In this document: in pieces, positions 1 to 64,000 of the stretch
Layout: each line of letters begins with the position of its first letter
Position numbering within the stretch: position 1 is the first letter of the stretch
Assembly: GCA_017434885.1 (NCBI GenBank)
Contig: JAFSGE010000025.1
Coordinates: 1 to 64,000, forward strand
Reading direction: 5' to 3'
From: Lachnospiraceae bacterium
GTDB lineage: Bacteria > Bacillota > Clostridia > Lachnospirales > Lachnospiraceae
DNA length: 64,000 nucleotides
Notes under the pieces: generated by a model
The model's database searches: none
Seen by the model: the letters and a program-made list of their open reading frames with translations, nothing else
What the model was told of the DNA's origin: nothing
Position numbers and translations under genes: made by a program

Positions 1-53
1 AGAGCAGAGGACTGAAAATCCTCGTGTCGCTGGTTCGATTCCGGCTCTGGGCA
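1..53 (+). tRNA. tRNA-Phe (GAA), 5' part cut by window edge
   Basis: The anticodon stem (7-11 with 19-23) holds a seven-base loop with anticodon GAA at 14-16. The T arm pairs 29-33 with 41-45 around a TTCGATT loop. The 3' acceptor strand is 46-52 and the discriminator is A53. The 5' acceptor strand and most of the D arm lie before base 1. CCA is not encoded. A strong terminator follows, so this is probably the last tRNA of its transcript. Confidence 0.95.
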
Positions 54-72
54 TTTAAAAATGAAAAATCAT

Positions 73-109
73 GGAATTATCACATTTTGTGGTAGTTCTT
101 TTTTTTATT
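73..109 (+). terminator. Rho-independent terminator after tRNA-Phe
   Basis: An 11-bp stem (74-84 with 88-98, including G-T pairs) closes a three-base loop and is followed by a run of eight or more T. It ends the tRNA-Phe transcript. Confidence 0.85.
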
Positions 110-127
110 GTTAAGTGTAAATGCAAT

Positions 128-337
128 TTATTTAATGTTGTTTTTAACATAGTTTTCTAATAATATTAAAATTATTTCAACAAGATGCATATTTCCTGCT
201 GCGAGTTGTAAAGTCATTTGATCATCCCAGTTTGTATTTTTAGAGTAATTCTTCAATACTTCTGTGATATTTTGTAAGCGTGTCAGTTGTTCATCTGATA
301 ATATGCATGTAACGTTAATATCGTGTGTTTTTTTCAT
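128..337 (-). CDS. Small hypothetical protein, divergent from Xre gene
   Basis: A 69-residue protein when started at the ATG at 337, which has a GGGAG box about 13 bases upstream; an in-frame ATG further upstream is possible. I do not recognise the family. It is helical, with no signal peptide or membrane segment. The middle carries a charged stretch and the C-terminal third is leucine/isoleucine rich (LVEIILILLENYV). It is transcribed away from the small Xre gene, and about 108 bp separate the two starts. That arrangement suggests a regulator-and-target pair, but this is inference only. Confidence 0.5.
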   Translation of the reverse strand: MKKTHDINVTCILSDEQLTRLQNITEVLKNYSKNTNWDDQMTLQLAAGNMHLVEIILILLENYVKNNIK

Positions 338-414
338 AAATATCAAACATCTCCCGGTTTTTCTAATCATAGCACATTGCGGAAATATCCACAATACTAG
401 TTTCAGTTTTGTTG

Positions 415-450
415 AATCATAATAATAGACAGAGGTGTATTATTATGATT
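415..450. promoter_or_regulatory. 36-bp palindrome over the start of the mini-Xre gene
   Basis: Bases 415-427 and 438-450 are perfect inverted repeats of 13 bp around a 10-base centre. The centre contains the AGAGGTG ribosome binding site, and the ATG at 445-447 lies inside the right arm. As DNA it could be an operator for the Xre protein. As RNA it would hold the ribosome binding site in the loop and the start codon in the stem. Which of these applies cannot be told from sequence. Confidence 0.6.
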
Positions 451-645
451 AGTTATGAGCCGTTATGGCAAACAATGAAAAATAAAGAAATATCACAATA
501 TTATTTGCTGCAAAATGGCATTGATAACAAGACATTAGATTCATTAAAGAAGAGCAAAAATATAACATTATTAACTGTAGAAAAGTTGTGTAATATTTTA
601 GATTGCACACCGAACGATATTGTGAAATTTGAAAAAGATAAGTAG
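445..645 (+). CDS. Small Xre/Cro-type helix-turn-helix regulator
   Basis: A 66-residue protein that is essentially one helix-turn-helix domain of the small Cro/C1 type. The second and third helices fall around residues 25-45 (ID-N-KTLDSLKKSKNIT), followed by the usual LTVEKLCNILDCTPNDIV tail. It is expected to bind DNA as a dimer and to repress. The start at 445 is chosen because AGAGGTG sits 7-14 bases upstream; an upstream in-frame ATG at 409 lacks a good site. It lies divergent from a small unknown gene, and a palindrome covers its own start, so autoregulation is likely. Confidence 0.8.
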   Translation: MISYEPLWQTMKNKEISQYYLLQNGIDNKTLDSLKKSKNITLLTVEKLCNILDCTPNDIVKFEKDK

Positions 646-726
646 AGCTATATGAAATGCAAAACTTGTCTTTTTTTATGTCTTTTTCTTATGGATGGCT
701 TGGGTTAGATGACTTAGAAAAAGTCG

Positions 727-755
727 TTGACATGGCTCTTTACGTATGATAATAT
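727..755 (+). promoter_or_regulatory. Sigma-A-type promoter upstream of tRNA-Lys
   Basis: A perfect TTGACA (727-732) is separated by 17 bp from TAATAT (750-755). The expected start near 762 gives about 100 bases of leader before tRNA-Lys. There is no protein gene between them. Confidence 0.75.
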
Positions 756-863
756 TTGTATTGTTCGTAAATAAACTTGTGAGTAATGCAATAAAAAATA
801 CTATGAAATTGATTGCAATATGAATCAATAAATGTTCAGAGTACAGTGCTTACACGTGTTTAT

Positions 864-936
864 GGGCCACTAGCTCAGGTGGTAGAGCACTTGACTTTTA
901 ATCAAGTTGTCCGGGGTTCGAGTCCCCGGTGGCTCA
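864..936 (+). tRNA. tRNA-Lys (TTT)
   Basis: A complete cloverleaf of 73 bases. The acceptor stem pairs 864-870 with 929-935 (one G-T pair) and the discriminator is A936. The anticodon stem 890-894/902-906 holds TTT at 897-899. The T arm is 912-916/924-928 around TTCGAGT. CCA is not encoded. It has its own consensus promoter and is followed by a long terminator hairpin, so it is a single-gene transcript. Confidence 0.97.
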
Positions 937-959
937 CTTATAAAATTCTTGCAGAATTA

Positions 960-1014
960 AAGTGCATTTAACATGGATACTATTATCGGTGTCTATGTTA
1001 AATGTACTTTTTTA
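960..1014 (+). terminator. Terminator after tRNA-Lys
   Basis: A stem of about 14 bp with one G-T pair (from 961 and to about 1009) has a loop of about 20 bases and is followed by six T. It separates tRNA-Lys from the methyltransferase gene. Confidence 0.8.
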
Positions 1015-1040
1015 TTTATAAAATATGGGAGGAAAATATT

Positions 1041-1826
1041 ATGCAGCAAAATGAAGTGGTTATCCGGTTTTATAACACAATTAATGAGGAAGAACGATTA
1101 CAGAAAAAAAGTGGTCAAGTGGAGTTCTTGACTACTATGAGATATATCCATAAGTATTTAAAACCGGGAATGAAAGTACTTGAGGTTGGTGCAGGAACAG
1201 GAAGATATTCTCTTGCGATTGCGAGAGAAGGGTATGAAGTTGATGCTATTGAACTGGTAGAGCGGAATATAGATTTGTTTCAATCTAAAGTCAAGCCAGG
1301 AGATACAGTACGGATACGGCAGGGAAACGCGATGGATTTGTCTGTATATAATGACAAAACATTTGATATAACATTATTACTTGGCCCTATGTATCATATT
1401 TTTGAAAATATTGATAAGAAAAGAGCATTGGAGGAAGCACTTCGTGTAACAAAAAAAGACGGAATAATTTTCATTGCCTATTGCATGAATGAGCCAACAT
1501 TAATTCAGTATTGTTTTCAAAAGGAAACCATATGGGAAGATAAACGAAAAGGACTTTTATCGGAAGACTTTATTTGGACACCAAATGAAAATGATGCATT
1601 TTCACTTGTGCGTACAGAAGATATTTTAGGACTGACAGAGGGATATCCTGTTCATAGACTCCATTTAGTTGCTACAGATGGAGCTACTAAATATATGGAA
1701 GAAAAAGTAGACGGAATGAGTGATGAGTTATTTGATATGTATTTAAAATATCATTATTCAATTTGTGAGAGGAATGATTTGCTGGGAGCATCCAATCATA
1801 CAATGGATATTTTGAAAAAAATTTAA
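1041..1826 (+). CDS. Class I SAM-dependent methyltransferase
   Basis: A 261-residue protein with the Rossmann-type methyltransferase fold. Motif I (VLEVGAGTGRYSLA) is at about residues 46-59. An acidic residue ends the next strand (DAIEL), and DITLLLGPMYHI and the post-motif helix follow. The family (Methyltransf_11/25-like) methylates small molecules or other substrates with S-adenosylmethionine in the cytoplasm. The substrate is not evident. The start at 1041 has GGGAGG nine bases upstream. The gene stands alone between the tRNA-Lys terminator and a new promoter. Confidence 0.85.
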   Translation: MQQNEVVIRFYNTINEEERLQKKSGQVEFLTTMRYIHKYLKPGMKVLEVGAGTGRYSLAIAREGYEVDAIELVERNIDLFQSKVKPGDTVRIRQGNAMDLSVYNDKTFDITLLLGPMYHIFENIDKKRALEEALRVTKKDGIIFIAYCMNEPTLIQYCFQKETIWEDKRKGLLSEDFIWTPNENDAFSLVRTEDILGLTEGYPVHRLHLVATDGATKYMEEKVDGMSDELFDMYLKYHYSICERNDLLGASNHTMDILKKI

Positions 1827-1841
1827 TGATTATTCGAAAAG

Positions 1842-1870
1842 TTTTCAAGAATACATAGATATGATATAAT
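1842..1870 (+). promoter_or_regulatory. Promoter candidate for the DUF362 gene
   Basis: A perfect TATAAT (1865-1870) lies 17 bp downstream of a weak TTTTCA (1842-1847). The leader that follows holds two small hairpins (1872-1884 and 1898-1921) and ends with the GGAGG box of the next gene. Confidence 0.5.
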
Positions 1871-1955
1871 ATGTGCGAAGCACATTTGGAATTGATCATA
1901 GACATGCAAAGCAATGTCTATAATATAAAGACTTAGAAAACAGGAGGGTTACACT

Positions 1956-2819
1956 ATGGCGGCAAAGGTTTATTTTTCAAGAGAGATTACACCTGAAAAG
2001 GTATTGGAGATGTATAAATTGTTAGGAAAGGAACTTCCGGGCAAGGTAGCTGTCAAGCTCCATTCCGGTGAGGAAGGCAATCAGAATTTTTTACGGCCGG
2101 AATTTTGGAAGCCTGTAATTGAATATGTAAACGGAACGGTAGTAGAGTGCAATACGGCTTACGAAGGTTCCCGCAATACGACAGAAAAGCATTTACAGAC
2201 TATGGAAAAGCACGGTTGGAATAAATATTTTGATGTTGATTTAATGGATGGAGAGGGTCCGGATTTGGAGCTTTCTATTCCTGAGGGAAAAACAATTCAA
2301 AAGAATTATGTGGGTAAAAATATTGTAAATTATGACTCTATGCTGGTGCTTTCCCACTTTAAGGGACACCCTATGGGCGGATACGGCGGTGCCATTAAAC
2401 AGCTTTCCATCGGTGTTGCTTCTTCGTATGGCAAGGCGTATATTCATGGTGCAGGTGAGCCGGAAAAAATTTGGAGTGCAGAGCATGATTTATTTTTAGA
2501 ATCCATGGCAGATGCAGCTTTGTCAATTGTTAAGTATTTCAAAGGAGACACAGCTTTTGTAAATGTAATGAAAAATATGTCTGTTGACTGTGACTGTTGT
2601 GCGGTTGCAGAGGACCCTTGCATGAAAGATATTGGTATTTTGGTGTCTCTTGATGCAGTTGCCATTGATCAGGCATGCCTTGACTTGGTATATGCATCCG
2701 AGGATCCGGGAAGAGACCATTTGCTTGAAAGAATCGAATCAAGAAACGGTGTTCACACTATTGAAGCAGCCGCAGCTATTGGTCTGGGAGAGCGTGAATA
2801 TGAATTAATAGAAGTATAA
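1956..2819 (+). CDS. DUF362 domain protein
   Basis: A 287-residue soluble protein matching the DUF362 family. The conserved core includes LSHFKGHPMGGYGGAIKQLS (residues about 130-150) and the SLDAVAIDQACLDLVY stretch near residue 230. In many family members DUF362 sits next to a 4Fe-4S ferredoxin domain. Here only a small cysteine group (CDCCAV...C, around residue 210) is present, without CxxCxxC ferredoxin motifs. The biochemical role of the family is not established. An AGGAGGG box lies about nine bases before the ATG. Confidence 0.85.
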   Translation: MAAKVYFSREITPEKVLEMYKLLGKELPGKVAVKLHSGEEGNQNFLRPEFWKPVIEYVNGTVVECNTAYEGSRNTTEKHLQTMEKHGWNKYFDVDLMDGEGPDLELSIPEGKTIQKNYVGKNIVNYDSMLVLSHFKGHPMGGYGGAIKQLSIGVASSYGKAYIHGAGEPEKIWSAEHDLFLESMADAALSIVKYFKGDTAFVNVMKNMSVDCDCCAVAEDPCMKDIGILVSLDAVAIDQACLDLVYASEDPGRDHLLERIESRNGVHTIEAAAAIGLGEREYELIEV

Positions 2820-2843
2820 AAGAGATTTAGAAGGAAAGGGCAA

Positions 2844-3641
2844 ATGAAAAAGATTGTTCTTTTTATCAGCCGGAGATTTCCCAAAGTATATGGTTGTTTG
2901 TATTTAATTCTCTTTTTTCTGCTTATTATTGCAGGGGCGTGTCTGCCTTATGTATACAGAGGGATTGTGTATTCAACAGCATATGAAAAAGAGTTTACCC
3001 ACGGCGTGATAGAAAAAGAAATTACCGTGGAGGAAGAGGTTGCCGTTAAGCGAAGAACCACCACCATGTACACTTATTTCTTTGAAATAGACGGGCATAA
3101 GGTTATGGTCAGACCTAGTGATTGCAGAGATTATGAAGTAGGGGATGAGTTTGATTTTTACGTATATTTTCGTAATGAAAAAATAAGGGCAGACAGCCGT
3201 GAGTATACTTTCTGGCAGGGAATTTTGGGATTGCTTGCAGAAGTTGCAATTTTCTATTTGGCAATCAGTTATATGCGAGTGGATACCGGAAAATCGGCTG
3301 AGAGGAAAAAGAAAGCAGGAGAAAACTGCGAAGAAGCAAGTGAGCAGTCTGCATTGATTTCTGTCAATTATGAGCAACTTTCTACAAAAGAATTGTATGA
3401 ATTATGTTGCAAAAGAAATATAAAGATAATAACAGGAAAGCGAAATAACAGGGAATATTTGGAGCGTTGTCTTCGCAGTGATTTTGATTCGAAAAAGAGT
3501 ATGGCAAAGTGGCGTAAAGACCGCGAAAAAGAGGGAACTGTATTTGACAAAATAATAACTGTTTTGATAGTAGTAAGTTTGATAGCACTTGTGTGTCATT
3601 ATATGAAAGTGGTTTATCATTTTATCTATTTATTTACTTAA
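2844..3641 (+). CDS. Membrane protein with three hydrophobic segments, unknown function
   Basis: A 265-residue protein. One membrane segment lies near residues 17-38 and a second near 125-140. An extracytoplasmic domain between them, rich in beta strands, resembles DUF3592-type domains. A charged cytoplasmic part follows (about 145-235), and a third membrane segment is near the C-terminus. The cytoplasmic part includes LSTKELYELCCKRNIKII, which looks like a SAP-type helix-extension-helix motif. The function is unknown. It follows the DUF362 gene by 24 bp, so the two may be cotranscribed. Confidence 0.6.
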   Translation: MKKIVLFISRRFPKVYGCLYLILFFLLIIAGACLPYVYRGIVYSTAYEKEFTHGVIEKEITVEEEVAVKRRTTTMYTYFFEIDGHKVMVRPSDCRDYEVGDEFDFYVYFRNEKIRADSREYTFWQGILGLLAEVAIFYLAISYMRVDTGKSAERKKKAGENCEEASEQSALISVNYEQLSTKELYELCCKRNIKIITGKRNNREYLERCLRSDFDSKKSMAKWRKDREKEGTVFDKIITVLIVVSLIALVCHYMKVVYHFIYLFT

Positions 3642-3700
3642 ATTTAAGGACGAACGATTTTATTTGTTGGAAAAAGAAGGTATAAAAAGGAGAAGAATCG

Positions 3701-4021
3701 ATGTTTACATTTAACAAAGATGCGGCAATTACAAATTGCGAACCGGGAGTAACCAGAAAAGTTCTCAGCTATTCAGAAGAACTTATGATGTGTGAAATCA
3801 CATTTGAAAAAGGTGCAAAGGGAAATTTCCACAGTCACGAGCATTTGCAGATTACTTATATTGCGGAAGGAAGTTTTTCTTTTACTATCGGAGGAGAAAC
3901 TAAAGTGGTTTCCAAGGGAGACAGTGTATATATGCCTTCGGGTGTGGAGCATGGTGTGACTGCGTTAGAAGCAGGCATTCTTGTGGATGTCTTCAATCCC
4001 ATGAGAAAAGAGTTTGTATAA
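3701..4021 (+). CDS. Small cupin-domain protein
   Basis: A 106-residue single-domain cupin. Cupin motif 1 is visible as HSHEHLQITYIAEGSF (about residues 43-58) and motif 2 as KGDSVYMPSGVEHGV (about 74-88). The histidines and glutamate are suitable for metal binding. Proteins like this are small-molecule-binding or enzymatic; the ligand cannot be deduced. It has a good AGGAG box and stands alone. Confidence 0.85.
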   Translation: MFTFNKDAAITNCEPGVTRKVLSYSEELMMCEITFEKGAKGNFHSHEHLQITYIAEGSFSFTIGGETKVVSKGDSVYMPSGVEHGVTALEAGILVDVFNPMRKEFV

Positions 4022-4133
4022 GAAATTTTTCAGTATTTTATGCATTTATTTCGTATTATATGGTAAAATTAAGAATTGAGGGAAAGTTTCGACTTTTCCC
4101 AATTGGAATTGTATATGAAAACGGGAAAAGCAA

Positions 4134-5663
4134 ATGAAAAAGAATCTGTATCATACCTTAAAAGAGTATGGGGAAAGTGATTATTATCCCTTTCATATGC
4201 CAGGGCACAAAAGAAATCCTGAGAGCGGACCGCTGAGTGAATGGTACAAGTGTGATATTACGGAAATAGACGGTTTTGATAATTTGCACCAGCCGGAAGG
4301 AATTTTGCTTAAGGCACAGCAACGGGCAGCAAAGATCTTTGGTTCAGAGGAGACTTATTTTCTTGTTAACGGAAGTACTGCAGGAATTTTGAGTGCCATA
4401 TCTGCTGTTGCAGGCAGGGGAAAGAGATTACTTGTTGCAAGAAATTGTCATAAAGCCGTATATCATGCGGCTTTTTTGAATGGTCTTGAGCCGGAGTATC
4501 TGTATCCTGATGTGATAGAGGCGTATGGCTGCCCGGACGGAATCAGTGCCTTGCAGGTGGAAAAAAAACTGCAGGAGATAATCGTACGGGAAGAGATTAA
4601 TGAAAGTGAACTGAAAAATCTGGTGGCAGGTGTTGTTCTGACATCGCCAACTTATGACGGAATACTTTCTGATGTGGAAAATATTGTAAAATTCGTCCAT
4701 CAACTGGGGATACCGGTTATTCTTGATCAGGCCCATGGTGCGCATTTTGGATTTCATCCCGGTTTTCCGGAAAGTGGTGTATTACAGGGAGCTGATTTCG
4801 TAATTCAAAGTGTACACAAGACTCTGCCGGCACCGACGCAAACAGCAATTTTGCATTGTAACGGAAGTCTGGTCAATAGGGAACGTTTGCGGAAATATTT
4901 GGGAATTTATCAAACAAGCAGTCCTTCCTATCTTTTGATGGCGGGAATCGACAGCTGTATGGATATTATGGAGTCGCAGGCAGGTCAGCGCCTTTCACAG
5001 TTACTTGAATGGAGAGAAAATTTTGAGAAACAGACCAAAGGGTTGAGGCATATTCGGGTTTATCCTTTTGCAAGGGTAGGTGCAAAAGGGAATACTATGA
5101 AGTGGACATCGGGAAGTCAAGAACCGGGAAAGCTATTGTTATCAGTACGTGGGACAGGCAAAACCGGTAAATGGCTGTATGACAGGCTTAGAGAGAACTA
5201 TCATTTGCAGCCGGAAATGTGTGCCGCCGATTATGTGCTTTTAATTCTTTCCATGATGGACACCGAGGAAGGATTTTTACGTTTGCAGGCCGCGCTTACA
5301 GAACTTGACGCTGAGATAGATGTAAGAGTGGCAGCGGATGAGAAGGCTGACGAATTTGAAATCTATGGCATGTGGAAAAGAAACGGCTGTAAAGACGGAC
5401 AGAATGTTCCGAAAAGAATAATGCCGTTAAAGGAAGCATTTATGGCACCTTATGAAGAACTGCTTTTGAATGAAGCAGTAGGAAGGGCTGTAAGTGAATT
5501 TATCAATTTATATCCACCGGGCATTCCTCTTTTGACACCGGGTGAATGTTTGGACACAGAGTGCTTAAACATGATAAAAAAATATTATGAAAAAGGTTAT
5601 ATTGTTCAGGGAATTCATGTTAAGAACTGCAACAATGAAATAAAAATAAATGTGGTGAAGTAA
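4134..5663 (+). CDS. Orn/Lys/Arg decarboxylase family protein (PLP)
   Basis: A 509-residue pyridoxal-phosphate enzyme of the Orn/Lys/Arg decarboxylase major domain, the YaaO/SpeA type. It begins with the typical PFHMPGHKRNP motif (about residues 19-29). LDQAHGAHFGFHP provides the cofactor-binding aspartate and histidine. SVHKTLPAPTQTA holds the Schiff-base lysine, residue 229. The C-terminal domain carries AVGRAVSEFINLYPPGIPLLTPGE. The expected reaction is decarboxylation of lysine, arginine or ornithine to a polyamine precursor; the substrate is not settled by sequence. In Bacillus, yaaO likewise lies close to tmk and yaaR-holB, which supports common ancestry of this run. Confidence 0.88.
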   Translation: MKKNLYHTLKEYGESDYYPFHMPGHKRNPESGPLSEWYKCDITEIDGFDNLHQPEGILLKAQQRAAKIFGSEETYFLVNGSTAGILSAISAVAGRGKRLLVARNCHKAVYHAAFLNGLEPEYLYPDVIEAYGCPDGISALQVEKKLQEIIVREEINESELKNLVAGVVLTSPTYDGILSDVENIVKFVHQLGIPVILDQAHGAHFGFHPGFPESGVLQGADFVIQSVHKTLPAPTQTAILHCNGSLVNRERLRKYLGIYQTSSPSYLLMAGIDSCMDIMESQAGQRLSQLLEWRENFEKQTKGLRHIRVYPFARVGAKGNTMKWTSGSQEPGKLLLSVRGTGKTGKWLYDRLRENYHLQPEMCAADYVLLILSMMDTEEGFLRLQAALTELDAEIDVRVAADEKADEFEIYGMWKRNGCKDGQNVPKRIMPLKEAFMAPYEELLLNEAVGRAVSEFINLYPPGIPLLTPGECLDTECLNMIKKYYEKGYIVQGIHVKNCNNEIKINVVK

Positions 5664-5705
5664 AACAAAAAAGTAAGACACATCAGCCACAGAAATGAGG
5701 AGAAT

Positions 5706-7118
5706 ATGAGAAAAACAAAAATTATTTGTACCATCGGACCGGCCAGTGAAAAGGAAGAGAAGTTAAAAGAGATGATGCAGGCAGGAATGAATGTAGCCCG
5801 CTTTAACTTTTCACATGGCAGTCATGAAGAACATAAGAAAAAATTTGACAGAGTCATTAAAGTCAGCAACGAGTTGGGAATTCCGGTTGCAACTTTGCTT
5901 GACACCAAAGGACCTGAAATTCGTCTGAAAACAATAGAGGGCGGAAAAACAGAACTGACAGCCGGACAAAAATTTGTACTTACCACAGAAGACATCGAAG
6001 GAAACAACGAAAGAGTAAGTATTACGTACAAGAACTTAAAAAATGATGTGGAAGTGGGAAATATCATTTTAATTGACGATGGTTTGATTGAAATGGTTGT
6101 GGAAGAGATTGATGAGACCGATATAATATGTACAGTGGTAAATGGCGGTCCTATTTCCAATAACAAGGGTGTAAATGTGCCGGGTGCTGTGCTTTCCATG
6201 CCTTATATTAGTGATGTGGACAGAAGTGACATTATGTTTGGCTGTGATATGGGATTTGACTTTTTAGCGGCTTCTTTTGTCAGAACAAAAGAAGATATTC
6301 TTGAGGTACGTAAGATTATTGATGAATCCAACAGTCACATGAAGATTATTGCTAAAATTGAAAGTATGCAGGGTATTCAGAATCTGGAAGAAATTCTTGA
6401 GGTATCCGACGGTATCATGGTTGCAAGAGGTGACCTTGGCGTAGAAATTCCCATGGAAGAAGTACCTGTTGTTCAGAAGAAGATGATTAAAATGGCAGAG
6501 GCACAGGGTAAGCATGTAATTACAGCTACCCAGATGTTAGAGTCCATGATTAAGAATCCCAGACCTACCAGAGCAGAAATTACTGATATTGCCAATGCGA
6601 TTTATGACGGAACAACAGCAATTATGCTTTCCGGTGAGACAGCTGCAGGACTTTATCCTGTAGAAGCTGTAAAGACTATGGCAAAGATTGCGGAACGTAC
6701 AGAACAGGCAATTGATTACAACGGTCGTATGAAACGCAGGGAAAGTATTGAGAATTTTGATGTGACAACAGCAATCTCGCATGCAACCTGTACCACAGCA
6801 ATGGACTTAAAAGCAGCAGCGATTATCACTGTCACAATTTCCGGATTTACGGCAGGAATGATTTCCAGATATAAACCCAGTTGTCCGATTATTGCGTGCA
6901 GTGTCAGCCCAAGAATTTGTCGTCAGATGAGTTTATATTGGGGAGTAACACCGCTTTGGATTGCAAGAGAAAGCACTACAGACGATTTGTTTGATGTGGC
7001 AGTTCATGCAGCAGAGGAAGCAGGCTATATTAATTCAGGAGACAAGGCGGTTCTTACCGCGGGTGTACCTTTGGGAGTATCCGGAAAAACAAATATGATT
7101 CGTGTAGTTGAGGTTTAA
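5706..7118 (+). CDS. pyk: Pyruvate kinase
   Basis: 470 residues, the normal length for a pyruvate kinase without the extra C-terminal PEP-utilizer domain found in Bacillus. Visible motifs are KIICTIGPAS at the N-terminus, NFSHGSHE, DTKGPEIRLKT, the catalytic-lysine region IIAKIES, MVARGDLGVEIP and TATQMLESMIKNPRPTRAE. It makes pyruvate and ATP from phosphoenolpyruvate and ADP, the last step of glycolysis. It follows the decarboxylase by 42 bp and the next gene starts five bases after its stop, so it is probably in the same operon. Confidence 0.97.
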   Translation: MRKTKIICTIGPASEKEEKLKEMMQAGMNVARFNFSHGSHEEHKKKFDRVIKVSNELGIPVATLLDTKGPEIRLKTIEGGKTELTAGQKFVLTTEDIEGNNERVSITYKNLKNDVEVGNIILIDDGLIEMVVEEIDETDIICTVVNGGPISNNKGVNVPGAVLSMPYISDVDRSDIMFGCDMGFDFLAASFVRTKEDILEVRKIIDESNSHMKIIAKIESMQGIQNLEEILEVSDGIMVARGDLGVEIPMEEVPVVQKKMIKMAEAQGKHVITATQMLESMIKNPRPTRAEITDIANAIYDGTTAIMLSGETAAGLYPVEAVKTMAKIAERTEQAIDYNGRMKRRESIENFDVTTAISHATCTTAMDLKAAAIITVTISGFTAGMISRYKPSCPIIACSVSPRICRQMSLYWGVTPLWIARESTTDDLFDVAVHAAEEAGYINSGDKAVLTAGVPLGVSGKTNMIRVVEV

Positions 7119-7123
7119 TTCAC

Positions 7124-7711
7124 ATGGGAAAAATGGTATACTTAATGGGGAAGAGTTCTACCGGAAAGGACACCGTGTATAAGGAACTGCTTGCAAAGGA
7201 AGCACTTAAGCTGAACAAGGTTGTGCCTTACACTACGAGACCAATCCGTGCAGGTGAAGAACAGGGGGAAGCTTACTTCTTTACCGATGAGGATGGGTAT
7301 CGCATGCTGGAAGCTCAGGGCAAAGTAATAGAAGCCCGGGCTTACCATACATATCACGGGTTGTGGCGTTATTTTACGGTAGATGACGGTAGCATTGATT
7401 TAAAAAATCATAATTATATTATTATCGGAACTCTGGAATCTTTTGTAAAAACCGTGCAGTATTTCGGAAAGGACAAAGTGATTCCGGTGCTTCTCGAAGT
7501 AGATGACGGAGACAGATTACAGAGAGCTCTTGACAGAGAGCGCAGACAGGATAAACCGAAGTATCAGGAGCTTTGCCGTCGGTTTTTGGCAGACGCTGAG
7601 GACTTTTCTGAAGAAAAGCAGAAAGAAGCAGGCATTACCCGAAAATTTTCCAATGATAATTTAGAGAAATGCCTATCCGAAATAGAGGATTATCTGTTAA
7701 AATATATATGA
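7124..7711 (+). CDS. Guanylate kinase-like P-loop protein
   Basis: 195 residues, close to the usual guanylate kinase length. The P-loop GKSSTGKDT (residues 9-17) is followed by PYTTRPIRAGEEQGEAYFF, the GMP-binding segment. The next typical element (ARAYHTYHGLWRYFTV) is altered from the canonical family. It may phosphorylate GMP or be a divergent paralogue. In many Firmicutes the gene at this position before yaaR is thymidylate kinase, so the substrate is not certain. It starts five bases after pyk and sits in the same run. Confidence 0.8.
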   Translation: MGKMVYLMGKSSTGKDTVYKELLAKEALKLNKVVPYTTRPIRAGEEQGEAYFFTDEDGYRMLEAQGKVIEARAYHTYHGLWRYFTVDDGSIDLKNHNYIIIGTLESFVKTVQYFGKDKVIPVLLEVDDGDRLQRALDRERRQDKPKYQELCRRFLADAEDFSEEKQKEAGITRKFSNDNLEKCLSEIEDYLLKYI

Positions 7712-7762
7712 GGCAAAAGCAAAACAAGCGATGCGAAGCAGCATTTGAAAGGGGGTAGCCTT

Positions 7763-8203
7763 ATGGATATCAAAGTAAATCAGACAACACAGGTTACCCA
7801 GCCTGAAGCTGCGGCGCCGGTGAGAGAAGCCGATGGACAGTTTAAATTTACGTTAATCAGTCATGTAGCGGAGCATGAACTTCAGGCAAAGCTTAACGGT
7901 CTGATGGAGCAAATTACCATGCAGGGTGAAAAGCTTGCCAAAAAGAGAGATGTCCGGGACATGAAAAAGTACCGGGGATTGATTAAAGAATTTATGAATG
8001 AGATTGTGAACCGTTCCCATGAATTCAGTCGTGAAAACTTTTTGGACCGTAAGGGAAGGCACAGAGTATACGGTATTATCCGTTTGGTAGATGAGAATCT
8101 GGATGAATTGGCACAAGAGCTGATGAAAGATGAACAAGATCATCTTGCCATTCTTTCCAAAATTGGAGAAATAAGGGGACTTTTGCTTGATATTTTCACA
8201 TAG
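7763..8203 (+). CDS. yaaR: YaaR family protein (DUF327)
   Basis: A 146-residue soluble helical protein of the DUF327/YaaR family. Its conserved part runs from about residue 25 to the end and includes [16 protein letters not shown] and [30 protein letters not shown]. The function is unknown. The gene is found next to holB across Firmicutes. The start at 7763 follows AAAGGGGG by eight bases; a start 18 bases upstream is unlikely because it overlaps that box. Confidence 0.88.
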
Positions 8204-8214
8204 GGGGACTAAGG

Positions 8215-9207
8215 ATGAGTAGATTTAAAGATATAATCGGGCAGGAACAAATCAGGGAGCATTTAGAAAACGCTATCAGATTAAGTAAAGTGTCACATGC
8301 ATATATTATTAACGGAGAGAGAAGTTCCGGCAAGGAGTTTATAGCCAAAACTTTTGCGGCGGCGCTTCAGTGTGAAAACAGACAGGATGTGGAGCCTTGC
8401 GGCGAGTGTCATTCCTGTAAGCAGGCAAAGACCGGAAACCAGCCGGACATTATTTTTCTGACACATGAAAAACCCAATACCATCAGTGTAGATGACATCC
8501 GTGCCCAGATTAATAATGATGTAGCAATCAAGCCCTACAGCAGTCCCAGAAAAATTTATATTGTGAATGATGCGGAAAAGATGACTGTACAGGCGCAGAA
8601 CGCCCTTCTTAAGACTTTGGAAGAGCCGCCGGAGTATGCAGTAATTATTCTGCTTACAGACAATGCAAATGCACTGCTTTCCACCATTCTCAGCAGATGC
8701 GTGCTTCTTAATATGAAGCCGGTTAAGGATGAGCAGATTAAAAAATATCTGATGGAAACTATGGAAATTCCTGATTACAAGGCGGAAGTATGTGTTGCGT
8801 TTGCCAGAGGAAATGTAGGAAAAGCACGTCTTCTTGCAAACAGTGAAGAATTTGACAAAGTAAAAGAAGAAGCACTTTCGCTTCTTAAAAATATCAATGA
8901 TATGGAAATAAATGAGATAGTTGCTGCCATCAAAAAGATTAATGACTATAAATTTGATGTGAACGATTATTTGGACATCCTTTCCATTTGGTATCGTGAT
9001 GCACTTTTGTTTAAAGCGACACATGATGCAAACCACTTGATTTTCAGGGAAGAAATACAGTATATTAGAAAGGTGGCAGACAAGAGTACTTACGAGGGAA
9101 TTGAATTAATTATCGAGGCTCTTGAAAAGTCAAAGCAGAGATTAAAAGCAAATGTTAATTTTGATTTGACGATGGAACTTTTGCTTTTGACCATCAAAGA
9201 AAATTAA
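8215..9207 (+). CDS. holB: DNA polymerase III delta' subunit
   Basis: 330 residues, typical of HolB. The N-terminal AAA+ domain starts with the family's FKDIIGQEQIREHLENAI. A zinc-binding cluster CGECHSCKQAK is around residue 62. VNDAEKMTVQAQNALLKTLEEPP and the SRC motif (LSRCVLL) follow. The P-loop reads GERSSGKE, lacking the usual K-T/S end, in line with delta' being a clamp-loader subunit that often does not bind ATP. It lies 11 bases after yaaR. Confidence 0.93.
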   Translation: MSRFKDIIGQEQIREHLENAIRLSKVSHAYIINGERSSGKEFIAKTFAAALQCENRQDVEPCGECHSCKQAKTGNQPDIIFLTHEKPNTISVDDIRAQINNDVAIKPYSSPRKIYIVNDAEKMTVQAQNALLKTLEEPPEYAVIILLTDNANALLSTILSRCVLLNMKPVKDEQIKKYLMETMEIPDYKAEVCVAFARGNVGKARLLANSEEFDKVKEEALSLLKNINDMEINEIVAAIKKINDYKFDVNDYLDILSIWYRDALLFKATHDANHLIFREEIQYIRKVADKSTYEGIELIIEALEKSKQRLKANVNFDLTMELLLLTIKEN

Positions 9208-9240
9208 AGAACAAGAAGAAATTGTGAGGTTGATAGATTT

Positions 9241-10149
9241 ATGATTAAAGTAATTGGTGTGCGTTTCAGAACTGCGGGTAAAATTTATTTCTTTGACCCC
9301 GGTAAATTAGATATCAAAAGAGGCAATCATGTTATTGTTGAGACTGCAAGAGGAATCGAGTACGGAACTGTGGTTGGTGATATCAGGGAAGTGACGGATG
9401 ACAAAGTGATTCAGCCGCTAAAGCCGGTACTTCGTATTGCCACAGAGAGAGATGATGAGCAGGAAGCAGCCAACAAAATTAAAGAAAAAGAAGCTTTTAA
9501 GGTATGCCTGGAAAAAATCAGAAAGCATGAGCTTGAAATGAAGCTGATTGATGCCGAGTATACGTTTGACAATAATAAAGTGTTGTTTTACTTTACGGCA
9601 GACGGAAGAATCGATTTCAGAGAGCTGGTAAAGGATTTAGCGTCTGTGTTTAAGACAAGGATTGAACTTCGTCAGATCGGTGTCAGAGATGAAACCAAGA
9701 TTCTGGGCGGTATGGGAATTTGCGGAAGACAGCTTTGCTGCCATTCCCATTTGTCAGAGTTTGTACCGGTGTCTATTAAGATGGCAAAGGAACAGAATCT
9801 TTCTTTGAACCCTACCAAGATTTCCGGTGTGTGTGGCAGACTGATGTGCTGTCTGAAACATGAGGAAGAAACTTATGAAGAATTAAACAGAAAACTTCCT
9901 AATGTGGGAGACCATGTAACCACGGACACAGGTCTTAAGGGAGAAGTTGCCAGTGTAAATGTACTCCGTCAGCTGGTAAAAGTAATCGTAGATGTAGATG
10001 ACGAAAAAGAAATTCAGGAATTCAGAGCAGACCAGCTTCGTTTTAAGAGAAGACACAAAAAGGATAAGATGGATGTTCAGGATGCTGAACTGAAAGAATT
10101 AGAGAAACTGGAAAAAGCGGAAGGAAAGTCAAAATTAAATGACAACTGA
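9241..10149 (+). CDS. ricT: RicT/YaaT, PSP1-domain protein
   Basis: 302 residues with the PSP1 C-terminal domain. The cysteine-rich core GICGRQLCCHSH and GVCGRLMCCLKHE (about residues 160-210) is the signature of RicT. In Bacillus subtilis, RicT acts with RicA and RicF as a complex carrying 4Fe-4S clusters and stimulates RNase Y processing; it also affects sporulation and competence. The last 11 bases overlap the start of the next gene, which indicates translational coupling. Confidence 0.92.
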   Translation: MIKVIGVRFRTAGKIYFFDPGKLDIKRGNHVIVETARGIEYGTVVGDIREVTDDKVIQPLKPVLRIATERDDEQEAANKIKEKEAFKVCLEKIRKHELEMKLIDAEYTFDNNKVLFYFTADGRIDFRELVKDLASVFKTRIELRQIGVRDETKILGGMGICGRQLCCHSHLSEFVPVSIKMAKEQNLSLNPTKISGVCGRLMCCLKHEEETYEELNRKLPNVGDHVTTDTGLKGEVASVNVLRQLVKVIVDVDDEKEIQEFRADQLRFKRRHKKDKMDVQDAELKELEKLEKAEGKSKLNDN

Positions 10150-10882
10150 TGTACTTCTTAAAGAAAATGAGAGGGTGGATGATTTGCAGAGAAACGGCTA
10201 CAAAATTATCCAAGACCCTGACCGTTTCTGCTTTGGTATGGATGCAGTGCTTCTTTCCGGTTTTGCCAAGGCATCAGAAGGTGATAAAGTGCTTGATTTA
10301 GGTACGGGCACAGGAATTATTCCTCTTTTGATGGAGGCAAAAACTAAGGCAGCACATTTAACAGGTCTTGAAATTCAGGCTGAAAGTGCAGACATGGCAG
10401 AGCGCAGTGTGAGGCTGAACGGTCTTAGTGACAAGATTACAATCGTAAATGGTGATATCAAGGAAGCAGCCCGTCTGTTTGGAGCTGCTTCTTTTGACGT
10501 TGTTACCTGTAACCCACCTTATATGACGGAGCATCACGGGCTTACCAACTTGCATGAACCAAAGGCAATTGCACGGCATGAGCTTCTTTGTACTTTGGAA
10601 GATGTGATTAGTCAGGCGGCAAAGCTGTTAAAACCGGGTGGTAACTTTTATATGGTACACAGGCCGTTCCGACTTGCGGATATTATTGTACTTTTGAGGC
10701 AGTATAAGCTGGAAGCAAAACGGATGAAGCTGGTGTATCCCTTTGCGGATAAAGAGCCGAATATGGTGCTTATTGAAGCAAAGCGTGGCAGTAAACCGCG
10801 GCTCACTGTGGAAAAGCCTTTAGTAGTGTATAAAGAGCCTGGGGTATATACTGACGAGATTTATGATATTTACGGGTATTAA
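10139..10882 (+). CDS. trmN6: tRNA1(Val) adenine-N6 methyltransferase-like protein
   Basis: 247 residues of the TrmN6/YabB family. SAM motif I is LDLGTGTGIIPLLM (about residues 50-63), and the N6-adenine methyltransferase motif NPPYM is near residue 123. The family methylates A37 or related adenines in tRNA; Firmicute members are assigned by homology. The ATG at 10139 overlaps the end of ricT. It fits the known operon order ricT-(yabA)-yabB-rsmI; yabA is absent here. Confidence 0.88.
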   Translation: MTTDVLLKENERVDDLQRNGYKIIQDPDRFCFGMDAVLLSGFAKASEGDKVLDLGTGTGIIPLLMEAKTKAAHLTGLEIQAESADMAERSVRLNGLSDKITIVNGDIKEAARLFGAASFDVVTCNPPYMTEHHGLTNLHEPKAIARHELLCTLEDVISQAAKLLKPGGNFYMVHRPFRLADIIVLLRQYKLEAKRMKLVYPFADKEPNMVLIEAKRGSKPRLTVEKPLVVYKEPGVYTDEIYDIYGY

Positions 10883-10900
10883 TTCAGAGAGGAAAGAAAA

Positions 10901-11743
10901 ATGTCAGGGACTTTGTATTTGTGTGCAACACCCATAGGGAATTTACAAGATATGACACCCCGTGTGATTGAAACACTACGGGAAGTGGATGTGATTGCGG
11001 CAGAGGATACCAGAAACAGTATCAAGCTGCTGAATCATTTCGAAATTAAAACCCCTATGACCAGTTATCATGAATATAACAAGATAGAGAAGGCTGAGCA
11101 ACTGGTATCACAGCTTCTTTCCGGCAAAAATATTGCACTGATTACTGACGCAGGGACACCGGCAATTTCGGATCCCGGAGAAGTACTTGTGGCAAAGTGC
11201 CAGGAAGCAGGCGTTCCGGTGACGTCCTTACCCGGTTGCTGTGCCTGTATTACAGCGTTGACGTTGTCGGGTCTTCCCACAAGACGTTTTTGCTTTGAGG
11301 GATTTTTGCCTGCTGATAAAAAAGAAAAGAAATACATTTTGGATGAGCTTCAAAATGAAACAAGAACCATCATTATGTATGAAGCACCTCATCATTTGAA
11401 AAGAACATTAAAGGAACTTTATGAGATATTGGGACAGCGAAGAATTACACTTTGCCGTGAGCTGACCAAGAAATTTGAAACGGTTTTTCCCACTACTTTG
11501 GAGGAGGCTCTTGCGTACTATGAAGAAAATGAACCAAAAGGGGAATATGTGCTTGTGCTTGAGGGAAAGAGCCGAAAGGAGCTTTTACAGAGTGAGCAGG
11601 CCAAGTGGGAAGAGATGAGCATTGAAGAACATATGGCTCTATATGAAGGTCAGGGAATTGACAGAAAGAGTGCCATGAAGATGGTAGCCGCTGACAGAGG
11701 TGTGAGTAAGAGAGAGATTTATCAGGCGTTGCTAGAAAATTAA
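10901..11743 (+). CDS. rsmI: 16S rRNA (cytidine1402-2'-O)-methyltransferase
   Basis: 280 residues, the normal RsmI length. It begins GTLYLCATPIGNLQDMTPR and includes AAEDTRNSIKLLNHF, TDAGTPAISDPG (SAM-binding loop of the tetrapyrrole methylase fold) and RRFCFEGFLPA. It 2'-O-methylates C1402 in the decoding centre of 16S rRNA. It is the last gene of the run; a terminator follows. Confidence 0.95.
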   Translation: MSGTLYLCATPIGNLQDMTPRVIETLREVDVIAAEDTRNSIKLLNHFEIKTPMTSYHEYNKIEKAEQLVSQLLSGKNIALITDAGTPAISDPGEVLVAKCQEAGVPVTSLPGCCACITALTLSGLPTRRFCFEGFLPADKKEKKYILDELQNETRTIIMYEAPHHLKRTLKELYEILGQRRITLCRELTKKFETVFPTTLEEALAYYEENEPKGEYVLVLEGKSRKELLQSEQAKWEEMSIEEHMALYEGQGIDRKSAMKMVAADRGVSKREIYQALLEN

Positions 11744-11806
11744 TTTGGAAAGCGTTGATTATGAAATATTGCTGAAAAACATTGATTTTCAGCCGGTTGC
11801 AACTGT

Positions 11807-11855
11807 CGGTTGACGAATTTCCAAGCGCACTTGGTAGTTGTCAACCGGGATTTTT
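11807..11855 (+). terminator. Terminator after rsmI
   Basis: An 8-bp outer stem (11807-11814 with 11840-11847) encloses an inner 5-bp hairpin (11821-11825/11830-11834). It is followed by GGATTTTT. A second copy of the left arm (CCGGTTG, 11793-11799) could form an alternative pair. Confidence 0.65.
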
Positions 11856-11974
11856 GCTATGGTTTAGCCAGACGATATCGCGAAAACAAACAATGAAATG
11901 CTGATGAACAAAATCTTTGAAAAACAATAAAAGCAAGTAAGTGATATCAGCAGAAAGTGAAAGGATGGCAAAAT

Positions 11975-12994
11975 ATGATTTTAGCAGACAAGATTATTTT
12001 ATTAAGAAAAAAAGTAGGTTGGTCACAGGAACAGCTTGCAGAGCAGTTAGACATTTCCAGACAGTCCGTTTCCAAATGGGAGTCCGGTGCATCTATTCCT
12101 GATTTAGACAAAATTATTAAATTAAGTAAGTTGTTTGGTGTCAGCACCGATTACTTATTAAAGGATGAACTGGAAGAAGCAGAAATTGTTGGCACAAAAG
12201 ATGATGCTGCAGAAGAAGGTGTGCGTAGCATTTCGGCAGAGGAAGCAGACAACTATATGAATTTATCAAAGGAAGCAGCACCTAAAATGGCATTGGCAAC
12301 GGCGCTTTGCGTTTTATCACCAATTTGTCTCATTGTGCTGGGAGGGCTTTCTGAATACGGAAAAATCGGTATCTCCGAAGATGCAGCCGGTGGCATCGGC
12401 TTTCTGATTTTATTATTGTTTATCGTACCTGCAGTAATGATTTTTATCTGGAAAGGTATGCAGATGGATAAATATGAGTTTTTAGAGAAACAGCGTGTGG
12501 AACTACAATACGGTGTGCAGGGCATTGTTGAGAAGAGAAAAGCTGATTTTGATAAAAGTTACAGAACCTGCATTACAATCGGTACTGCGCTTTGTATTAT
12601 TTCTGTGATACCGTTATTTGTTGGGGCAGCACTTGAATTCTCAGATTTACTTCTGGTGTACTGCGTAGCAATATTGCTTGTACTGATTGCCTGTGGTGTA
12701 CTCTTATTTGTATGGTCATGCACTATTCAGGAAAGCTTTGATAAGCTTCTGGAAGTAGGAGACTACACACGCGAAAAGAAAGAAGACAGAAAGTATTTTC
12801 GTATTTTTGCAGGAATTTACTGGTGTTTGGTAACAGCAATTTATCTGTGTATGATGCTTCCAAATGCTGATAAAGCAAGTAATTGGAGAGAAGATATCAG
12901 CTGGGTAATCTGGCCTGTAGCAGGCGTATTGTTTGGAGCAATTACCGGTGTAATCCGCTTGGTGGTACATAGCAAAAATAAGAAGGAAGTATAG
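11975..12994 (+). CDS. Xre regulator with C-terminal membrane domain
   Basis: 339 residues. The N-terminal Cro/C1 helix-turn-helix (about residues 1-62) contains WSQEQLAEQLDISRQSVSKWE and the STDYLL tail. A linker follows, then a membrane domain with about six hydrophobic segments in pairs between residues 95 and 335. Such membrane-tethered Xre regulators probably respond to an envelope or small-molecule signal. The start at 11975 has AAAGGATGG upstream. It is flanked by two terminators, so it is monocistronic. Confidence 0.82.
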   Translation: MILADKIILLRKKVGWSQEQLAEQLDISRQSVSKWESGASIPDLDKIIKLSKLFGVSTDYLLKDELEEAEIVGTKDDAAEEGVRSISAEEADNYMNLSKEAAPKMALATALCVLSPICLIVLGGLSEYGKIGISEDAAGGIGFLILLLFIVPAVMIFIWKGMQMDKYEFLEKQRVELQYGVQGIVEKRKADFDKSYRTCITIGTALCIISVIPLFVGAALEFSDLLLVYCVAILLVLIACGVLLFVWSCTIQESFDKLLEVGDYTREKKEDRKYFRIFAGIYWCLVTAIYLCMMLPNADKASNWREDISWVIWPVAGVLFGAITGVIRLVVHSKNKKEV

Positions 12995-13010
12995 AAAAAG
13001 GATGAAAGAA

Positions 13011-13038
13011 GCGGCACCCGCTAATGGGTGCCGTTTTT
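13011..13038. terminator. Terminator between the Xre and GGDEF genes
   Basis: A perfect 8-bp stem (13012-13019 with 13026-13033) with a six-base loop and five T on the plus strand. It ends the Xre transcript. The right arm is inside the last codons of the convergent GGDEF gene. Confidence 0.8.
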
Positions 13039-14670
13039 AGCTGCTTTCATTTTCTTTTTATTTGCGTACATATTACTATCAGCTTCCTGAATGACATCTG
13101 CCAACATAACAGAATCATCAGCCCATACAGAATATCCGGAAGCAACTTCTACTTTAAAAGGAAGGCCTTGATTAGTATTTATAGTGTTTAGCTTATATTG
13201 CATACTTGACAGAGCAAGTGTGAAATTCTTTTCTACATTGTTTCCGGCGGAAATAAATACAAATTCATCACCGCCAATTCGATAGCATTTTCCGAAGCCG
13301 GAAAAGCATTGCTTAAAAGTATCGGCAAAGGTGAGCAGAAGTTCGTCGCCTAAAGCGTGTCCAAGAGTATCATTTACTACTTTCAAGTTATTAATATCAA
13401 AAAAGGCGATTAAAACAGGTTCGGAATGTTTACTTTCCAAAGACTTGATGTCTTCCGTATAAGAGGTACGGTTATAAAGGTCAGTCAATCCGTCCTGATA
13501 GGCAAGCTTTTCGAGAAACTGAGATTTAATTACTTTTTTATATTCCAATAGAAATCCGGATAAAAGCTGCGTTGCTTCGCAAATCATAAAAAGCAGAACA
13601 CCGATTCTGGTGAAAAAGGTACTGTCCATAAGAGTGGCAATATTCCAAAGAACAATATCGGTAATACCGCCGGCACATATAAATAAAATACCTAAAAAGT
13701 GATAACTGCTGACGGGCTTTTTCTTTATTATGTTTCCTGCAGTAATGATGATAAGAGCAAGCATAGCTATTACATAGGAGATATGGGTCAGGCGAATGGT
13801 CTGATGATAATCCATAATGCCGGTAATTGCTAAAAAATAGGAAACTGTAAAATCAAAAACTGAATAAAAGCAAACAAAGAACAAAAGCTTAAACTGTATA
13901 TGGTATTCCTGATACATGGACTCAAAAAACAGGAACATCGGAATAATAATCAACATCATAAAAATTTCGGATATCACATGATAGATGTGAGCATTCTGAA
14001 ACATCTCCTGCAATAATTTGCAATCCGTCAGCATAAACATTCCGATGCTGAAGGCAAAGCAACCGAAAAACAGCATTTCTTTACCGATTGCATGGTTTTT
14101 CCACATGGGGAAGAAAAGGATAGTAAACAATAAGCCAATGAATACAATAATTAGACTGACACATAGGCTTCCGAATCTGCCGCTAATATTGCTTACCAGC
14201 ATATCATAGCTGTTGCCGATGCGAATTTGTGTAATTTTGCCGCTATGGTCGTGATAAGGATTATCCAATACCATGGTAAGAACTTTACCGCTGTCTTCTA
14301 CATGGAAAGGAATCCGCACGAAGAAGGAGCCCGGTGTATAGCCAAACAGATTGGATAGAAAAACATCCGAGCGGTAAATACACTCATCCTCCAGGTAAAC
14401 AGAAACATTCAATGTTTTAGCATTAAAATATAAGACATCATCTTCCCGGAGGGAAGGGAGCGTTTTAGAGATTGTGTAGGTACCGGCTATTTTGAAAAGA
14501 TTTGCAGCACTGCCGTCTTCAGTGACCCAACCTTCTGAAAAATCGGAATAATCACGCGAAATGTGTTGGATATGATTTGGGTTAGCAACAGAAATAATCA
14601 CAGTAATAACTGTGATGGCCAGCATAATACAATATATGTAAAAAATATGTTTGCTGTTAATTTTCTTCAT
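13021..14670 (-). CDS. Diguanylate cyclase with extracytoplasmic sensor and 7TM-type membrane domain
   Basis: 549 residues. An N-terminal membrane segment (about 9-29) is followed by an extracytoplasmic beta-rich region to about residue 160. Seven or so hydrophobic segments (about 165-375) come next, then a GGDEF domain in the last 170 residues (LAYQDGLTDLYNRTSY, FFDINNLKVVNDTLGHALGD, CYRIGGDEFVFI). The intact GGDEF motif predicts synthesis of cyclic di-GMP from GTP. The order resembles 7TMR-DISM receptors. It stands alone, convergent with the Xre gene and divergent from the TetR gene. The EAL domain is absent. Confidence 0.9.
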   Translation of the reverse strand: MKKINSKHIFYIYCIMLAITVITVIISVANPNHIQHISRDYSDFSEGWVTEDGSAANLFKIAGTYTISKTLPSLREDDVLYFNAKTLNVSVYLEDECIYRSDVFLSNLFGYTPGSFFVRIPFHVEDSGKVLTMVLDNPYHDHSGKITQIRIGNSYDMLVSNISGRFGSLCVSLIIVFIGLLFTILFFPMWKNHAIGKEMLFFGCFAFSIGMFMLTDCKLLQEMFQNAHIYHVISEIFMMLIIIPMFLFFESMYQEYHIQFKLLFFVCFYSVFDFTVSYFLAITGIMDYHQTIRLTHISYVIAMLALIIITAGNIIKKKPVSSYHFLGILFICAGGITDIVLWNIATLMDSTFFTRIGVLLFMICEATQLLSGFLLEYKKVIKSQFLEKLAYQDGLTDLYNRTSYTEDIKSLESKHSEPVLIAFFDINNLKVVNDTLGHALGDELLLTFADTFKQCFSGFGKCYRIGGDEFVFISAGNNVEKNFTLALSSMQYKLNTINTNQGLPFKVEVASGYSVWADDSVMLADVIQEADSNMYANKKKMKAAKNGTH

Positions 14671-14768
14671 ATTATAATTTTAATTCTATCTGATAAAATC
14701 GTCAATGGATAGAGAAAATTTCTGCTTAAATGCTGCTTGACAGAGAGCGGCTTTTCTGATATAAAAAT

Positions 14769-14804
14769 ATTGAATATAAATTCAATGAACAAAAATTCAA
14801 TGAA
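14769..14804. promoter_or_regulatory. Palindrome and direct repeat, TetR operator candidate
   Basis: 14769-14786 is a perfect inverted repeat (ATTGAAT, four-base centre, ATTCAAT). The right half-site returns 15 bp further on, giving ATTCAATGAA at 14780 and again at 14795. It lies about 80-110 bp upstream of the TetR start, in the region between divergent genes. TetR proteins commonly bind palindromes of this size near their own start. Confidence 0.5.
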
Positions 14805-14881
14805 AGAGTTGCAAGGCAGAACACTGAATTTGCAATGTAAGATAAAGAAAACAACATGCTGAACAGGAAAGGGAGAAGAAG

Positions 14882-15457
14882 ATGCCGACAAGACAGGAAC
14901 AAAAAGAGCAACGCAGGCAGGAAATTATGTATGCAGCGCTTGATTTATTTGTAAAAAGAGGATATGCAGCTACTAAGATAGCAGATATTGCTAAGGCAGC
15001 ATCCATGAGTGTGGGACTGCTTTTTCACTATTTTGAATCGAAGGAAAAACTTTATGAAGAACTGGTAAAGATGGGCTTGCAGGGAACTGCTTACCCGGGA
15101 GCACAGAAGTGTGAGCATGCAATTGACTTTTTTGTACAGTTTGCAGAGCAGTTATTTACTTATATGAGGCAGCAGCCGTATGTTGCAAAGATGTTTGTGT
15201 TAATGGCGGATGCGCAGAGAAGCGAGGGGACGCCGGAGCACATTCGGGAGATTGCCATGCAGGTAAATACCATAGAGCAATTTGTTCCTATTGTGGAGTG
15301 GGGACAAAAAGAAGGCAGCATCAAGCAGGGGGATGCACTTGCTCTTTCAAGTGCTTTTTGGTGCAGTATTCAGGGAATTGCGGAGCAGTATGCGGCACAT
15401 CCTGATATGGGACTGCCGGATGCACAATGGATTGTAGATATTGTGCGGGCAAAGTAA
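14882..15457 (+). CDS. TetR/AcrR family transcriptional regulator
   Basis: 191 residues. The N-terminal TetR helix-turn-helix is clear: IMYAALDLFVKRGYAATKIADIAKAASMSVGLLFHYF in outline (residues about 15-52), with the G-LFHYF-SKE ending. The C-terminal ligand domain has no recognisable specificity. The start at 14882 has GGGAGAAG upstream. It precedes the FAD oxidoreductase by 116 bp on the same strand, and a palindrome lies upstream. A repressor of its own operon is the simple reading. Confidence 0.9.
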   Translation: MPTRQEQKEQRRQEIMYAALDLFVKRGYAATKIADIAKAASMSVGLLFHYFESKEKLYEELVKMGLQGTAYPGAQKCEHAIDFFVQFAEQLFTYMRQQPYVAKMFVLMADAQRSEGTPEHIREIAMQVNTIEQFVPIVEWGQKEGSIKQGDALALSSAFWCSIQGIAEQYAAHPDMGLPDAQWIVDIVRAK

Positions 15458-15573
15458 CGTGCAGAGAGTGCATAGAGAAATACTTGAAAAGAAGAGACAA
15501 AGCCGAAGAAATGCGCGAGGAGAAAGAACGGAAGAAATGCGTATATAAGGTGATAAAAGGCGGAGGAAACAGA

Positions 15574-17046
15574 ATGAAAAAGGTAGTAATTATTGGCGGC
15601 GGTATATCCGGTCTGACAGCAGGAATTTACTTGCAAAAAGCAGGTTTTAACACAGAAATTTATGAAAAAAATGCAGTACCCGGAGGACAGTGTGTGGGCT
15701 GGAAGCGGGAAGGCTATATGATTGATAATTGTATTCACTGGCTTACCGGAACCAGGGAGGGCAGCGGGCTTCATGAACTTTGGAAAGAAGTGGGTGCGCT
15801 TGGTGATGGGGTTGAACTCTATAAAAAAGAAAAGTTCTTCTCGGCAGAACTGAACGGGCAGACACTTACTTTATGGAGAGATAAGGATAGAACCAGACAG
15901 GAGCTTTTGGAGCTTTCCCCGGAGGATTCGGAGGAAATTAATAAGTTAATGGATATGGTAGCGCTTGCAGAGAGTATGCAGGTGCCCGTGGACAAGCCTT
16001 TTGATAAAATGAATCCCATTGAATTTATGAAAATGGGTATGTCTATGGCAGATATGGGCAAGGTGATGAAGGCATACGGAGGAATGGATATCGGGGAACT
16101 GGCAGCGCGGTTTAAACATCCTCTGATTCAAAGGGCAATCGTAGATTACATGCCGCCCGGCTATCAGGCATATGCATTTCTGGTTTCCTATGCAACGGTA
16201 ACGGGAGGCAATGGGGACATTCCGAAAGGAGGCTCTTTGGAAATGTCTCTTCGCATGGCAAAACGTTACCGGGAGCTTGGCGGAGTACTTCATTTGAATG
16301 TACCGGTGGAAAAAGTTTTGATAAATGGCAAAAAGGCAGAGGGAATTGTATTGTCTGCAAATGAGGTAAAAGCGGACTATGTCATTTGTGCGAGCGATGC
16401 CGGGCATACGTTTTCCAAGCTTCTGGATAAGAGCTATATGCCAAAGGATTTAAAAACAATGTTTGAGGAAAGGCAGATGTACCCTGTTGTCAGTGGATTC
16501 CATGTAGCATTTGCAGTAGACGGGTTGCTGGAGGAAGCAAAAGAAACATCATTTTTTGACTGTAAGCCGCTTACCATTGGTAAATCAGTTGCCAAGAGAA
16601 TGAGTATCAACAATTATTCCTACGAACCTACTTTTGCCCCCAAGGGGCAGACAATTCTGCAGAGTCAGTTTATACAGACAGAAGAAGATTATGCCTACTG
16701 GATGGAACTTGCCAAAAACCAGGAAGCATACAAACAAAAGAAGGCCGAGTTGTCAGAAGAAGCTCTTTTTAGGTTGCTTGAGAGATTTCCGCAGCTTGAA
16801 GGAAAGGTGAGTGTAATTGATGTTTGGACACCGGCAACCTATGACAGATATTGTAATGCATACCACGGTGCATATATGAGCTTTATTATTACAAAAAATG
16901 CCAAAAACAAAACAGTAGCAGGAAAAATAAAAGGATTGTCCAATGTATTTCTTGCGGGACAGTGGTTGATGGGACCGGGAGGCTTACCCACTGCAGCATC
17001 TATGGGTAAGTTTGCTGCATACAGAGTAACAGAGGCAGAGAAATAG
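15574..17046 (+). CDS. FAD-dependent oxidoreductase, phytoene desaturase-like
   Basis: 490 residues. The N-terminal FAD Rossmann motif GGGISGLTAGIYLQKAGF (about 8-25), followed by EKNAVPGGQCVGWKREG, is typical of the CrtI/CrtO-like NAD(P)/FAD oxidoreductase family. A C-terminal FAD-contact region ends FLAGQWLMGPGGLPTAASMG. Family members include carotenoid desaturases and isomerases, but gut Firmicute members have no proven substrate. The start at 15574 has GGCGGAGG upstream. Longer in-frame starts overlap the TetR gene and lack a ribosome binding site. Confidence 0.85.
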   Translation: MKKVVIIGGGISGLTAGIYLQKAGFNTEIYEKNAVPGGQCVGWKREGYMIDNCIHWLTGTREGSGLHELWKEVGALGDGVELYKKEKFFSAELNGQTLTLWRDKDRTRQELLELSPEDSEEINKLMDMVALAESMQVPVDKPFDKMNPIEFMKMGMSMADMGKVMKAYGGMDIGELAARFKHPLIQRAIVDYMPPGYQAYAFLVSYATVTGGNGDIPKGGSLEMSLRMAKRYRELGGVLHLNVPVEKVLINGKKAEGIVLSANEVKADYVICASDAGHTFSKLLDKSYMPKDLKTMFEERQMYPVVSGFHVAFAVDGLLEEAKETSFFDCKPLTIGKSVAKRMSINNYSYEPTFAPKGQTILQSQFIQTEEDYAYWMELAKNQEAYKQKKAELSEEALFRLLERFPQLEGKVSVIDVWTPATYDRYCNAYHGAYMSFIITKNAKNKTVAGKIKGLSNVFLAGQWLMGPGGLPTAASMGKFAAYRVTEAEK

Positions 17047-17100
17047 AATAATAAAATTGGCATGGAAACAGACAAAAGTGTAAATAGAAGGAAACTATCC

Positions 17101-17129
17101 TTGACAGAAAGAAATACAAGTGATAGTCT
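17101..17129 (+). promoter_or_regulatory. Promoter candidate before the leader peptide
   Basis: A perfect TTGACA (17101-17106) with 17 bp to a weak TAGTCT (17124-17129). The predicted start near 17136 would place the leader peptide and the terminator at 17259 in one leader transcript. Confidence 0.45.
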
Positions 17130-17163
17130 AACAATAAGCAAAAAAATGGAAGGAGAAAAAGTC

Positions 17164-17226
17164 ATGACAAAGAGACATATCAGAGTTACAACACAATTTT
17201 ATAGTTCTTTGTCGGTTGCCGTTTAG
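17164..17226 (+). CDS. Putative 20-residue leader peptide
   Basis: An open frame of 20 codons, rich in basic and hydroxyl residues (MTKRH at the start, SSLSVAV at the end). A strong GAAGGAG box is placed eight bases before the ATG. Its stop is 33 bases before a perfect intrinsic terminator, and the beta-lactamase-like gene starts 32 bases after that. The order promoter, short translated frame, terminator, gene is that of an attenuation leader. Translation is predicted only from the ribosome binding site. Confidence 0.5.
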   Translation: MTKRHIRVTTQFYSSLSVAV

Positions 17227-17258
17227 ACTTTTTTTCTATAAGGTTTATTTGTTTACAC

Positions 17259-17293
17259 GCGCATTCGATAGTGTTTTGTCGAATGCGCTTTTT
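17259..17293 (+). terminator. Intrinsic terminator inside the leader (attenuator candidate)
   Basis: A perfect 10-bp stem (17259-17268 with 17279-17288) is followed by TTTTT. It sits downstream of the leader peptide and upstream of the beta-lactamase-like gene. It must be read through, or a promoter must lie inside the next 30 bases, for that gene to be expressed from upstream. Confidence 0.85.
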
Positions 17294-17324
17294 GTTATTT
17301 ATAGGTAAAAAAGGAGGAAGAAAA

Positions 17325-18509
17325 ATGGAAGTATTAAAAGGAAAAGTGGATTGTAAGCCGGAAGAGACAGGGTATGACAGTAGCAGACTGGAAGCATTAA
17401 ATACCCATTTTCAGAAACTGATTGACAATGAAATTATTTTTGGTGCGCAGTATACCATTTCCCATAAGGGAAAAATTATTGCTAACGCAAGCTTAGGAAG
17501 CGGCAGCAAGATTGAATCGGTTAAAATGCACCCGGATACGGTATTCCCGATTGCATCCATTACCAAAACATTTACTACAGTGGCAATTATGAAATTAATA
17601 GAAGACGGACACATACGTCTTAATACCTATGTGGCAGAGATTTTGCCGCAGTTTGCAGAGCCGCCTTTTAACGGAATTACGCTTTGGCATCTGTTGACTC
17701 ATACATCCGGTCTTTATCCTGATGGTGGTTGTTTCCCTGAGGCGGCACCGAAGTCTCCCTGGGAGCTGATGGATGAAGCAGCAAAGCTTTGGAACGGAGA
17801 GGGAGAATTTGACTGGATAAAGGCAGGTATCTCCGGAGGACTCCGCAGACCGGTAGGCAGTGAATGGCAATATAATTCTTTTGGCTTTGTAATTCTTGGA
17901 GAGATTATTACAAAGGTTAGCGGACAGTACGCAAATGATTACATAGAAGAAAAAATTTTAAAACCCCTTGCCATGAAAGACAGTGCTTTCAGACCGACGA
18001 TAGATATGGCAAGAAAATCCTTTATCCACAGCAAAGAGGAAAAAGAGATGGTGGAGGCTTACCTTGCAGGAAAGTCTATTGAGAATGAAGATGCAGGAAC
18101 TTTCTGGGAGAAAATGCCGAATACGGGAGGTGGCATCCATTCCAATACAAGAGACTTAATTCGCTTTGCAAATATGCTACTTAACGGCGGCCGTTTGGGA
18201 GATACCAGAATCTTGGGCAGAAAGAGTGTGGAAGTTATGACCACTCAGCAGCTTAAGAATGTGCCCGATTACTGTTGGGGAGCAAATGAGCCTGACAGAA
18301 AATATGGTATTGGTTTCGATATGCGTGAAGGACTTGCTTACAACTATTCTAAGGGAACATATATGCATGAAGGCGCAGGGGCAAGTTCCATTGATATTGA
18401 CCCGAAAGAGCAGCTTGCAGCGGCATGGTTTGTGCCTTGGAACAAAGGCGAATGGTGTCCTGACCCGCTTTATAATGTACAGAATATTATTTGGTCCGGA
18501 ATTATTTAA
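17325..18509 (+). CDS. Serine hydrolase, class C beta-lactamase fold
   Basis: 394 residues of the beta-lactamase/esterase family. The S-x-x-K motif is SITK at residues 78-81. The Y-x-N motif is YNSFG-type (WQYNSFGFVILGEI, about residue 184). The third element is HEGAG near residue 350. There is no signal peptide, so it is cytoplasmic and more likely an esterase or peptidase than a drug resistance enzyme. The start at 17325 has AAGGAGG eight bases upstream. It begins a run with an ABC-2 exporter and YbaK, so it may modify or hydrolyse the exported compound; this is inference. Confidence 0.85.
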   Translation: MEVLKGKVDCKPEETGYDSSRLEALNTHFQKLIDNEIIFGAQYTISHKGKIIANASLGSGSKIESVKMHPDTVFPIASITKTFTTVAIMKLIEDGHIRLNTYVAEILPQFAEPPFNGITLWHLLTHTSGLYPDGGCFPEAAPKSPWELMDEAAKLWNGEGEFDWIKAGISGGLRRPVGSEWQYNSFGFVILGEIITKVSGQYANDYIEEKILKPLAMKDSAFRPTIDMARKSFIHSKEEKEMVEAYLAGKSIENEDAGTFWEKMPNTGGGIHSNTRDLIRFANMLLNGGRLGDTRILGRKSVEVMTTQQLKNVPDYCWGANEPDRKYGIGFDMREGLAYNYSKGTYMHEGAGASSIDIDPKEQLAAAWFVPWNKGEWCPDPLYNVQNIIWSGII

Positions 18510-18528
18510 AATGAATAAAGGATATATT

Positions 18529-19347
18529 ATGAAGAAGTTGAAACACAAATTTGAGGAATGTAAAGCGGTAGCCTTCGTGACCTACAAGGAATGGAGTGCC
18601 TACCGCACGCATTCTTTGGTGTCGGTTTTTGTAGGACCGGTTTATTTTATCGTTCAGTATTTTATATGGACGGCAGTGTATGGAGATGCAGGAAGTCTGG
18701 CAGGACTTGAATTGTCGGAAACTATCCGTTATTTTGGGGCTTCAGCGTTGATTGGATATCTGACGATGGATTTTGCGGACTGGAATCTGCAAATGTTGAT
18801 TCGGACAGGTAAATTTCTGACCTTTACTCTTCGCCCCATGCATCACAGATTCTTTGCACTTTCACAGAAACTGGGACACAGGGTACTTGGGTTTTTCTTT
18901 GAATTTTTGCCCTGTCTTTTGATATTCATGTTGCTTTTTAAGGTGGAGATTTTGCCTGATAGGATGGGATGGACATTTGTTTCTGTGGCATTGGCGTTTT
19001 TGATGAACTTTTACGTGAACTATTGTCTCGGAATGACAGCTTTCTTTCTGGTAAAGGCAAACGGTATCCGGGTGGTATATCAGTTGTTTGCACAAATTTT
19101 TTCGGGCGCATTGATTCCTCTTAATTTTTTCCCGAAGGTTTTGCAAAGCGTGATGATTTTTTTACCTTTTCAGTATACGAACTATATTCCGGCAATGGTG
19201 TGGACGGGTAGTGAGAGCATCGGTGTGCTGAAACTTAATGTGCCACAGGCTGTATTGGCACAGGCTTTTGCAACGATATTGATGTTTGTGCTCAGTGAGG
19301 TGTTGTATCGGTGTGCCATGAAACGATTTACAGCAGTAGGAGCATAA
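18529..19347 (+). CDS. ABC-2 type transporter permease (COG4587 type)
   Basis: 272 residues with about six membrane segments between residues 25 and 265, matching the ABC-2 permease family PF06182. The conserved stretch GASALIGYLTMDFADWNLQMLIRTGKF and the region SGALIPLNFFPKVLQSVMIFLPFQY are seen in outline. It pairs with the next permease and the following ATPase to form an exporter of unknown substrate. The start at 18529 is chosen for AAAGGA six bases upstream. Confidence 0.82.
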   Translation: MKKLKHKFEECKAVAFVTYKEWSAYRTHSLVSVFVGPVYFIVQYFIWTAVYGDAGSLAGLELSETIRYFGASALIGYLTMDFADWNLQMLIRTGKFLTFTLRPMHHRFFALSQKLGHRVLGFFFEFLPCLLIFMLLFKVEILPDRMGWTFVSVALAFLMNFYVNYCLGMTAFFLVKANGIRVVYQLFAQIFSGALIPLNFFPKVLQSVMIFLPFQYTNYIPAMVWTGSESIGVLKLNVPQAVLAQAFATILMFVLSEVLYRCAMKRFTAVGA

Positions 19348-19419
19348 GCGAAGGAAAGATTTTGGAAGCCTAAAGTATGAAGCGGTTGCTGACAGAGCAA
19401 CCGATGCATAGAAAGAGAA

Positions 19420-20211
19420 GTGAGTTTGACATTGAAGTATATCAAAATATATTTTGCCTGTGTGAAGACGGCATTTGCACAGGCGGCAGCTTATCGGGCT
19501 GATTTTATCATGGGAAGCTTTATAACATTACTTTCCAACATATTGTTTCCACTTGTGACGATTTTGATTTATGCAAACGGTGCAGAGTTTCCGGGATGGA
19601 ATATGTGGGAAGTATTGTTGATACAGTCCATTTATTCTATGTCCACGGGTATTTCTTCTATGCTGCTAAGTAGTGTGGTCTGGGTGACAATGGACCATAT
19701 TCGGGAAGGCAGCTTTGAGACGGTGCTTTTAAAACCGGTTTCGCCGTTATTTTTCATTATATCTGCCAATTTTGATGTGCAGAGTATTGGTTTGTTTCTT
19801 GGCGGTGTAATTATGATGGTGATTGCGGTGGTACATACGGGGATTGGAAGTGTACTTGATATTTTATCATTTTTGTTGTTATTTGTAGCGGGAATTATGG
19901 TGCTTTGCGGTATGAATCTGATAATGGCAGCCATCAGTTTTAAATGGGTAGGAAACTCCAGAATTCCGGAGATTTTTGACAGTATCAGTACCTTTGGGAA
20001 ATACCCCCTTAGCATTTTCCCAAGGACAGTACAGATTCTTTCGGTGATAGTGATTCCGGTAGCGGTAATCGGATTTTTCCCGGCATCAGCGTTACTTGGA
20101 AGAGTGGACAAGGAAGCCTTTTTAGCCCTAATTCCGTGTGTGCTGTTTCTTTGCTTCGGAGTATGGCTTTATAACAAAATGATTCGCCTTTATGAAGGTG
20201 TTGGAGGTTGA
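19420..20211 (+). CDS. ABC-2 type transporter permease (COG3694 type)
   Basis: 263 residues with about six membrane segments. It is of the same PF06182 family as the previous gene, but of the partner type. A GTG start at 19420 is used; the ribosome binding site is weak (GAGAAG). The next gene starts two bases after its stop. With the upstream permease it should form a heterodimeric channel. Confidence 0.82.
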   Translation: MSLTLKYIKIYFACVKTAFAQAAAYRADFIMGSFITLLSNILFPLVTILIYANGAEFPGWNMWEVLLIQSIYSMSTGISSMLLSSVVWVTMDHIREGSFETVLLKPVSPLFFIISANFDVQSIGLFLGGVIMMVIAVVHTGIGSVLDILSFLLLFVAGIMVLCGMNLIMAAISFKWVGNSRIPEIFDSISTFGKYPLSIFPRTVQILSVIVIPVAVIGFFPASALLGRVDKEAFLALIPCVLFLCFGVWLYNKMIRLYEGVGG

Positions 20212-20212
20212 G

Positions 20213-21199
20213 ATGTCGATTATTACAGTAGAAGACCTTGTGAAATCTTATACAACTTATAAACGTGGCAGCGGATTTAAGGAAACCTTGAAAAGCTTTT
20301 TTAAGCGGGAAGAAATTGAGATTAAGGCGGTAGACCATATTTCTTTTCAGATAAAAAAGGGCAGTATCTGCGGGATTTTGGGACCGAACGGTGCGGGAAA
20401 GTCCACAACCATTAAGATGCTTTGTGGTGCACTTTATCCTACAAGCGGCAGCATTGATGTAATGGGGTATTCTCCGGCAAAGGACAGAATGAAATATGTT
20501 CAGAAAATCGGTGCCGTGTTTGGGCAGAAATCTCAGCTGATTTGGGATATTCCGCCGGTGGACAGCTTTGCCATGAACAAGGCAATTTACGGAATTGAAG
20601 ATGCAGAGTACAAAAGGCGTCTTGGGGAAATGGCAGAGCTTTTTGATATTGGGGAAGTGATGTATAAGCCTACCCGTGTGCTTTCCTTGGGAGAGAGGAT
20701 GAAATGTGAGTTTGTCATGGCAATGCTTCATGGACCGGAAATTGTGTTTTTGGACGAGCCAACAATTGGACTGGATGTGATTGCCAAAGCAAAAATACGT
20801 GAGGTGGTCAGTGAAATGAATCGAAACGGAACTACGTTTATTCTGACGACACATGACCTTGAGGATGTAGAGCAGCTTGCGCAGGAGGTCATTGTCATCA
20901 ATCATGGCAAAAAGGTATTTGATGACAGCCTGCAAAATTTAAAATCTACATTGGGGAATAAGAAAATAGTGAGTTTGTCATTGGCAAAGGCTTTTAATGA
21001 AGAGAAATTAAGGAGTGTTTTGGGTGATGTTCCGGTGATTCCGGGCAGTAACGATCATGAAATCTTATTGGAAGTAGATTTGGATAAGCAAAATATCAGG
21101 GATTTTCTGGGAAGTCTTAATGGGATAGTAGATTTTAAGGATATTTCCATCAAAGAGTTACCAATGGAAACGATTATTACAAGAATTTACAGTGAGTAG
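20213..21199 (+). CDS. ABC transporter ATP-binding protein (COG4586 type)
   Basis: 328 residues. Walker A is GPNGAGKSTTIK (about residue 60), the signature is LSLGERMKCE, and Walker B is EIVFLDEPTIGLD, followed by the TTHDLEDVEQLA H-loop. A C-terminal extension of about 90 residues is typical of ATPases of ABC-2 exporters. The start at 20213 has GGAGG five bases upstream; a longer form overlapping the permease is less likely. It powers the preceding permease pair. Confidence 0.92.
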   Translation: MSIITVEDLVKSYTTYKRGSGFKETLKSFFKREEIEIKAVDHISFQIKKGSICGILGPNGAGKSTTIKMLCGALYPTSGSIDVMGYSPAKDRMKYVQKIGAVFGQKSQLIWDIPPVDSFAMNKAIYGIEDAEYKRRLGEMAELFDIGEVMYKPTRVLSLGERMKCEFVMAMLHGPEIVFLDEPTIGLDVIAKAKIREVVSEMNRNGTTFILTTHDLEDVEQLAQEVIVINHGKKVFDDSLQNLKSTLGNKKIVSLSLAKAFNEEKLRSVLGDVPVIPGSNDHEILLEVDLDKQNIRDFLGSLNGIVDFKDISIKELPMETIITRIYSE

Positions 21200-21210
21200 G
21201 AGAAATAAAA

Positions 21211-21684
21211 ATGTCAATTGAAAGAGCAAGAGAATATTTAAAACAGTTTGGAATCGAAGACCGTATGCAGGAGCTTCCGGTATCCAGTGCAACAGTGGCA
21301 CTGGCAGCAGAGGCGCTTGGCTGCGCACCACAGAGAATTGCAAAGACGCTGTCTTTCATGGTAGAGGATGCGGCAATTTTAATTGTGGCAGCAGGCGATG
21401 TTAAAATTGATAACAGTAAGTATAAAAAGCGGTTTGGTGCCAAGGCAAAAATGCTTTCTCCTGAGCAGGTGACTGAACTGATTGGACATGCAATAGGTGG
21501 TGTTTGCCCTTTTGGGGTCAGGGAAGGGGTTAAGATTTATCTTGATGAGTCACTGAAACGTTTTGAGACAGTTTTTCCTGCCTGCGGAAGCGGTAACAGT
21601 GCTATTGAAATGACGATACCGGAGTTAGAGAAATATTCGGGATGCGAGTGTTGGGTTGATGTGTGCAAGTTGATGGAAGGGTAG
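21211..21684 (+). CDS. YbaK/EbsC (Cys-tRNA deacylase-like) protein
   Basis: 157 residues of the YbaK/prolyl-tRNA-editing fold. The conserved KTLSFMVEDAAILIVAAGDVKIDN and the GHAIGGVCPFGV loop are clear. The family removes wrongly charged amino acids from tRNA in trans, YbaK acting on Cys-tRNA(Pro); other members edit other tRNAs. The exact substrate is uncertain. It is 11 bases after the ABC ATPase gene and probably cotranscribed. Confidence 0.88.
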   Translation: MSIERAREYLKQFGIEDRMQELPVSSATVALAAEALGCAPQRIAKTLSFMVEDAAILIVAAGDVKIDNSKYKKRFGAKAKMLSPEQVTELIGHAIGGVCPFGVREGVKIYLDESLKRFETVFPACGSGNSAIEMTIPELEKYSGCECWVDVCKLMEG

Positions 21685-21778
21685 AAGTAATAACATCGGA
21701 ATTCGGCTTTTCTTATTAGGGCTTGACATATATATGATGTTATTTGGAATGATATAGATGCCGAAAAATGCATGTTAA

Positions 21779-21883
21779 AAAGAGTTTCGTCAGCGAGATA
21801 AGGATACTTTAAGAAATATATCTGCTGAAAATAGTGATATTACGTTTGGGGTATTGGCTTTTGACCTAATTTTGGAGGAATAA
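21779..21883 (+). pseudogene. Possible C-terminal gene remnant in a 363-bp gap
   Basis: A stop-to-stop frame of 34 codons without a start. It reads as a plausible helical and strand-like protein end (ITFGVLAFDLILEE before the stop). It lies in the gap between ybaK and the next gene, where no intact gene is seen. The parent family is not recognised, and this could be chance. Confidence 0.25.
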
Positions 21884-21913
21884 TGACATATAGAAACAGC
21901 ATAATGCTTGATA

Positions 21914-21957
21914 CTATCTGTCGCCGGTTAACATAAGCGCAAAAAAGTGACAGATAG
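21914..21957 (+). other. Inverted repeat
   Basis: A perfect 9-bp inverted repeat (21914-21922 with 21949-21957) with a 26-base loop. There is no T tract after it, so it is not a standard terminator. It lies about 90 bp upstream of the C15 peptidase-like gene. The rest of the gap 21685-22047 holds only AT-rich sequence and the remnant above. Confidence 0.35.
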
Positions 21958-22047
21958 AATCATTGATTTATTGATATATATATTACATTAAAAGCTTGTG
22001 AGTGCATTTTTGAATTATAGAGGAGATGAATTTGAAGGTGTTGTTGT

Positions 22048-22488
22048 ATGAATAGAAAACTTTACATCGGATTTAAAGGAAAGAATAATGCATCGTGTAT
22101 CCTAGTAAAAAGAATTTCTTCAGACGGCTATTTATTAACAAATTCTTTTAACGGAATAAAAAGAGATATTGAATCATTAAGTGACTCCTACGATTGCGTT
22201 GTCCTTTTCGGAATAGATAAGAACCTAATAGATACTGTAAGAATCGAGGAGGTAGCGGAAAAAGAAACTAAGGAATTTTCGGTTTTGAATTTAAAGAAAA
22301 TATCAGCGCAGTTGGACGAAATTGGAATATCTAATTATTTATCTGATAAACCAACACATTATTTATGTAATGATGCATACTGGCATTTGTTACGAAAATT
22401 CAATAGGAATGTTGTGCTTATTCACATTCCTTCAATTAAAAATATTAGTAGAAATCTTATTGAAGGTCTTAGTATGGTTTTTAGATAA
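22048..22488 (+). CDS. Pyroglutamyl peptidase I-like protein (C15 fold), short
   Basis: 146 residues, against about 200-215 for usual pyrrolidone-carboxylate peptidases. The pattern fits the C15 family: FGIDKNLIDTVRIEEVA holds the candidate glutamate, THYLCNDAYWHLL the cysteine, and VVLIHIPS the histidine. The N-terminal region is shortened. If active it would remove N-terminal pyroglutamate from peptides in the cytoplasm. The assignment rests on motif order. A second, overlapping frame in the same region is a shadow. Confidence 0.55.
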   Translation: MNRKLYIGFKGKNNASCILVKRISSDGYLLTNSFNGIKRDIESLSDSYDCVVLFGIDKNLIDTVRIEEVAEKETKEFSVLNLKKISAQLDEIGISNYLSDKPTHYLCNDAYWHLLRKFNRNVVLIHIPSIKNISRNLIEGLSMVFR

Positions 22489-22543
22489 ATTTCAATTGCA
22501 TTAGACATTTCTATATACAAATATGAATTTACGGAGGGTTATC

Positions 22544-22954
22544 ATGTTAATAAGTGAGTGTACAAATAAAGATGTTCCACAATTAGCACTGATGAATCAA
22601 CATCTAATCGAGGATGAAAAAAGTAATAATCCTATGACTATTACAGAGTTAGAAGATAGAATGAGGAGATTTATAAACGATGGTTATAACGCCTATTTTT
22701 TTATTGAAGATGATATAGTTGTGGGATATGCACTAATAAAGTACACTTCAACACCGTTATATTTGCGTCAGTTTTACATTGAGAGGGAATTTAGACGTAA
22801 ACATTATGGAAAAGTAGCATTTCAACAGTTAATGGAATACATACAAGCAGATATAATTGATATTGAAGTATTGCCTTGGAATGAGAGCGGATATTTATTT
22901 TGGAAGAGTTGCGGATTTGAAGATACATGCATTTCAATGCAATATAAGAATTAA
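22544..22954 (+). CDS. GNAT family N-acetyltransferase
   Basis: 136 residues with one GNAT domain. Motif A is LRQFYIEREFRRKHYGKVAF (about residues 75-95) and the last part is WNESGYLFWKSCGFEDT, with the typical W-x-GF near the C-terminus. The R-x-x-G-x-A acetyl-CoA loop is partly degenerate (RRKHYGKVA). The substrate is unknown. The start at 22544 has GGAGG seven bases upstream. Confidence 0.85.
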   Translation: MLISECTNKDVPQLALMNQHLIEDEKSNNPMTITELEDRMRRFINDGYNAYFFIEDDIVVGYALIKYTSTPLYLRQFYIEREFRRKHYGKVAFQQLMEYIQADIIDIEVLPWNESGYLFWKSCGFEDTCISMQYKN

Positions 22955-23000
22955 CTTTAGTGTGAGACATCGAAACGAAGAAAGCGAGTGTATATAGCAT

Positions 23001-24014
23001 ATGAAAAAAAGAATTTATATGATGGCATTGGTATTCATGGTCGGGCTTTGCAGTGGTTGTGGTAAACAGGGAACAGAAAGTAATGATCAGAGTATAAAAA
23101 TTGAATCTTTTCATATTGAGGAACAAGCGAATGCTGAAAACAAATCAGTTCATGTTGAAGAACAAGGTGATGTTGAAAATGAATCTATTCGAGTTGAAGA
23201 ACAAGACGAAGATGCAGACAAAACAAATAATGGTATTGAATTAGATGATAATTTAGAAATAGATTTCACTTATGACTATTCTGAGGATATCAAGAGGGAT
23301 GTTGACTATGTGGCATCAAATTCAACATCCTTACAAGAAGAACTGGAAAATATTGAAAAGATTATCGAAAAGTATATTCCCTTAGCACAAGCAGCTCAGT
23401 CACAGATGGAAATGAATATTTCATCTAAGTGGTTTTTGGTAATTTGGGATACTGAGCTAAATAATCTTTGGAGCCGATTCAGCAATTCTGCAGATCCACA
23501 GACAAAAGAGAAGGTTCTTGCAGAACAGAGGAACTGGATAGCCATGAAGGAAGAAGTAACATTGTTAGGTCTTGGACCCGCTGAAGAAAACGGCAGCATG
23601 TATCCTCTTAATAAGAACGCCTTTTTAGAGGAGATAACCAAGCGTAGAGCTTATGTTCTGGCAAATGAGCTGGCAAAGATAAATGGTGAATCTTTTGTCA
23701 TACCGGAAATACCAACAAAATACGGTTTGTTTGTAGACAACCAAGGAACCGGTGATATATACGGCTTCCTGATTACCCGGCAGGGCTGGGAAGGTGAGGA
23801 TGAAGTAATTATCTCCATTTACAGACAGGGTGAAACAGAAGGCTCTTTTATTGATAACGAAAACGGAGAACTGGCTTTTACATCTGTTGACGGAAGTGTA
23901 AAAGGAATCATCAGAATTAACGGATGGGATGGTGCAAGCTTTGAGGTTACGGAGATATCAGGAGAGTCTGCTTTCTCTGTAGGGGAGATGTTTGAATTTC
24001 CGTTTGTGTTTTAA
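23001..24014 (+). CDS. Lipoprotein with LprI/DUF1311-like domain
   Basis: 337 residues. A signal peptide ends in the lipobox LCSGC at about residue 20, so the protein is lipid-anchored. A short spacer follows with three imperfect repeats of about 14 residues (IEEQANAENKS, VEEQGDVENES, VEEQDED). An LprI-like region (about 95-215) holds the typical EQRNWIAMKEE. A C-terminal beta-rich domain (about 240-337) is not recognised. LprI of Mycobacterium inhibits lysozyme; whether this holds here is unknown. The ribosome binding site is weak. Confidence 0.7.
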   Translation: MKKRIYMMALVFMVGLCSGCGKQGTESNDQSIKIESFHIEEQANAENKSVHVEEQGDVENESIRVEEQDEDADKTNNGIELDDNLEIDFTYDYSEDIKRDVDYVASNSTSLQEELENIEKIIEKYIPLAQAAQSQMEMNISSKWFLVIWDTELNNLWSRFSNSADPQTKEKVLAEQRNWIAMKEEVTLLGLGPAEENGSMYPLNKNAFLEEITKRRAYVLANELAKINGESFVIPEIPTKYGLFVDNQGTGDIYGFLITRQGWEGEDEVIISIYRQGETEGSFIDNENGELAFTSVDGSVKGIIRINGWDGASFEVTEISGESAFSVGEMFEFPFVF

Positions 24015-24041
24015 CAGACGCGAAAAATAGGGGGAAATGAC

Positions 24042-24899
24042 ATGGGTATATACAAGTCGGAAAAAGGGAAAAAGGCAATATTATCTCTTTATGAAAAACA
24101 ATTAAAAAGAATGAACAAGAAATATGAAGATATTTATATTGATACCTCTTTTGGAAAAACGCATTTAATCGAAACCGGTAATATGTCCGGGAATCCGTTA
24201 CTTGTTTTTCATGGAGGAAATGCAACTACAGCTTATAATTTGTTAGCATGTGATTTTCTGATGAATGATTTTCATATTTATGCAGTTGATACGATTGGGC
24301 ATCCGGGAAAAAGTGCGGAAGTCAGTTTGTCACCTAATAACTATGATTATGGGAAATGGGCGGCTGAGGTAATAGAAAAACTCGGATATGAAAAGATTTC
24401 TTGCTTTGGAGGCTCTTTTGGTGCGGGAATAATTGCAAAAACAATGTGTGTTGCTCCGGATAAGATAAAAAGAGTTGTATTATATATTCCTTCCGGAATA
24501 AGTAATGCTCCGGCTATTAATAGTTTAAGTATGATGATGCCGATGATTATGTATTGGATTACCCATAAGGATAAATTTTTAAAACAGTGTATGATGCCCA
24601 TGGCTATTGAGGAAGACAATATTACGGATGATATTTATGAGACGGCAAAATTGAGTATTGATTTTTCAAAAGTGAAGACCGGAATGCCAAGTAATGTTGA
24701 TGCCAAGGAAATAAAAAAGTGCAATGCTCCCACATTGGTGATGGCAGCAGAAAAGGATTGTTTATTTCCTGCAAAAAATGTGATACCGAGAGCAAAGAAG
24801 ATAATAAACAATTGTACTACATATTTGCTGGAAGGAAGAGGGCATATGCACTTCTTAACAGAGGAGGAACAGAAGATGATAGTTGATTTTTTAGTATAA
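24042..24899 (+). CDS. Alpha/beta hydrolase
   Basis: 285 residues of the alpha/beta hydrolase fold. HGGNAT-type oxyanion loop (VFHGGNATTAY) is near residue 52 and the nucleophile elbow GGSFGAG near 128. An aspartate in MAAEKDCLFPAKN and the histidine in EGRGHMHF are near the C-terminus. It has no signal peptide. The substrate is unknown; small esters, amides or lactones are typical. Confidence 0.85.
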   Translation: MGIYKSEKGKKAILSLYEKQLKRMNKKYEDIYIDTSFGKTHLIETGNMSGNPLLVFHGGNATTAYNLLACDFLMNDFHIYAVDTIGHPGKSAEVSLSPNNYDYGKWAAEVIEKLGYEKISCFGGSFGAGIIAKTMCVAPDKIKRVVLYIPSGISNAPAINSLSMMMPMIMYWITHKDKFLKQCMMPMAIEEDNITDDIYETAKLSIDFSKVKTGMPSNVDAKEIKKCNAPTLVMAAEKDCLFPAKNVIPRAKKIINNCTTYLLEGRGHMHFLTEEEQKMIVDFLV

Positions 24900-24924
24900 T
24901 TCGAATTCTACGGAGGAAATTGAA

Positions 24925-25383
24925 ATGGAAATTGTTATTTTCAATAGTAATATGCAAAAGCAGATTCACTATTTTTTTGAAAAATGTTTTATGGCTGTCG
25001 GCATACCATATTCGCCTCAGGATAGGCACTCTGATGTTGCAAATGTAGAGCAGAATTATATGGATAAAGGTTGTTTTTGGTGCTTGGTTGATGGTGATAA
25101 AATAATTGGGACTATTGCGATTCGAATGATTGATGACGTGAATATAATTGTCGAACTAAAAAGAATGTTTGTGTTACCGGAATATCAAGGGAAAGGCTAT
25201 GGAAGATTATTATTAGAGCATGCCGTTGAATATGCACGAGCACAACAGTATCAAAAAATGTGCTTAGACACCAGAAAACAGTTTTCCGTAGCACAACATT
25301 TATATCGAAGTGTAGGTTTTCAAGAAACTGACAGATACAATGATAACGAACATGCAGAACTTTATTTTGAACTCGTTTTATGA
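24925..25383 (+). CDS. GNAT family N-acetyltransferase
   Basis: 152 residues. Motif A (LKRMFVLPEYQGKGYGRLLLEHAVEYAR, about residues 75-102) has the full Q/R-x-x-G-x-G acetyl-CoA loop, followed by CLDTRKQFSVAQHLYRSVGFQET. It is a typical stand-alone small-molecule or protein acetyltransferase with unknown substrate. An ATG with GGAGG upstream sets the start. The hairpin repeat element begins 31 bases after its stop. Confidence 0.9.
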   Translation: MEIVIFNSNMQKQIHYFFEKCFMAVGIPYSPQDRHSDVANVEQNYMDKGCFWCLVDGDKIIGTIAIRMIDDVNIIVELKRMFVLPEYQGKGYGRLLLEHAVEYARAQQYQKMCLDTRKQFSVAQHLYRSVGFQETDRYNDNEHAELYFELVL

Positions 25384-25413
25384 TATGTGATTAGGCTAAA
25401 CTTCAAAGTTTGT

Positions 25414-25890
25414 GATATCTGAAAATTGGGATTTCCAATCGTTAAAAATAATGTTTGGCGAGGAGATTTATAGAGCAAGATAAGTGGAGAGAGGACCTTT
25501 GTCCTACTAAAATGAGAAAAGTGTTGCTTGAGTAGGACAAAAGAGGAGTCTGATGTCCTATTAAGATGTAAAAATGTTGCTTGCGGTAGGACAAAGAAGA
25601 AGTCAAATGTCCTACTAAGATGTAAAAACGTTGCTTGCGATAGGACGGAGGAGGAGTCAAATGTCCTATTAAAATGAGAAAAGTGTTGCTTGAGTAGGAC
25701 AAAGAAGGAGTCAGATGTCCTACTAAGATGTAAAAATAGTAGTTTGGCAGGACAATAGTAGTAAATTTGCCTTAAAGGGTGGGACAAGAAGTGGGTATGT
25801 CGACATTCACAAGCTTACGCTTACGCGTTGTTGCGGAATTCGTCATATGTATTTTCGATTGGAGGTGCCTGCCTGCGTGCAAGTACCCGG
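25414..25890. repeat. Repeat element copy A, with five-hairpin array
   Basis: 477 bp that match 54415-54730 from end to end: a left flank beginning GATATCTGAAAA, a hairpin array, a conserved AATAGTAGTAAATTTGC segment (25754 on), and a right module ending GTGCAAGTACCCGG. Copy A is 161 bp longer, which is three array periods. No conserved open frame runs through both copies. It fills the gap between a GNAT gene and the kinase-GNAT fusion. After it, to 26102, I see only a 10-codon frame with a ribosome binding site (25996-26028) and an inverted repeat. I do not know this element. Confidence 0.85.
25501..25753 (+). repeat. 54-bp tandem array of five hairpins
   Basis: Five units of 37-38 bp (25501, 25555, 25609, 25663, 25717) are separated by four near-identical 16-bp spacers. 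Each unit has inverted ends of the type GTCCTACT...AGTAGGAC with a 22-base loop containing TTGCTT in units 1-4. Stem position 8 is T-A or T-G here and C-G in the other copy, which keeps the pairing. The spacers are conserved, not unique, so this is a tandem repeat and not a CRISPR array. Confidence 0.9.
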
Positions 25891-26041
25891 CAGGTACATT
25901 CAGCTCATCTGCGCATGGCTCATTGCTACGCGCAATCTTCAGTCTTATGAACAGGCTGAAAGGAAAGAAAAAATTAGAATTTGGAGGTAACTGATATGTC
26001 AGGATGTTTAAGATTAAGAAATATCTAAGTACATAAGGCTG

Positions 26042-26088
26042 TATTAAATAGTTTTATGTACAATCAAAACACGAAAAGCTATTTAATA
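26042..26088 (+). other. Inverted repeat before the kinase-GNAT gene
   Basis: A perfect 10-bp inverted repeat (26042-26051 with 26079-26088) with a 27-base loop. The right arm ends just before the AAAGGAG ribosome binding site of the next gene, so the RNA hairpin could affect its translation, or the DNA could be an operator. Confidence 0.45.
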
Positions 26089-26102
26089 AAGGAGATTTTG
26101 TA

Positions 26103-27197
26103 ATGATATTTCAAGACAACGTAATAAAAGAATATTTAAAAAATGTTTATTTTGTAACAGGAACACCTTGTGGAGGAAAGACAACGATTTCACGGGAGTT
26201 AGCAAAGCGACATAATTTATTAGTTTATGATATTGATGAAAAATTTGAGAGCCATCAACAAGTTTCAAATGCTGCTTTTCAACCGGCAATGAATAAGAAG
26301 TTTAAAGATGCGGATGAGTTTTTCGGACGTAGTGTGGATGAGTATAAAAAGTGGTTGCTTGATAATACACGGGAACAATTAGACTTTGTATTATTGGATC
26401 TGATACGTCTGTCTCAAAATCAAATTGTATTGTGCGATTGCCATTTAACAATGGAACAGGCCGGGCAGATTACGGAACCATCCAGAATTGTTTTTTTATT
26501 AAAGGAACCATCTAATATAATTGATGATTATTGTAATCGTCCGGATCATCAAGGATTCAGTAATTTTATTAATAGTGCGTCTGATGTTGAAAAAGCAAAA
26601 GAAACATGCAATACAACCTTGAAGAGTCTCAACGAGAAACATTACTTTGATATCAAAAAGAGTGAATATTTTTGGCTTGAAAGAACACCTCAGAGTACAG
26701 TTAAGGAAACGTCAGACAAAGTAGAGCAGTATTTCGGATTAGTGAGTTTACCGGAAATTAAGAAGGTAGATAGAAATACGGAACTGGCAGATGAATTAAT
26801 CCGCTTTGTAGAAAACTTTTCTTGGGAAGATGTGAAAGAACATACATTGCAAGTACTTCATAATTGGGAGTTTAGTGAGTGGGAAACTATGTTTGTGGCG
26901 TTAGTTAACAATCAAATTGTCGGAATGGTATCTATTGCGAAAACTGATTACTATCCATTGCCGGAAATTTATCCTTGGGTATCCAGCATATTTGTAACGG
27001 AAGAGTATCGTGGGCGTAGGATTAGCGAAAGGTTGATTGAAGCAGCAAATCTATATGCGAAGTCGCTTGGATTTAAAGAGAGCTATATTCCGTCAGAACA
27101 TATTGGCTTATATGAGAAGTATGGATATCGTTATGTTAAAGATATTGTAAACTATGGTAATGGAATAGACCGATTGTATGTGAAACAGTTGAATTAA
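26103..27197 (+). CDS. Fusion of P-loop kinase-like domain and GNAT acetyltransferase
   Basis: 364 residues. The N-terminal domain has a P-loop GTPCGGKTT (residues 20-28) after a beta strand, then LVYDIDEKF and LCDCHLTMEQ, like the small nucleotide or shikimate kinase group. From about residue 225 a GNAT domain follows: WVSSIFVTEEYRGRRISERL is motif A and EHIGLYEKYGYRYVKDI the end. One protein could thus bind ATP and acetyl-CoA. The substrates are unknown; a detoxifying role is possible but not shown. A start ATG at 26103 has AAAGGAG upstream. Confidence 0.8.
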   Translation: MIFQDNVIKEYLKNVYFVTGTPCGGKTTISRELAKRHNLLVYDIDEKFESHQQVSNAAFQPAMNKKFKDADEFFGRSVDEYKKWLLDNTREQLDFVLLDLIRLSQNQIVLCDCHLTMEQAGQITEPSRIVFLLKEPSNIIDDYCNRPDHQGFSNFINSASDVEKAKETCNTTLKSLNEKHYFDIKKSEYFWLERTPQSTVKETSDKVEQYFGLVSLPEIKKVDRNTELADELIRFVENFSWEDVKEHTLQVLHNWEFSEWETMFVALVNNQIVGMVSIAKTDYYPLPEIYPWVSSIFVTEEYRGRRISERLIEAANLYAKSLGFKESYIPSEHIGLYEKYGYRYVKDIVNYGNGIDRLYVKQLN

Positions 27198-27219
27198 TGA
27201 GATTTTATAAGTAATAATT

Positions 27220-27260
27220 CTTCTTACTTTCAGTCTTGTTAAGAGGCTGAGAGTAAGAAG
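27220..27260 (+). terminator. 17-bp hairpin after the kinase-GNAT gene
   Basis: A 17-bp stem with two G-T pairs (27220-27236 with 27244-27260) and a seven-base loop. There is no T run immediately after; TTTTT appears 13 bases later. It is probably a terminator or an RNA-stabilising hairpin. Confidence 0.55.
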
Positions 27261-27326
27261 CAACTTTGAATTTTTGCTTGAATGATAGACTTGATTTTAC
27301 AGAACAATAAAGAGAGGGTGTAACTT

Positions 27327-27665
27327 ATGGAAGAAAGATTAACGGCATTTATTATTTGGGCAATTATGGGCGTGTTATTTATTGTAATGGGCATCTATGA
27401 TTTAAATTCCAAGAAAGAAAAACCTTTCGGCTTTTGGGCAAATGCTGAGGTGTCTTCTATAGAAAATGTAAAAGGTTATAATCGTGCTTTGGGCATATTG
27501 TGGTGTGTGTATGGTGTGTTGTTTACGTTAATTGGATTGCCTTTATTAGATGGGCAGAATTCGGGTTTGATTATTATATCTATATTGGGTGTGATGCTTA
27601 TTAGTATTGCGGCTATGGTAGTGTATGTTGTAGTTATTGAACCAAAATATCGAAAAAAGAAATAG
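27327..27665 (+). CDS. Small integral membrane protein, three segments (DUF3784-like)
   Basis: 112 residues with hydrophobic segments at about 8-25, 52-70 and 78-103. The soluble loop KKEKPFGFWANAEVSSIENV followed by KGYNRALGILWCVYGV is typical of small Firmicute membrane proteins related to DUF3784. The function is unknown. It has a GAGAGGGTG box before the ATG and is monocistronic by spacing. Confidence 0.65.
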   Translation: MEERLTAFIIWAIMGVLFIVMGIYDLNSKKEKPFGFWANAEVSSIENVKGYNRALGILWCVYGVLFTLIGLPLLDGQNSGLIIISILGVMLISIAAMVVYVVVIEPKYRKKK

Positions 27666-27737
27666 ATGAAAACTTTCGGCTTTAGGTGTGTTTGAAAGCG
27701 CTTAAAAAGTTGAAGTTTTCAGGAGAGATTGTAAATT

Positions 27738-28187
27738 ATGAGTTGGACATTAGGAAAAGCAGAAAAGCAAGATACTGATAGAATTAACGAATTGTTTATA
27801 GAAATGTTGCAGACCATTTATAGTACAGATAAAGTGGATGGGTATTCAGACGGAGACTTAGATCGTTTTTTTGATGGTCGTGACGAATGGATTAGTGTAG
27901 CAATTGATGAGGACAAGATTATTGCATTTCTATCAATTGAGGTACATCATGATGAAGAAGAGTACGTATATTTGGATGATTTGTCAGTGACTAAACAATA
28001 TAGAAATAATGGAATAGGAACGAAATTAATTCGAAATGCTGAGACATACACAAAAGAGATTGGTATTCATAAAATCTGCTTTCATGTAGAAAAATCAAAT
28101 ACTGCTGCATTTAGGCTATATCAGCGACTTGGATATAAAATACATGAAGATCAGGGAAACAGGTATTTAATGATTAAATATATTTAG
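27738..28187 (+). CDS. GNAT family N-acetyltransferase
   Basis: 149 residues. Motif A is LDDLSVTKQYRNNGIGTKLI (about residues 76-95) with the R-x-x-G-I-G loop. It ends ICFHVEKSNTAAFRLYQRLGYKIHEDQ, the usual late GNAT helix and strand. The substrate is unknown. The ribosome binding site is AGGAGAG. Confidence 0.9.
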   Translation: MSWTLGKAEKQDTDRINELFIEMLQTIYSTDKVDGYSDGDLDRFFDGRDEWISVAIDEDKIIAFLSIEVHHDEEEYVYLDDLSVTKQYRNNGIGTKLIRNAETYTKEIGIHKICFHVEKSNTAAFRLYQRLGYKIHEDQGNRYLMIKYI

Positions 28188-28267
28188 GGAAAAGGAATTA
28201 TTAAACAACCCATTTTTGACAATAACTGCCGGCAATAGTGGTATACGAATTTCATGGAGATGAAGAA

Positions 28268-28795
28268 ATGCACGATTATATCATAGAAACAGAAAGATTA
28301 ATATTGCGACCTCTTAAAATCGACGATGCGGAAGCAGTATATCAGTGGGTAAGTGATGAACGAGTTGCAAAATATATGGTTTATAATACATACACATCAT
28401 TGGAAGCAGTTGCAGAGTGGCTTGCTATGCTTCAGAAACCAGATGAGGAATATCATTTTGGCTTTGTGCGAAAAGAAGATGGCTTACTTATTGGAAGCGG
28501 AAGTATTGGACCTGATAGTGACAGAAGCGGCTTCTGGGGTTTTGGCTATAATTTGCGGTATGATTGTTGGGGGAACGGTTTTGCTACTGAAGCAACCAAA
28601 GCAATGATGAAGTTTGCCAATGAACACTTTGATGTAGTCAAATTTTCTTCCAGTCATGTGGAGCAGAATAAAGCATCCGGTCACGTTATGGAAAAGTGTG
28701 GTCTGCATTTTGCTAAATACGGTCAGTTCCAAAAACTTGATGGTAGCAATAAAATGCGTTCAATGGAATATGAGGGAGAAATTAAGAATTTTTAG
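28268..28795 (+). CDS. GNAT family N-acetyltransferase, RimJ/RimL type
   Basis: 175 residues. It starts IIETERLILRPLKIDDAEAV, the hallmark of the RimJ/RimL-like branch. Motif A is FGYNLRYDCWGNGFATEATKAMMKFA in outline, followed by the SSHVEQNKASGHVMEKCGLHF segment. Members acetylate protein N-termini or small molecules; the substrate is unknown. The start at 28268 has GGAG eight bases upstream; an upstream GTG at 28238 lacks one. Confidence 0.88.
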   Translation: MHDYIIETERLILRPLKIDDAEAVYQWVSDERVAKYMVYNTYTSLEAVAEWLAMLQKPDEEYHFGFVRKEDGLLIGSGSIGPDSDRSGFWGFGYNLRYDCWGNGFATEATKAMMKFANEHFDVVKFSSSHVEQNKASGHVMEKCGLHFAKYGQFQKLDGSNKMRSMEYEGEIKNF

Positions 28796-28821
28796 TTTAG
28801 ATTCTGATGGAGGAAAAAATA

Positions 28822-28929
28822 ATGCGAGATGTACATGTACATTTTTTACATGGAAATCCTATAGGTTATAATATTGATTTTTTAGAGGGATTCATTAAAG
28901 CGGCTCAAGATGCAGGGCTTGAGCGATAA
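28822..28929 (+). pseudogene. Truncated PHP-domain (histidinol-phosphatase-like) gene
   Basis: 35 codons with a good GGAGG site nine bases upstream. The frame starts MRDVHVHFLHG, like the first metal-binding strand of PHP-family phosphatases (the D-x-H-x-H motif is intact), then continues LEGFIKAAQDAGLE and stops. The normal enzymes are 240-280 residues. After the stop the sequence is AT-rich with a palindrome, so the rest has been lost. The identification rests on a short stretch. Confidence 0.55.
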
Positions 28930-28963
28930 ACTTGAATTGAGCGAGCTTCTTTGCGAGCAATGT

Positions 28964-28984
28964 CAATTGAACGAAGTTCAATTG
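28964..28984. other. 21-bp palindrome
   Basis: A perfect 9-bp inverted repeat CAATTGAAC / GTTCAATTG with a three-base centre. It lies just after the PHP remnant, at the probable deletion junction. There is no T tract. Confidence 0.5.
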
Positions 28985-29062
28985 TATGGCATGTTTAGGT
29001 CTATAATTTGGAATTTGTAGGTGTCAATATAATAATAAAAATTTTGACTTGGGAGGACAATA

Positions 29063-29911
29063 ATGAAAGAACGAATTAAAGTTGTTACTGGAAGTAATGA
29101 AATGCAGTGGCTATATTCACAAGATTGGGAATATTATGATTATGGTAATTGCAAAAGGTATTTACAAATTATTTTTCCATATAAGCGTGAAATGAATAAG
29201 GAAGAGAAATATCCTCTTATTTTATTTATTCCAGGTTCAGCATGGCATAAGCAAGAGATGTATAATGATATTCCACAGTATGCAACATTGGCAAAGAGAG
29301 GCTATGTAGTAGCGGTAATGCAGTATCGTGAATCTGATATTGCTCCATTCCCTGCACAAGTAGAAGATGTTTGCAATGCACTTAAATTTATTCCGTCTAT
29401 TGCTGAGAATTTCCATATTGATACTGAACGGATTTTTCTTATGGGCAATTCCTCTGGTGGGCATATTGCTATGATGACTGCATTATTTAGTGCACATGGT
29501 TTATGTGAAAAAATCACGAATATTTCTGGTGTGATTTTGGAAAGTGCATCAACAGATATACTGATTTGTGCAAAAGACCCACTGCCACCATGGATGCAAG
29601 TGCGTCCTTCGGCGGTATTACTTGGTGTGGATAGAATTGAGGGCAATGAAGAGTTGGCAAGGAAGGCTTCTTGTGGAATGTATATAACAAAGGACATAGA
29701 ACTACCAGCGGTGTTGCTTTTACATAGTGAACTAGACCCAATAGTATCGGTAGAAAATAGCAGAGTATTATATGATAATCTTGTAGCTACTGGACATGAA
29801 GCAAGTTATTATGAACTGGAAGACAATGATGCTCATGGTGGCGCAACTTATTATGATAGTGAAGTTTTAAATATAATACAGAAATTCTGTACAGAACATA
29901 CAGTTTACTAA
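29063..29911 (+). CDS. Alpha/beta hydrolase, esterase/lipase-like (COG0657)
   Basis: 282 residues. An FIPGSAWHK oxyanion-type segment is near residue 55, in the place of the usual HGG. The nucleophile elbow GNSSGGHIAMM is near residue 130, the aspartate in ELDPIVSVENS, and the histidine in DAHGGATYYDS. This fits carboxylesterases of the BD-FAE/acetyl-esterase group. There is no signal peptide. It has a GGGAGG box and stands alone. Confidence 0.85.
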   Translation: MKERIKVVTGSNEMQWLYSQDWEYYDYGNCKRYLQIIFPYKREMNKEEKYPLILFIPGSAWHKQEMYNDIPQYATLAKRGYVVAVMQYRESDIAPFPAQVEDVCNALKFIPSIAENFHIDTERIFLMGNSSGGHIAMMTALFSAHGLCEKITNISGVILESASTDILICAKDPLPPWMQVRPSAVLLGVDRIEGNEELARKASCGMYITKDIELPAVLLLHSELDPIVSVENSRVLYDNLVATGHEASYYELEDNDAHGGATYYDSEVLNIIQKFCTEHTVY

Positions 29912-29967
29912 ATCCCAATTTGCCGAACTGCTGAAATTTTTAAGCTGCTAAATAATATGGAGGATAT

Positions 29968-30207
29968 ATGATAAGACCAAAAAAGGATAATGTCCATAAC
30001 AATTCCATATTGATAAAAAAGGGTGAACTTAAAACATTATCGCCTGGATTGAAATATTTTTTATATGAGAATGAAGATGGCAGTATTCATGGTGAAACAT
30101 TATGTGCGAGATTTGATGTAGCAAAAACAAGAGAGGACTATGAAAAACTTTCAGAAGAAAAACTGGAAAACATTGTTTATTGCGGGGAAATGTCAATAGC
30201 AAGATAG
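29968..30207 (+). CDS. Small hypothetical protein
   Basis: 79 residues, soluble and charged, with no recognised domain. Short strands (LKYFLYENEDGSIHGETLCARFDVA) are followed by a helix (KTREDYEKLSEEKLENIVY). It has GGAGG before the ATG, so it is probably translated. The function is unknown. Confidence 0.5.
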   Translation: MIRPKKDNVHNNSILIKKGELKTLSPGLKYFLYENEDGSIHGETLCARFDVAKTREDYEKLSEEKLENIVYCGEMSIAR

Positions 30208-30248
30208 CAGAGTAAATAGCTAATGTATGGCTTGTGAGGTACATAACA

Positions 30249-30416
30249 ATGAATATTTTATTATTAATAGTACTTCTAGCATATTTAGTATATGATACTA
30301 TTCCCGGAATTATATTGCATTTTCTTTGGGATTTTACAGGGGCATTTGTGATAAAAGAAGAAAACACGGAAAAAAATAAACCTTCAGCCTCACAGGAAGA
30401 TTGCAAAATGACTTGA
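30249..30416 (+). CDS. Small single-span membrane protein
   Basis: 55 residues. One N-terminal hydrophobic segment covers residues 1-35 and is followed by a charged tail (EENTEKNKPSASQEDCK). The start at 30249 has GAGGT about 10 bases upstream. There is no recognised family, and it may be a fragment. Confidence 0.4.
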   Translation: MNILLLIVLLAYLVYDTIPGIILHFLWDFTGAFVIKEENTEKNKPSASQEDCKMT

Positions 30417-30441
30417 AGCTGACGGATATTATGGAGAAATA

Positions 30442-30840
30442 ATGAAAAAGATTAATTCAATTAATTACGGTGGCAAGATAATTGGTGTCGGTTTAATGAT
30501 TATGTTTGTTATACCGGGGATGCTGATGCTTATAAACACCATACTAAATTTTGACGTAATTTTGATGTTATCAAGATTGTTATTTTTAATAGGTGCTGTT
30601 ATTTTGATATGTTTTACAGTGCATCTACTCATTGAATTTCACCAGGATAAGAAGGTAGACAAGTACTACAGCAAGCACAGAAATGTTAAAATTAAGATTA
30701 ACGATGGCAAATATGAATGTGGAGCATGTGGAAGCAGAAACATTGGTCCGAACGATGATTTTTGCAATACATGCGGGTGTAAGTATGAACAAGCAGAAGA
30801 TAAGAAACCGCAAGAAATCTTGGATGGTAATGAGAAGTAG
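30442..30840 (+). CDS. Membrane protein with C-terminal zinc ribbon
   Basis: 132 residues. Two membrane segments (about 12-35 and 42-66) are followed by a charged linker and a zinc ribbon of two C-x-x-C knuckles, CGACGSRN and FCNTCGC (residues about 93-115). Such short zinc-ribbon membrane proteins are common and have no assigned role. A GGAG site precedes the ATG. Confidence 0.6.
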   Translation: MKKINSINYGGKIIGVGLMIMFVIPGMLMLINTILNFDVILMLSRLLFLIGAVILICFTVHLLIEFHQDKKVDKYYSKHRNVKIKINDGKYECGACGSRNIGPNDDFCNTCGCKYEQAEDKKPQEILDGNEK

Positions 30841-30911
30841 GATTATGTGATTATGAATGAAAAATGAAATTGTAAAAATGACAATATGCTTGGAGTTAGA
30901 TGGAGGATGGT

Positions 30912-31568
30912 ATGATTAAGGGAATTTTTATAGACTTTTACGGAACGGTTGTATACGAAGACGGAGAAATCGTCAGTAAAATAAGCCAAAAGATTTACGA
31001 AACCGGTAATGCGGAAAGCGTATCACAGATAGATGCCTACTGGTGGAACAGGTTTAAATCATTATTTGAAAATTCTTATGGTGAGACTTTCCAAACGCAA
31101 AGGGAGCTTGAAACAAAGTCACTTATTGATACTATCCGGCATTTTGAATCGCCCTTAGATGGACTTAGTTTAAGTGAAGAGATGTTTGAATATTGGGTGA
31201 AGCCGCCTATTTTTGGCGAGTCGAAGCAATTCTTTCATGAGTGTCCGGTACCCATTTATATAGTGTCTAATATTGACAGGGCAGATATCCTGGCAGCAGT
31301 TGAATATCATGGATTACATCCCCGGGACGTATTTACAAGTGAAGATGCAAAGTCATATAAGCCGAGGAAGGAACTGTTCGAGTTGGCGCTTAACAAGGCA
31401 GAACTGACCGCTGATGAAGTTTTGCATATCGGAGATTCACTCAGTAGTGATATAAGGGGAGCTTCATTAGTAGGAATAAGTCCAATATGGGTAAATAGGA
31501 ATGGCAAAGCGATTCCGGATAAAGTTACAGCAGTTAGCAATTTGTTAGAAGTGTTGCCGCATTTGTAG
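30912..31568 (+). CDS. HAD family hydrolase
   Basis: 218 residues. Motif I is FIDFYGTVV with nucleophile Asp8. Motif II is the IVSNIDR segment, motif III the lysine in SYKPRKELFE, and motif IV LHIGDSLSSDIRGA. A helical cap lies between motifs I and II, as in haloacid dehalogenase and sugar-phosphate phosphatases. The substrate is probably a small phosphorylated metabolite. The start at 30912 has TGGAGG upstream. Confidence 0.88.
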   Translation: MIKGIFIDFYGTVVYEDGEIVSKISQKIYETGNAESVSQIDAYWWNRFKSLFENSYGETFQTQRELETKSLIDTIRHFESPLDGLSLSEEMFEYWVKPPIFGESKQFFHECPVPIYIVSNIDRADILAAVEYHGLHPRDVFTSEDAKSYKPRKELFELALNKAELTADEVLHIGDSLSSDIRGASLVGISPIWVNRNGKAIPDKVTAVSNLLEVLPHL

Positions 31569-31610
31569 GAAAAGAAGAAACCTAGAAATTGTGCTTGAAA
31601 AGGGAAGGCC

Positions 31611-32363
31611 ATGAAAGACAACAGATTAGTATTTGATAAAATTGTAGATATTTTTGATAAATGGAGAGGTCGTTACAGCGGAGAATTATTCAATTATCTG
31701 ACAGAAACCTGTAAGCTTGATAAGAGCAAAAAATGTCTTGAAATCGGACCGGGAACCGGACAGGCGACGGACTTTGCATTGCAAACAGGATGCGATTATA
31801 CGGCAATTGAGCTGGGAGAGCATCTGGCGGCATTTATGCAAAAGAAGTATGGGAAATATTCTAATTTTAACATCATAAACGCTGATTTCGAGACCTACAC
31901 GTTTGAGAAGAATACTTATGATTTTGTATATTCTGCAACAGCCATTCAATGGATTAAGGAAGATATTGCGTACAGTAAATGTGTGGATATGTTAAAGGAC
32001 GGTGGTTATCTGGCCATGTTCCTTACCCGCGGTGATTACAAGACACCAGCCCCCGAATTGTTTTCTGAAATTCAAAAAATATATGATAAGTACTTTAAGA
32101 CGGAAAACCCTTACAGATGCAAATTTGATTATGAAAACGGTACAAGCTATGGACTTAAGTATCTTGGAAGAAAAGAGTTTTACGGACAGCGGGAATTTAC
32201 GGCAGATGAATATATCGAATATATTCATACCCATTCAGACCATAACGGTATTGAAGAGGAATACCGGGAACTTTTTTTCGAAGGCATTCGCAATGCGATT
32301 TTGAAGCATGGAAATAAGGTAGTATTTTATGATACTTATGTGTTGTATTTGTATCAAAAATGA
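31611..32363 (+). CDS. Class I SAM-dependent methyltransferase
   Basis: 250 residues. Motif I is KCLEIGPGTGQATDFAL (about residues 42-58); then TAIELGEHL, NIINADFETYTF, YDFVYSATAIQWI and LKDGGYLAMF. This is the Methyltransf_11/25 type found in trans-aconitate methyltransferase-like enzymes. The substrate is unknown. Confidence 0.87.
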   Translation: MKDNRLVFDKIVDIFDKWRGRYSGELFNYLTETCKLDKSKKCLEIGPGTGQATDFALQTGCDYTAIELGEHLAAFMQKKYGKYSNFNIINADFETYTFEKNTYDFVYSATAIQWIKEDIAYSKCVDMLKDGGYLAMFLTRGDYKTPAPELFSEIQKIYDKYFKTENPYRCKFDYENGTSYGLKYLGRKEFYGQREFTADEYIEYIHTHSDHNGIEEEYRELFFEGIRNAILKHGNKVVFYDTYVLYLYQK

Positions 32364-32381
32364 TTTTTAGGAGAATATTTT

Positions 32382-33128
32382 ATGAAGGTCATATTAACAA
32401 GTTCGCTTGGAGGTTCAAAAAAAGTAAACGGGAAAAGGATACCTTCAACTTTAATGGAAGATAACGGTTTGACAGATAAAATAAAGTCAATTTGGAAAGA
32501 CAATGCGAAGGTAATGGTGATTTGTGCTTCTCCCAATGACTATGATGTTAATAATAGTATATATCATTGCTTAAAAGAAGCATTCCCTATGAGTGGTTTA
32601 TCCTTCACATCCTTTGAAATATGTGATGACAGAAATGAAGAGATTGTAGAACGCTTAGATGAGATGGATGCCATTATTTTGGTGGGAGGACATGTTCCCA
32701 CACAAAATGCATTTATGAAAAAGATAGGTTTAAGAGAAAAAATAGAAAGCTATAGAGGAGTTGTGATTGCCTGGAGTGCAGGCTCTATGAACTGCGCAGA
32801 GACAGTGTATGCCGGACCGGAATTAGAGGGTGAAGCAATTGACCCTGATTATCAGCGTTGGATATCAGGGCTTGGACTGACTAAGATTAATATATTTCCG
32901 CACTTTCAAAGTCTGAAAGATGAAATGCTTGATGGACTTCGATTGATTGAGGATATTACATATGCAGATAGTATGGGACATGAATTTATAGCACTGAATG
33001 ATGGAAGTTATATTGTAATTGAAGATGGAGTAGAAACATTATATGGTGAAGCATATAGCATTAAAGACGGAAACCTGAAGCAGATATGCAAGAATGGTGA
33101 ATCGTACATATTCAGTAGTTATAAATGA
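32382..33128 (+). CDS. Peptidase E-like protein (family S51)
   Basis: 248 residues. AIILVGGHVPTQNAFMKKI is followed by the nucleophile region VVIAWSAGSMNCAE (serine near residue 132), the class I glutamine amidotransferase-like fold of dipeptidase E and cyanophycinase. FPHFQSLKDEM may supply the histidine. It would act on small peptides in the cytoplasm. It begins 18 bases after the methyltransferase gene. Confidence 0.8.
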   Translation: MKVILTSSLGGSKKVNGKRIPSTLMEDNGLTDKIKSIWKDNAKVMVICASPNDYDVNNSIYHCLKEAFPMSGLSFTSFEICDDRNEEIVERLDEMDAIILVGGHVPTQNAFMKKIGLREKIESYRGVVIAWSAGSMNCAETVYAGPELEGEAIDPDYQRWISGLGLTKINIFPHFQSLKDEMLDGLRLIEDITYADSMGHEFIALNDGSYIVIEDGVETLYGEAYSIKDGNLKQICKNGESYIFSSYK

Positions 33129-33185
33129 AGAAAAAAGATGGATGAAAACAAGATTTGATGAAATATTAGTTAAAAGGAGCATGGA

Positions 33186-34184
33186 ATGGAAGAACGATAT
33201 GGAGAAATTTTAATCTATCAAACAGAAGATGGATTGACAAATATAAATGTGAAAATGCAAGATGATACTGTTTGGCTCACACAGCAACAATTGGTAGAGT
33301 TATATCAATCCAGTAAATCAAATGTCAGTGAACATATCAAGCACATTTTTGAAGAAGGAGAGCTTGACGAAGAGTCAGTTGTTCGGAAATTCCGAACAAC
33401 TGCTTCTGATGGCAAAAATTATAATGTAATTTACTATAACCTTGATATGATAATTTCTTTAGGATATAGAATAAAATCATCTATTGCAACTAAGTTTAGA
33501 CGATGGGCAACTGAACGAATAAAAGAGTATATGATAAAAGGTTTTACTATGGATGACGAACGCCTAAAAGGGAATGGTGGCGGTAATTACTGGAAAGAAT
33601 TACTTGATCGTATTAGAGACATTCGTTCATCTGAGAAAGTATTGTACCGACAGGTACTGGACTTGTATGCAACAAGTGTGGATTATGACCCTCATAGTGA
33701 GCAATCCATTTTATTCTTTAAGATTGTGCAAAATAAATTACATTATGCAGCACATGGACACACTGCCGCTGAGGTAATATACGAGCGTGCGGATGCAGAA
33801 AAGCCATTTATGGGACTAACATCATTTAAGGGAGAAATGCCTGCGCTTAAAGATATAGGGATTGCAAAGAATTACTTAAATGAGGATGAGTTAAAAATAT
33901 TAAACAATCTTGTATCCGGTTATTTTGATTTGGCGGAAATCAACGCTATTGAACACAGACCAATGTATATGAGTGATTATGTTGAGCAACTGGACTCTGT
34001 TTTGTCATCAGGAAATAGAAAATTACTGGCAGGTTCCGGTAAAGTTAGTCACGATGAAGCAATCAAAAAAGCAAAAGAGGAATATAAGAAATATCAAGCG
34101 ATTACTTTATCACCAGTGGAAGAGGCATATATGGAAACGATTAAAGAGGCAGGAAAGTCTGCTAAAAAAGGAGCACGTAAATAA
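33186..34184 (+). CDS. RhuM family protein
   Basis: 332 residues of the RhuM (COG3943) family. The N-terminal part includes the signature VWLTQQQLVELYQSSKSNVSEHIKHIF and NYNVIYYNLDMIISLGYRI (residues about 28-100). The C-terminal part has HGHTAAEVIYERADA and LNNLVSGYFDLAE. The family was named from a Salmonella pathogenicity-island gene and recurs in genomic islands; the function is unproven, but the N-terminus is DNA-binding-like. Confidence 0.9.
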   Translation: MEERYGEILIYQTEDGLTNINVKMQDDTVWLTQQQLVELYQSSKSNVSEHIKHIFEEGELDEESVVRKFRTTASDGKNYNVIYYNLDMIISLGYRIKSSIATKFRRWATERIKEYMIKGFTMDDERLKGNGGGNYWKELLDRIRDIRSSEKVLYRQVLDLYATSVDYDPHSEQSILFFKIVQNKLHYAAHGHTAAEVIYERADAEKPFMGLTSFKGEMPALKDIGIAKNYLNEDELKILNNLVSGYFDLAEINAIEHRPMYMSDYVEQLDSVLSSGNRKLLAGSGKVSHDEAIKKAKEEYKKYQAITLSPVEEAYMETIKEAGKSAKKGARK

Positions 34185-34225
34185 ACAAATGTACGAGCAA
34201 TTTTAAATTTGGCGGAGAAATATAT

Positions 34226-34657
34226 ATGAAAAATATAGAAGAACTGGAAAAATATTTAGAAGAAGAGTGTTATTCTTTTGCAGGTCTTACGATAGGGAAG
34301 CATAGCGCGCCGGAAGGTTATATTATTGAAGCAAATGGTAGTGAATACAACTTTTCTTATTCTGAAAGAGGACGCAAGACGGTACTAAAATCATTTTGCT
34401 GTGAAAAAGACTTGGTAGAATATGCATTTGAAAAGCTGTCAGCGGACAAATGGAATAAAGCTCATTTGGTCGCATGGGTTTGGAGTAAAGATGAAATAAA
34501 ACAAGCCGAGCAGGAATTAAAGAAGAAAGATATCATGTTTGAGCGAAACGATATACCAAATTACTCGCAGGGAAAAGATGCGTATAGAATATTTGTATTT
34601 GGAAGAGATATCGAAAAGCTTGTTGATTTTAAGAAAAAGTATTTTAGGAGAAAGTGA
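34226..34657 (+). CDS. Imm59-like hypothetical protein
   Basis: 143 residues. The first 75 resemble the Imm59 immunity family: a short helix, YSFAGLTIGKH, then EYNFSYSERGRKTVLKSF and KDLVEYAFEKL. The rest (KAHLVAWVWSKDEIKQ...) is a different charged domain. Imm proteins neutralise a neighbouring polymorphic toxin, but no toxin gene is seen next to it. The next gene's start is close to its stop. Confidence 0.45.
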   Translation: MKNIEELEKYLEEECYSFAGLTIGKHSAPEGYIIEANGSEYNFSYSERGRKTVLKSFCCEKDLVEYAFEKLSADKWNKAHLVAWVWSKDEIKQAEQELKKKDIMFERNDIPNYSQGKDAYRIFVFGRDIEKLVDFKKKYFRRK

Positions 34658-34662
34658 AAACA

Positions 34663-35628
34663 ATGTCGATGATAGCCGTACTGAAAAATTGTCTGGAATG
34701 TGAAAAAGAATTCATTTTATCTTCTGTTGAAAGCAGAGATGAGGTGTTATTTTTTGACAACGAGGAAGCACTTCTTAACAGCAAGGAATGTGCAAATATA
34801 GAAATCATATTTGGTGAGCCCTCACATCGTATCATTCAATTGATGAAAAATCTCAGATGGATTCAAATGAGCTGGGCAGGTGCCAATAAGTATACTTCTG
34901 CGCCGGATTTTCCTGACAGGATTACACTTACCGGCGCTTCCGGTGCATATGGTTGCGTGATTTCCGAATATATTATTGCCGGGATTTTGGCATTAAAAAG
35001 AAATCTGTTTCCCTACCGTGAACAAATGAAAAATGGTGGCTGGGATAAAATTGAGGGTGATGATTCCTTAGAAGGAAAAAGAGTGCTTATTTTAGGAACA
35101 GGAAATATAGGTCAGGAAACTGCGAAAAGGCTTAGATGCTTCGGATGCTATATTGTGGGGATATGTCGTACAAACAGATATCAGCAGGAGCATTTTGATG
35201 AAGTATATACAATAGACCATTTGGATGTGCAATTATCAAATGCAGATGTAGTTGTTATTGCGCTTCCCGGAACAACGGAAACGACGGGAATGTTTGGCAG
35301 AGAAAGAATAAAAAAGATGAAAGAGGGCGCTATTCTTGTAAATGTGGGACGTGGTTTTATTGTGGATACGGACGAATTAACAAGTGCCCTGCAGAATGGA
35401 TTCTTAAGCGGTGCAGTGCTTGATGTTACGGAGCCAGAGCCGTTGCCTGAAAAACATCCTCTCAGATATATGGAGAATGTGGTATTGACACCGCATATTT
35501 CCGGAATAAGCTGGGGAGAAAATATGTTTACAAGAAAGAGAATTTTGGATATTTTCTGCGAAAATTTAAAACGGGACAGAAACAATGAGCCTAAAAAGAA
35601 TGTGATTGATTTCAGCAAGGGATATTGA
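34663..35628 (+). CDS. D-isomer-specific 2-hydroxyacid dehydrogenase
   Basis: 321 residues. The NAD-binding motif LILGTGNIGQETAKRLRCFG is near residue 145. It is followed by NVGRGFIVDTDELTSAL (catalytic arginine region), LDVTEPEPLPEKHPL (glutamate) and NVVLTPHISG (histidine). It would reduce a 2-keto acid to the D-hydroxy acid with NAD(P)H; the substrate is unknown. The start at 34663 is uncertain among three nearby options (GTG 34654, ATG 34663, ATG 34669). Confidence 0.87.
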   Translation: MSMIAVLKNCLECEKEFILSSVESRDEVLFFDNEEALLNSKECANIEIIFGEPSHRIIQLMKNLRWIQMSWAGANKYTSAPDFPDRITLTGASGAYGCVISEYIIAGILALKRNLFPYREQMKNGGWDKIEGDDSLEGKRVLILGTGNIGQETAKRLRCFGCYIVGICRTNRYQQEHFDEVYTIDHLDVQLSNADVVVIALPGTTETTGMFGRERIKKMKEGAILVNVGRGFIVDTDELTSALQNGFLSGAVLDVTEPEPLPEKHPLRYMENVVLTPHISGISWGENMFTRKRILDIFCENLKRDRNNEPKKNVIDFSKGY

Positions 35629-35640
35629 TTAGCGCAAGTA

Positions 35641-35706
35641 ATGAAGGCCATCCCGTCAAATGTTGAAGACGGGGTTGCCAAGTGGCTTGAAGAAAATTAC
35701 TTATAA
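35641..35706 (+). pseudogene. C-terminal remnant, possibly of a Cof-type HAD hydrolase
   Basis: A frame that ends EDGVAKWLEENYL after about 21 codons. The NxxEDGVAKxLE pattern resembles the last helix of Cof/HAD phosphatases. It has no ribosome binding site and lies between the dehydrogenase stop and the next gene. It is probably the tail of a deleted gene. Confidence 0.35.
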
Positions 35707-35723
35707 AATATAAGGAGCGTAAA

Positions 35724-36443
35724 ATGGGAGAAGTATACGGATTATCAATTCTTATAGGAATCGTATTAATCGGAATTGGAATTTATACATTCAAGCATCC
35801 TGATTTTAGATGGAAAATTTCCCTATCAAGACGTTGGTATCTTAAGGGCGGAGAACCTACAGACCTTTATTATGAAAATCAAAGAATGGGAGCTGTAGCT
35901 TACATTTTTATTGGTGTAATCATGATTTTGCTGAGTATCAGTATGTCTGTTACAAAAGCTAGGGGATATGTTATAGAGATAGACGGTAATGAGCTTAGGA
36001 TGCCCTGCACTTATTCCGATATGGAAGCCTTAGGATATCAAATTGACCCGGAGGAAGAGATAGAAACATTACGTGCAACAAGCAAAAATCTTAAGAATTC
36101 TTCTACATATACAGTAAAAAATGCAGAAGGAAAAGAAATTATAGTTACTTTTGAAAACAGAGGAGAAGAGGACAGGAAAGCAACAGAATGTGAGCTGATT
36201 GCAATAAGGGTACATGAGGAAAACGGTCCGGAAATAAAGTTACCTAACGGAGTAAAAAATGGGATGAGCGAGGAGGATGCAAAGTCTATTATGGGGAAGG
36301 GGACTCCGAGAGGTGTAGGAGGCTCGGCAGCAGAATACAATATGAAAGTAAATTTTGATACATACAAGATTAATCTGGTATTTGATGGTGATTTCAGGAA
36401 TAAAAGGGTAATATCAATAAGAGTTGAGGATGTTATTTATTAA
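35724..36443 (+). CDS. Two-span membrane protein with extracytoplasmic domain
   Basis: 239 residues. Hydrophobic segments lie at about 5-22 and 58-74, joined by a loop containing GGEPTDLYYENQRMG, like DUF6199 proteins. The long C-terminal part (about 80-239) is soluble and beta-rich. Its end has NGVKNGMSEEDAKSIMGKGTP, similar to the SmpA/BamE-type small repeat. The function is unknown. An AAGGAG box is upstream. Confidence 0.6.
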   Translation: MGEVYGLSILIGIVLIGIGIYTFKHPDFRWKISLSRRWYLKGGEPTDLYYENQRMGAVAYIFIGVIMILLSISMSVTKARGYVIEIDGNELRMPCTYSDMEALGYQIDPEEEIETLRATSKNLKNSSTYTVKNAEGKEIIVTFENRGEEDRKATECELIAIRVHEENGPEIKLPNGVKNGMSEEDAKSIMGKGTPRGVGGSAAEYNMKVNFDTYKINLVFDGDFRNKRVISIRVEDVIY

Positions 36444-36510
36444 AAAATTTTATAATGAAAAATATGTAAAAGATTAACAAATATTTTTGAATTCGTGGAG
36501 GTGCATAACA

Positions 36511-36930
36511 ATGGAATATACAATACTTGATAATAAACTACAGGCAGATGATTTTATCCGTCTGTTTGCGAGCGCCGGTTGGGGAGAACTTCCACAGGAC
36601 ATGGTTGAAGCTGCGCTGACAAACAGTTATGCGACATTTTCGGTAGAAAGTGAGGACAAGGTTATTGCAATGGCACGCTTGCTTGGAGACGGTGCGATGT
36701 CCTTTTTCTTGAAGGATTTGGTTGTAGAGCCGGAATATCAGGGGAGTGGTATCGGACGTGTTCTTTTAACACATGTGGAAGAGTACATTCGTGCACAATT
36801 AAACCCTGGTTGGGAAGGATATTTACAGCTTGTGAGTGCAAAGGGGAAAGAGGAATTTTATCAAAAACTGGGTTATGCGGTTCATCCTCATGAGCATAGC
36901 GGACCGGGGATGTCAAAGTGGATAAAGTAA
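36511..36930 (+). CDS. GNAT family N-acetyltransferase
   Basis: 139 residues. Motif A is LKDLVVEPEYQGSGIGRVLL (about residues 69-88). The ending FYQKLGYAVHPHEHSGPGMSKW is typical of a subgroup of GNATs related to YjdJ/PA4866-like. The substrate is unknown. The start at 36511 has TGGAGG 11 bases upstream. Confidence 0.88.
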   Translation: MEYTILDNKLQADDFIRLFASAGWGELPQDMVEAALTNSYATFSVESEDKVIAMARLLGDGAMSFFLKDLVVEPEYQGSGIGRVLLTHVEEYIRAQLNPGWEGYLQLVSAKGKEEFYQKLGYAVHPHEHSGPGMSKWIK

Positions 36931-36961
36931 TAGGAGATTTGATGCTTATTGGGGGAATCAT

Positions 36962-37528
36962 ATGGGAAAAAAGCTATCAGAAATGACACTTGAAGAATTG
37001 TGGGAATTATTTCCGATTACACTTGTTGAACATAAGGAGTACTGGAAAGATTACTATTGCGAGATGGAAGAATATCTTTCCTGCAAACTGGCAGAATGTA
37101 AAATTGTCAGGATGAGCCATGTTGGAAGTACTGCAATTGATAATATATGGGCAAAAGATATTGTTGATATATTGGTTGAAATTTCAGGCTCGGAAAATAT
37201 TGATAATGTCGCAAAAGTTATTGAGAAGGCAGGTTTTAAAAGAATGTCTTCTTCAAACAGCAGATATTCTTTTAATTGGGGATATACAGAAGAAGGCTTT
37301 GCAGATAAGGTCTATCATTTACATCTTCGATACGAGCGTGATAATGATGAATTATATTTTCGGGACTATATGCAGGAAAATCCTTTGCTTGCACGAGAAT
37401 ACGAGGCTCTTAAATTGAGGATATGGAAGCAATATGAGCATGACAGAGACGGATATACAGCGGCAAAAAGTGAGTTTGTTATGAAGTATACCGAAGAGGC
37501 AAAGAAAAGATATGTAGATAGATACTGA
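36962..37528 (+). CDS. GrpB family protein (UPF0157)
   Basis: 188 residues of the GrpB/UPF0157 nucleotidyltransferase-fold family. The core is MSHVGSTAIDNIWAKDIVDILVE (GST-x-V/I pattern, about residues 58-80), and VYHLHLRYERDNDELYFRDYM follows. The biochemical role is unknown. It starts 32 bases after the GNAT gene with GGGGG upstream. Confidence 0.87.
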   Translation: MGKKLSEMTLEELWELFPITLVEHKEYWKDYYCEMEEYLSCKLAECKIVRMSHVGSTAIDNIWAKDIVDILVEISGSENIDNVAKVIEKAGFKRMSSSNSRYSFNWGYTEEGFADKVYHLHLRYERDNDELYFRDYMQENPLLAREYEALKLRIWKQYEHDRDGYTAAKSEFVMKYTEEAKKRYVDRY

Positions 37529-37547
37529 CAAATTATGGAGGACGATT

Positions 37548-38129
37548 ATGAATGCATTAGTGATTAATTGCAGCCCGGTAAGAGGCGGTGCAACAGCAGA
37601 AATTGTACATATTGTTTCAAAATGTTTGAAGAGCAAATTTGATGTAAAAAGTATTTGTATTGATGATTTTGAGGTTGCCTTTTGTAAAGGGTGCAGAAGT
37701 TGTCATAGTACGGCGAAATGTATTCAGCATGACGATGTGGATTTGATTATGGAATATTATGAATGGGCGGATATTGTTGTATCTGTAGCGCCATCATATT
37801 GGGCGGACATACCCGGTCAATTTAAGGTGTTTATCGATAGATGTACGCCGTGGTGCAATACTCATGAGCCGCACGCAAAGCTTTCCGATGGAAAAAAGGG
37901 ATATACGATTGCGCTCAGAACGGGACCAAGTATGCCGGAATGCGAGCGCATAATAGGAAGTATTGAACATTTTTATGGGCATTTGGAAATTGAAGCATGT
38001 GGAAAGCTTGGCTTGTGTTCTATCGAATGTAAGGAAGATGTTGCAGGAAGAATTGATGAAATAAACAAATTTTGTAATATGATTTTGGAAAAATCCAATA
38101 GTCAGAATGGGAGTGAAAAGAATAGATGA
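37548..38129 (+). CDS. NADPH-dependent FMN reductase/iron-sulfur flavoprotein
   Basis: 193 residues with a flavodoxin-like fold. The N-terminus NCSPVRGGATAEIVHIV is the FMN phosphate loop. CKGCRSCHSTAKC (about residues 45-57) is the cysteine group of iron-sulfur flavoproteins, though with fewer ligands in the compact 4Fe-4S form. VSVAPSYWADIPGQFKVFIDR is the conserved flavin-contact segment. It probably acts as an electron carrier or quinone/nitro reductase. It overlaps the next gene by four bases. Confidence 0.83.
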   Translation: MNALVINCSPVRGGATAEIVHIVSKCLKSKFDVKSICIDDFEVAFCKGCRSCHSTAKCIQHDDVDLIMEYYEWADIVVSVAPSYWADIPGQFKVFIDRCTPWCNTHEPHAKLSDGKKGYTIALRTGPSMPECERIIGSIEHFYGHLEIEACGKLGLCSIECKEDVAGRIDEINKFCNMILEKSNSQNGSEKNR

Positions 38130-38698
38130 GTTCATTGTTAAAATCAACGTTAAATACACGTGCATTGCCGATAGGTGGTATGCGATACATAAGGAGCGAT
38201 GTTCCGATTAGCTTAACAGAGGAAGAGATTCAGTGGTTACTGGATAATCAGATAACTACACTTGTGGATTTGCGTTCACAGGAGGAAATTACGCGGAAAC
38301 CGTGTTCGTTACAGAATGTGGACGGATTTACTTATTACCACCTTCCGGTATCGGGTGGCGGAGATACCCCTAAGTCAAGAAAACATCTTCATGAAGTTTA
38401 TCGGGGAATGGTGGATAAACAAATGGATATTATCCTGGATACAATATTAAATGCTGCTTCAAATGTGATGTATTTTTGTACAGCAGGCAAGGATAGGACA
38501 GGGGTAGTATCTGCGTTGCTTCTAAAAAGACTTGGAGTATCGGAAGCTGTTATTGTGGACGATTACATGAAATCCAAGGAAAATTTAATGGACATGCTTA
38601 CTGCGTATGTAAAGGAACATCCTGAAGTGGATATTGATATAATTGTTCCGCGGGAAGAGAATATACGAAAGGTTTTAGCAGAAGTATGTACTAAGTGA
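38126..38698 (+). CDS. Tyrosine-protein phosphatase (dual-specificity-like)
   Basis: 190 residues. The active-site loop YFCTAGKDRTGVVSALLL contains the C-x5-R signature (cysteine near residue 114). Upstream features are LVDLRSQEEITRKP and the YYHLPVSGGG loop. This is the Y_phosphatase3 family; substrates can be phosphotyrosine proteins or phosphoinositide-like molecules. Its start overlaps the flavoprotein stop (ATGA), which implies coupled translation. Confidence 0.9.
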   Translation: MSSLLKSTLNTRALPIGGMRYIRSDVPISLTEEEIQWLLDNQITTLVDLRSQEEITRKPCSLQNVDGFTYYHLPVSGGGDTPKSRKHLHEVYRGMVDKQMDIILDTILNAASNVMYFCTAGKDRTGVVSALLLKRLGVSEAVIVDDYMKSKENLMDMLTAYVKEHPEVDIDIIVPREENIRKVLAEVCTK

Positions 38699-38711
38699 GG
38701 GAGAAAATTAT

Positions 38712-39191
38712 ATGATGATTTTATTTGAAGGTATTACAATGAGCTTTTGGCTGCTACTTGTCTGTGTAATCGGTATTGCAAACGGACCGGTGGGGTTGGT
38801 GTGTCTTTATGAAAAAGAGGTTCAGGATAGAGTGGTGGAACTGGGCTACACAACGAAAGAAAAAATTAAAAGGAATGAAATGATTTCCGGTATTGCAATT
38901 TTTTCACCCGTGATATTAGTAGTGCCTGTAATGGTGTACTGCATAAACGGGGCAACCGGTTTTGTGGACAGCTTTTGGCAGATGACAATTATTTTGTGGA
39001 TAATGAATTTGTTTGACAGAATTTTTATCGATTGGTATTGGGTAGGGCGTACAAAAGCATGGCTGATACCGGGGACAGAAGATTTAATGCCGTATATTCC
39101 ATTAAAGGTTGTAGCGAAAAAATGGATAGGAACATTTATTGGCTTTCCCATAATTGCGGCTATTATTGCCGGTTTTATGACTTTGATATAA
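38712..39191 (+). CDS. Integral membrane protein, four segments, unknown
   Basis: 159 residues with hydrophobic segments at about 8-28, 56-76, 85-105 and 137-157. The loop DRIFIDWYWVGRTKAWLIPGTED is polar and conserved-looking. The family is not recognised. It lies 14 bases after the phosphatase gene and could be in the same transcript. Confidence 0.6.
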   Translation: MMILFEGITMSFWLLLVCVIGIANGPVGLVCLYEKEVQDRVVELGYTTKEKIKRNEMISGIAIFSPVILVVPVMVYCINGATGFVDSFWQMTIILWIMNLFDRIFIDWYWVGRTKAWLIPGTEDLMPYIPLKVVAKKWIGTFIGFPIIAAIIAGFMTLI

Positions 39192-39231
39192 GAAGCGCAG
39201 TTTGATTGTTGCATCCGAAGAGGAATAAATT

Positions 39232-39744
39232 ATGTCTGGAAAAATTATGACTGTAAATGGTGTTGACTATACGATTATTAAACTTTTGGGACACGGAAAA
39301 GGTGGTTATTCATATCTTGCAAAAAAGGATGACAGGCAGTATGTAGTAAAACAGATACATCATGAACCTTGTGAGTATTATGTTTTTGGTAACAAAATTG
39401 AAGCAGAGCGAAATGATTATGGCAGGCTGCTGGAAACAGGTATCCGCATTCCTAAGATGATAAGTATTGATGTTCTAAATGAAAGAATTGTAAAAGAGTA
39501 CATAAACGGGCCGACGATTGATGAACTGGTAAAAAGCGGCGGAATGAAAGAGAGTTACTTGAAACAGGCAGAAGAGATGGCTATTTTAGTAAAAGAAAAA
39601 GGTTTGAATATTGACTATTATCCAACAAATTTCGTGGTACAGGATGAGCTCATTTATTATATCGATTACGAATGTAATGAGTATATGGATGAATGGAGTT
39701 TTGATAACTGGGGAAGAAAATATTGGTCTATAAACGGAGAGTAA
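39232..39744 (+). CDS. Minimal protein-kinase-like protein
   Basis: 170 residues, much shorter than a standard kinase domain. The order of elements fits the fold: glycine-rich loop LLGHGKGGYSY, YVVKQI with the ATP lysine, IVKEYINGPTI hinge, NIDYYPTNFVV in place of HxDxxxxN, and YIDYECN in place of DFG. The expected catalytic residues are mostly kept, though the first is asparagine. It may phosphorylate a small molecule or be a pseudokinase. It ends one base before the P-loop gene. Confidence 0.65.
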   Translation: MSGKIMTVNGVDYTIIKLLGHGKGGYSYLAKKDDRQYVVKQIHHEPCEYYVFGNKIEAERNDYGRLLETGIRIPKMISIDVLNERIVKEYINGPTIDELVKSGGMKESYLKQAEEMAILVKEKGLNIDYYPTNFVVQDELIYYIDYECNEYMDEWSFDNWGRKYWSINGE

Positions 39745-39745
39745 A

Positions 39746-40294
39746 ATGAAGAACATCATTCATATTTTCGGAGCATCCGGTTCCGGAACATCGACACTTG
39801 GCAGAAAAATAAGTAAAGAACTGGGATATAAGTTTATGGATACAGATGATTATTTCTGGCTTCCGACAGACCCCAAATATACGCAGAAACGTCCGACCGA
39901 TGAAAGACTCAGACTTATGAAAAAGGATATTGAAGCAGCGGAAAATGTGGTAATTTCCGGTTCGCTTACGGATTGGGGAGATGAATTGATTCCTTTGTTT
40001 ACATTGGCAATTCGATTAGTAGTTGATGTGGATATACGCATAGAAAGACTGCGAAAACGAGAAAGGGAACAGTTTGGAAGCCGCATCGATGAAGGAGGAG
40101 ATATGTATCAGAACCACCGAGAATTTATTGAGTGGGCGAGAGCATATGATACAGGCAGTGTAGAGATGCGGAGTAAGGCAAAGCATGATGAGTGGCAGAA
40201 ACTACTTGCATGCGAAGTGCTAGTCCTGGATGGCTCTGATGATTTGAATGACAATTTTGCGAAGATAAAGGAGAAATATGAATACAAACAGTGA
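39746..40294 (+). CDS. P-loop nucleotide/small-molecule kinase-like protein
   Basis: 182 residues. The P-loop is FGASGSGTSTLGRKIS (about residues 7-22, with S/T in place of the usual lysine: GSGTST). It continues KFMDTDDYFW and RLRKREREQFGSRI, the lid-like segment of adenylate-kinase-type folds. The substrate is unknown. The missing P-loop lysine makes activity uncertain. It overlaps the next gene by 17 bases. Confidence 0.72.
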   Translation: MKNIIHIFGASGSGTSTLGRKISKELGYKFMDTDDYFWLPTDPKYTQKRPTDERLRLMKKDIEAAENVVISGSLTDWGDELIPLFTLAIRLVVDVDIRIERLRKREREQFGSRIDEGGDMYQNHREFIEWARAYDTGSVEMRSKAKHDEWQKLLACEVLVLDGSDDLNDNFAKIKEKYEYKQ

Positions 40295-41462
40295 CTTACT
40301 TCAAAATTTAGATAAGCTTCATACAACGGGGATGGGCATAGAGCGAATCAAGAGAAATCTATCTCTACATACAGAGGATGCAGTTGATTACTGTAAAAAT
40401 AAAATTCTGCTTTCCCATGCAGTTATTACGCGAAACGGTAAGAACTGGTATGTGGATGTGGACGATATCGTGATAACAGTCAACGCCTATAGTTACACCA
40501 TTATCACTGCGCATAAGAAGAAACTGACAGTTGTGCGGGGAAGTAAAAAAGTTCTTGTGACTGGCGGAACTGTTTTTGTAAGTCGCTTTGTGGCGGAATA
40601 TTATGTGAAAAAGGGATATGATGTTTACGTCCTGAATCGTAACAACAGACCTCAGTGCGAGGGCGTAAGGCTGATAGAGGCTGACCGCAAAAATCTTGGT
40701 GATGTGCTGAAAGGTCATCATTTTGATATAGTTCTGGATATAACCGCCTACACCTGCGAGGACGTTAACCTATTGCTGGATGCTTTGGGAGGTTTCGAAG
40801 ATTATGTGCTGATTAGTTCCAGTGCAGTATATCCCGAATACGAAACTCAGCCGTTTACAGAAGAGAGTACGCTTGCCGTTAATAAGTTTTGGGGCAAATA
40901 CGGAACAGACAAAATTGATGCGGAAGAAGCACTGATAAAGCATGTTCCGAACGCTTACATATTAAGGCCGCCTTATCTGTATGGTCCTATGAATAATGTA
41001 TACAGAGAGGCTTTTGTGTTTGATTGTGCCATGCAGGAGAGAAGATTCTATCTGCCCAAGGACGGAAAGATGAAGTTACAATTTTTTCATGTGGAGGATT
41101 TGTGCAGATTCATTGATACCATTCTTGATAAGAAACCTAAGCATCGTATTTTTAATGTGGGAAACAAAGAAGCTGTTTCCATAAAAGAGTGGGTAACACT
41201 TTGTTATCAGATAGTCGGAAAAGAAGCTGAGTTTGTAAATGTTTATGAAGAGATACCACAACGAAGTTATTTCAGCTTTTACGATTATGAATATTATCTT
41301 GATGTGCGTAGGCAGTGTGAGTTGATGCCGGAGACAAAGCCACTTGCAGAAGGGCTTCGGGAAGCTCTTGCGTGGTATTTGGAGAATATAGACAAAGTGG
41401 TAAGGAAACCACTGATAGAGTTTATTGATGAGAATTTGGGTGAAAGGGACAAAAATGTGTAG
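40278..41462 (+). CDS. Fusion: DUF3781 domain + NAD-dependent epimerase/dehydratase
   Basis: 394 residues. Residues 1-79 are a complete DUF3781 domain (LDKLHTTGMGIERIKRNL, then GKNWYVDVDDIVITVNAYSY), a family that is normally about 80-90 residues alone. From residue 90 a Rossmann epimerase begins (KKVLVTGGTVFVSRFVAEYY), with ISSSAVYPEYE and the RPPYLYGP motif. The order looks like two genes joined by loss of a stop. The substrate, perhaps a nucleotide sugar, is unknown. The ATG at 40278 has AAAGGAG upstream. Confidence 0.82.
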   Translation: MNTNSDLLQNLDKLHTTGMGIERIKRNLSLHTEDAVDYCKNKILLSHAVITRNGKNWYVDVDDIVITVNAYSYTIITAHKKKLTVVRGSKKVLVTGGTVFVSRFVAEYYVKKGYDVYVLNRNNRPQCEGVRLIEADRKNLGDVLKGHHFDIVLDITAYTCEDVNLLLDALGGFEDYVLISSSAVYPEYETQPFTEESTLAVNKFWGKYGTDKIDAEEALIKHVPNAYILRPPYLYGPMNNVYREAFVFDCAMQERRFYLPKDGKMKLQFFHVEDLCRFIDTILDKKPKHRIFNVGNKEAVSIKEWVTLCYQIVGKEAEFVNVYEEIPQRSYFSFYDYEYYLDVRRQCELMPETKPLAEGLREALAWYLENIDKVVRKPLIEFIDENLGERDKNV

Positions 41463-42279
41463 AATTTTATGCTCCACAGGAGCCTTGATAGGAAGACCTA
41501 ATAATCGTGATTACAGATTGCTGAAAGAATTAACACCACAGCTTTCCTGCGATGGTCTGGAATTTATGATGTATAGTACGTGGTATGACGAGGTAGACGA
41601 GCTTGTCAAAACGTTACAGGAGCTTGATATGCCGATTCCTGTAGTGCATTGTCAAAAAAGCATTGGCGAAGCTATCAGTATGGGCGGTGAGGAAAATATT
41701 GCTGATGCGTTCCAAAGGTATACCGTTAATTGCCAAATAGCGCAAAAAATTGGGGCAAAAAAATTAGTGATGCATTTGTGGGACGGAATCACTTCTGATG
41801 CCAATTTTGAAAACAATATAACGGCGTATCCGGAGTTAAGAGAAATTGCAAAGCAGCACGGAGTAGACCTTTTGGTGGAAAATGTGGTGTGCAATCGCAA
41901 ATCACCTATGGAGCATTGGTGTGAACTGAGAGAAATGTACCCTGATATTCATTTTATTTTTGATACCAAGATGGCAGCTTTTCATGACCAACTGAACTTT
42001 TTGTATGAAGAAGAATATGCGTGGCTTTGGAAGCACGGACATATCTGTCATTATCATGTGAATGATTATGCGGGCGGCTATAAAGACTGGAAGAACCTGA
42101 AAACCTTACCTATCGGAAACGGGCATATCGACTTTGAGAAGTTTTTTGCATTTATTAGAAGTATTGGATATCAGGATACATTTACAGTGGAGTCAACTGC
42201 GTTCGGAGCAGATGGAAAAGTGGATATTGATATGCTGAACCGGCAGTTTGAATATATCAGGAAACAGATTTTGGCGTAA
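41455..42279 (+). CDS. Sugar phosphate isomerase/epimerase (TIM barrel, AP endonuclease 2 family)
   Basis: 274 residues. KKLVMHLWDG, VDLLVENVVCNR, IHFIFDTKMAAFH, CHYHVNDYAGG and GNGHIDFEKFFAFI give the metal-binding glutamate, aspartate and histidines of xylose-isomerase-like barrels. It overlaps the epimerase gene by eight bases, so the two may act on one carbohydrate pathway. Its start at 41455 lies within the last codons of the previous gene, after AAAGGG. Confidence 0.8.
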   Translation: MCRILCSTGALIGRPNNRDYRLLKELTPQLSCDGLEFMMYSTWYDEVDELVKTLQELDMPIPVVHCQKSIGEAISMGGEENIADAFQRYTVNCQIAQKIGAKKLVMHLWDGITSDANFENNITAYPELREIAKQHGVDLLVENVVCNRKSPMEHWCELREMYPDIHFIFDTKMAAFHDQLNFLYEEEYAWLWKHGHICHYHVNDYAGGYKDWKNLKTLPIGNGHIDFEKFFAFIRSIGYQDTFTVESTAFGADGKVDIDMLNRQFEYIRKQILA

Positions 42280-42297
42280 ATAAAGTAAGGTGTGAAT

Positions 42298-42345
42298 ATG
42301 ATGTGTAATTTGAGTGATGTAATAGAGGAAGAAAGATTTATTTAA
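42298..42345 (+). pseudogene. 15-codon remnant, possibly of a PD-(D/E)XK-type gene
   Basis: The short frame MMCNLSDVIEEERFI resembles the MCNLS...EE segment found late in Lachnospiraceae Rpn/PD-(D/E)XK family proteins. It has an AAGGTG site. It could also be a chance frame. Confidence 0.2.
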
Positions 42346-42363
42346 TGAAGGGAGATTATAAAT

Positions 42364-42672
42364 ATGTTGGAAAATATAATTTTCAATATGTTGATAGCAG
42401 GACTTGTGTTAATCATTCCCACTGCAGTTACGTGGTTTATTACCTATGGCATTAAGTTATCACTAATGATAATAAAGAAAGAAGATAATACAAGAAGAAA
42501 GCAGGCATATGATTTGTGCAGAAAGGCCGGAATGATTATGCAAGGTATTACATGTGTTTTTCCGTTACCGACAATTCTAATCATATGCTTTGGTTTATTA
42601 GGAAATATGATAGGATTATTCAGAATGTTCTGGACGGCTTTTTTTGACCCGCAGAATTTTAGATTGAATTGA
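42364..42672 (+). CDS. Small two-span membrane protein
   Basis: 102 residues with hydrophobic segments at about 5-30 and 58-85, separated by a basic loop (IKKEDNTRRKQAYDLCRKAG). The family is unknown. GAAGGGAG is upstream of the ATG. Confidence 0.55.
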   Translation: MLENIIFNMLIAGLVLIIPTAVTWFITYGIKLSLMIIKKEDNTRRKQAYDLCRKAGMIMQGITCVFPLPTILIICFGLLGNMIGLFRMFWTAFFDPQNFRLN

Positions 42673-42714
42673 AAAATAATATATTCTACATAGAAAGCCA
42701 GATAGGGGTACAAC

Positions 42715-43248
42715 ATGATTTATTATAGAGATGATGAAATACTGATTCGAGATATGAGGCAAAGCGATGCGCAGATAATTACAGACGGAGAAATCGAGCA
42801 AGGCTGGGACTCTACCACAGAAAAGTATGAAATGAGACTTCAGCATCAGACCGAAGGGAAAGCAATTGCCCTGGTTGCTGAGTATAAAGGCAATGTTGCA
42901 GGTTATATCAACGTATATCCAAACTCTGAGTGGGGTGCCTTCGCAAACCGGGGATATCCTGAGATTGTAGACTTTGGCGTATTAGAGAAATATCGCAAGG
43001 TCGGAGTGGGAAGCAAATTGATGGACATTGCAGAACAAATTGCTGCCACCTATTCGGATACGGTTTATTTGGGTGTGGGTCTGCATTACGGTTACGGAAG
43101 TGCCCAAAGAATGTATGTCAAGCGTGGGTATATACCGGACGGAAGCGGAGTTTGGTACAAAGACAGTGTTTGCGAACAGTACGCAGACTGCTGTAATGAT
43201 GATGATTTGGTTTTATATTTGTCAAAGAACATGAGAGGAAAAGCATGA
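42715..43248 (+). CDS. GNAT family N-acetyltransferase
   Basis: 177 residues. Motif A is IVDFGVLEKYRKVGVGSKLMDIAE (about residues 83-106) with a full R-K-x-G-x-G loop. VYLGVGLHYGYGSAQRMYVKRGYIPDGSG follows. A long GYINVYPNSEWGAFANRGYP strand segment precedes it. Its end overlaps the start of the DUF89 gene by four bases, so the two are translationally coupled. The substrate is unknown. Confidence 0.9.
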   Translation: MIYYRDDEILIRDMRQSDAQIITDGEIEQGWDSTTEKYEMRLQHQTEGKAIALVAEYKGNVAGYINVYPNSEWGAFANRGYPEIVDFGVLEKYRKVGVGSKLMDIAEQIAATYSDTVYLGVGLHYGYGSAQRMYVKRGYIPDGSGVWYKDSVCEQYADCCNDDDLVLYLSKNMRGKA

Positions 43249-44120
43249 AAGCAAACAGTATGTGTATCTCCTGTATTTTATCAAGACAGGAAAAGAAAAT
43301 CAGAAGTTTTGAAGATGAGCAGAAAAAATCAGAGTATATGAATCAGGTTCTAAAAATTCTGTATGAGAATGGGCAAACCGAAAGTGCACCCTGGATGGCA
43401 GAAAAGATAAACAGATTGTACGAAAAGTATTGGGGACCTTTAGAGGATTATACTGACATTAAGCATGAATATAACATGTTATTATTAGATAAAGAAGCGG
43501 ATATGGAGCAAAAAATAAAGATGGCAGATGACCCGCTTGTGGAATGTATCAAATATGTCTGTGCCGGAAACTATATTGACTTTACAGGGGTAGAAAATGT
43601 AAACATGAATACCTTTGAAGAACTTTTGAAAAAGGCAGAGGAGGAAAGCGTCTGTGAAGAGGAGTATCAAAAGTTCCGGGATGATTTGGCAAGCGCCAAA
43701 ACACTCGCCTATCTGACTGATAACTGTGGTGAGATTGTTCTCGACAAGATATTTATCCGTCATATCAAAGAAGCATATCCCGATTTAAATATAACTGTCA
43801 TCGTAAGAGGCGAAAATGTAATTAATGACGCAACTATGACGGATGCAGAGGAAGTAGGTCTTACAGAGATGGTTACCTGTATTGGGAACGGCAATGCAGC
43901 GCCCAGCACGATACTTAACAGGTTAAGTGATGAGGCAAAAAGAGTTTTGGATGATGCAGACGTGATTATTTCAAAGGGACAGGGAAATTTTGAAGGCTTT
44001 TGCGGGGAAGGATATAATCCATACTTCTTCTTTTTGTGTAAATGCCCTTTGTTTTTACACAGATTTAAGCTTCCCCAATTTACGTCCGTATTTGCAAAAG
44101 AAGAAAGATTGATGAAATAA
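43245..44120 (+). CDS. DUF89/ARMT1-like damage-control phosphatase
   Basis: 291 residues of the DUF89 family. It opens with the C-x-x-C type CISCILSRQ, then LAYLTDNCGEIVLDKIFI, VRGENVINDATMTDAEEVGL and VIISKGQGNFEGFCG. These are the conserved metal-dependent phosphatase motifs; family members hydrolyse damaged sugar phosphates. It is coupled to the preceding GNAT gene. Confidence 0.9.
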   Translation: MKANSMCISCILSRQEKKIRSFEDEQKKSEYMNQVLKILYENGQTESAPWMAEKINRLYEKYWGPLEDYTDIKHEYNMLLLDKEADMEQKIKMADDPLVECIKYVCAGNYIDFTGVENVNMNTFEELLKKAEEESVCEEEYQKFRDDLASAKTLAYLTDNCGEIVLDKIFIRHIKEAYPDLNITVIVRGENVINDATMTDAEEVGLTEMVTCIGNGNAAPSTILNRLSDEAKRVLDDADVIISKGQGNFEGFCGEGYNPYFFFLCKCPLFLHRFKLPQFTSVFAKEERLMK

Positions 44121-44171
44121 ATTGTTAAAATGTTCTAAATTCAGAAGGAAAAAAGTAGTACATTCTCATAA

Positions 44172-44201
44172 TTGACGATTGCTTTCAAATCCTTTTATAA
44201 T
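44172..44201 (+). promoter_or_regulatory. Promoter of the GH53 gene
   Basis: TTGACG (44172-44177), an 18-bp spacer and a perfect TATAAT (44196-44201). Transcription near 44208 would begin just before the alternative hairpins of the leader. Confidence 0.7.
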
Positions 44202-44214
44202 AAAAAGGAAAGGA

Positions 44215-44252
44215 GCGCAACCGCTTGCGCAACTGTATGTTGCGCATTCTTT
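44215..44252 (+). promoter_or_regulatory. Attenuator-like alternative hairpins
   Basis: Three GCGCAA/TTGCGC segments follow one another. 44215-44220 pairs with 44225-44230 around a CCGC loop. Alternatively, 44226-44233 pairs with 44239-44246 around five bases and is followed by TTCTTTTT, a terminator. The two structures share 44226-44230 and exclude each other. This is 45 bases upstream of the GH53 start. Confidence 0.55.
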
Positions 44253-44296
44253 TTGTCAGATAGAGGGCAAATTCTAATAGGTGAGAGAAGGAGATT

Positions 44297-46417
44297 ATGA
44301 AAATGTGTGAAGTGAAAATTCGTCTTGCATCAACATTGGGAGTGCTTATGTTATGCCTTGCAGGCTGTGGCAGTGCAGTAACGACAAATAGCAGCTTAGA
44401 AGCAGATGTAAACAGTGAAGCACAGTCAGGTGAAGAAACAGCAGGAGAAACCCAGGGGGAAGAAAAACAAGTGGTGGTAATCGAAGCAGCACCGGCACTT
44501 TCATTTGAAGGAAGCAGTGCACAGGAATCAGAGCTTTATGTAGAACCTGTAGAGGGCATGACGGATGAGTTTTTGCGTGGCGTGGATATTTCTTCTTATC
44601 TTGCTGAGATAGAGAGTGGTGTTGTGTACAAAGATTTTGATGGGAATGTGCTGGATGAGGAAGGCTTTTTTACTCTGCTTGCACAGTCCGGTGTCAACAG
44701 TGTCAGAATCCGTGTATGGAATGATCCTTACGACAAAGAGGGAAAAAGCTACGGTGGTGGTAACAATGACATTCAGACTGCAGTAAAGTTAGGTCAGTGG
44801 GCGACTAAAGCAGGCTTGCAGGTGTGTATTGATTTCCATTATTCTGATTTTTGGGCAGACCCTGCAAAGCAGAAATCCCCCAAGGAATGGGCGCATTACA
44901 CCATTGAGGATAAGCAGCAGGCATTATATGAATATACCAAAGAAAGCTTAAATACTCTTCTGGACGCAGGTGTAAATGTTACTATGGTGCAGATTGGTAA
45001 TGAGACAAACAACGGTATGTCCGGCGAGACCAAATGGGACAGAATCGGTAGCTTAATGGTGCAGGGCAGCAAAGCAATCAGGGATGTATCTGCTGAAAGA
45101 AGTAAGGATATTTTGATAGCAGTGCATTTTACCAATCCTGAAAAGAAAAATTATTCGTTTTATGCAGATACGTTAAAGGAAGCCGGAGTGGATTATGATG
45201 TATTTGCATCTTCCTATTATCCTTTTTGGCATGGTACGCTGGAGAATCTGACCAGTGAACTTACCATGATAGCAGAAACCTATGACAAAAAAGTAATGGT
45301 GGCAGAAACCTCTTATGTTTATACAGATGTGGACGGTGATGGCTCAGGCAATTCCGTCAGTACAGCAACTTCAGGTGTTGTACTCGATTATGATATTTCT
45401 GTGCAGGGGCAGGCAAATGAAGTAAGGGATGTTATGGAAGCTGTAACCAAAGTCGGCGAAAAGGGAATTGGTTTGTTCTACTGGGAACCGGCATGGATTC
45501 CGGTACAGGTTTATGATGCTGCAAGCGCAGATGCAGCTACTGTTCTTGCCGAAAATAAGGAAATGTGGGAAGAAAAGGGAAGCGGATGGGCAGCAAGCTA
45601 TGCCAGCAAATATGATCCTAACGATGCAGGTAAATATTACGGAGGTTCTTCATGGGATAATCAGGCGTTGTTTGATTTCGAAGGAAATCCGTTAGAATCT
45701 CTCAACATTTTTAAATATGTATTTGGCGGTACGACGGCAGAACTTGCTGTTACAAAAGTAGAGCCTTACGCTTATGAATCAGGAATCGGTGAGGAAGTGC
45801 AGATGCCTGAGACAATTCCTGCATTGCTGAGCAATGGCAAGTCAAAGGAAATTTCTGTGTCTTGGAATGAGGAGCAGGTAAAAGCAGCAGAAAGCAGCGG
45901 AGCAGGAGTTTATGAAATTGCAGGAGTTGCCACAGATGACGATAAGGAATATGATGTGATTTGCAATCTTGAAATCAAAAAGATTAATTACATTAAGAAT
46001 TTTGGTTTTGAAGATAGTGATATGTCCATGTGGGTGATTGATGGAGCAGGAATCGACAAAGAAATGGACAATAACAAGAGAACAGGGGACTACAGTCTGA
46101 AATTCTGGAGTGCTGATCCTGTAAGCTATACTGTGGAGCAGGAAATTGTGAATATACCTGCAGGGGCTTATGAAATGGGTGCCTATCTGCAAGGTGGAGA
46201 TGCAGGAAGTAGCGCAGTGTTTGAACTTTATATTAAGATAGACGGAGAAGAATTAACGGCACCGACTAAGGTGACTTCCTGGCAGCAATGGGATAATCCG
46301 GTTATTACCGGCATTCAGATTCCGGAGGGTGCTAAGGTAGTGGTTGGTGTCAGAGCGAATGCGGCAGCAGGTGCCTGGGGTGCATGGGATGACTTCTACT
46401 TATATGAAGCAGAATAA
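44297..46417 (+). CDS. Arabinogalactan endo-beta-1,4-galactanase (GH53), lipoprotein
   Basis: 706 residues. A signal peptide ends in lipobox LAGC (Cys24), followed by a Ser/Glu-rich linker. The GH53 domain spans about residues 95-475: FLRGVDISSYLAEIE, VRIRVWNDPYD, CIDFHYSDFWADP, the acid/base Glu236 in IGNETNN and the nucleophile Glu337 in VAETSY. A bacterial Ig-like domain follows (about 480-570) and then a CBM61-like galactan-binding domain (INYIKNFGFEDSDMSMW to the end). It is expected to cut beta-1,4-galactan side chains of pectin at the cell surface. Confidence 0.93.
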   Translation: MKMCEVKIRLASTLGVLMLCLAGCGSAVTTNSSLEADVNSEAQSGEETAGETQGEEKQVVVIEAAPALSFEGSSAQESELYVEPVEGMTDEFLRGVDISSYLAEIESGVVYKDFDGNVLDEEGFFTLLAQSGVNSVRIRVWNDPYDKEGKSYGGGNNDIQTAVKLGQWATKAGLQVCIDFHYSDFWADPAKQKSPKEWAHYTIEDKQQALYEYTKESLNTLLDAGVNVTMVQIGNETNNGMSGETKWDRIGSLMVQGSKAIRDVSAERSKDILIAVHFTNPEKKNYSFYADTLKEAGVDYDVFASSYYPFWHGTLENLTSELTMIAETYDKKVMVAETSYVYTDVDGDGSGNSVSTATSGVVLDYDISVQGQANEVRDVMEAVTKVGEKGIGLFYWEPAWIPVQVYDAASADAATVLAENKEMWEEKGSGWAASYASKYDPNDAGKYYGGSSWDNQALFDFEGNPLESLNIFKYVFGGTTAELAVTKVEPYAYESGIGEEVQMPETIPALLSNGKSKEISVSWNEEQVKAAESSGAGVYEIAGVATDDDKEYDVICNLEIKKINYIKNFGFEDSDMSMWVIDGAGIDKEMDNNKRTGDYSLKFWSADPVSYTVEQEIVNIPAGAYEMGAYLQGGDAGSSAVFELYIKIDGEELTAPTKVTSWQQWDNPVITGIQIPEGAKVVVGVRANAAAGAWGAWDDFYLYEAE

Positions 46418-46488
46418 ACGGAGTCAAAGCGTATTGCGGAGAGCGTGAGTAATCAGTCAGAAATAGAAATTAGTGTAAAATGAGAACT

Positions 46489-46528
46489 CGGATAACATGG
46501 GAAATATGTCATGTTATCCGGGTTTTTT
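46489..46528 (+). terminator. Terminator after the GH53 gene
   Basis: A perfect 11-bp stem (46489-46499 with 46510-46520) followed by GGTTTTTT. Confidence 0.9.
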
Positions 46529-46557
46529 GTGACAAAAAGAAGAAAAGCATGTATAAT
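46529..46557 (+). promoter_or_regulatory. Promoter of the next gene, adjoining the terminator
   Basis: GTGACA (46529-46534), 17 bp and perfect TATAAT (46552-46557), directly after the T run of the terminator. It leaves about 27 bases of leader before the next ATG. Confidence 0.65.
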
Positions 46558-46591
46558 GTCATAAAAATAATTTGTGTGAAAAGAGGACATT

Positions 46592-47791
46592 ATGAAAAAA
46601 GGAGCAGTAATCGGACTTGTCTTAGGGATTATTTTCATCTGCCTGGTAGGGATTGCGGGAATTGCAGTTGTAACTATGGCAGAGAAACCTGAAGTTTATG
46701 AAGGCAATTATATGAAATTTGAATATGACAGTTCCTTGCAGTTATCTTCCAGAGAGCAGGAAAATTGTACCAATGTTACAGTCAGTGATGAAGAGGGAAA
46801 TGTGGTTGTTTGCTCTGTGGTGATTGAACTTGAGGATGGGGATAAGGACTTATTTTTTGAAAGTGTGGAAAAAACCTTAAATGGCAGAAAGGAAATGGAG
46901 ATTGTCGAAAAGACAAGAGGCAAATCCAACGACGGAGAAGGAAGAAAATATTACAGAGAGTACGAAGTCCTTGATATTGATAATAATGAATATAAGGCCT
47001 TAGCACAGGTGCAGAAGCTGGAAGATGACATGTACATATTTACTCTGGCATACATTGAAGAAGACTTTGAAGAGACAGAGAGACTTGCTAAAATTACAAT
47101 GGATTCTGTGACATACAGTGACGTGGAGGATGCGGGAGATTTAGAGCTTACGGAGCATTTTGAGGCATTGTTTGAAATACATAGTTTCCTGATTTTCAAT
47201 GTAGATGAGGATACATCCATTGATACGGAGGACCTTGATAAGGCTCTGGAAGAGCATAAGGAAAAGATTCCCGCAGACCTGACACTAAAAGAAGTGGAAG
47301 ATTACGAATACTTGATGCAGATTGATATTGCTTCTGCAGATGGCAATATTTATCAGGTGATGGTGCCTAAGGAGTATGACCCGGAAGGTGAAAAGCGTTT
47401 TATAACTCACTTGGATGATGACGGCTTTATGCTGAGCATGTATGCACGGGAATTGTTTGATGAAGAGACATTGGTTGATTTTTTGGAGGTTGGAAACGAC
47501 TTTATCTACGAAGACCCGGAAAAAGGCTATATTAACGTAGAAAAGACGGAAATTATCGAGGAAAACGGACTGGTATATCAGATTTGCATTGCAGAAAGAG
47601 TAGACCATAAGAATCAGATTGTGAAATATATCGAGTTGGTAGCGGCGATTCCCCTTGGCGGAACCGATACGCTGTCATTTTCCCTTTCTTTTTCAGGGAA
47701 ATCTATTGATGGGGAAAGCAGGGAATATTTGGAAGAACTGGAACGCTATTATGGGGTTCCTGTAACAGAATTTCCGTATATGTTTGATTAA
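46592..47791 (+). CDS. Membrane-anchored extracytoplasmic protein, unknown
   Basis: 399 residues. One N-terminal membrane segment (about 5-30) is followed by a very acidic extracellular region with alternating strands and helices. Two similar modules may exist (about 40-170 and 185-390), each with a DFEE/ERLA-like or GKSIDGESREYLEEL-like end. No catalytic motif is recognised. It sits alone between a terminator and the ECF operon. Confidence 0.6.
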   Translation: MKKGAVIGLVLGIIFICLVGIAGIAVVTMAEKPEVYEGNYMKFEYDSSLQLSSREQENCTNVTVSDEEGNVVVCSVVIELEDGDKDLFFESVEKTLNGRKEMEIVEKTRGKSNDGEGRKYYREYEVLDIDNNEYKALAQVQKLEDDMYIFTLAYIEEDFEETERLAKITMDSVTYSDVEDAGDLELTEHFEALFEIHSFLIFNVDEDTSIDTEDLDKALEEHKEKIPADLTLKEVEDYEYLMQIDIASADGNIYQVMVPKEYDPEGEKRFITHLDDDGFMLSMYARELFDEETLVDFLEVGNDFIYEDPEKGYINVEKTEIIEENGLVYQICIAERVDHKNQIVKYIELVAAIPLGGTDTLSFSLSFSGKSIDGESREYLEELERYYGVPVTEFPYMFD

Positions 47792-47884
47792 ACAGGGATT
47801 TCGCTATTTCCAAGAGATATTTCTTATGTTAAAATTATATATAGCGGAATACCGCACAAATTTCTTATAACGGAGGATAAATAT

Positions 47885-48442
47885 ATGGAGAAGAAGAGTA
47901 ACATCACTATTAAGAGCATCGTTGCCATCGGTATCGGTGCGGCACTGTTTTTTGTGGCAGGACGTTTTATTGCGCTCCCTTCACCGGTTCCTAACACTAC
48001 AATGAATATCCAATATGGTATTCTTTCTGTATTTAGTATTATTTTTGGACCCTTTGTAGGTGTTTTGGCAGGATTTATCGGTCATACCCTGATTGACCTG
48101 ACATGGGGAAGTCCTTGGTGGAGCTGGATTATTGCATCTGCAGTGTTTGGTCTTATCGTAGGTCTTGTAAAGAAAAAAATTGATATTGAAAATGGTGTAT
48201 TCGGTAAGAAAGAAATTATTCTTTTTAACGTGACTCAGGTAATTGCACATGCAATTTGCTGGATTGTTATTGCAAGTGTTCTTGATGTTGTGATTTATCA
48301 GGAAGCATTTAGTAAGCTGGTTATGCAGAGCTTAACAGCATGGGCACTGAATTCTGTTACAACAGGTGTTGTAGGTACAGCATTATTATTTGCATATGCT
48401 AAGACAAGAACCAAAGCAGGAAGCCTTCAGAAAGAAGATTAA
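47885..48442 (+). CDS. ECF transporter S component (UPF0397 family)
   Basis: 185 residues with about six membrane segments. The pattern IVAIGIGAALFFVAGRFIALPSPVPNTTMNIQYG and FGPFVGVLAGFIGHTLIDL, GSPWWSWIIASAVFGL is that of UPF0397 substrate-binding subunits. The group is often labelled riboflavin-type, but other ligands have been proposed and sequence does not decide. It directly precedes the ATPase and EcfT genes, so the three form a dedicated ECF system. Confidence 0.88.
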   Translation: MEKKSNITIKSIVAIGIGAALFFVAGRFIALPSPVPNTTMNIQYGILSVFSIIFGPFVGVLAGFIGHTLIDLTWGSPWWSWIIASAVFGLIVGLVKKKIDIENGVFGKKEIILFNVTQVIAHAICWIVIASVLDVVIYQEAFSKLVMQSLTAWALNSVTTGVVGTALLFAYAKTRTKAGSLQKED

Positions 48443-50151
48443 TGAATATGCGAGAACCGATTATCTCATTTAAGGATTATACTTATCATTATCGTGCGCA
48501 GGCAGCGCCTACAATTACAGATATTAATCTTGAGATATATAAAGGTGAGCGGATTATTATTGTTGGGCCGTCAGGGTGCGGAAAAAGCACCCTGGCCCAT
48601 TGCTTAAATGGTCTGAATCCTTTTAGTTATCCGGGAGAAATAAAAGGAAACCTGACGATTTGCGGCGTGGAGACTGCAAAGTCAGGTATTTTTGAGTTAA
48701 GCCAATATGTGGGAACCGTGCTTCAGGACACGGACGGTCAGTTTATCGGAATGACCGTATTGGAAGATATTGCTTTTTCCATGGAAAATGAATGTATTCC
48801 TCAAAAGGAATTGATTGAGAGAACTAAAGCAGAGGCAGAGAAAGTGGGGTTACTTTCTAAGTTGGGAGATGCACCGCATGCACTTTCCGGCGGACAGAAG
48901 CAGAGAGTGTCTATGGCGGGGGTGATGGTGAATCAGGTGCCTATTTTGTTATTTGATGAGCCTTTGGCCAATCTTGACCCGGCAGCAGGCAGAGACGCCA
49001 TTGAATTAATTGACAAGCTCCAAAAGGATGGAGAAAAGACAGTTATTATTATTGAACACCGGTTGGAAGACGCCATGCATATGGGTGCTGACCGGATTAT
49101 TATGATGGAAAACGGAAAAATCATCAGCGATTCCACTCCGGAAGAGCTGTTTTTATCAAATAAATTAATTGAGGCAGGGATTCGTGAGCCATTGTATCTG
49201 ACCGCTCTTAAATACGCGGATGTTGCCCTTTCCAAAGACATGCATGTGGAAAGAATGCAAACGCTTTCTCTTGCAGATACGCATAAAGAGCAGATTCGTA
49301 AATGGTTTGCCAAGCGACAGGCAAAGGAGCCTGCACCGGAAAGAGAAGAAGTACTCCGGGTAGAGAATATTCATTTTGGATATACACCGGAAAGAGAGAA
49401 TCTGACCGATATCAGTTTTACCATTAGAAAAGGCGACATGGTCAGCATCGTAGGAAAGAACGGTGCCGGAAAAAGTACTATGGCAAAGCTTCTTTGCGGA
49501 TTTGAAACACCGAATAAAGGAAAGCTTTATTTACGTGGCAGGGATATGGCAGAGGATACCATTAAGGAAAGAGCTGCCCATATCGGCTATGTGATGCAGA
49601 ATCCCAATCAGATGATTAGTAAACCGATGATTTATGATGAGGTTGCGTTAAGTCTCGTGATGCAGAAGCTTCCTGAAGAGGAAATCAAGGAACGGGTGCA
49701 TGAGACATTAAAAATATGCGGTTTGTATGAGTTTAGAAACTGGCCCATTAATGCTTTGAGCTATGGGCAAAAGAAGCGTGTTACCATAGCAAGCATTCTT
49801 GTTTCCAAACCCCAGATTCTGATTTTGGATGAGCCGACGGCGGGACAGGATTTCAGACATTACACAGAGATTATGGAGTTTTTGAAGGAACTGAATGAAA
49901 AGGGATATACGGTTCTGATGATTACCCATGATATGCACCTGATGTTGGAATATACAAGCAGAAGCCTTGTTTTTTCAGAAGGAAGAAAAATTGCGGATAC
50001 CACACCGGAGAAGTTGTTTGCTAATCCACAGCTTCTGCAGCAGGCAAGTTTAAAAGAAACATCTTTGTATCAGCTTGCAAAAGATTGCGGACTTCCCGAA
50101 GAAGCTTACATCCGCGCATTTATTGAATATGACAGGGAGGTACGCTCATGA
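48442..50151 (+). CDS. ECF transporter double ATP-binding protein (YkoD/CbiO-like)
   Basis: 569 residues with two ABC modules in one chain. Module one: Walker A GPSGCGKSTLAHCLNG, signature LSGGQKQRVSM, Walker B LLFDEPLANLDP. Module two (from about residue 305): GKNGAGKSTMAKLLCG, LSYGQKKRVTIA, ILDEPTAGQD. All key residues appear intact. It supplies energy for uptake through the S component. It overlaps the S-component stop by one base and EcfT by four. Confidence 0.93.
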   Translation: MNMREPIISFKDYTYHYRAQAAPTITDINLEIYKGERIIIVGPSGCGKSTLAHCLNGLNPFSYPGEIKGNLTICGVETAKSGIFELSQYVGTVLQDTDGQFIGMTVLEDIAFSMENECIPQKELIERTKAEAEKVGLLSKLGDAPHALSGGQKQRVSMAGVMVNQVPILLFDEPLANLDPAAGRDAIELIDKLQKDGEKTVIIIEHRLEDAMHMGADRIIMMENGKIISDSTPEELFLSNKLIEAGIREPLYLTALKYADVALSKDMHVERMQTLSLADTHKEQIRKWFAKRQAKEPAPEREEVLRVENIHFGYTPERENLTDISFTIRKGDMVSIVGKNGAGKSTMAKLLCGFETPNKGKLYLRGRDMAEDTIKERAAHIGYVMQNPNQMISKPMIYDEVALSLVMQKLPEEEIKERVHETLKICGLYEFRNWPINALSYGQKKRVTIASILVSKPQILILDEPTAGQDFRHYTEIMEFLKELNEKGYTVLMITHDMHLMLEYTSRSLVFSEGRKIADTTPEKLFANPQLLQQASLKETSLYQLAKDCGLPEEAYIRAFIEYDREVRS

Positions 50152-50975
50152 GTGCAACACTTTCCTATATCAAAAAAAATTCACCGATTCATAAGCTGAC
50201 AGGAAGCACCAAATTTATTTTCTTTTTGGTATGGAGCCTTGCGGCAATGATTACTTACGATACCAGAGTATTAGTCGGTATGTTTTTACTGGGTGTGGTT
50301 TTCTTCCGTATGTCAAAGCTGACATGGAAAGACATACGCTTTGCGGTATTGTTTATGGTATGGCTGATAGCCTTGAATCTGATAGCTCTGTTTTTGTTTT
50401 CACCGGAGCAGGGGGTCGGTATTTATGGGACAAGAACAGAGATTGTCCATTTGTTTTGGCGTTATTCCATCATAGCTGAGGAAATGTTTTATTTGTTCAA
50501 TTTTATGATGAAGTATTTAGCAGTAATTCCTGCGGCGCTTTTATTTATTCTTACCACAGACCCCAGTGAGTTTGCAGCGAGTTTAAACAAAATCGGTGTC
50601 AGCTATAAGGTGGGATATTCCGTAGCTATTGCCCTTCGTTATATTCCTGATATACAGAGAGATTTCCGTGAAATTTCCCAGGCACAGCAGGCGAGAGGAA
50701 TTGACCTGAGTAAAAAGGATAAAATGGTAGACAGATTAAAGAATTCAGCGGCGATTTTGTTTCCGCTTGTGCTTTCCAGTCTGGATAGAATCGAAGTGAT
50801 TTCCAATGCCATGGAGCTTCGTGGATTCGGTAAGAACAAAAAGAGAACATGGATTGTGGAAAGACCTTTTAAAAAGGCGGATTATGTGGCGATTGGGATA
50901 GCGGTTTGTGCGATGGTGATTTCAATGTTGTTTATCTTTTTAAATGGGGGAAGGTTTTATAATCCCTTTGTATAG
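50148..50975 (+). CDS. ecfT: ECF transporter transmembrane (EcfT) subunit
   Basis: 275 residues with five or six membrane segments. The two coupling motifs are seen: QQARGIDLSKKD (A-R-G type, about residue 183) and AMELRGFGKNKKR (R-G type, about 222), which contact the ATPase domains. It completes the ECF operon that begins at the S component. Confidence 0.9.
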   Translation: MSATLSYIKKNSPIHKLTGSTKFIFFLVWSLAAMITYDTRVLVGMFLLGVVFFRMSKLTWKDIRFAVLFMVWLIALNLIALFLFSPEQGVGIYGTRTEIVHLFWRYSIIAEEMFYLFNFMMKYLAVIPAALLFILTTDPSEFAASLNKIGVSYKVGYSVAIALRYIPDIQRDFREISQAQQARGIDLSKKDKMVDRLKNSAAILFPLVLSSLDRIEVISNAMELRGFGKNKKRTWIVERPFKKADYVAIGIAVCAMVISMLFIFLNGGRFYNPFV

Positions 50976-50986
50976 AAAGGCGTTAT

Positions 50987-51472
50987 ATGAAACTACGGAA
51001 CATGACGGGGATTTATCTGATAAGAGATGATGAAATCCTTCTACTGTACAGGCAGGGGTCGAAGGTAGTGAATAATTTGTGGATTGCCTCTGCAGGCGGT
51101 CATTTTGAGGAAAGTGAATTAAATGACCCGAAGGCATGTGTGCTTAGGGAGCTTAAGGAAGAGTTATCTGTTACGCAGGAGATGTTAGAGGACTTGCAGT
51201 TTCGGTATGTGGCACTGAGAAGAACACAGGGAGAAATCCGCCAGAATTATTATTTCTTTGCCAGACTTAAAGACGAATTTCAAGGAGAACTTACATCTGA
51301 CGAAGGTATTTTAAAGTGGTGCAAGTTTGATGAAGCGCCTAAGCTTGAGATGCCTTTTACCGCCAAATTTGTGGTGGAGCATTATCTGACAGTGGGAAGA
51401 TTTGATGATAAAATTTATGCAGGTGTTGCCGATGGGGAGAAGGTAAAATTCCGGGAGTTACCGGAGTTTTAA
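50987..51472 (+). CDS. Nudix hydrolase
   Basis: 161 residues. The Nudix box is GGHFEESELNDPKACVLREL followed by KEELSV, a complete G-x5-E-x7-REUxEExGU match (about residues 36-58). The family cleaves nucleoside diphosphates linked to other groups, often for housecleaning or regulation. It starts 12 bases after the EcfT gene and could be cotranscribed. Confidence 0.92.
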   Translation: MKLRNMTGIYLIRDDEILLLYRQGSKVVNNLWIASAGGHFEESELNDPKACVLRELKEELSVTQEMLEDLQFRYVALRRTQGEIRQNYYFFARLKDEFQGELTSDEGILKWCKFDEAPKLEMPFTAKFVVEHYLTVGRFDDKIYAGVADGEKVKFRELPEF

Positions 51473-51599
51473 GCTGATGGATAGATTGGGACTTTTGCTG
51501 ACTGTGTAATGAAAGAGTGACAAATTTGCATCTTGGAAGTGGTGGTTTGTAAATAGAGCCTTTGCTATAATCATTGTAAGATGATAGGAGGTGCTTTTC

Positions 51600-52274
51600 A
51601 TGGAGTTGAAAGACAAATTACAGCTTTTGAGGAAAGAAAACGGCTATTCACAGGAACAGCTTGCGGATAAGCTGGGAATTGCCCGTCAGACCATTAGCAA
51701 ATGGGAAAACGGACAGGCTGTTCCGGAGTTAAACGGTTTGATTTCATTGAGTAATCTTTATGGAGTTACCATAGACCGTATTGTGAAAGAAGATGACGAA
51801 TGCAATACAGCTTTGTGCAGGAGTGTAAACACGGATATAAGCAGAGTGACTGAGTTTCTTCTTTTAGCTAAAAAGAATACCTATGCAGCCGCAAACAATA
51901 AGGTGGATTCATGCAGAATGAATTCTCATGATTATCGTTATGAGGATGAAGGATATACATATCTCGATACTTATCTGGGTGGTGAATGCTTTGTAGGTGA
52001 GGAAGCGGTATGGTTACATGATATTCCGGTTTGGAGCATGAATTATGTAGGACGTGTAATCGGAGAAAATTTTAGTGGCGATTTTCTGAAAGAAGTACTT
52101 TTGCAAGTTCCGGCAGATTTACCATTCCGTGGGCCTGAGATTTATAACAAGGGAGACTATCATTATCATTGCAAAGTGGATGGCGAGTTTGTGTGGTTTC
52201 AGGGGTATGAAGAAATATTTTATAGGGATGAAAAAATATACGAGTGCTTTTTTCATGGAGGAGCTATTCGATAA
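51600..52274 (+). CDS. Xre regulator with DUF5680 domain
   Basis: 224 residues. The N-terminal helix-turn-helix (about residues 3-60) includes YSQEQLADKLGIARQTISKWE. A DUF5680 domain follows (about 80-224: FLLLAKKNTYAAANNKVDSC, then TYLDTYLGGECFVGEEAVW and ending YECFFHGG). It probably represses nearby genes in response to an unknown cue. The start at 51600 has TAGGAGG eight bases upstream. It ends at a terminator. Confidence 0.87.
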   Translation: MELKDKLQLLRKENGYSQEQLADKLGIARQTISKWENGQAVPELNGLISLSNLYGVTIDRIVKEDDECNTALCRSVNTDISRVTEFLLLAKKNTYAAANNKVDSCRMNSHDYRYEDEGYTYLDTYLGGECFVGEEAVWLHDIPVWSMNYVGRVIGENFSGDFLKEVLLQVPADLPFRGPEIYNKGDYHYHCKVDGEFVWFQGYEEIFYRDEKIYECFFHGGAIR

Positions 52275-52285
52275 TAAAGATAATG

Positions 52286-52317
52286 GAGTATATCATTTAT
52301 GTGGTATACTCTTTTTG
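52286..52317 (+). terminator. Terminator after the Xre/DUF5680 gene
   Basis: A 7-bp stem (52286-52292 with 52305-52311) with a 12-base loop and TTTTT. Confidence 0.7.
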
Positions 52318-52356
52318 TTTGCCGATGAGAAGGGGCAACAAGTAAATATAAAAGAA

Positions 52357-52385
52357 TTGACAAAACGCAAGATAGGATGTATTCT
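52357..52385 (+). promoter_or_regulatory. Promoter of the metG T-box leader
   Basis: Perfect TTGACA (52357-52362), 17 bp, TATTCT (52380-52385). The start near 52392 gives about 390 bases of leader before metG. Confidence 0.7.
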
Positions 52386-52391
52386 TTATAA

Positions 52392-52690
52392 AAATATTAT
52401 CAAAGGCTATGAAGAGAAAAGTAAGTAGTTAGATATGTTACAGAGAGTCTGATTAGGTGAGAACAGATGCAAAAGGAACTACGGAAAATGGTCTCGGAGC
52501 TGCGTACCGAAGCTATTATGCCAAGGCTACGACGGGTGCACCCGTTATAGTGATAGACTATCGATGAATCATTTCTCGTCCGTAGTTGATAAGGCTTGCA
52601 TCGTGAGGTGTGAGTGAATTTAGGGTGGTAACACGAAGCAGTTGCTCTCGTCCCTGAAAAAGAAATTTTTCAGAGAGGAGGGCTTTTTTG
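52392..52690 (+). ncRNA. T-box riboswitch leader of metG
   Basis: Order of elements: an AGTA-type specifier-loop 5' strand (near 52419), AGAGAGTC with GGTGAGAAC (52444-52463), GGAGCTGC-TACCGAA, the stem II hairpin ACGGGTGCACCCGT with CGTTAT, then the T-box core AGGGTGGTAAC (52622 on) and a terminator (52644-52689). TGGT of the core suits a tRNA with discriminator A, which fits tRNA-Met. The specifier was not settled: CTA follows the conserved GAA-G, and ATG is at 52518-52520. Uncharged tRNA should prevent termination and raise metG expression. Confidence 0.88.
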
Positions 52691-52782
52691 TTGCAGAAAA
52701 TGGAATAAACCATAAAAACTAATGTCAATTAAGGCATTAGAAATTAAGTTATCACTATAAAATTAGAAATGAGGTATGTAAT

Positions 52783-54411
52783 ATGAGAAATATTTTAATT
52801 GGTGGAGCATGGCCATATGCAAACGGTTCATTGCACATTGGTCACATTGCAGGACTGTTACCGGGAGATGTACTTGCAAGATATCATAGAGCTGTTGGTG
52901 ACAATGTATATTTTGTGTCAGGAAGTGATTGTCATGGCACGCCTGTGGCGATTCGTGCAAAGCAGGAAAACAGAACTCCGCAGGAGGTGAGTGATTTCTA
53001 TCATGAAGAATTTGCTGAGTGCTTTAAAAAGCTGGGATTTAGTTATGACGTATATACCAAGACATCATCTGATGAGCATAAAAGCTTTGTAAGAGAGTTT
53101 CATAAAAAGTTATACGAGAGTTCTTATGTTTATGAGAAAGAGGTTCCACAGGCATATTGTGAGCAGTGTAATACTTTTTTGGCTGATCGCTTTGTATTGG
53201 GAAAATGTCCGAAGTGCGGAAGTGATACCAGAGGAGATCAGTGTGATGCCTGTGGTACAGTTCTTGAGCCGGAGACGCTCGAAGAACCGATATGTGCGAT
53301 ATGCGGTAATAAGATTGGATTCAAAAAATCAAAGCACTTATATATAGCCATTACTAAACTGCAGGCAGAGTTAAAAGCTCTTGTTGACAATCATCCGAAG
53401 TGGAGAAAGAACGCGATTACTTTTACAAACAGATATATTGATGATGGTTTAAGGGATAGGGCGTTGACCAGAGATTTGGAATGGGGAATTCAAGTACCGA
53501 AAGAGGGATACGACAATAAGACCATTTATATTTGGGCAGAAAATGTATTAGGATATTTGTCTGCGAGTAAAGTAGCTGCCGAAAAAAGAAATGCCGATTT
53601 TGATGAATTATGGGGAGGCAATGCGAAACATTATTATGTGCATGGAAAAGATAATATTCCTTTTCATACTATAATATTACCTGCGCTTTTGTTGGGTAAC
53701 GGTGCAAAGTGGCACTTACCGGATCAGATTGTATCAAGCGAGTATCTGACGTTGGAAGGAAGAAAAATATCTACCAGCCAAAATTATGCAATATGGGTTA
53801 AAGAGTTATTGAATAATTATGAAGCAGATTCAATCCGTTACTTTTTTATAGCAAACGCTCCGGAAAAGAAAGATGCAGATTTCTCGTGGAGAGAATATGT
53901 TCATAGCCATAACGGAGAATTGCTTGGAGCATACGGAAATTTTGTGAATCGTTCATTAGCGTTTATTGCAAAGTATTGTGACGGAATTGTACCAAAAGGG
54001 AGCGATAATCAGAATATCAATACGCAAATAGAAGCCTTGTATGGTTCGGTAGGTGAGAAGATTGAAAATGGTGCTTTTAAGGATGCGATAGATGAAATAT
54101 TTGAATTTGTAAGAAATGCAAACAAATTTTTTGATACGGAACAACCTTGGGTTACAAGAAATACAGATAAAACAGCATGCGATAATACGCTGTATCAGTG
54201 TGTTCAGATTATTGCAAATTTGGCAATACTGTTATCACCATTTATCCCGTTTTCATCTGAGAAGGTTTTTGGATGGTTGAATATAAATAATAAATGGGAA
54301 AGACAATCAGTTGAGGCGGGATATCAGCTTCCGGAAGTGGAAATTTTATTTCAAAGGATTGATAAAAGTGTTATAGAGATTGAGACGGAGAAATTAAAAG
54401 TAATTTTATAA
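52783..54411 (+). CDS. metG: Methionyl-tRNA synthetase, short form
   Basis: 542 residues. The HIGH motif is HIGHIAG (about residues 18-24) after AWPYANGSL, and the KMSKS motif is changed to KISTS (about residue 328). Two zinc knuckles are present (CEQC, CPKCGSD, CDACG, CAICG; about 124-175). It charges tRNA-Met. It ends after the anticodon-binding helical domain and lacks the C-terminal tRNA-binding domain of many bacterial MetRS proteins. It is preceded by its own T-box and followed three bases later by a repeat element. Confidence 0.93.
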   Translation: MRNILIGGAWPYANGSLHIGHIAGLLPGDVLARYHRAVGDNVYFVSGSDCHGTPVAIRAKQENRTPQEVSDFYHEEFAECFKKLGFSYDVYTKTSSDEHKSFVREFHKKLYESSYVYEKEVPQAYCEQCNTFLADRFVLGKCPKCGSDTRGDQCDACGTVLEPETLEEPICAICGNKIGFKKSKHLYIAITKLQAELKALVDNHPKWRKNAITFTNRYIDDGLRDRALTRDLEWGIQVPKEGYDNKTIYIWAENVLGYLSASKVAAEKRNADFDELWGGNAKHYYVHGKDNIPFHTIILPALLLGNGAKWHLPDQIVSSEYLTLEGRKISTSQNYAIWVKELLNNYEADSIRYFFIANAPEKKDADFSWREYVHSHNGELLGAYGNFVNRSLAFIAKYCDGIVPKGSDNQNINTQIEALYGSVGEKIENGAFKDAIDEIFEFVRNANKFFDTEQPWVTRNTDKTACDNTLYQCVQIIANLAILLSPFIPFSSEKVFGWLNINNKWERQSVEAGYQLPEVEILFQRIDKSVIEIETEKLKVIL

Positions 54412-54414
54412 GAG

Positions 54415-54730
54415 GATATCTGAAAAGTGGGATTTCACAATAGTTAAAAATAGTGTTTTGTGAGGGGGTATAGAACAGGATAAGCGGAGGCAGGATGTTC
54501 GTCCTACCAAAATGAAAAAGTGTTGCTTGAGGTAGGATAATAGAGATATCAGATGTCCTACCAAGACGTAAAAAAGCTACTTGAGGTAGGACAATAGTAG
54601 TAAATTTGCTTTAAAGGTTGGGACAAGAAGGTGCTATGCCGCCAGACTTGTAAGCCAGCTCCCACTCGTTGTTGCGGCATTCGTCGCATGCATTTTCGTG
54701 TGGATGTGCCGGCCTGTGTGCAAGTACCGG
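54415..54730. repeat. Repeat element copy B, with two hairpins
   Basis: 316 bp matching 25414-25890. The left flank starts GATATCTGAAAA three bases after the metG stop. Two hairpin units are at 54501-54538 and 54555-54592 with a 16-bp spacer. Then the conserved AATAGTAGTAAATTTGC segment and the right module follow, ending GTGCAAGTACCGG. On the minus strand of the right module a frame reads CDECRNNEWELAYKSGG, but the same frame in copy A has stops. Confidence 0.85.
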
Positions 54731-54806
54731 AAATCTTGCAGCTGACAGAGAAATTGATGAAGTAAAAACGATTGTGATAAACAGAAGACTGGCAAATTTT
54801 ACGCCA

Positions 54807-54835
54807 TTGACTTGCCACTTTTTGCGAGGTATGAT
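54807..54835 (+). promoter_or_regulatory. Promoter of cysK
   Basis: TTGACT (54807-54812), 17 bp, TATGAT (54830-54835), then about 37 bases to the ATG. The stretch 54731-54806 between the repeat and this promoter shows no gene. Confidence 0.65.
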
Positions 54836-54872
54836 GAACACATAAATTTTTAATATAACGGAGAGCATATTT

Positions 54873-55808
54873 ATGGCAAATATTTATACATCGATAGACC
54901 AAATTATCGGACATACACCGATGCTTGAACTAACTCACATTCAAAAAAAATATGGATTAAAAGCAAAACTGATTGCAAAACTGGAGTATTTGAATCCGGG
55001 TGGTTCCGTGAAAGACCGTGTGGCAAGGCAGATGCTTGATGATGCCGAGGATGCAGGAATTTTAAAGTCTGATTCCGTTATTATCGAGCCTACGTCCGGC
55101 AATACGGGAATCGGACTTGCGCTGGTGGCAGCAGGCAGAGGTTACCGTACCATTATCGTGATGCCGGAGACCATGTCCGCAGAACGTCGCAAATTAATGA
55201 AAATTTACGGGGCAGAACTGGTACTTACGGAAGGTGCTAAGGGTATGGCAGGAGCCATCGCAAAAGCAGAAGAACTGGCAAAAGAATATCCGAACAGCTT
55301 CATTCCGGGACAGTTTGTGAATCCTTCCAATCCCAAGGCACATCGGCTTACAACCGGGCCGGAAATTTGGGCAGATACACAGGGAGATGTAGATATTTTT
55401 GTAGCAGGAGTAGGAACCGGCGGTACCATTACCGGAACCGGTGAATATCTGAAAGAGCAAAATCCAAAGATTAAGGTAGTAGGAGCAGAACCTGATGCAT
55501 CTGCTGTTCTGTCGGGAGGTCAGGCAGGGTCTCATGCCATTCAGGGAATTGGTGCAGGTTTTGTACCGGAGGTACTAAGCACTACCGTTTATGATGAAAT
55601 TCTCCGTATCGGAAATGAAGAAGCAATTGCTATGGGGGCCGAGCTTTGCAAGGAAGAGGGAATTTTGGTAGGAATCAGCGCAGGCGCGGCAGCTTGTGCT
55701 GCTATCAGACTTGCGCAGAGAGCGGAAAATGAAGGGAAAACAATTGTAGTGCTTTTGCCGGATTCGGGAGACCGTTACTTATCAACATCTATGTTTCCGG
55801 AAGAGTAA
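54873..55808 (+). CDS. cysK: Cysteine synthase (O-acetylserine sulfhydrylase)
   Basis: 311 residues, the usual CysK length. The PLP lysine is Lys47 in NPGGSVKDR. TSGNTGIGLALVAAGRG is the substrate-binding loop, and GVGTGGTITGTGEYLKE the phosphate-binding loop. GILVGISAGAA and LLPDSGDRYLST are near the end. It makes cysteine from O-acetylserine and sulfide. It has its own promoter and terminator; no sulfur-sensing leader was seen. Confidence 0.95.
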   Translation: MANIYTSIDQIIGHTPMLELTHIQKKYGLKAKLIAKLEYLNPGGSVKDRVARQMLDDAEDAGILKSDSVIIEPTSGNTGIGLALVAAGRGYRTIIVMPETMSAERRKLMKIYGAELVLTEGAKGMAGAIAKAEELAKEYPNSFIPGQFVNPSNPKAHRLTTGPEIWADTQGDVDIFVAGVGTGGTITGTGEYLKEQNPKIKVVGAEPDASAVLSGGQAGSHAIQGIGAGFVPEVLSTTVYDEILRIGNEEAIAMGAELCKEEGILVGISAGAAACAAIRLAQRAENEGKTIVVLLPDSGDRYLSTSMFPEE

Positions 55809-55820
55809 ATAAGTACAAGT

Positions 55821-55860
55821 AAAAAGGACAGTTTCGTTTGAACGAAAGCTGTCCTTTTTT
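55821..55860. terminator. Bidirectional terminator between cysK and the ABC exporter
   Basis: A long hairpin: AAAAAGGACAG pairs with CTGTCCTTTTTT, with a further inner TTTCG/CGAAA pair. A-rich on one side and T-rich on the other, it can end both convergent transcripts. Confidence 0.9.
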
Positions 55861-55885
55861 ATGAAAGGGTTTATGAAAAAAGAAA

Positions 55886-57670
55886 TTAATCTGTCAAAAC
55901 ATCCTTAAACTGCATGTGATATAACTCGGTATAACGTCCGTTTTTCGCAAGCAGCTCATCATGCTTACCCACTTCCACAATTTGTCCTTTATCCATAACA
56001 ATAATGCGGTCTACATTGACGATGGTAGAAAGTCTGTGTGCAATTACGATAGAAGTACGGTTTTGCATCAGATTATCCAGAGCTTCCTGTACTAAGGTCT
56101 CCGATTCCGAGTCAAGAGCACTGGTGGCTTCATCCAAGATGAGCAGTCTGGGATTGCGCAGGAATACTCTTGCAATTGAGAGACGCTGCTTCTGACCGCC
56201 GGAGAGACCGATGCCGCGCTCACCAAGGAGGGTATCCCAACCGTTGGGAGCTTTCATAATAAATTCATAAGCATTGGCAGCTTTTGCCGCGGCAACCATT
56301 TCATCCATGGTAGCATCCGGTTTGCCGTAGCGCAGATTCTCGGCAATGGTACCGGAAAAGAGAATGGTATCCTGGAATACCATACCCATCTGCGTATACA
56401 GGGAAGCAAGGGTATAATCGGTAATCGGTTTATCTGCGATGGTAATGATACCGTCCTCTACGTCATAAAATCTTGCGAGCAGATTGACGATAGTGGATTT
56501 GCCGCAACCGCTGGAGCCTACGAGGGCAATCTTTTCCCCTTCACGGATGGAAAAATCAATATTTTTCAGATTCATGATTTCGCTGTCCATATCATATTGG
56601 AAGGATACGTTGTTGAAAGCGATATTCATGGGTGCATCCGAAGGAAGCGGTATCGCATCCTCCTTTTCTGCTATGTCCGGCTTGGTATCCAGGATTTCAT
56701 AAACACGCTCAATTCCGGCAATGCTCCTTGCATAAGTAACATTTAATTCCGCAAAGCGGCGAAGGGGTGTGATTAAGTACCCTAAATAACTGTAAAATAC
56801 AATCATGTCACCGATGGTCATATTTCCCTTAATAATAATGAGGGCTGACATGCAGATGATGACAGAGCTGATAACCTCGGAGAAGGAACCGGTAACAGCA
56901 ATTCCCAAAGAAACAAAAATGTTTCGTTTCCGGTTAAACTTATAAATAGATTCGGAGATATGGTCAAACTGTTCTTTTTCAGGTTCTTCCATGTGGAAAA
57001 GCTTTACTACCGCATAGCCTGCCATTCGTTCCTGTAAATAGCCGGATAAACTGGAAATTTCACTTTGTGCGCTTTTACTGCTTTTGCGGATACGTGCACG
57101 GATTTTCTTGGTAGTCAATACCGATAAAGGCAAGGTAATAAAAGCTACAATAGTAAGAGGAACATTGATGCTCAACATTAATGCCAGATATACAATTAAA
57201 ATAATGGCATCAATCCAGATGTTGGTAGCAACACTCCAAATAAATGCGTGTACCTGTTCCACATCACTGTTGATACGTGTTACCAAAGCACCGGATTTGT
57301 TCACCTGATGAAACCTGGCACTCATCAGCTGCAAATGCTCATAAAGCTCACAACGCATGGTGTGCATAACCCGGTTGGAGACTTCCTGTGCACCGGATTC
57401 CCTGATAAAAGTTGCGGGAATATAAACTACTATGTACAGGAACAGTAAAAATAACAGCCATTTATAGATTTCTGTGGTTTTTTCCTGCACGGACATAGTA
57501 TTTGAGGCAACCAGAAGTACGTCTGTAAAATATTTTAAAACCTGAGGTAGTACCAAAGGCAGAGTTAATTTGATGACACCGCCAAGGGTAGAACCGGCAA
57601 TCAGATACCAGTGCGGTTTAGAATACCGTAGCGTTCGAAGCGCCGGGTGCATTTTTTTGTTATCTTCCAT
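55886..57670 (-). CDS. ABC exporter, fused membrane and ATPase domains
   Basis: 594 residues when started at 57670, which has AGAGAGG upstream; a longer form to 57781 lacks a site. Six membrane segments lie in residues about 25-310. The ATPase domain has Walker A GSSGCGKSTIVNLLA, signature LSGGQKQRLSIARV, Walker B LLILDEATSALD and IVIAHRLSTI. It resembles the half-size multidrug and lipid exporters (MsbA/LmrA type) that act as dimers. The substrate is unknown. Confidence 0.93.
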   Translation of the reverse strand: MEDNKKMHPALRTLRYSKPHWYLIAGSTLGGVIKLTLPLVLPQVLKYFTDVLLVASNTMSVQEKTTEIYKWLLFLLFLYIVVYIPATFIRESGAQEVSNRVMHTMRCELYEHLQLMSARFHQVNKSGALVTRINSDVEQVHAFIWSVATNIWIDAIILIVYLALMLSINVPLTIVAFITLPLSVLTTKKIRARIRKSSKSAQSEISSLSGYLQERMAGYAVVKLFHMEEPEKEQFDHISESIYKFNRKRNIFVSLGIAVTGSFSEVISSVIICMSALIIIKGNMTIGDMIVFYSYLGYLITPLRRFAELNVTYARSIAGIERVYEILDTKPDIAEKEDAIPLPSDAPMNIAFNNVSFQYDMDSEIMNLKNIDFSIREGEKIALVGSSGCGKSTIVNLLARFYDVEDGIITIADKPITDYTLASLYTQMGMVFQDTILFSGTIAENLRYGKPDATMDEMVAAAKAANAYEFIMKAPNGWDTLLGERGIGLSGGQKQRLSIARVFLRNPRLLILDEATSALDSESETLVQEALDNLMQNRTSIVIAHRLSTIVNVDRIIVMDKGQIVEVGKHDELLAKNGRYTELYHMQFKDVLTD

Positions 57671-57857
57671 GAAAAATCCTCTCTGTTTAATGTCTGTATG
57701 ATATGTAATATGATTGTCTGAAAGTAGTATATCGCAATAAAACTTAGAAAAACATCCAATCAGACATAATATTTGTTGCAAAAACTAAGATTTTATGACA
57801 TTATTTAAATTAATAGCGAATTGACATTAAATCAGATTACAGGGAGGAAATTTGAAA

Positions 57858-58691
57858 ATGGCATTGCCGCTTCGTGAAGGAACTCATATTTATATAGAAA
57901 GAAAGGTGTTTGATGCAGACTATGTGATGCCTGCCATGGAGATGGCAACAGACCATTACAGCCTCAGTTATATTATATCGGGAGACAGGGCAACTATCAC
58001 GCCATCTGGTACCTTTGTGTATCATGAGGGAATGGTGACAGGATCTCCTCCTTACAGGTATGCTCGTACCGTTTCAAAATCTGACAAACCTTATGAACGG
58101 ATTTTGATAAAGTTTTCTCCCGAATTTGTGACATTGTTTATAGAGCAGGTGGGGCAACAGATTTTTGACGGAATTTATGAACAGGTATTTTTTTCTTTTC
58201 CGCCGGAGGGGCAGAAAAAGATAGAAAAAATGTTTATGGACATGGTAGATGAATATAAAAAAGAGATGCCGTACAGGGAATTTATTTTGCAGGGAATGTT
58301 GTTCCGCCTGTTACTTACCATATGGGAGGAAAGAATACCGGCAGAAGGCGTAAATACAGCAAAAATGACGCTTACACCGCCGATTGTGGAAGCGATTTCT
58401 TACATAGAAAAATGCTATTTTCAGAATCCTTCATTGGAAGAAACAGCAGCGGTAGCAGGCTTTTCACCGGCCTATTTTTCCAGGCTGTTTCATACCCAGA
58501 TGGGAAAGTCCTATTCCGAATATTTAAGCAGCGTGAAGCTTCATCACGCAAGTATTTTATTAGTACAAACCGATAAGTCTATTATGGAAATTGCGCAGGA
58601 GACAGGCTTTTGTCACGGCAATTATCTGAATGAACTTTTTAAGAAAAAAATAGGTATGACACCCGGTCAGTTCAGGCGAAGAAAAAAATAA
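57858..58691 (+). CDS. AraC family transcriptional regulator
   Basis: 277 residues. A cupin-like N-terminal ligand domain (about 1-150) is followed by two AraC helix-turn-helix motifs in the last 100 residues: SLEETAAVAGFSPAYFSRLF and SIMEIAQETGFCHGNYLNEL, then KIGMTPGQFRR. It is divergent from the ABC exporter by 187 bp and may control it. The start ATG at 57858 has GGGAGG ten bases upstream; a TTG six bases earlier is also possible. Confidence 0.92.
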   Translation: MALPLREGTHIYIERKVFDADYVMPAMEMATDHYSLSYIISGDRATITPSGTFVYHEGMVTGSPPYRYARTVSKSDKPYERILIKFSPEFVTLFIEQVGQQIFDGIYEQVFFSFPPEGQKKIEKMFMDMVDEYKKEMPYREFILQGMLFRLLLTIWEERIPAEGVNTAKMTLTPPIVEAISYIEKCYFQNPSLEETAAVAGFSPAYFSRLFHTQMGKSYSEYLSSVKLHHASILLVQTDKSIMEIAQETGFCHGNYLNELFKKKIGMTPGQFRRRKK

Positions 58692-58767
58692 AAATTTTAG
58701 TAAAATGGTACTTGTTTTTTGTTTGAGAAGTGGTAGTATATAAGTAGATAATAGTACTTTAGTATGG

Positions 58768-58793
58768 ATTTGTCTCCCCTAAAAGAGGCAAAT
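58768..58793 (+). other. Hairpin upstream of the CAP-domain gene
   Basis: A 9-bp stem with one G-T pair (58768-58776 with 58785-58793) and an eight-base loop. It ends immediately before the AGGGAAGG ribosome binding site, so it may influence translation. Confidence 0.45.
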
Positions 58794-58812
58794 AGGGAAG
58801 GATGTGTATCTT

Positions 58813-59388
58813 ATGAGTAAATCAAAAAGTAAAAAACTACTGATTTGCTTAGCACTGATTTTAGCTCTTGCAGGCGGCGTTGTAAGTTACAATGTTGCAG
58901 TTAAGGGTGACGGTGTTGTCACAGAAGAGGCAGCAGTGAGAGATGCAGGGGTACCCGCAGACGGTATCGTTTATATCGAGCCCGAAATGGTAAGCTTGGC
59001 AGGTGTACTTTCCGGTACAGCAGAGTCACAGGCAGCTGCAAAGGCAGCCTTTGATATCGTAAATGCCAAGAGACAGGAAGCAGGACTCGGAGCTCTTACC
59101 TGGAATACAGGACTTGAGCAGGCATCCGCTGTCAGAGCTGTAGAAGCATCACAGTCATTTTCCCATACGAGACCTGACGGTTCCGATTGGTGGACTGTTA
59201 ACAGTAATCTTATGTATGGTGAAAACCTTGCCAAAGGATATGCAAGTGCAGATGCAGCAGTAACTGCATGGTTAAATTCTCCCACCCATAAGGCTAACAT
59301 TATGGATGTAGAGTTTGTATCAGGTGCGATTGCAATTCACGTAAACAGCAACGGACAGTGGTTCTGGGCTCAGGAATTTGGATACTAA
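58813..59388 (+). CDS. CAP/SCP-domain extracellular protein
   Basis: 191 residues. An N-terminal signal or anchor segment (about 8-27) is followed by a spacer and a CAP domain (residues about 75-191). Visible parts are AAFDIVNAKRQEAGLGALTW, the FSHTRPDGSDWWTV loop, YGENLAKGY, AWLNSPTHKANIMD and FWAQEFGY. The histidines and glutamate match the conserved CAP tetrad. The function in bacteria is open. It lies before sortase B. Confidence 0.88.
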   Translation: MSKSKSKKLLICLALILALAGGVVSYNVAVKGDGVVTEEAAVRDAGVPADGIVYIEPEMVSLAGVLSGTAESQAAAKAAFDIVNAKRQEAGLGALTWNTGLEQASAVRAVEASQSFSHTRPDGSDWWTVNSNLMYGENLAKGYASADAAVTAWLNSPTHKANIMDVEFVSGAIAIHVNSNGQWFWAQEFGY

Positions 59389-59405
59389 AAATTCAATAAT
59401 TCAGG

Positions 59406-59438
59406 AAATACCGGGTGAATCTCACCCGGTATTTTTTT
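59406..59438 (+). terminator. Terminator after the CAP-domain gene
   Basis: A perfect 11-bp stem (59408-59418 with 59422-59432), a three-base loop and seven T. Confidence 0.92.
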
Positions 59439-59556
59439 GGTCGGGTAGTGTTGTTTGTAAAGGATACAGGTGCTTTGCCTGAAAAATGAGTTCCTTTTTC
59501 AATTTAAATAGTGTAAAATAAAGGTATTCATTTATTGTGTGAAAGGAATCCGTCTT

Positions 59557-60345
59557 ATGAGTAATAAAATTTGGGGAGTAATATTGGTTTTATCATTAGT
59601 AATTGCAGGAGTATCCGGATACAATGTAATTAAATTATCAAGTGAATACAGAACCGGCATTGAAGAATATGCGGCACTGGAAGAATATGTAGTAGTTGAG
59701 GAAACACACGTGGAAGAGGAGCCTGCAGTTAAGGAGGAAGAAGTGGTTGTGGAAAAGGAATCACAAATTCCTGTATTGGTTGATGTCAGATATGAAGTTT
59801 TGGAAAGCATTAATGATGATTTTGTCAGTTGGCTTTACTATGAACCATTGGAAATTAGTTACCCGGTAGTACGCGGTAATGATAACGATTATTATACCAG
59901 CTACACGTTTGAAGGTACAAAGAACAGTTCGGGTGCTATTTTTATGGACTTTTTGAATAAACCGGATTACAGCAATTACAATACCATTATTTACGGACAT
60001 AACATGAGAAACGGTACTATGTTCGGTTCTCTCAAGAAGTTATTAAATGATGAGTCCTTAATAACCGTAGATCCTTATTTCTATGTATTTACAGAAGATA
60101 AGTCATACATGTATGAAATCTTTGCAGTTTATGTTACAAAGGCAAGCTCTCAGACATATGATCTGATTAAGGATGAAGCAGGTCAGGAAGAATATTTGGA
60201 CTATATAGACGGTGTGGCCACATGGCTTTCTGACAAGGAAGTGAAGGCAAGTGACAAAATTGTTACACTTTCCACTTGCCACGGTCTCCACAGTAATAAC
60301 AGAACCGTGGTACACGGCGTGTTAATTGCCGAGGAGGACAGGTAA
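59557..60345 (+). CDS. srtB: Class B sortase
   Basis: 262 residues. One N-terminal membrane anchor (about 5-25) is followed by an acidic linker with many valine-glutamate steps. The sortase fold shows IIYGHNMRNGTMFGSL (His148), TLSTCHGLH (Cys241) and NNRTVVHGVL (Arg249), the complete catalytic triad. It joins surface proteins with an NPxTN-like signal to the wall or to other proteins; no clear substrate with such a signal is in the window. The start at 59557 has GAAAGGA upstream. Its last 24 bases overlap the convergent pilus gene. Confidence 0.92.
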   Translation: MSNKIWGVILVLSLVIAGVSGYNVIKLSSEYRTGIEEYAALEEYVVVEETHVEEEPAVKEEEVVVEKESQIPVLVDVRYEVLESINDDFVSWLYYEPLEISYPVVRGNDNDYYTSYTFEGTKNSSGAIFMDFLNKPDYSNYNTIIYGHNMRNGTMFGSLKKLLNDESLITVDPYFYVFTEDKSYMYEIFAVYVTKASSQTYDLIKDEAGQEEYLDYIDGVATWLSDKEVKASDKIVTLSTCHGLHSNNRTVVHGVLIAEEDR

Positions 60346-60711
60346 GGAAGTATCCAGTTCAGGTTCGTTTGTAGTTACAATCTGAAACCGGCTAATTGTA
60401 AAAGGTCTGTCGGATTCGGTTGAGGAACTGATAGGTTCAAGTTTAACAAGTAGTGATTGCGTATCACTGATAGCATAAGAAAAAGTAAGAGAGTCTGTGA
60501 CAGGCTCTTTTATTTTTGCCAAATCTTCATGTGCCTGTGAAACAGCATTGTAATAGGTGGTAGTTCTGTCCGCAAGCTTTTTGCTGAGTTGGTAGTCAGC
60601 ATTAGCACTAACCACAGACAGACCGGCAAAGCAAACCAGTGATAATATAACAATAATAACCAGAATGGAAGAAGTTCCCACACTGATACCATAGCTTTTT
60701 TTTCTGTTCAT
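60322..60711 (-). CDS. Small membrane-anchored protein of the pilus operon
   Basis: 129 residues. A single membrane segment lies at about 12-33, and a short cytoplasmic head (MNRKKSYG) precedes it. A periplasm-side helical stretch (QLSKKLADRTTTYYNAVSQAHEDL) and a strand-rich end follow. It is not a type III pilin signal in clear form. It is the last gene of the operon and 11 bp after the pseudopilin gene. It may be a minor pilus component. Confidence 0.6.
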   Translation of the reverse strand: MNRKKSYGISVGTSSILVIIVILSLVCFAGLSVVSANADYQLSKKLADRTTTYYNAVSQAHEDLAKIKEPVTDSLTFSYAISDTQSLLVKLEPISSSTESDRPFTISRFQIVTTNEPELDTSLPVLLGN

Positions 60712-60721
60712 AATCAGTCTC

Positions 60722-61195
60722 CTATTCGGGGAAAAGGGAAAGATTTAATTCGTAGATGTTATCCTTTTCCGTAGGTTGAAATATTTGTATGTTGCAATGA
60801 AGAAGCCCGTTGTTATCGGAAGTGATAAGGGCTCGCAAATGGTAGCAGTATTCATCGTTTTTGATTTGTGACTGTGTGATGGCACCTGCAGGATAAGGAC
60901 TAAAATTTTCATCAAAGTAAATACCGATAAATTTGCTGCCATCATCCCACTCGCCATAAGAACAATCTTTAAAAAGGGATGCCATTTCCATGGGGTCGCC
61001 GTTACAGCCATAAAAAGCTTCCGCAACATTCTGAGCCCAGAGAATACTGTGATTTAGGGTTACACTATCTTTGCTGAGCAAATGGGACTTCACAAACATC
61101 TGAATACACAAAACGCCGGATATGGCAAACAGCAAAATGGCGATAATTAATTCCATTAAAAACAAACCGGTTCGGGAGGAACTTCTATTCTTCAT
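60722..61195 (-). CDS. Type IV pilin-like protein (pseudopilin)
   Basis: 157 residues. A basic leader MKNRSSSRTG is followed by a hydrophobic segment starting LFLMELIIAILLFAI; the cleavage site is after Gly10 and Glu is at +5 of the mature protein, as in class III prepilins. The rest is a small beta-rich domain. It is presumably cleaved by a prepilin peptidase encoded elsewhere. The start at 61195 has AGGAGG upstream, inside the end of the preceding gene. Confidence 0.75.
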   Translation of the reverse strand: MKNRSSSRTGLFLMELIIAILLFAISGVLCIQMFVKSHLLSKDSVTLNHSILWAQNVAEAFYGCNGDPMEMASLFKDCSYGEWDDGSKFIGIYFDENFSPYPAGAITQSQIKNDEYCYHLRALITSDNNGLLHCNIQIFQPTEKDNIYELNLSLFPE

Positions 61196-61685
61196 ACGCA
61201 TCTCCTCCTGTCGTTTTGGTGCTGACATACAGACTGCACGTTTCACCTTCCTGAGAAGTAATGGTGAAATGGTATAGATTATCATTAACAGCGTTTAATG
61301 AAAAATTCGATAAGGCAAGAATATCCTGTCCCGCCTCAGGACCCAGCGGTGTATCACTTCGAACCATTAATTCTTTCAGCATATTTTCGTGTTGGTATAA
61401 ATAAGTAATATATTCGTTTCCGTTAATTTCCTGAGTTATCGTTAGTGCAGGAATATCTTCCAGGCTTCCGATGCCGATACTGCCGGATACGTCAGACTGG
61501 CGCACCTTTTCCGTCACGTAGGCAAAAGAAGTCCGCTGATTAAAATTGGATTCCATATGAGATACTGTTTTGCCGTAAATATCTGCTCCTACGGAAATTA
61601 AAAAAATGGCCGAAAGTGCAAAGATACAAAATAAGGCAATCACAAACAAGATATCTATAATGTGGTTTTCCTGTTTTCCTTTCAT
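61185..61685 (-). CDS. Pilus-operon membrane-anchored protein (DUF4860-like)
   Basis: 166 residues. One membrane segment (about 8-35: IIDILFVIALFCIFALSAIF) is followed by an exported region with SNFNQRTSFAYVTEKVRQSD and a repeated strand pattern. It looks like the DUF4860 family seen in Gram-positive pilus loci. The 3' end overlaps the pseudopilin gene by 11 bases and the 5' end overlaps the next upstream gene by four. Confidence 0.6.
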   Translation of the reverse strand: MKGKQENHIIDILFVIALFCIFALSAIFLISVGADIYGKTVSHMESNFNQRTSFAYVTEKVRQSDVSGSIGIGSLEDIPALTITQEINGNEYITYLYQHENMLKELMVRSDTPLGPEAGQDILALSNFSLNAVNDNLYHFTITSQEGETCSLYVSTKTTGGDAYEE

Positions 61686-62023
61686 GACGAAGCCTTTCTT
61701 TGTAAAATAGTAACATAGGGGCGCATATTGGAAGCAACGGGCTGATAATCTACAAAGAATAGTTCCTTGTCATAAGTAAGACCGTAATGTTCTTCCAGAT
61801 AAGCAAGGCTTGGGGGATAGTATCCCTCCACTGCGTAGCAATGGGTAATATTGCGCGTAAGAGCAGTTTCTAAGCTTTCCCGTTGTTTCTCCACTGCAGT
61901 TTCCTCAATGGAGGATAATGCCAGTGTAAAAATAAGTAACAGTGCCGGACAGAGTAAGTAGATAAACCGGATACGCGACAAATAGGAAAAAATATTCTTT
62001 TTTGCAGTAAAACGATTTGTCAT
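61682..62023 (-). CDS. Small membrane-anchored protein of the pilus operon
   Basis: 113 residues. One membrane segment lies at about 20-38, followed by an exported part with SIEETAVEKQRESLETALTR, AVEGYYPPSLAYLEEHYG and strands. The YYPPS-LAYLEEHYG pattern is like the C-terminal part of some small pilins, but the N-terminal signal is not typical. The start at 62023 has AAAGGAG seven bases upstream; an alternative TTG at 62029 is weaker. It follows the PilC gene by 13 bp. Confidence 0.6.
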   Translation of the reverse strand: MTNRFTAKKNIFSYLSRIRFIYLLCPALLLIFTLALSSIEETAVEKQRESLETALTRNITHCYAVEGYYPPSLAYLEEHYGLTYDKELFFVDYQPVASNMRPYVTILQRKASS

Positions 62024-62036
62024 GACCAAACTCCTT

Positions 62037-63083
62037 TTAACCGATACTGGACATAATGCCCATCAGAGGAAGAAGGACTGATAAAAGAATCATTCCTACT
62101 ACCAAAGAAAGGATAATTACCAAAGTGGGTTCTATAATGGAAATAATACGGTTTAATTGTTTTTCTGTTTCCTCATCATAATTTTGTGCAATCTGTTTAA
62201 ATACAAGGTCTACAGAACCGGAACGGAATCCTACGGCAACCATGCGAGAGTACAGATTCGTAAAAATTTGAGCATTGGAAAGCGCTTCGGGAAGATTCAT
62301 TTCTTCTTTCAGGGATTTTTTGCACATATCTATTTTCTCGCACATTTCTTCGTTTTCCACAATTTCGGAAATCATGTCAAGGCTTCGGTAAGTATCCATA
62401 CCGCTTGTGATGGCAAGGTACATACCACTGGCAAAACGGCCTGCTGCAATTTTCTCATAAAAGTTTCTGGTGAGAGAAAACTTGGTCAAAAAACGTGTGA
62501 TTTTTGTTTTGCCTGATTCTGACTTATAAAAAATAATTGCTGCACCGATGAGCAAAAAGATAACAATGGTGATAATTAAGGAATATTTGCTTAAAGTGTT
62601 TCCGATGGAAAGTAGGGAGGATGCAAAGGCGTTCATCTCTGTTCCCAGCTGTGAAAAAACCTGTCTGAAAATAGGGAGTACTTTTACCACAAGAACAAGG
62701 ATAACCAAAAACATCATGACAATCATAATAAGCGGATAAGTAACGGCACTTTTGATGTTTTCGGATATCGCTTCCTCACGGTCATAGTAATCTGCCAAAG
62801 AGCTCAGGACATCATCCGTATTGCCGGATTCTTCCCCAAGGGCAATCAGACGGATTACATAGGAAGGAAACAGACCTGTATTTTCCAAAGAAATGTGAAA
62901 AGGGTTACCCTGTCTGCAAGAGAGGGCAATCTGCTCTAAAAGCTCTTTTCCTTCTTTGTCAGCGGTATCATTTTTCAGAATATTCATACCCTCCGCAGGA
63001 GTAATTCCGGCTTTGATAATCATGGCAGTCTGTCTGCAAAAAGATGAGATTTCAGCGTTGGAAAGCGCTTTTTGCTTTTTCAT
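62037..63083 (-). CDS. Type II secretion/type IV pilus inner-membrane protein (GspF/PilC)
   Basis: 348 residues, with two repeated GspF domains (about 15-135 and 215-335), each with a cytoplasmic helical part ending in a membrane segment. Typical phrases are ISSFCRQTAMIIKAGITPAEGMN, ALGEESGNTDDVL and SRMVAVGFRSGSVDLVFKQIAQNYDEE. It is the membrane platform of the pilus motor. The matching ATPase (GspE/PilB) and prepilin peptidase are not in the window and may lie beyond the right end. Confidence 0.93.
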   Translation of the reverse strand: MKKQKALSNAEISSFCRQTAMIIKAGITPAEGMNILKNDTADKEGKELLEQIALSCRQGNPFHISLENTGLFPSYVIRLIALGEESGNTDDVLSSLADYYDREEAISENIKSAVTYPLIMIVMMFLVILVLVVKVLPIFRQVFSQLGTEMNAFASSLLSIGNTLSKYSLIITIVIFLLIGAAIIFYKSESGKTKITRFLTKFSLTRNFYEKIAAGRFASGMYLAITSGMDTYRSLDMISEIVENEEMCEKIDMCKKSLKEEMNLPEALSNAQIFTNLYSRMVAVGFRSGSVDLVFKQIAQNYDEETEKQLNRIISIIEPTLVIILSLVVGMILLSVLLPLMGIMSSIG

Positions 63084-63106
63084 TAATTATCCTCCAGTGT
63101 GTTTTG

Positions 63107-64000
63107 TTAGTAGACATATTTGGTAACGTAATTACTTCCGTCACCGATAAAGTTTTTGAGTTCTTTTTCTCCGGCGTTGGCGGCAAAGGTGGGGTCCATA
63201 ATAGACCAGTTCTGACCGTCAAATTGGATGATACCGTTAATCCAGCCCTGATTTTCTACATAGGTACTAATCCAGGCATGGTATGCGTCTCCGGCATAGC
63301 CAACCTCTAAGCGTGTCGGAATATTTTGCGAACGGAGCATGCTTGCCATCACGGCGGCATAATCCAGACAAATACCGGTTTTTATTGACAAAATTTCGTC
63401 AGGGTCGGGGACATAACCGCTTTGAACGGTCTGAGCCTTGTTATAATCGTAGGTAATATTTTCAATCATATAATTATAAACGTAGTTGATGGCTTCCAAG
63501 TCATCGTGGGCAGGAGCAACCAGCTCGGCACCTTTGGCCACTACGTTACTGTCGCTGCTGAATTTGACATATTGGTTGGGATAAAGAAAAGGTCCCATCA
63601 GATTGGAAATCTGTACCGCAAGTTCTTCTGAAAAAATAGTGGCATATTGGCTGCCTTCCACATTTTCATGAATACCCACCTGATAAGTACCGTCTCCTGC
63701 GGAAAGTGGAAAAACCTCGTAACCGGAGGTGTTTAAATCGTAGGTGTAAGTCATGTAGTCAGGACCGGTAATCTGTAATTTGACTTTCTCGCAGCTACCT
63801 TTATAAAAAACCATCAGATATCCTTCCTGCGTGTGGGAAGCATCGACGGAAACATAGTCGTTTTCGTAGGTGACTGTTCCGTCTGCTGAAGGAACCAGGC
63901 AGTTGGGGGTGTTGTCACGAATGGTAGTGGACGCAGAGACATAAGGCTCCTGCTTTTTCTCACAGCCGCACAAAATAAGCATGCAAAGAGACAACCCTAT
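63107..64000 (-). CDS. Transglutaminase-like lipoprotein (5' end outside window)
   Basis: About 297 residues are in view; the gene runs off the right edge. It begins with the end of a signal peptide and lipobox (LILCGC), so it is lipid-anchored. An N-terminal beta-rich domain (to about residue 160) is followed by a transglutaminase-like domain with the cysteine in GICLDYAAVMASML, histidine in DAYHAWIST and aspartate in IMDPTF, a full triad. It precedes the PilC gene by 23 bp in the same direction, so it may belong to the pilus operon. Confidence 0.87.
   Translation of the reverse strand: MGLSLCMLILCGCEKKQEPYVSASTTIRDNTPNCLVPSADGTVTYENDYVSVDASHTQEGYLMVFYKGSCEKVKLQITGPDYMTYTYDLNTSGYEVFPLSAGDGTYQVGIHENVEGSQYATIFSEELAVQISNLMGPFLYPNQYVKFSSDSNVVAKGAELVAPAHDDLEAINYVYNYMIENITYDYNKAQTVQSGYVPDPDEILSIKTGICLDYAAVMASMLRSQNIPTRLEVGYAGDAYHAWISTYVENQGWINGIIQFDGQNWSIMDPTFAANAGEKELKNFIGDGSNYVTKYVY

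Follow-up and report, generated by a model that had tools for sequence, protein, structure and literature searches.

The window, i.e., the whole 64,000-nt stretch of Lachnospiraceae DNA analysed here, contains two copies of a composite repeat that is present four times in its genome. The modules of the composite, their order, the occurrence of four differently flanked composites, the differences of whole array units between them, and the fold and wide distribution of the right module are directly established. All four copies have the left end and the order of the modules in common, and differ in their flanks. We regard it as reasonably probable, if by no means secure, that the composite is a non-coding, BOX-like and non-autonomous interspersed repeat, in which a module was joined to a hairpin array and the whole was then copied in trans. 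That the element is a dispersed, non-coding modular repeat had been put forward in an initial annotation of this DNA and is supported, with the amendment that its right module is a structured element in its own right, which many other genera also have. This module belongs to a folded family of gut Clostridia that is widespread, seldom described and much wider than the related Rfam model, and is the more interesting part of the composite.

Layout, copies and sites of the composite

In both window copies, the alignment gives the order left module, hairpin array, linker and right module. The left module measures about 87 bp and the right module about 142 bp, and the period of the array is exactly 54 bp. 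The features, where R1 stands for the covariance model of the right module, are the following:

24925..25383, + strand: GNAT acetyltransferase gene, upstream of copy 1
25414..25500, + strand: left module of copy 1 (identity 92% to C15, 88% to C25 and 82% to copy 2; 92% mean column identity in alignment A4)
25501..25753, + strand: array of copy 1, hairpins starting at 25501, 25555, 25609, 25663 and 25717 (period 54; stem GTCCTAYY/RRTAGGAC)
25754..25793, + strand: linker of copy 1, from the last hairpin to the right module, kept across the composites in the alignment
25794..25935, strand unsettled: right module of copy 1 (R1 match of 96.5 bits, + orientation; shared end at about 25943)
52783..54411, + strand: metG (methionyl-tRNA synthetase), upstream of copy 2
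54415..54500, + strand: left module of copy 2, beginning 3 bases past the metG stop
54501..54592, + strand: array of copy 2, with two hairpins (54501-54538 and 54555-54592)
54593..54632, + strand: linker of copy 2, from the alignment
54633..54732, strand unsettled: right module of copy 2, its right end cut short (weak R1 match, 20.1 bits, E 0.099)

The match between 25414-25890 and 54415-54730 that the initial annotation had described is borne out through the left flank, the array and the right module, and the difference in length does correspond to three whole 54-bp units, copy 1 having five hairpins (TRF period 54) and copy 2 two. The right end of copy 1, formerly placed at 25890, has to be moved outwards, as the match to the C25 copy extends the shared sequence to about 25943. 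When the window was scanned with Rfam at the gathering cut-off, only two tRNAs and one T-box were reported. A T-box leader lies 5′ of metG, at 52400-52658 (98.7 bits, cut-off 93).

The genome assembly to which the window belongs comprises 3.1 Mb in 58 contigs and is 94.5% complete. Both copies previously noticed are real, but the genome holds four composites: the two in the window, one on contig C15 and one on contig C25, with 5, 2, 5 and 4 array units, respectively. The C15 composite, with its five hairpins, retains just the start of a right module that is cut short; the C25 composite has four hairpins. To these are added a mini copy with one hairpin (C41:68164-68226) and a cousin array of six hairpins with a 54-bp period on the minus strand of C11 (C11:80239-80540; L189 3940-4241). 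The stem of the C11 array is identical to that of the composites, while its loops and spacers are different, and blastn detected neither a left nor a right module beside it.

The six array-bearing loci of this genome are all co-directional with a gene, at or past its 3′ end. The window copies are sited at the 3′ ends of the GNAT gene (copy 1) and of metG (copy 2); the C15 composite follows rimM after a gap of about 150 bases; the C25 composite follows a GGGtGRT-family gene, from which it is separated by what looks by eye like a terminator hairpin; the queH stop falls within the C41 mini copy; and on C11 the array overlaps a ComEC-like gene at its end. With six loci, a preference for gene 3′ ends cannot be proven. 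Confinement to the vicinity of metG or to a conserved gene, which the initial annotation had considered to speak against a repeat family, does not apply to the sequence.

Blastn of the whole element against 60 genomes retrieved its own genome only, the element being absent in the other 59, of which 35 belong to the same genus, and a search of the same set with the hairpin pattern gave the same outcome. The array pattern had no exact match in genome and viral contig collections, which may omit this genome, nor did blastn of plasmids and phages yield a match. In the other genomes searched, the left module and the array gave no match longer than 25-30 bases. A description of the composite was not found in the open-access literature that was searched.

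Structure and variation of the hairpin array

A search of this genome with the hairpin pattern gave 17 matches in the forward and 12 in the reverse direction; the pattern read backwards gave none in either (0 and 0). All five multi-unit arrays, i.e., those of the four composites and that of C11, show the 54-base spacing between hairpins. Over 23 units, the outer eight stem pairs comprise 155 Watson-Crick pairs, 24 G-U, 4 A-C and 1 other. In an alignment of 22 units (21 of them distinct), 97.6% of the cells in the stem are paired, against 29-54% in slid versions. Covariation gives no support to the stem because no pair (0 in the 22-unit alignment) changed on both sides; no pair of the left module changed on both sides either.

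On either strand, none of 100 shuffles folds as well as copy 1 itself (z -5.0 and -5.2), and the fold of copy 2 is unremarkable (z -1.1, 12 of 100 shuffles being at least as good). In each of the four composites, the predicted fold of the array is more stable on the plus strand than on the minus strand (-75.6 vs -57.0, -30.3 vs -26.2, -74.2 vs -50.0 and -71.0 vs -60.7 kcal/mol). The ratio of G-U to A-C pairs, 24 vs 4, is a weak indicator of the strand of the array, the 23 units not being independent.

When the units of window copy 1 (C20a) and of the C15 and C25 composites are compared over 36 bases, the first units are 89-94% alike and the last units 97-100%. Over 54 bases, last and non-last units of these three composites are 48-59% alike, and the middle units differ in number between them. 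The likeness of first and last units points to descent of the three from one composite, with change occurring in the middle. Copy 2 of the window is more diverged and follows this pattern poorly (67-75% and 67%). The middle units are scarcely more similar within copies (85%) than between copies (84%). Unit 4 of C20a is 93% like unit 1 of the same array, and units 2 and 4 of C15 are 98% alike, which suggests, at the level of sequence, that local duplication may have taken place after dispersal.

By eye, the spacers of the arrays at window 25501-25753, C15 and C25 often read GGAG-N4-ATG followed by TCC TAY TAA. GGAG is present in 7 of 12 spacers; the motif could represent a ribosome site with a three-codon frame, and may be due to chance.

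Fold, distribution and surroundings of the right module

The right module has a branched fold supported by very strong covariation, with a hypervariable palindromic arm. Its predicted plan comprises a closing stem, a stem with an inner hairpin, a short GC hairpin, the long arm and a 3′ hairpin. In a MAFFT alignment of 22 right-module copies, both-side changes are found in 30 pairs, compared with 17.4 in shuffles, and the covariation score is 0.276 vs 0.124 when shuffled and at most 0.108 when slid. In the alignment fitted to R1 (85 matches in 88 loci, 83 distinct), which leans towards the model that it was fitted to, 52 of 53 pairs show both-side changes, and the score rises to 0.534 vs 0.150 (shuffled) and at most 0.086 (slid). 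At places common to several genomes, the arm differs in sequence and keeps its pairing; at leuS, the two arms are alike in their outer parts.

The closing stem is present in the single-sequence folds of 69 of 79 distinct R1 hits, and does not form in that of window copy 1. In 70 of 79 hits across the family, stability is greater on the strand opposite to R1, whereas in window copy 1 it is the + strand, again with the closing stem absent (-52.8 vs -41.1 kcal/mol); the strand of the right module in the window is thus unsettled. The G-U and A-C counts, 162 vs 98, are indecisive in this respect, the excess residing largely in a few conserved pairs.

With strict filters and E 0.01, R1 has matches in 212 of the 397 family genomes, corresponding to 185 of 334 genera. 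Within the genus, 29 of 37 genomes have it at E 0.1, a threshold at which chance may account for some of the weak matches; the number per genome ranges from 0 to 15, many of them weak. Of 391 genomes of the class, 23 have R1 at E 0.001, 14 within the family (this genome included) and 9 outside. In its own genome, R1 matches at seven places: C25, window copy 1, C52, C2, C36, C41:61626 and window copy 2. The matches at C52, C2 and C36 are without the hairpin array of the composite, and those at C41:61626 and in copy 2 are weak. In other genera, the right module is likewise present without that array. A search of the family sample with the full element, scoring two candidates per genome, gave matches in 19 other genomes of the 397 (E 0.01); in 16 of them the match lies in the right module, and the remaining 3 show 25-30 bases elsewhere. 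The most conserved stretch of the right module was retrieved on 12 stretches (two from Roseburia inulinivorans DSM 16841, one from a Blautia MAG and nine from Lachnospiraceae MAGs), and on none of the viral contigs. Similar modules occur in differing flanks in R. inulinivorans and in MAGs, a sequence pattern which suggests that they may have spread. Overall, a structured family is present in about half of the sampled genomes of the family, and the related Rfam model misses most of it.

As to the surroundings of the module, no clear preference in the orientation of neighbouring genes was seen over 85 hits with a simple ORF caller. A terminator-like hairpin of the opposite strand abuts its right end in 13 of 79 cases, compared with 1 of 78 for the left end and 93 of 4359 random points; for this count the instances are not independent, the score is a simple home-made one and the random points are from the same loci. 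The stops of leuS, a gene for a PEP-utilising enzyme, spoIVB and the EF-Tu gene are in or beside the module, at loci hand-picked for a convergent gene meeting it. Six loci lie behind tRNA-Lys(CTT), across three genera. Different genera have the module at an identical place both at tRNA-Lys and at spoIVB, which argues against recent movement of those modules. Additional copies precede the full module at three loci: copies of its 5′ half in L163 (1501-1793) and L162 (1501-1727), and a second, nearly whole module in L172 (1501-1773). The polarity of these extra copies is that of the window array.

Two further observations concern short words at the ends of the module. In several genomes (L183, L192, L198, L199, L202 and L169), the module is immediately followed by repeats resembling ATGGTGTAGAA, about 11-12 bases in length. 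Modules of the R. inulinivorans type (L113, L116, L121, L123 and L124) are bounded on either side by similar, directly oriented words of the CTTTCAGTT kind.

Related elements and probable origin of the composite

The initial annotation knew of no named family with such a layout, a statement that does not hold in view of BOX, an element of Streptococcus pneumoniae and S. suis. According to PMC3049150, BOX consists of boxB units, variable in number, between boxA and boxC, and in S. suis includes further modules (boxE-boxBn-boxF). In BOX as in the composite, fixed end modules flank a variable tandem array, folding is predicted and the length is set by the number of array units (PMC3049150). The composite also has two different end modules around variable tandem units, the right end being mostly missing in C15 and shortened in copy 2, and its four copies are dispersed in the genome. 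It differs from BOX in its 54-bp unit, in its right module, which is a separate structured family, and in its number, four composites. Terminal inverted repeats and target duplications have been reported for BOX; in the composite, TTTGC (5 bases) lies on either side of the C25 copy, and none is found at C20a. The layout is already known from BOX. The composite is best regarded as a BOX-like and probably non-autonomous interspersed repeat, with a structured element resembling Clostridiales-1 as its basis, the likeness to BOX being one of layout. With a BOX-type repeat in a Lachnospiraceae genome, variation in unit number could mark strains.

Clostridiales-1 (RF01699) is listed as a probable RNA, probably not cis-regulatory, from Clostridiales and the human gut in PMC2864571. 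Its branch order equals that of the right module read opposite to R1; common to both are a closing stem, a long arm capped by GCUUGC, a short hairpin and a hairpin with an internal loop. When RF01699 was run against 20 diverse modules, one passed (52.8 bits, cut-off 48) and four gave weak matches below the cut-off, all of them opposite to R1. The place that passed, inside the longer locus L201, goes unreported at the gathering filters, and L176 (same place as L220) and L139 have matches below the cut-off. The window copy (L228) stays below the gathering cut-off of RF01699 and gives no match at E 10, and RF01699 did not match ten loci at E 1 or 12 loci at gathering.

According to the explanation that we favour, a widespread Clostridiales-1-like element, the right module, would have been joined to the left module and a tandem hairpin array in this lineage. 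Copies of the whole unit would then have reached several intergenic positions, at the 3′ ends of genes or beyond them, presumably by transposition with a factor acting in trans, and the arrays may later have gained or lost middle units by slippage or recombination. Should the upstream gene be read through, the array would form successive hairpins in the 3′ untranslated part of its RNA. In favour of this explanation are the four composites with their common left end and module order in different flanks, the pattern of first and last units, the strong covariation and wide distribution of the right module, its occurrence without the array in other genera, and the polarity of the extra module copies in L162, L163 and L172. 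Against it, an empty site was not found, nor was a consistent target duplication or a convincing terminal inverted repeat detected for the composites. After metG, seven relatives have no array and their following genes differ, so the metG locus provides no empty site; an eighth relative was left out owing to a broken metG match. Also to be weighed against the explanation are the poor fit of copy 2 to the pattern of first and last units, the nearly equal likeness of middle units within and between copies, the want of both-side changes in the array stem and the left module, the conflicting strand stabilities of the right module, the modules at identical places in different genera, and the lack of a partner in Y1_Tnp.

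A less likely account, which we would still take seriously, is that the right module is a stationary small RNA of the Clostridiales-1 type, with the array and left module as passengers and the copies representing old duplications, not transposition. The very strong covariation of the module agrees with it, as do the greater stability of the strand opposite to R1 in 70 of 79 hits, which is the Rfam orientation, the recurrence of identical positions across genera, and the status given to Clostridiales-1 in PMC2864571, namely that of a probable RNA which is probably not cis-regulatory. The number of matches per genome (0 to 15 in the 37 genus genomes at E 0.1, many weak) and the lack of a clear orientation towards neighbouring genes argue against it, and so does the dispersal of composites with an unchanged module order. 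In window copy 1, moreover, it is the + strand that folds better, and a consensus scan revealed no minus-strand promoter-like site beside it. An equally tentative idea is that Clostridiales-1-like elements are not stationary RNAs and instead form a class of small folded mobile elements located beside terminators or stops, whose palindromic arm is rewritten between copies with pairing kept, and which would be able to carry one-sided arrays, as in the composite.

REP/BIME elements are arrays of palindromes in intergenic DNA, and the composite is also an intergenic palindrome array, but it has an exact 54-bp period and two end modules. That it is an element of this kind moved by a Y1 transposase, of the RAYT or IS200 type, is very unlikely. 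The palindromic units near gene 3′ ends and the two Y1_Tnp matches in this genome fit such an origin; against it, Y1_Tnp (PF01797) is found in 118 of 212 genomes with the right module and in 101 of 185 without it (p = 0.84), which shows no association over the 397 genomes and leads us to reject a general partnership of Y1 transposase with the right module, the comparison referring to presence or absence of that module, not of the array. Even less credible is that the minus strand encodes a repetitive protein. The unit length of 54 is divisible by three, and minus frames run across the arrays of copy 1 (141 codons, with a second frame of 86 codons covering most of the array), C15 (162) and C25 (140). 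The earlier statement that no open frame is shared by the two window copies is, in view of these frames, not strictly correct; copy 2 has no minus frame of at least 80 codons across both hairpins. Minor alleles are spread evenly over codon positions (31/32/31, 12 units), so nothing suggests coding, and the candidate was rejected.

As a separate observation, positions 974-1067 of L168 contain a Clostridiales-1 match of 44.7 bits (cut-off 48), about 430 bases from the R1 module of that locus.
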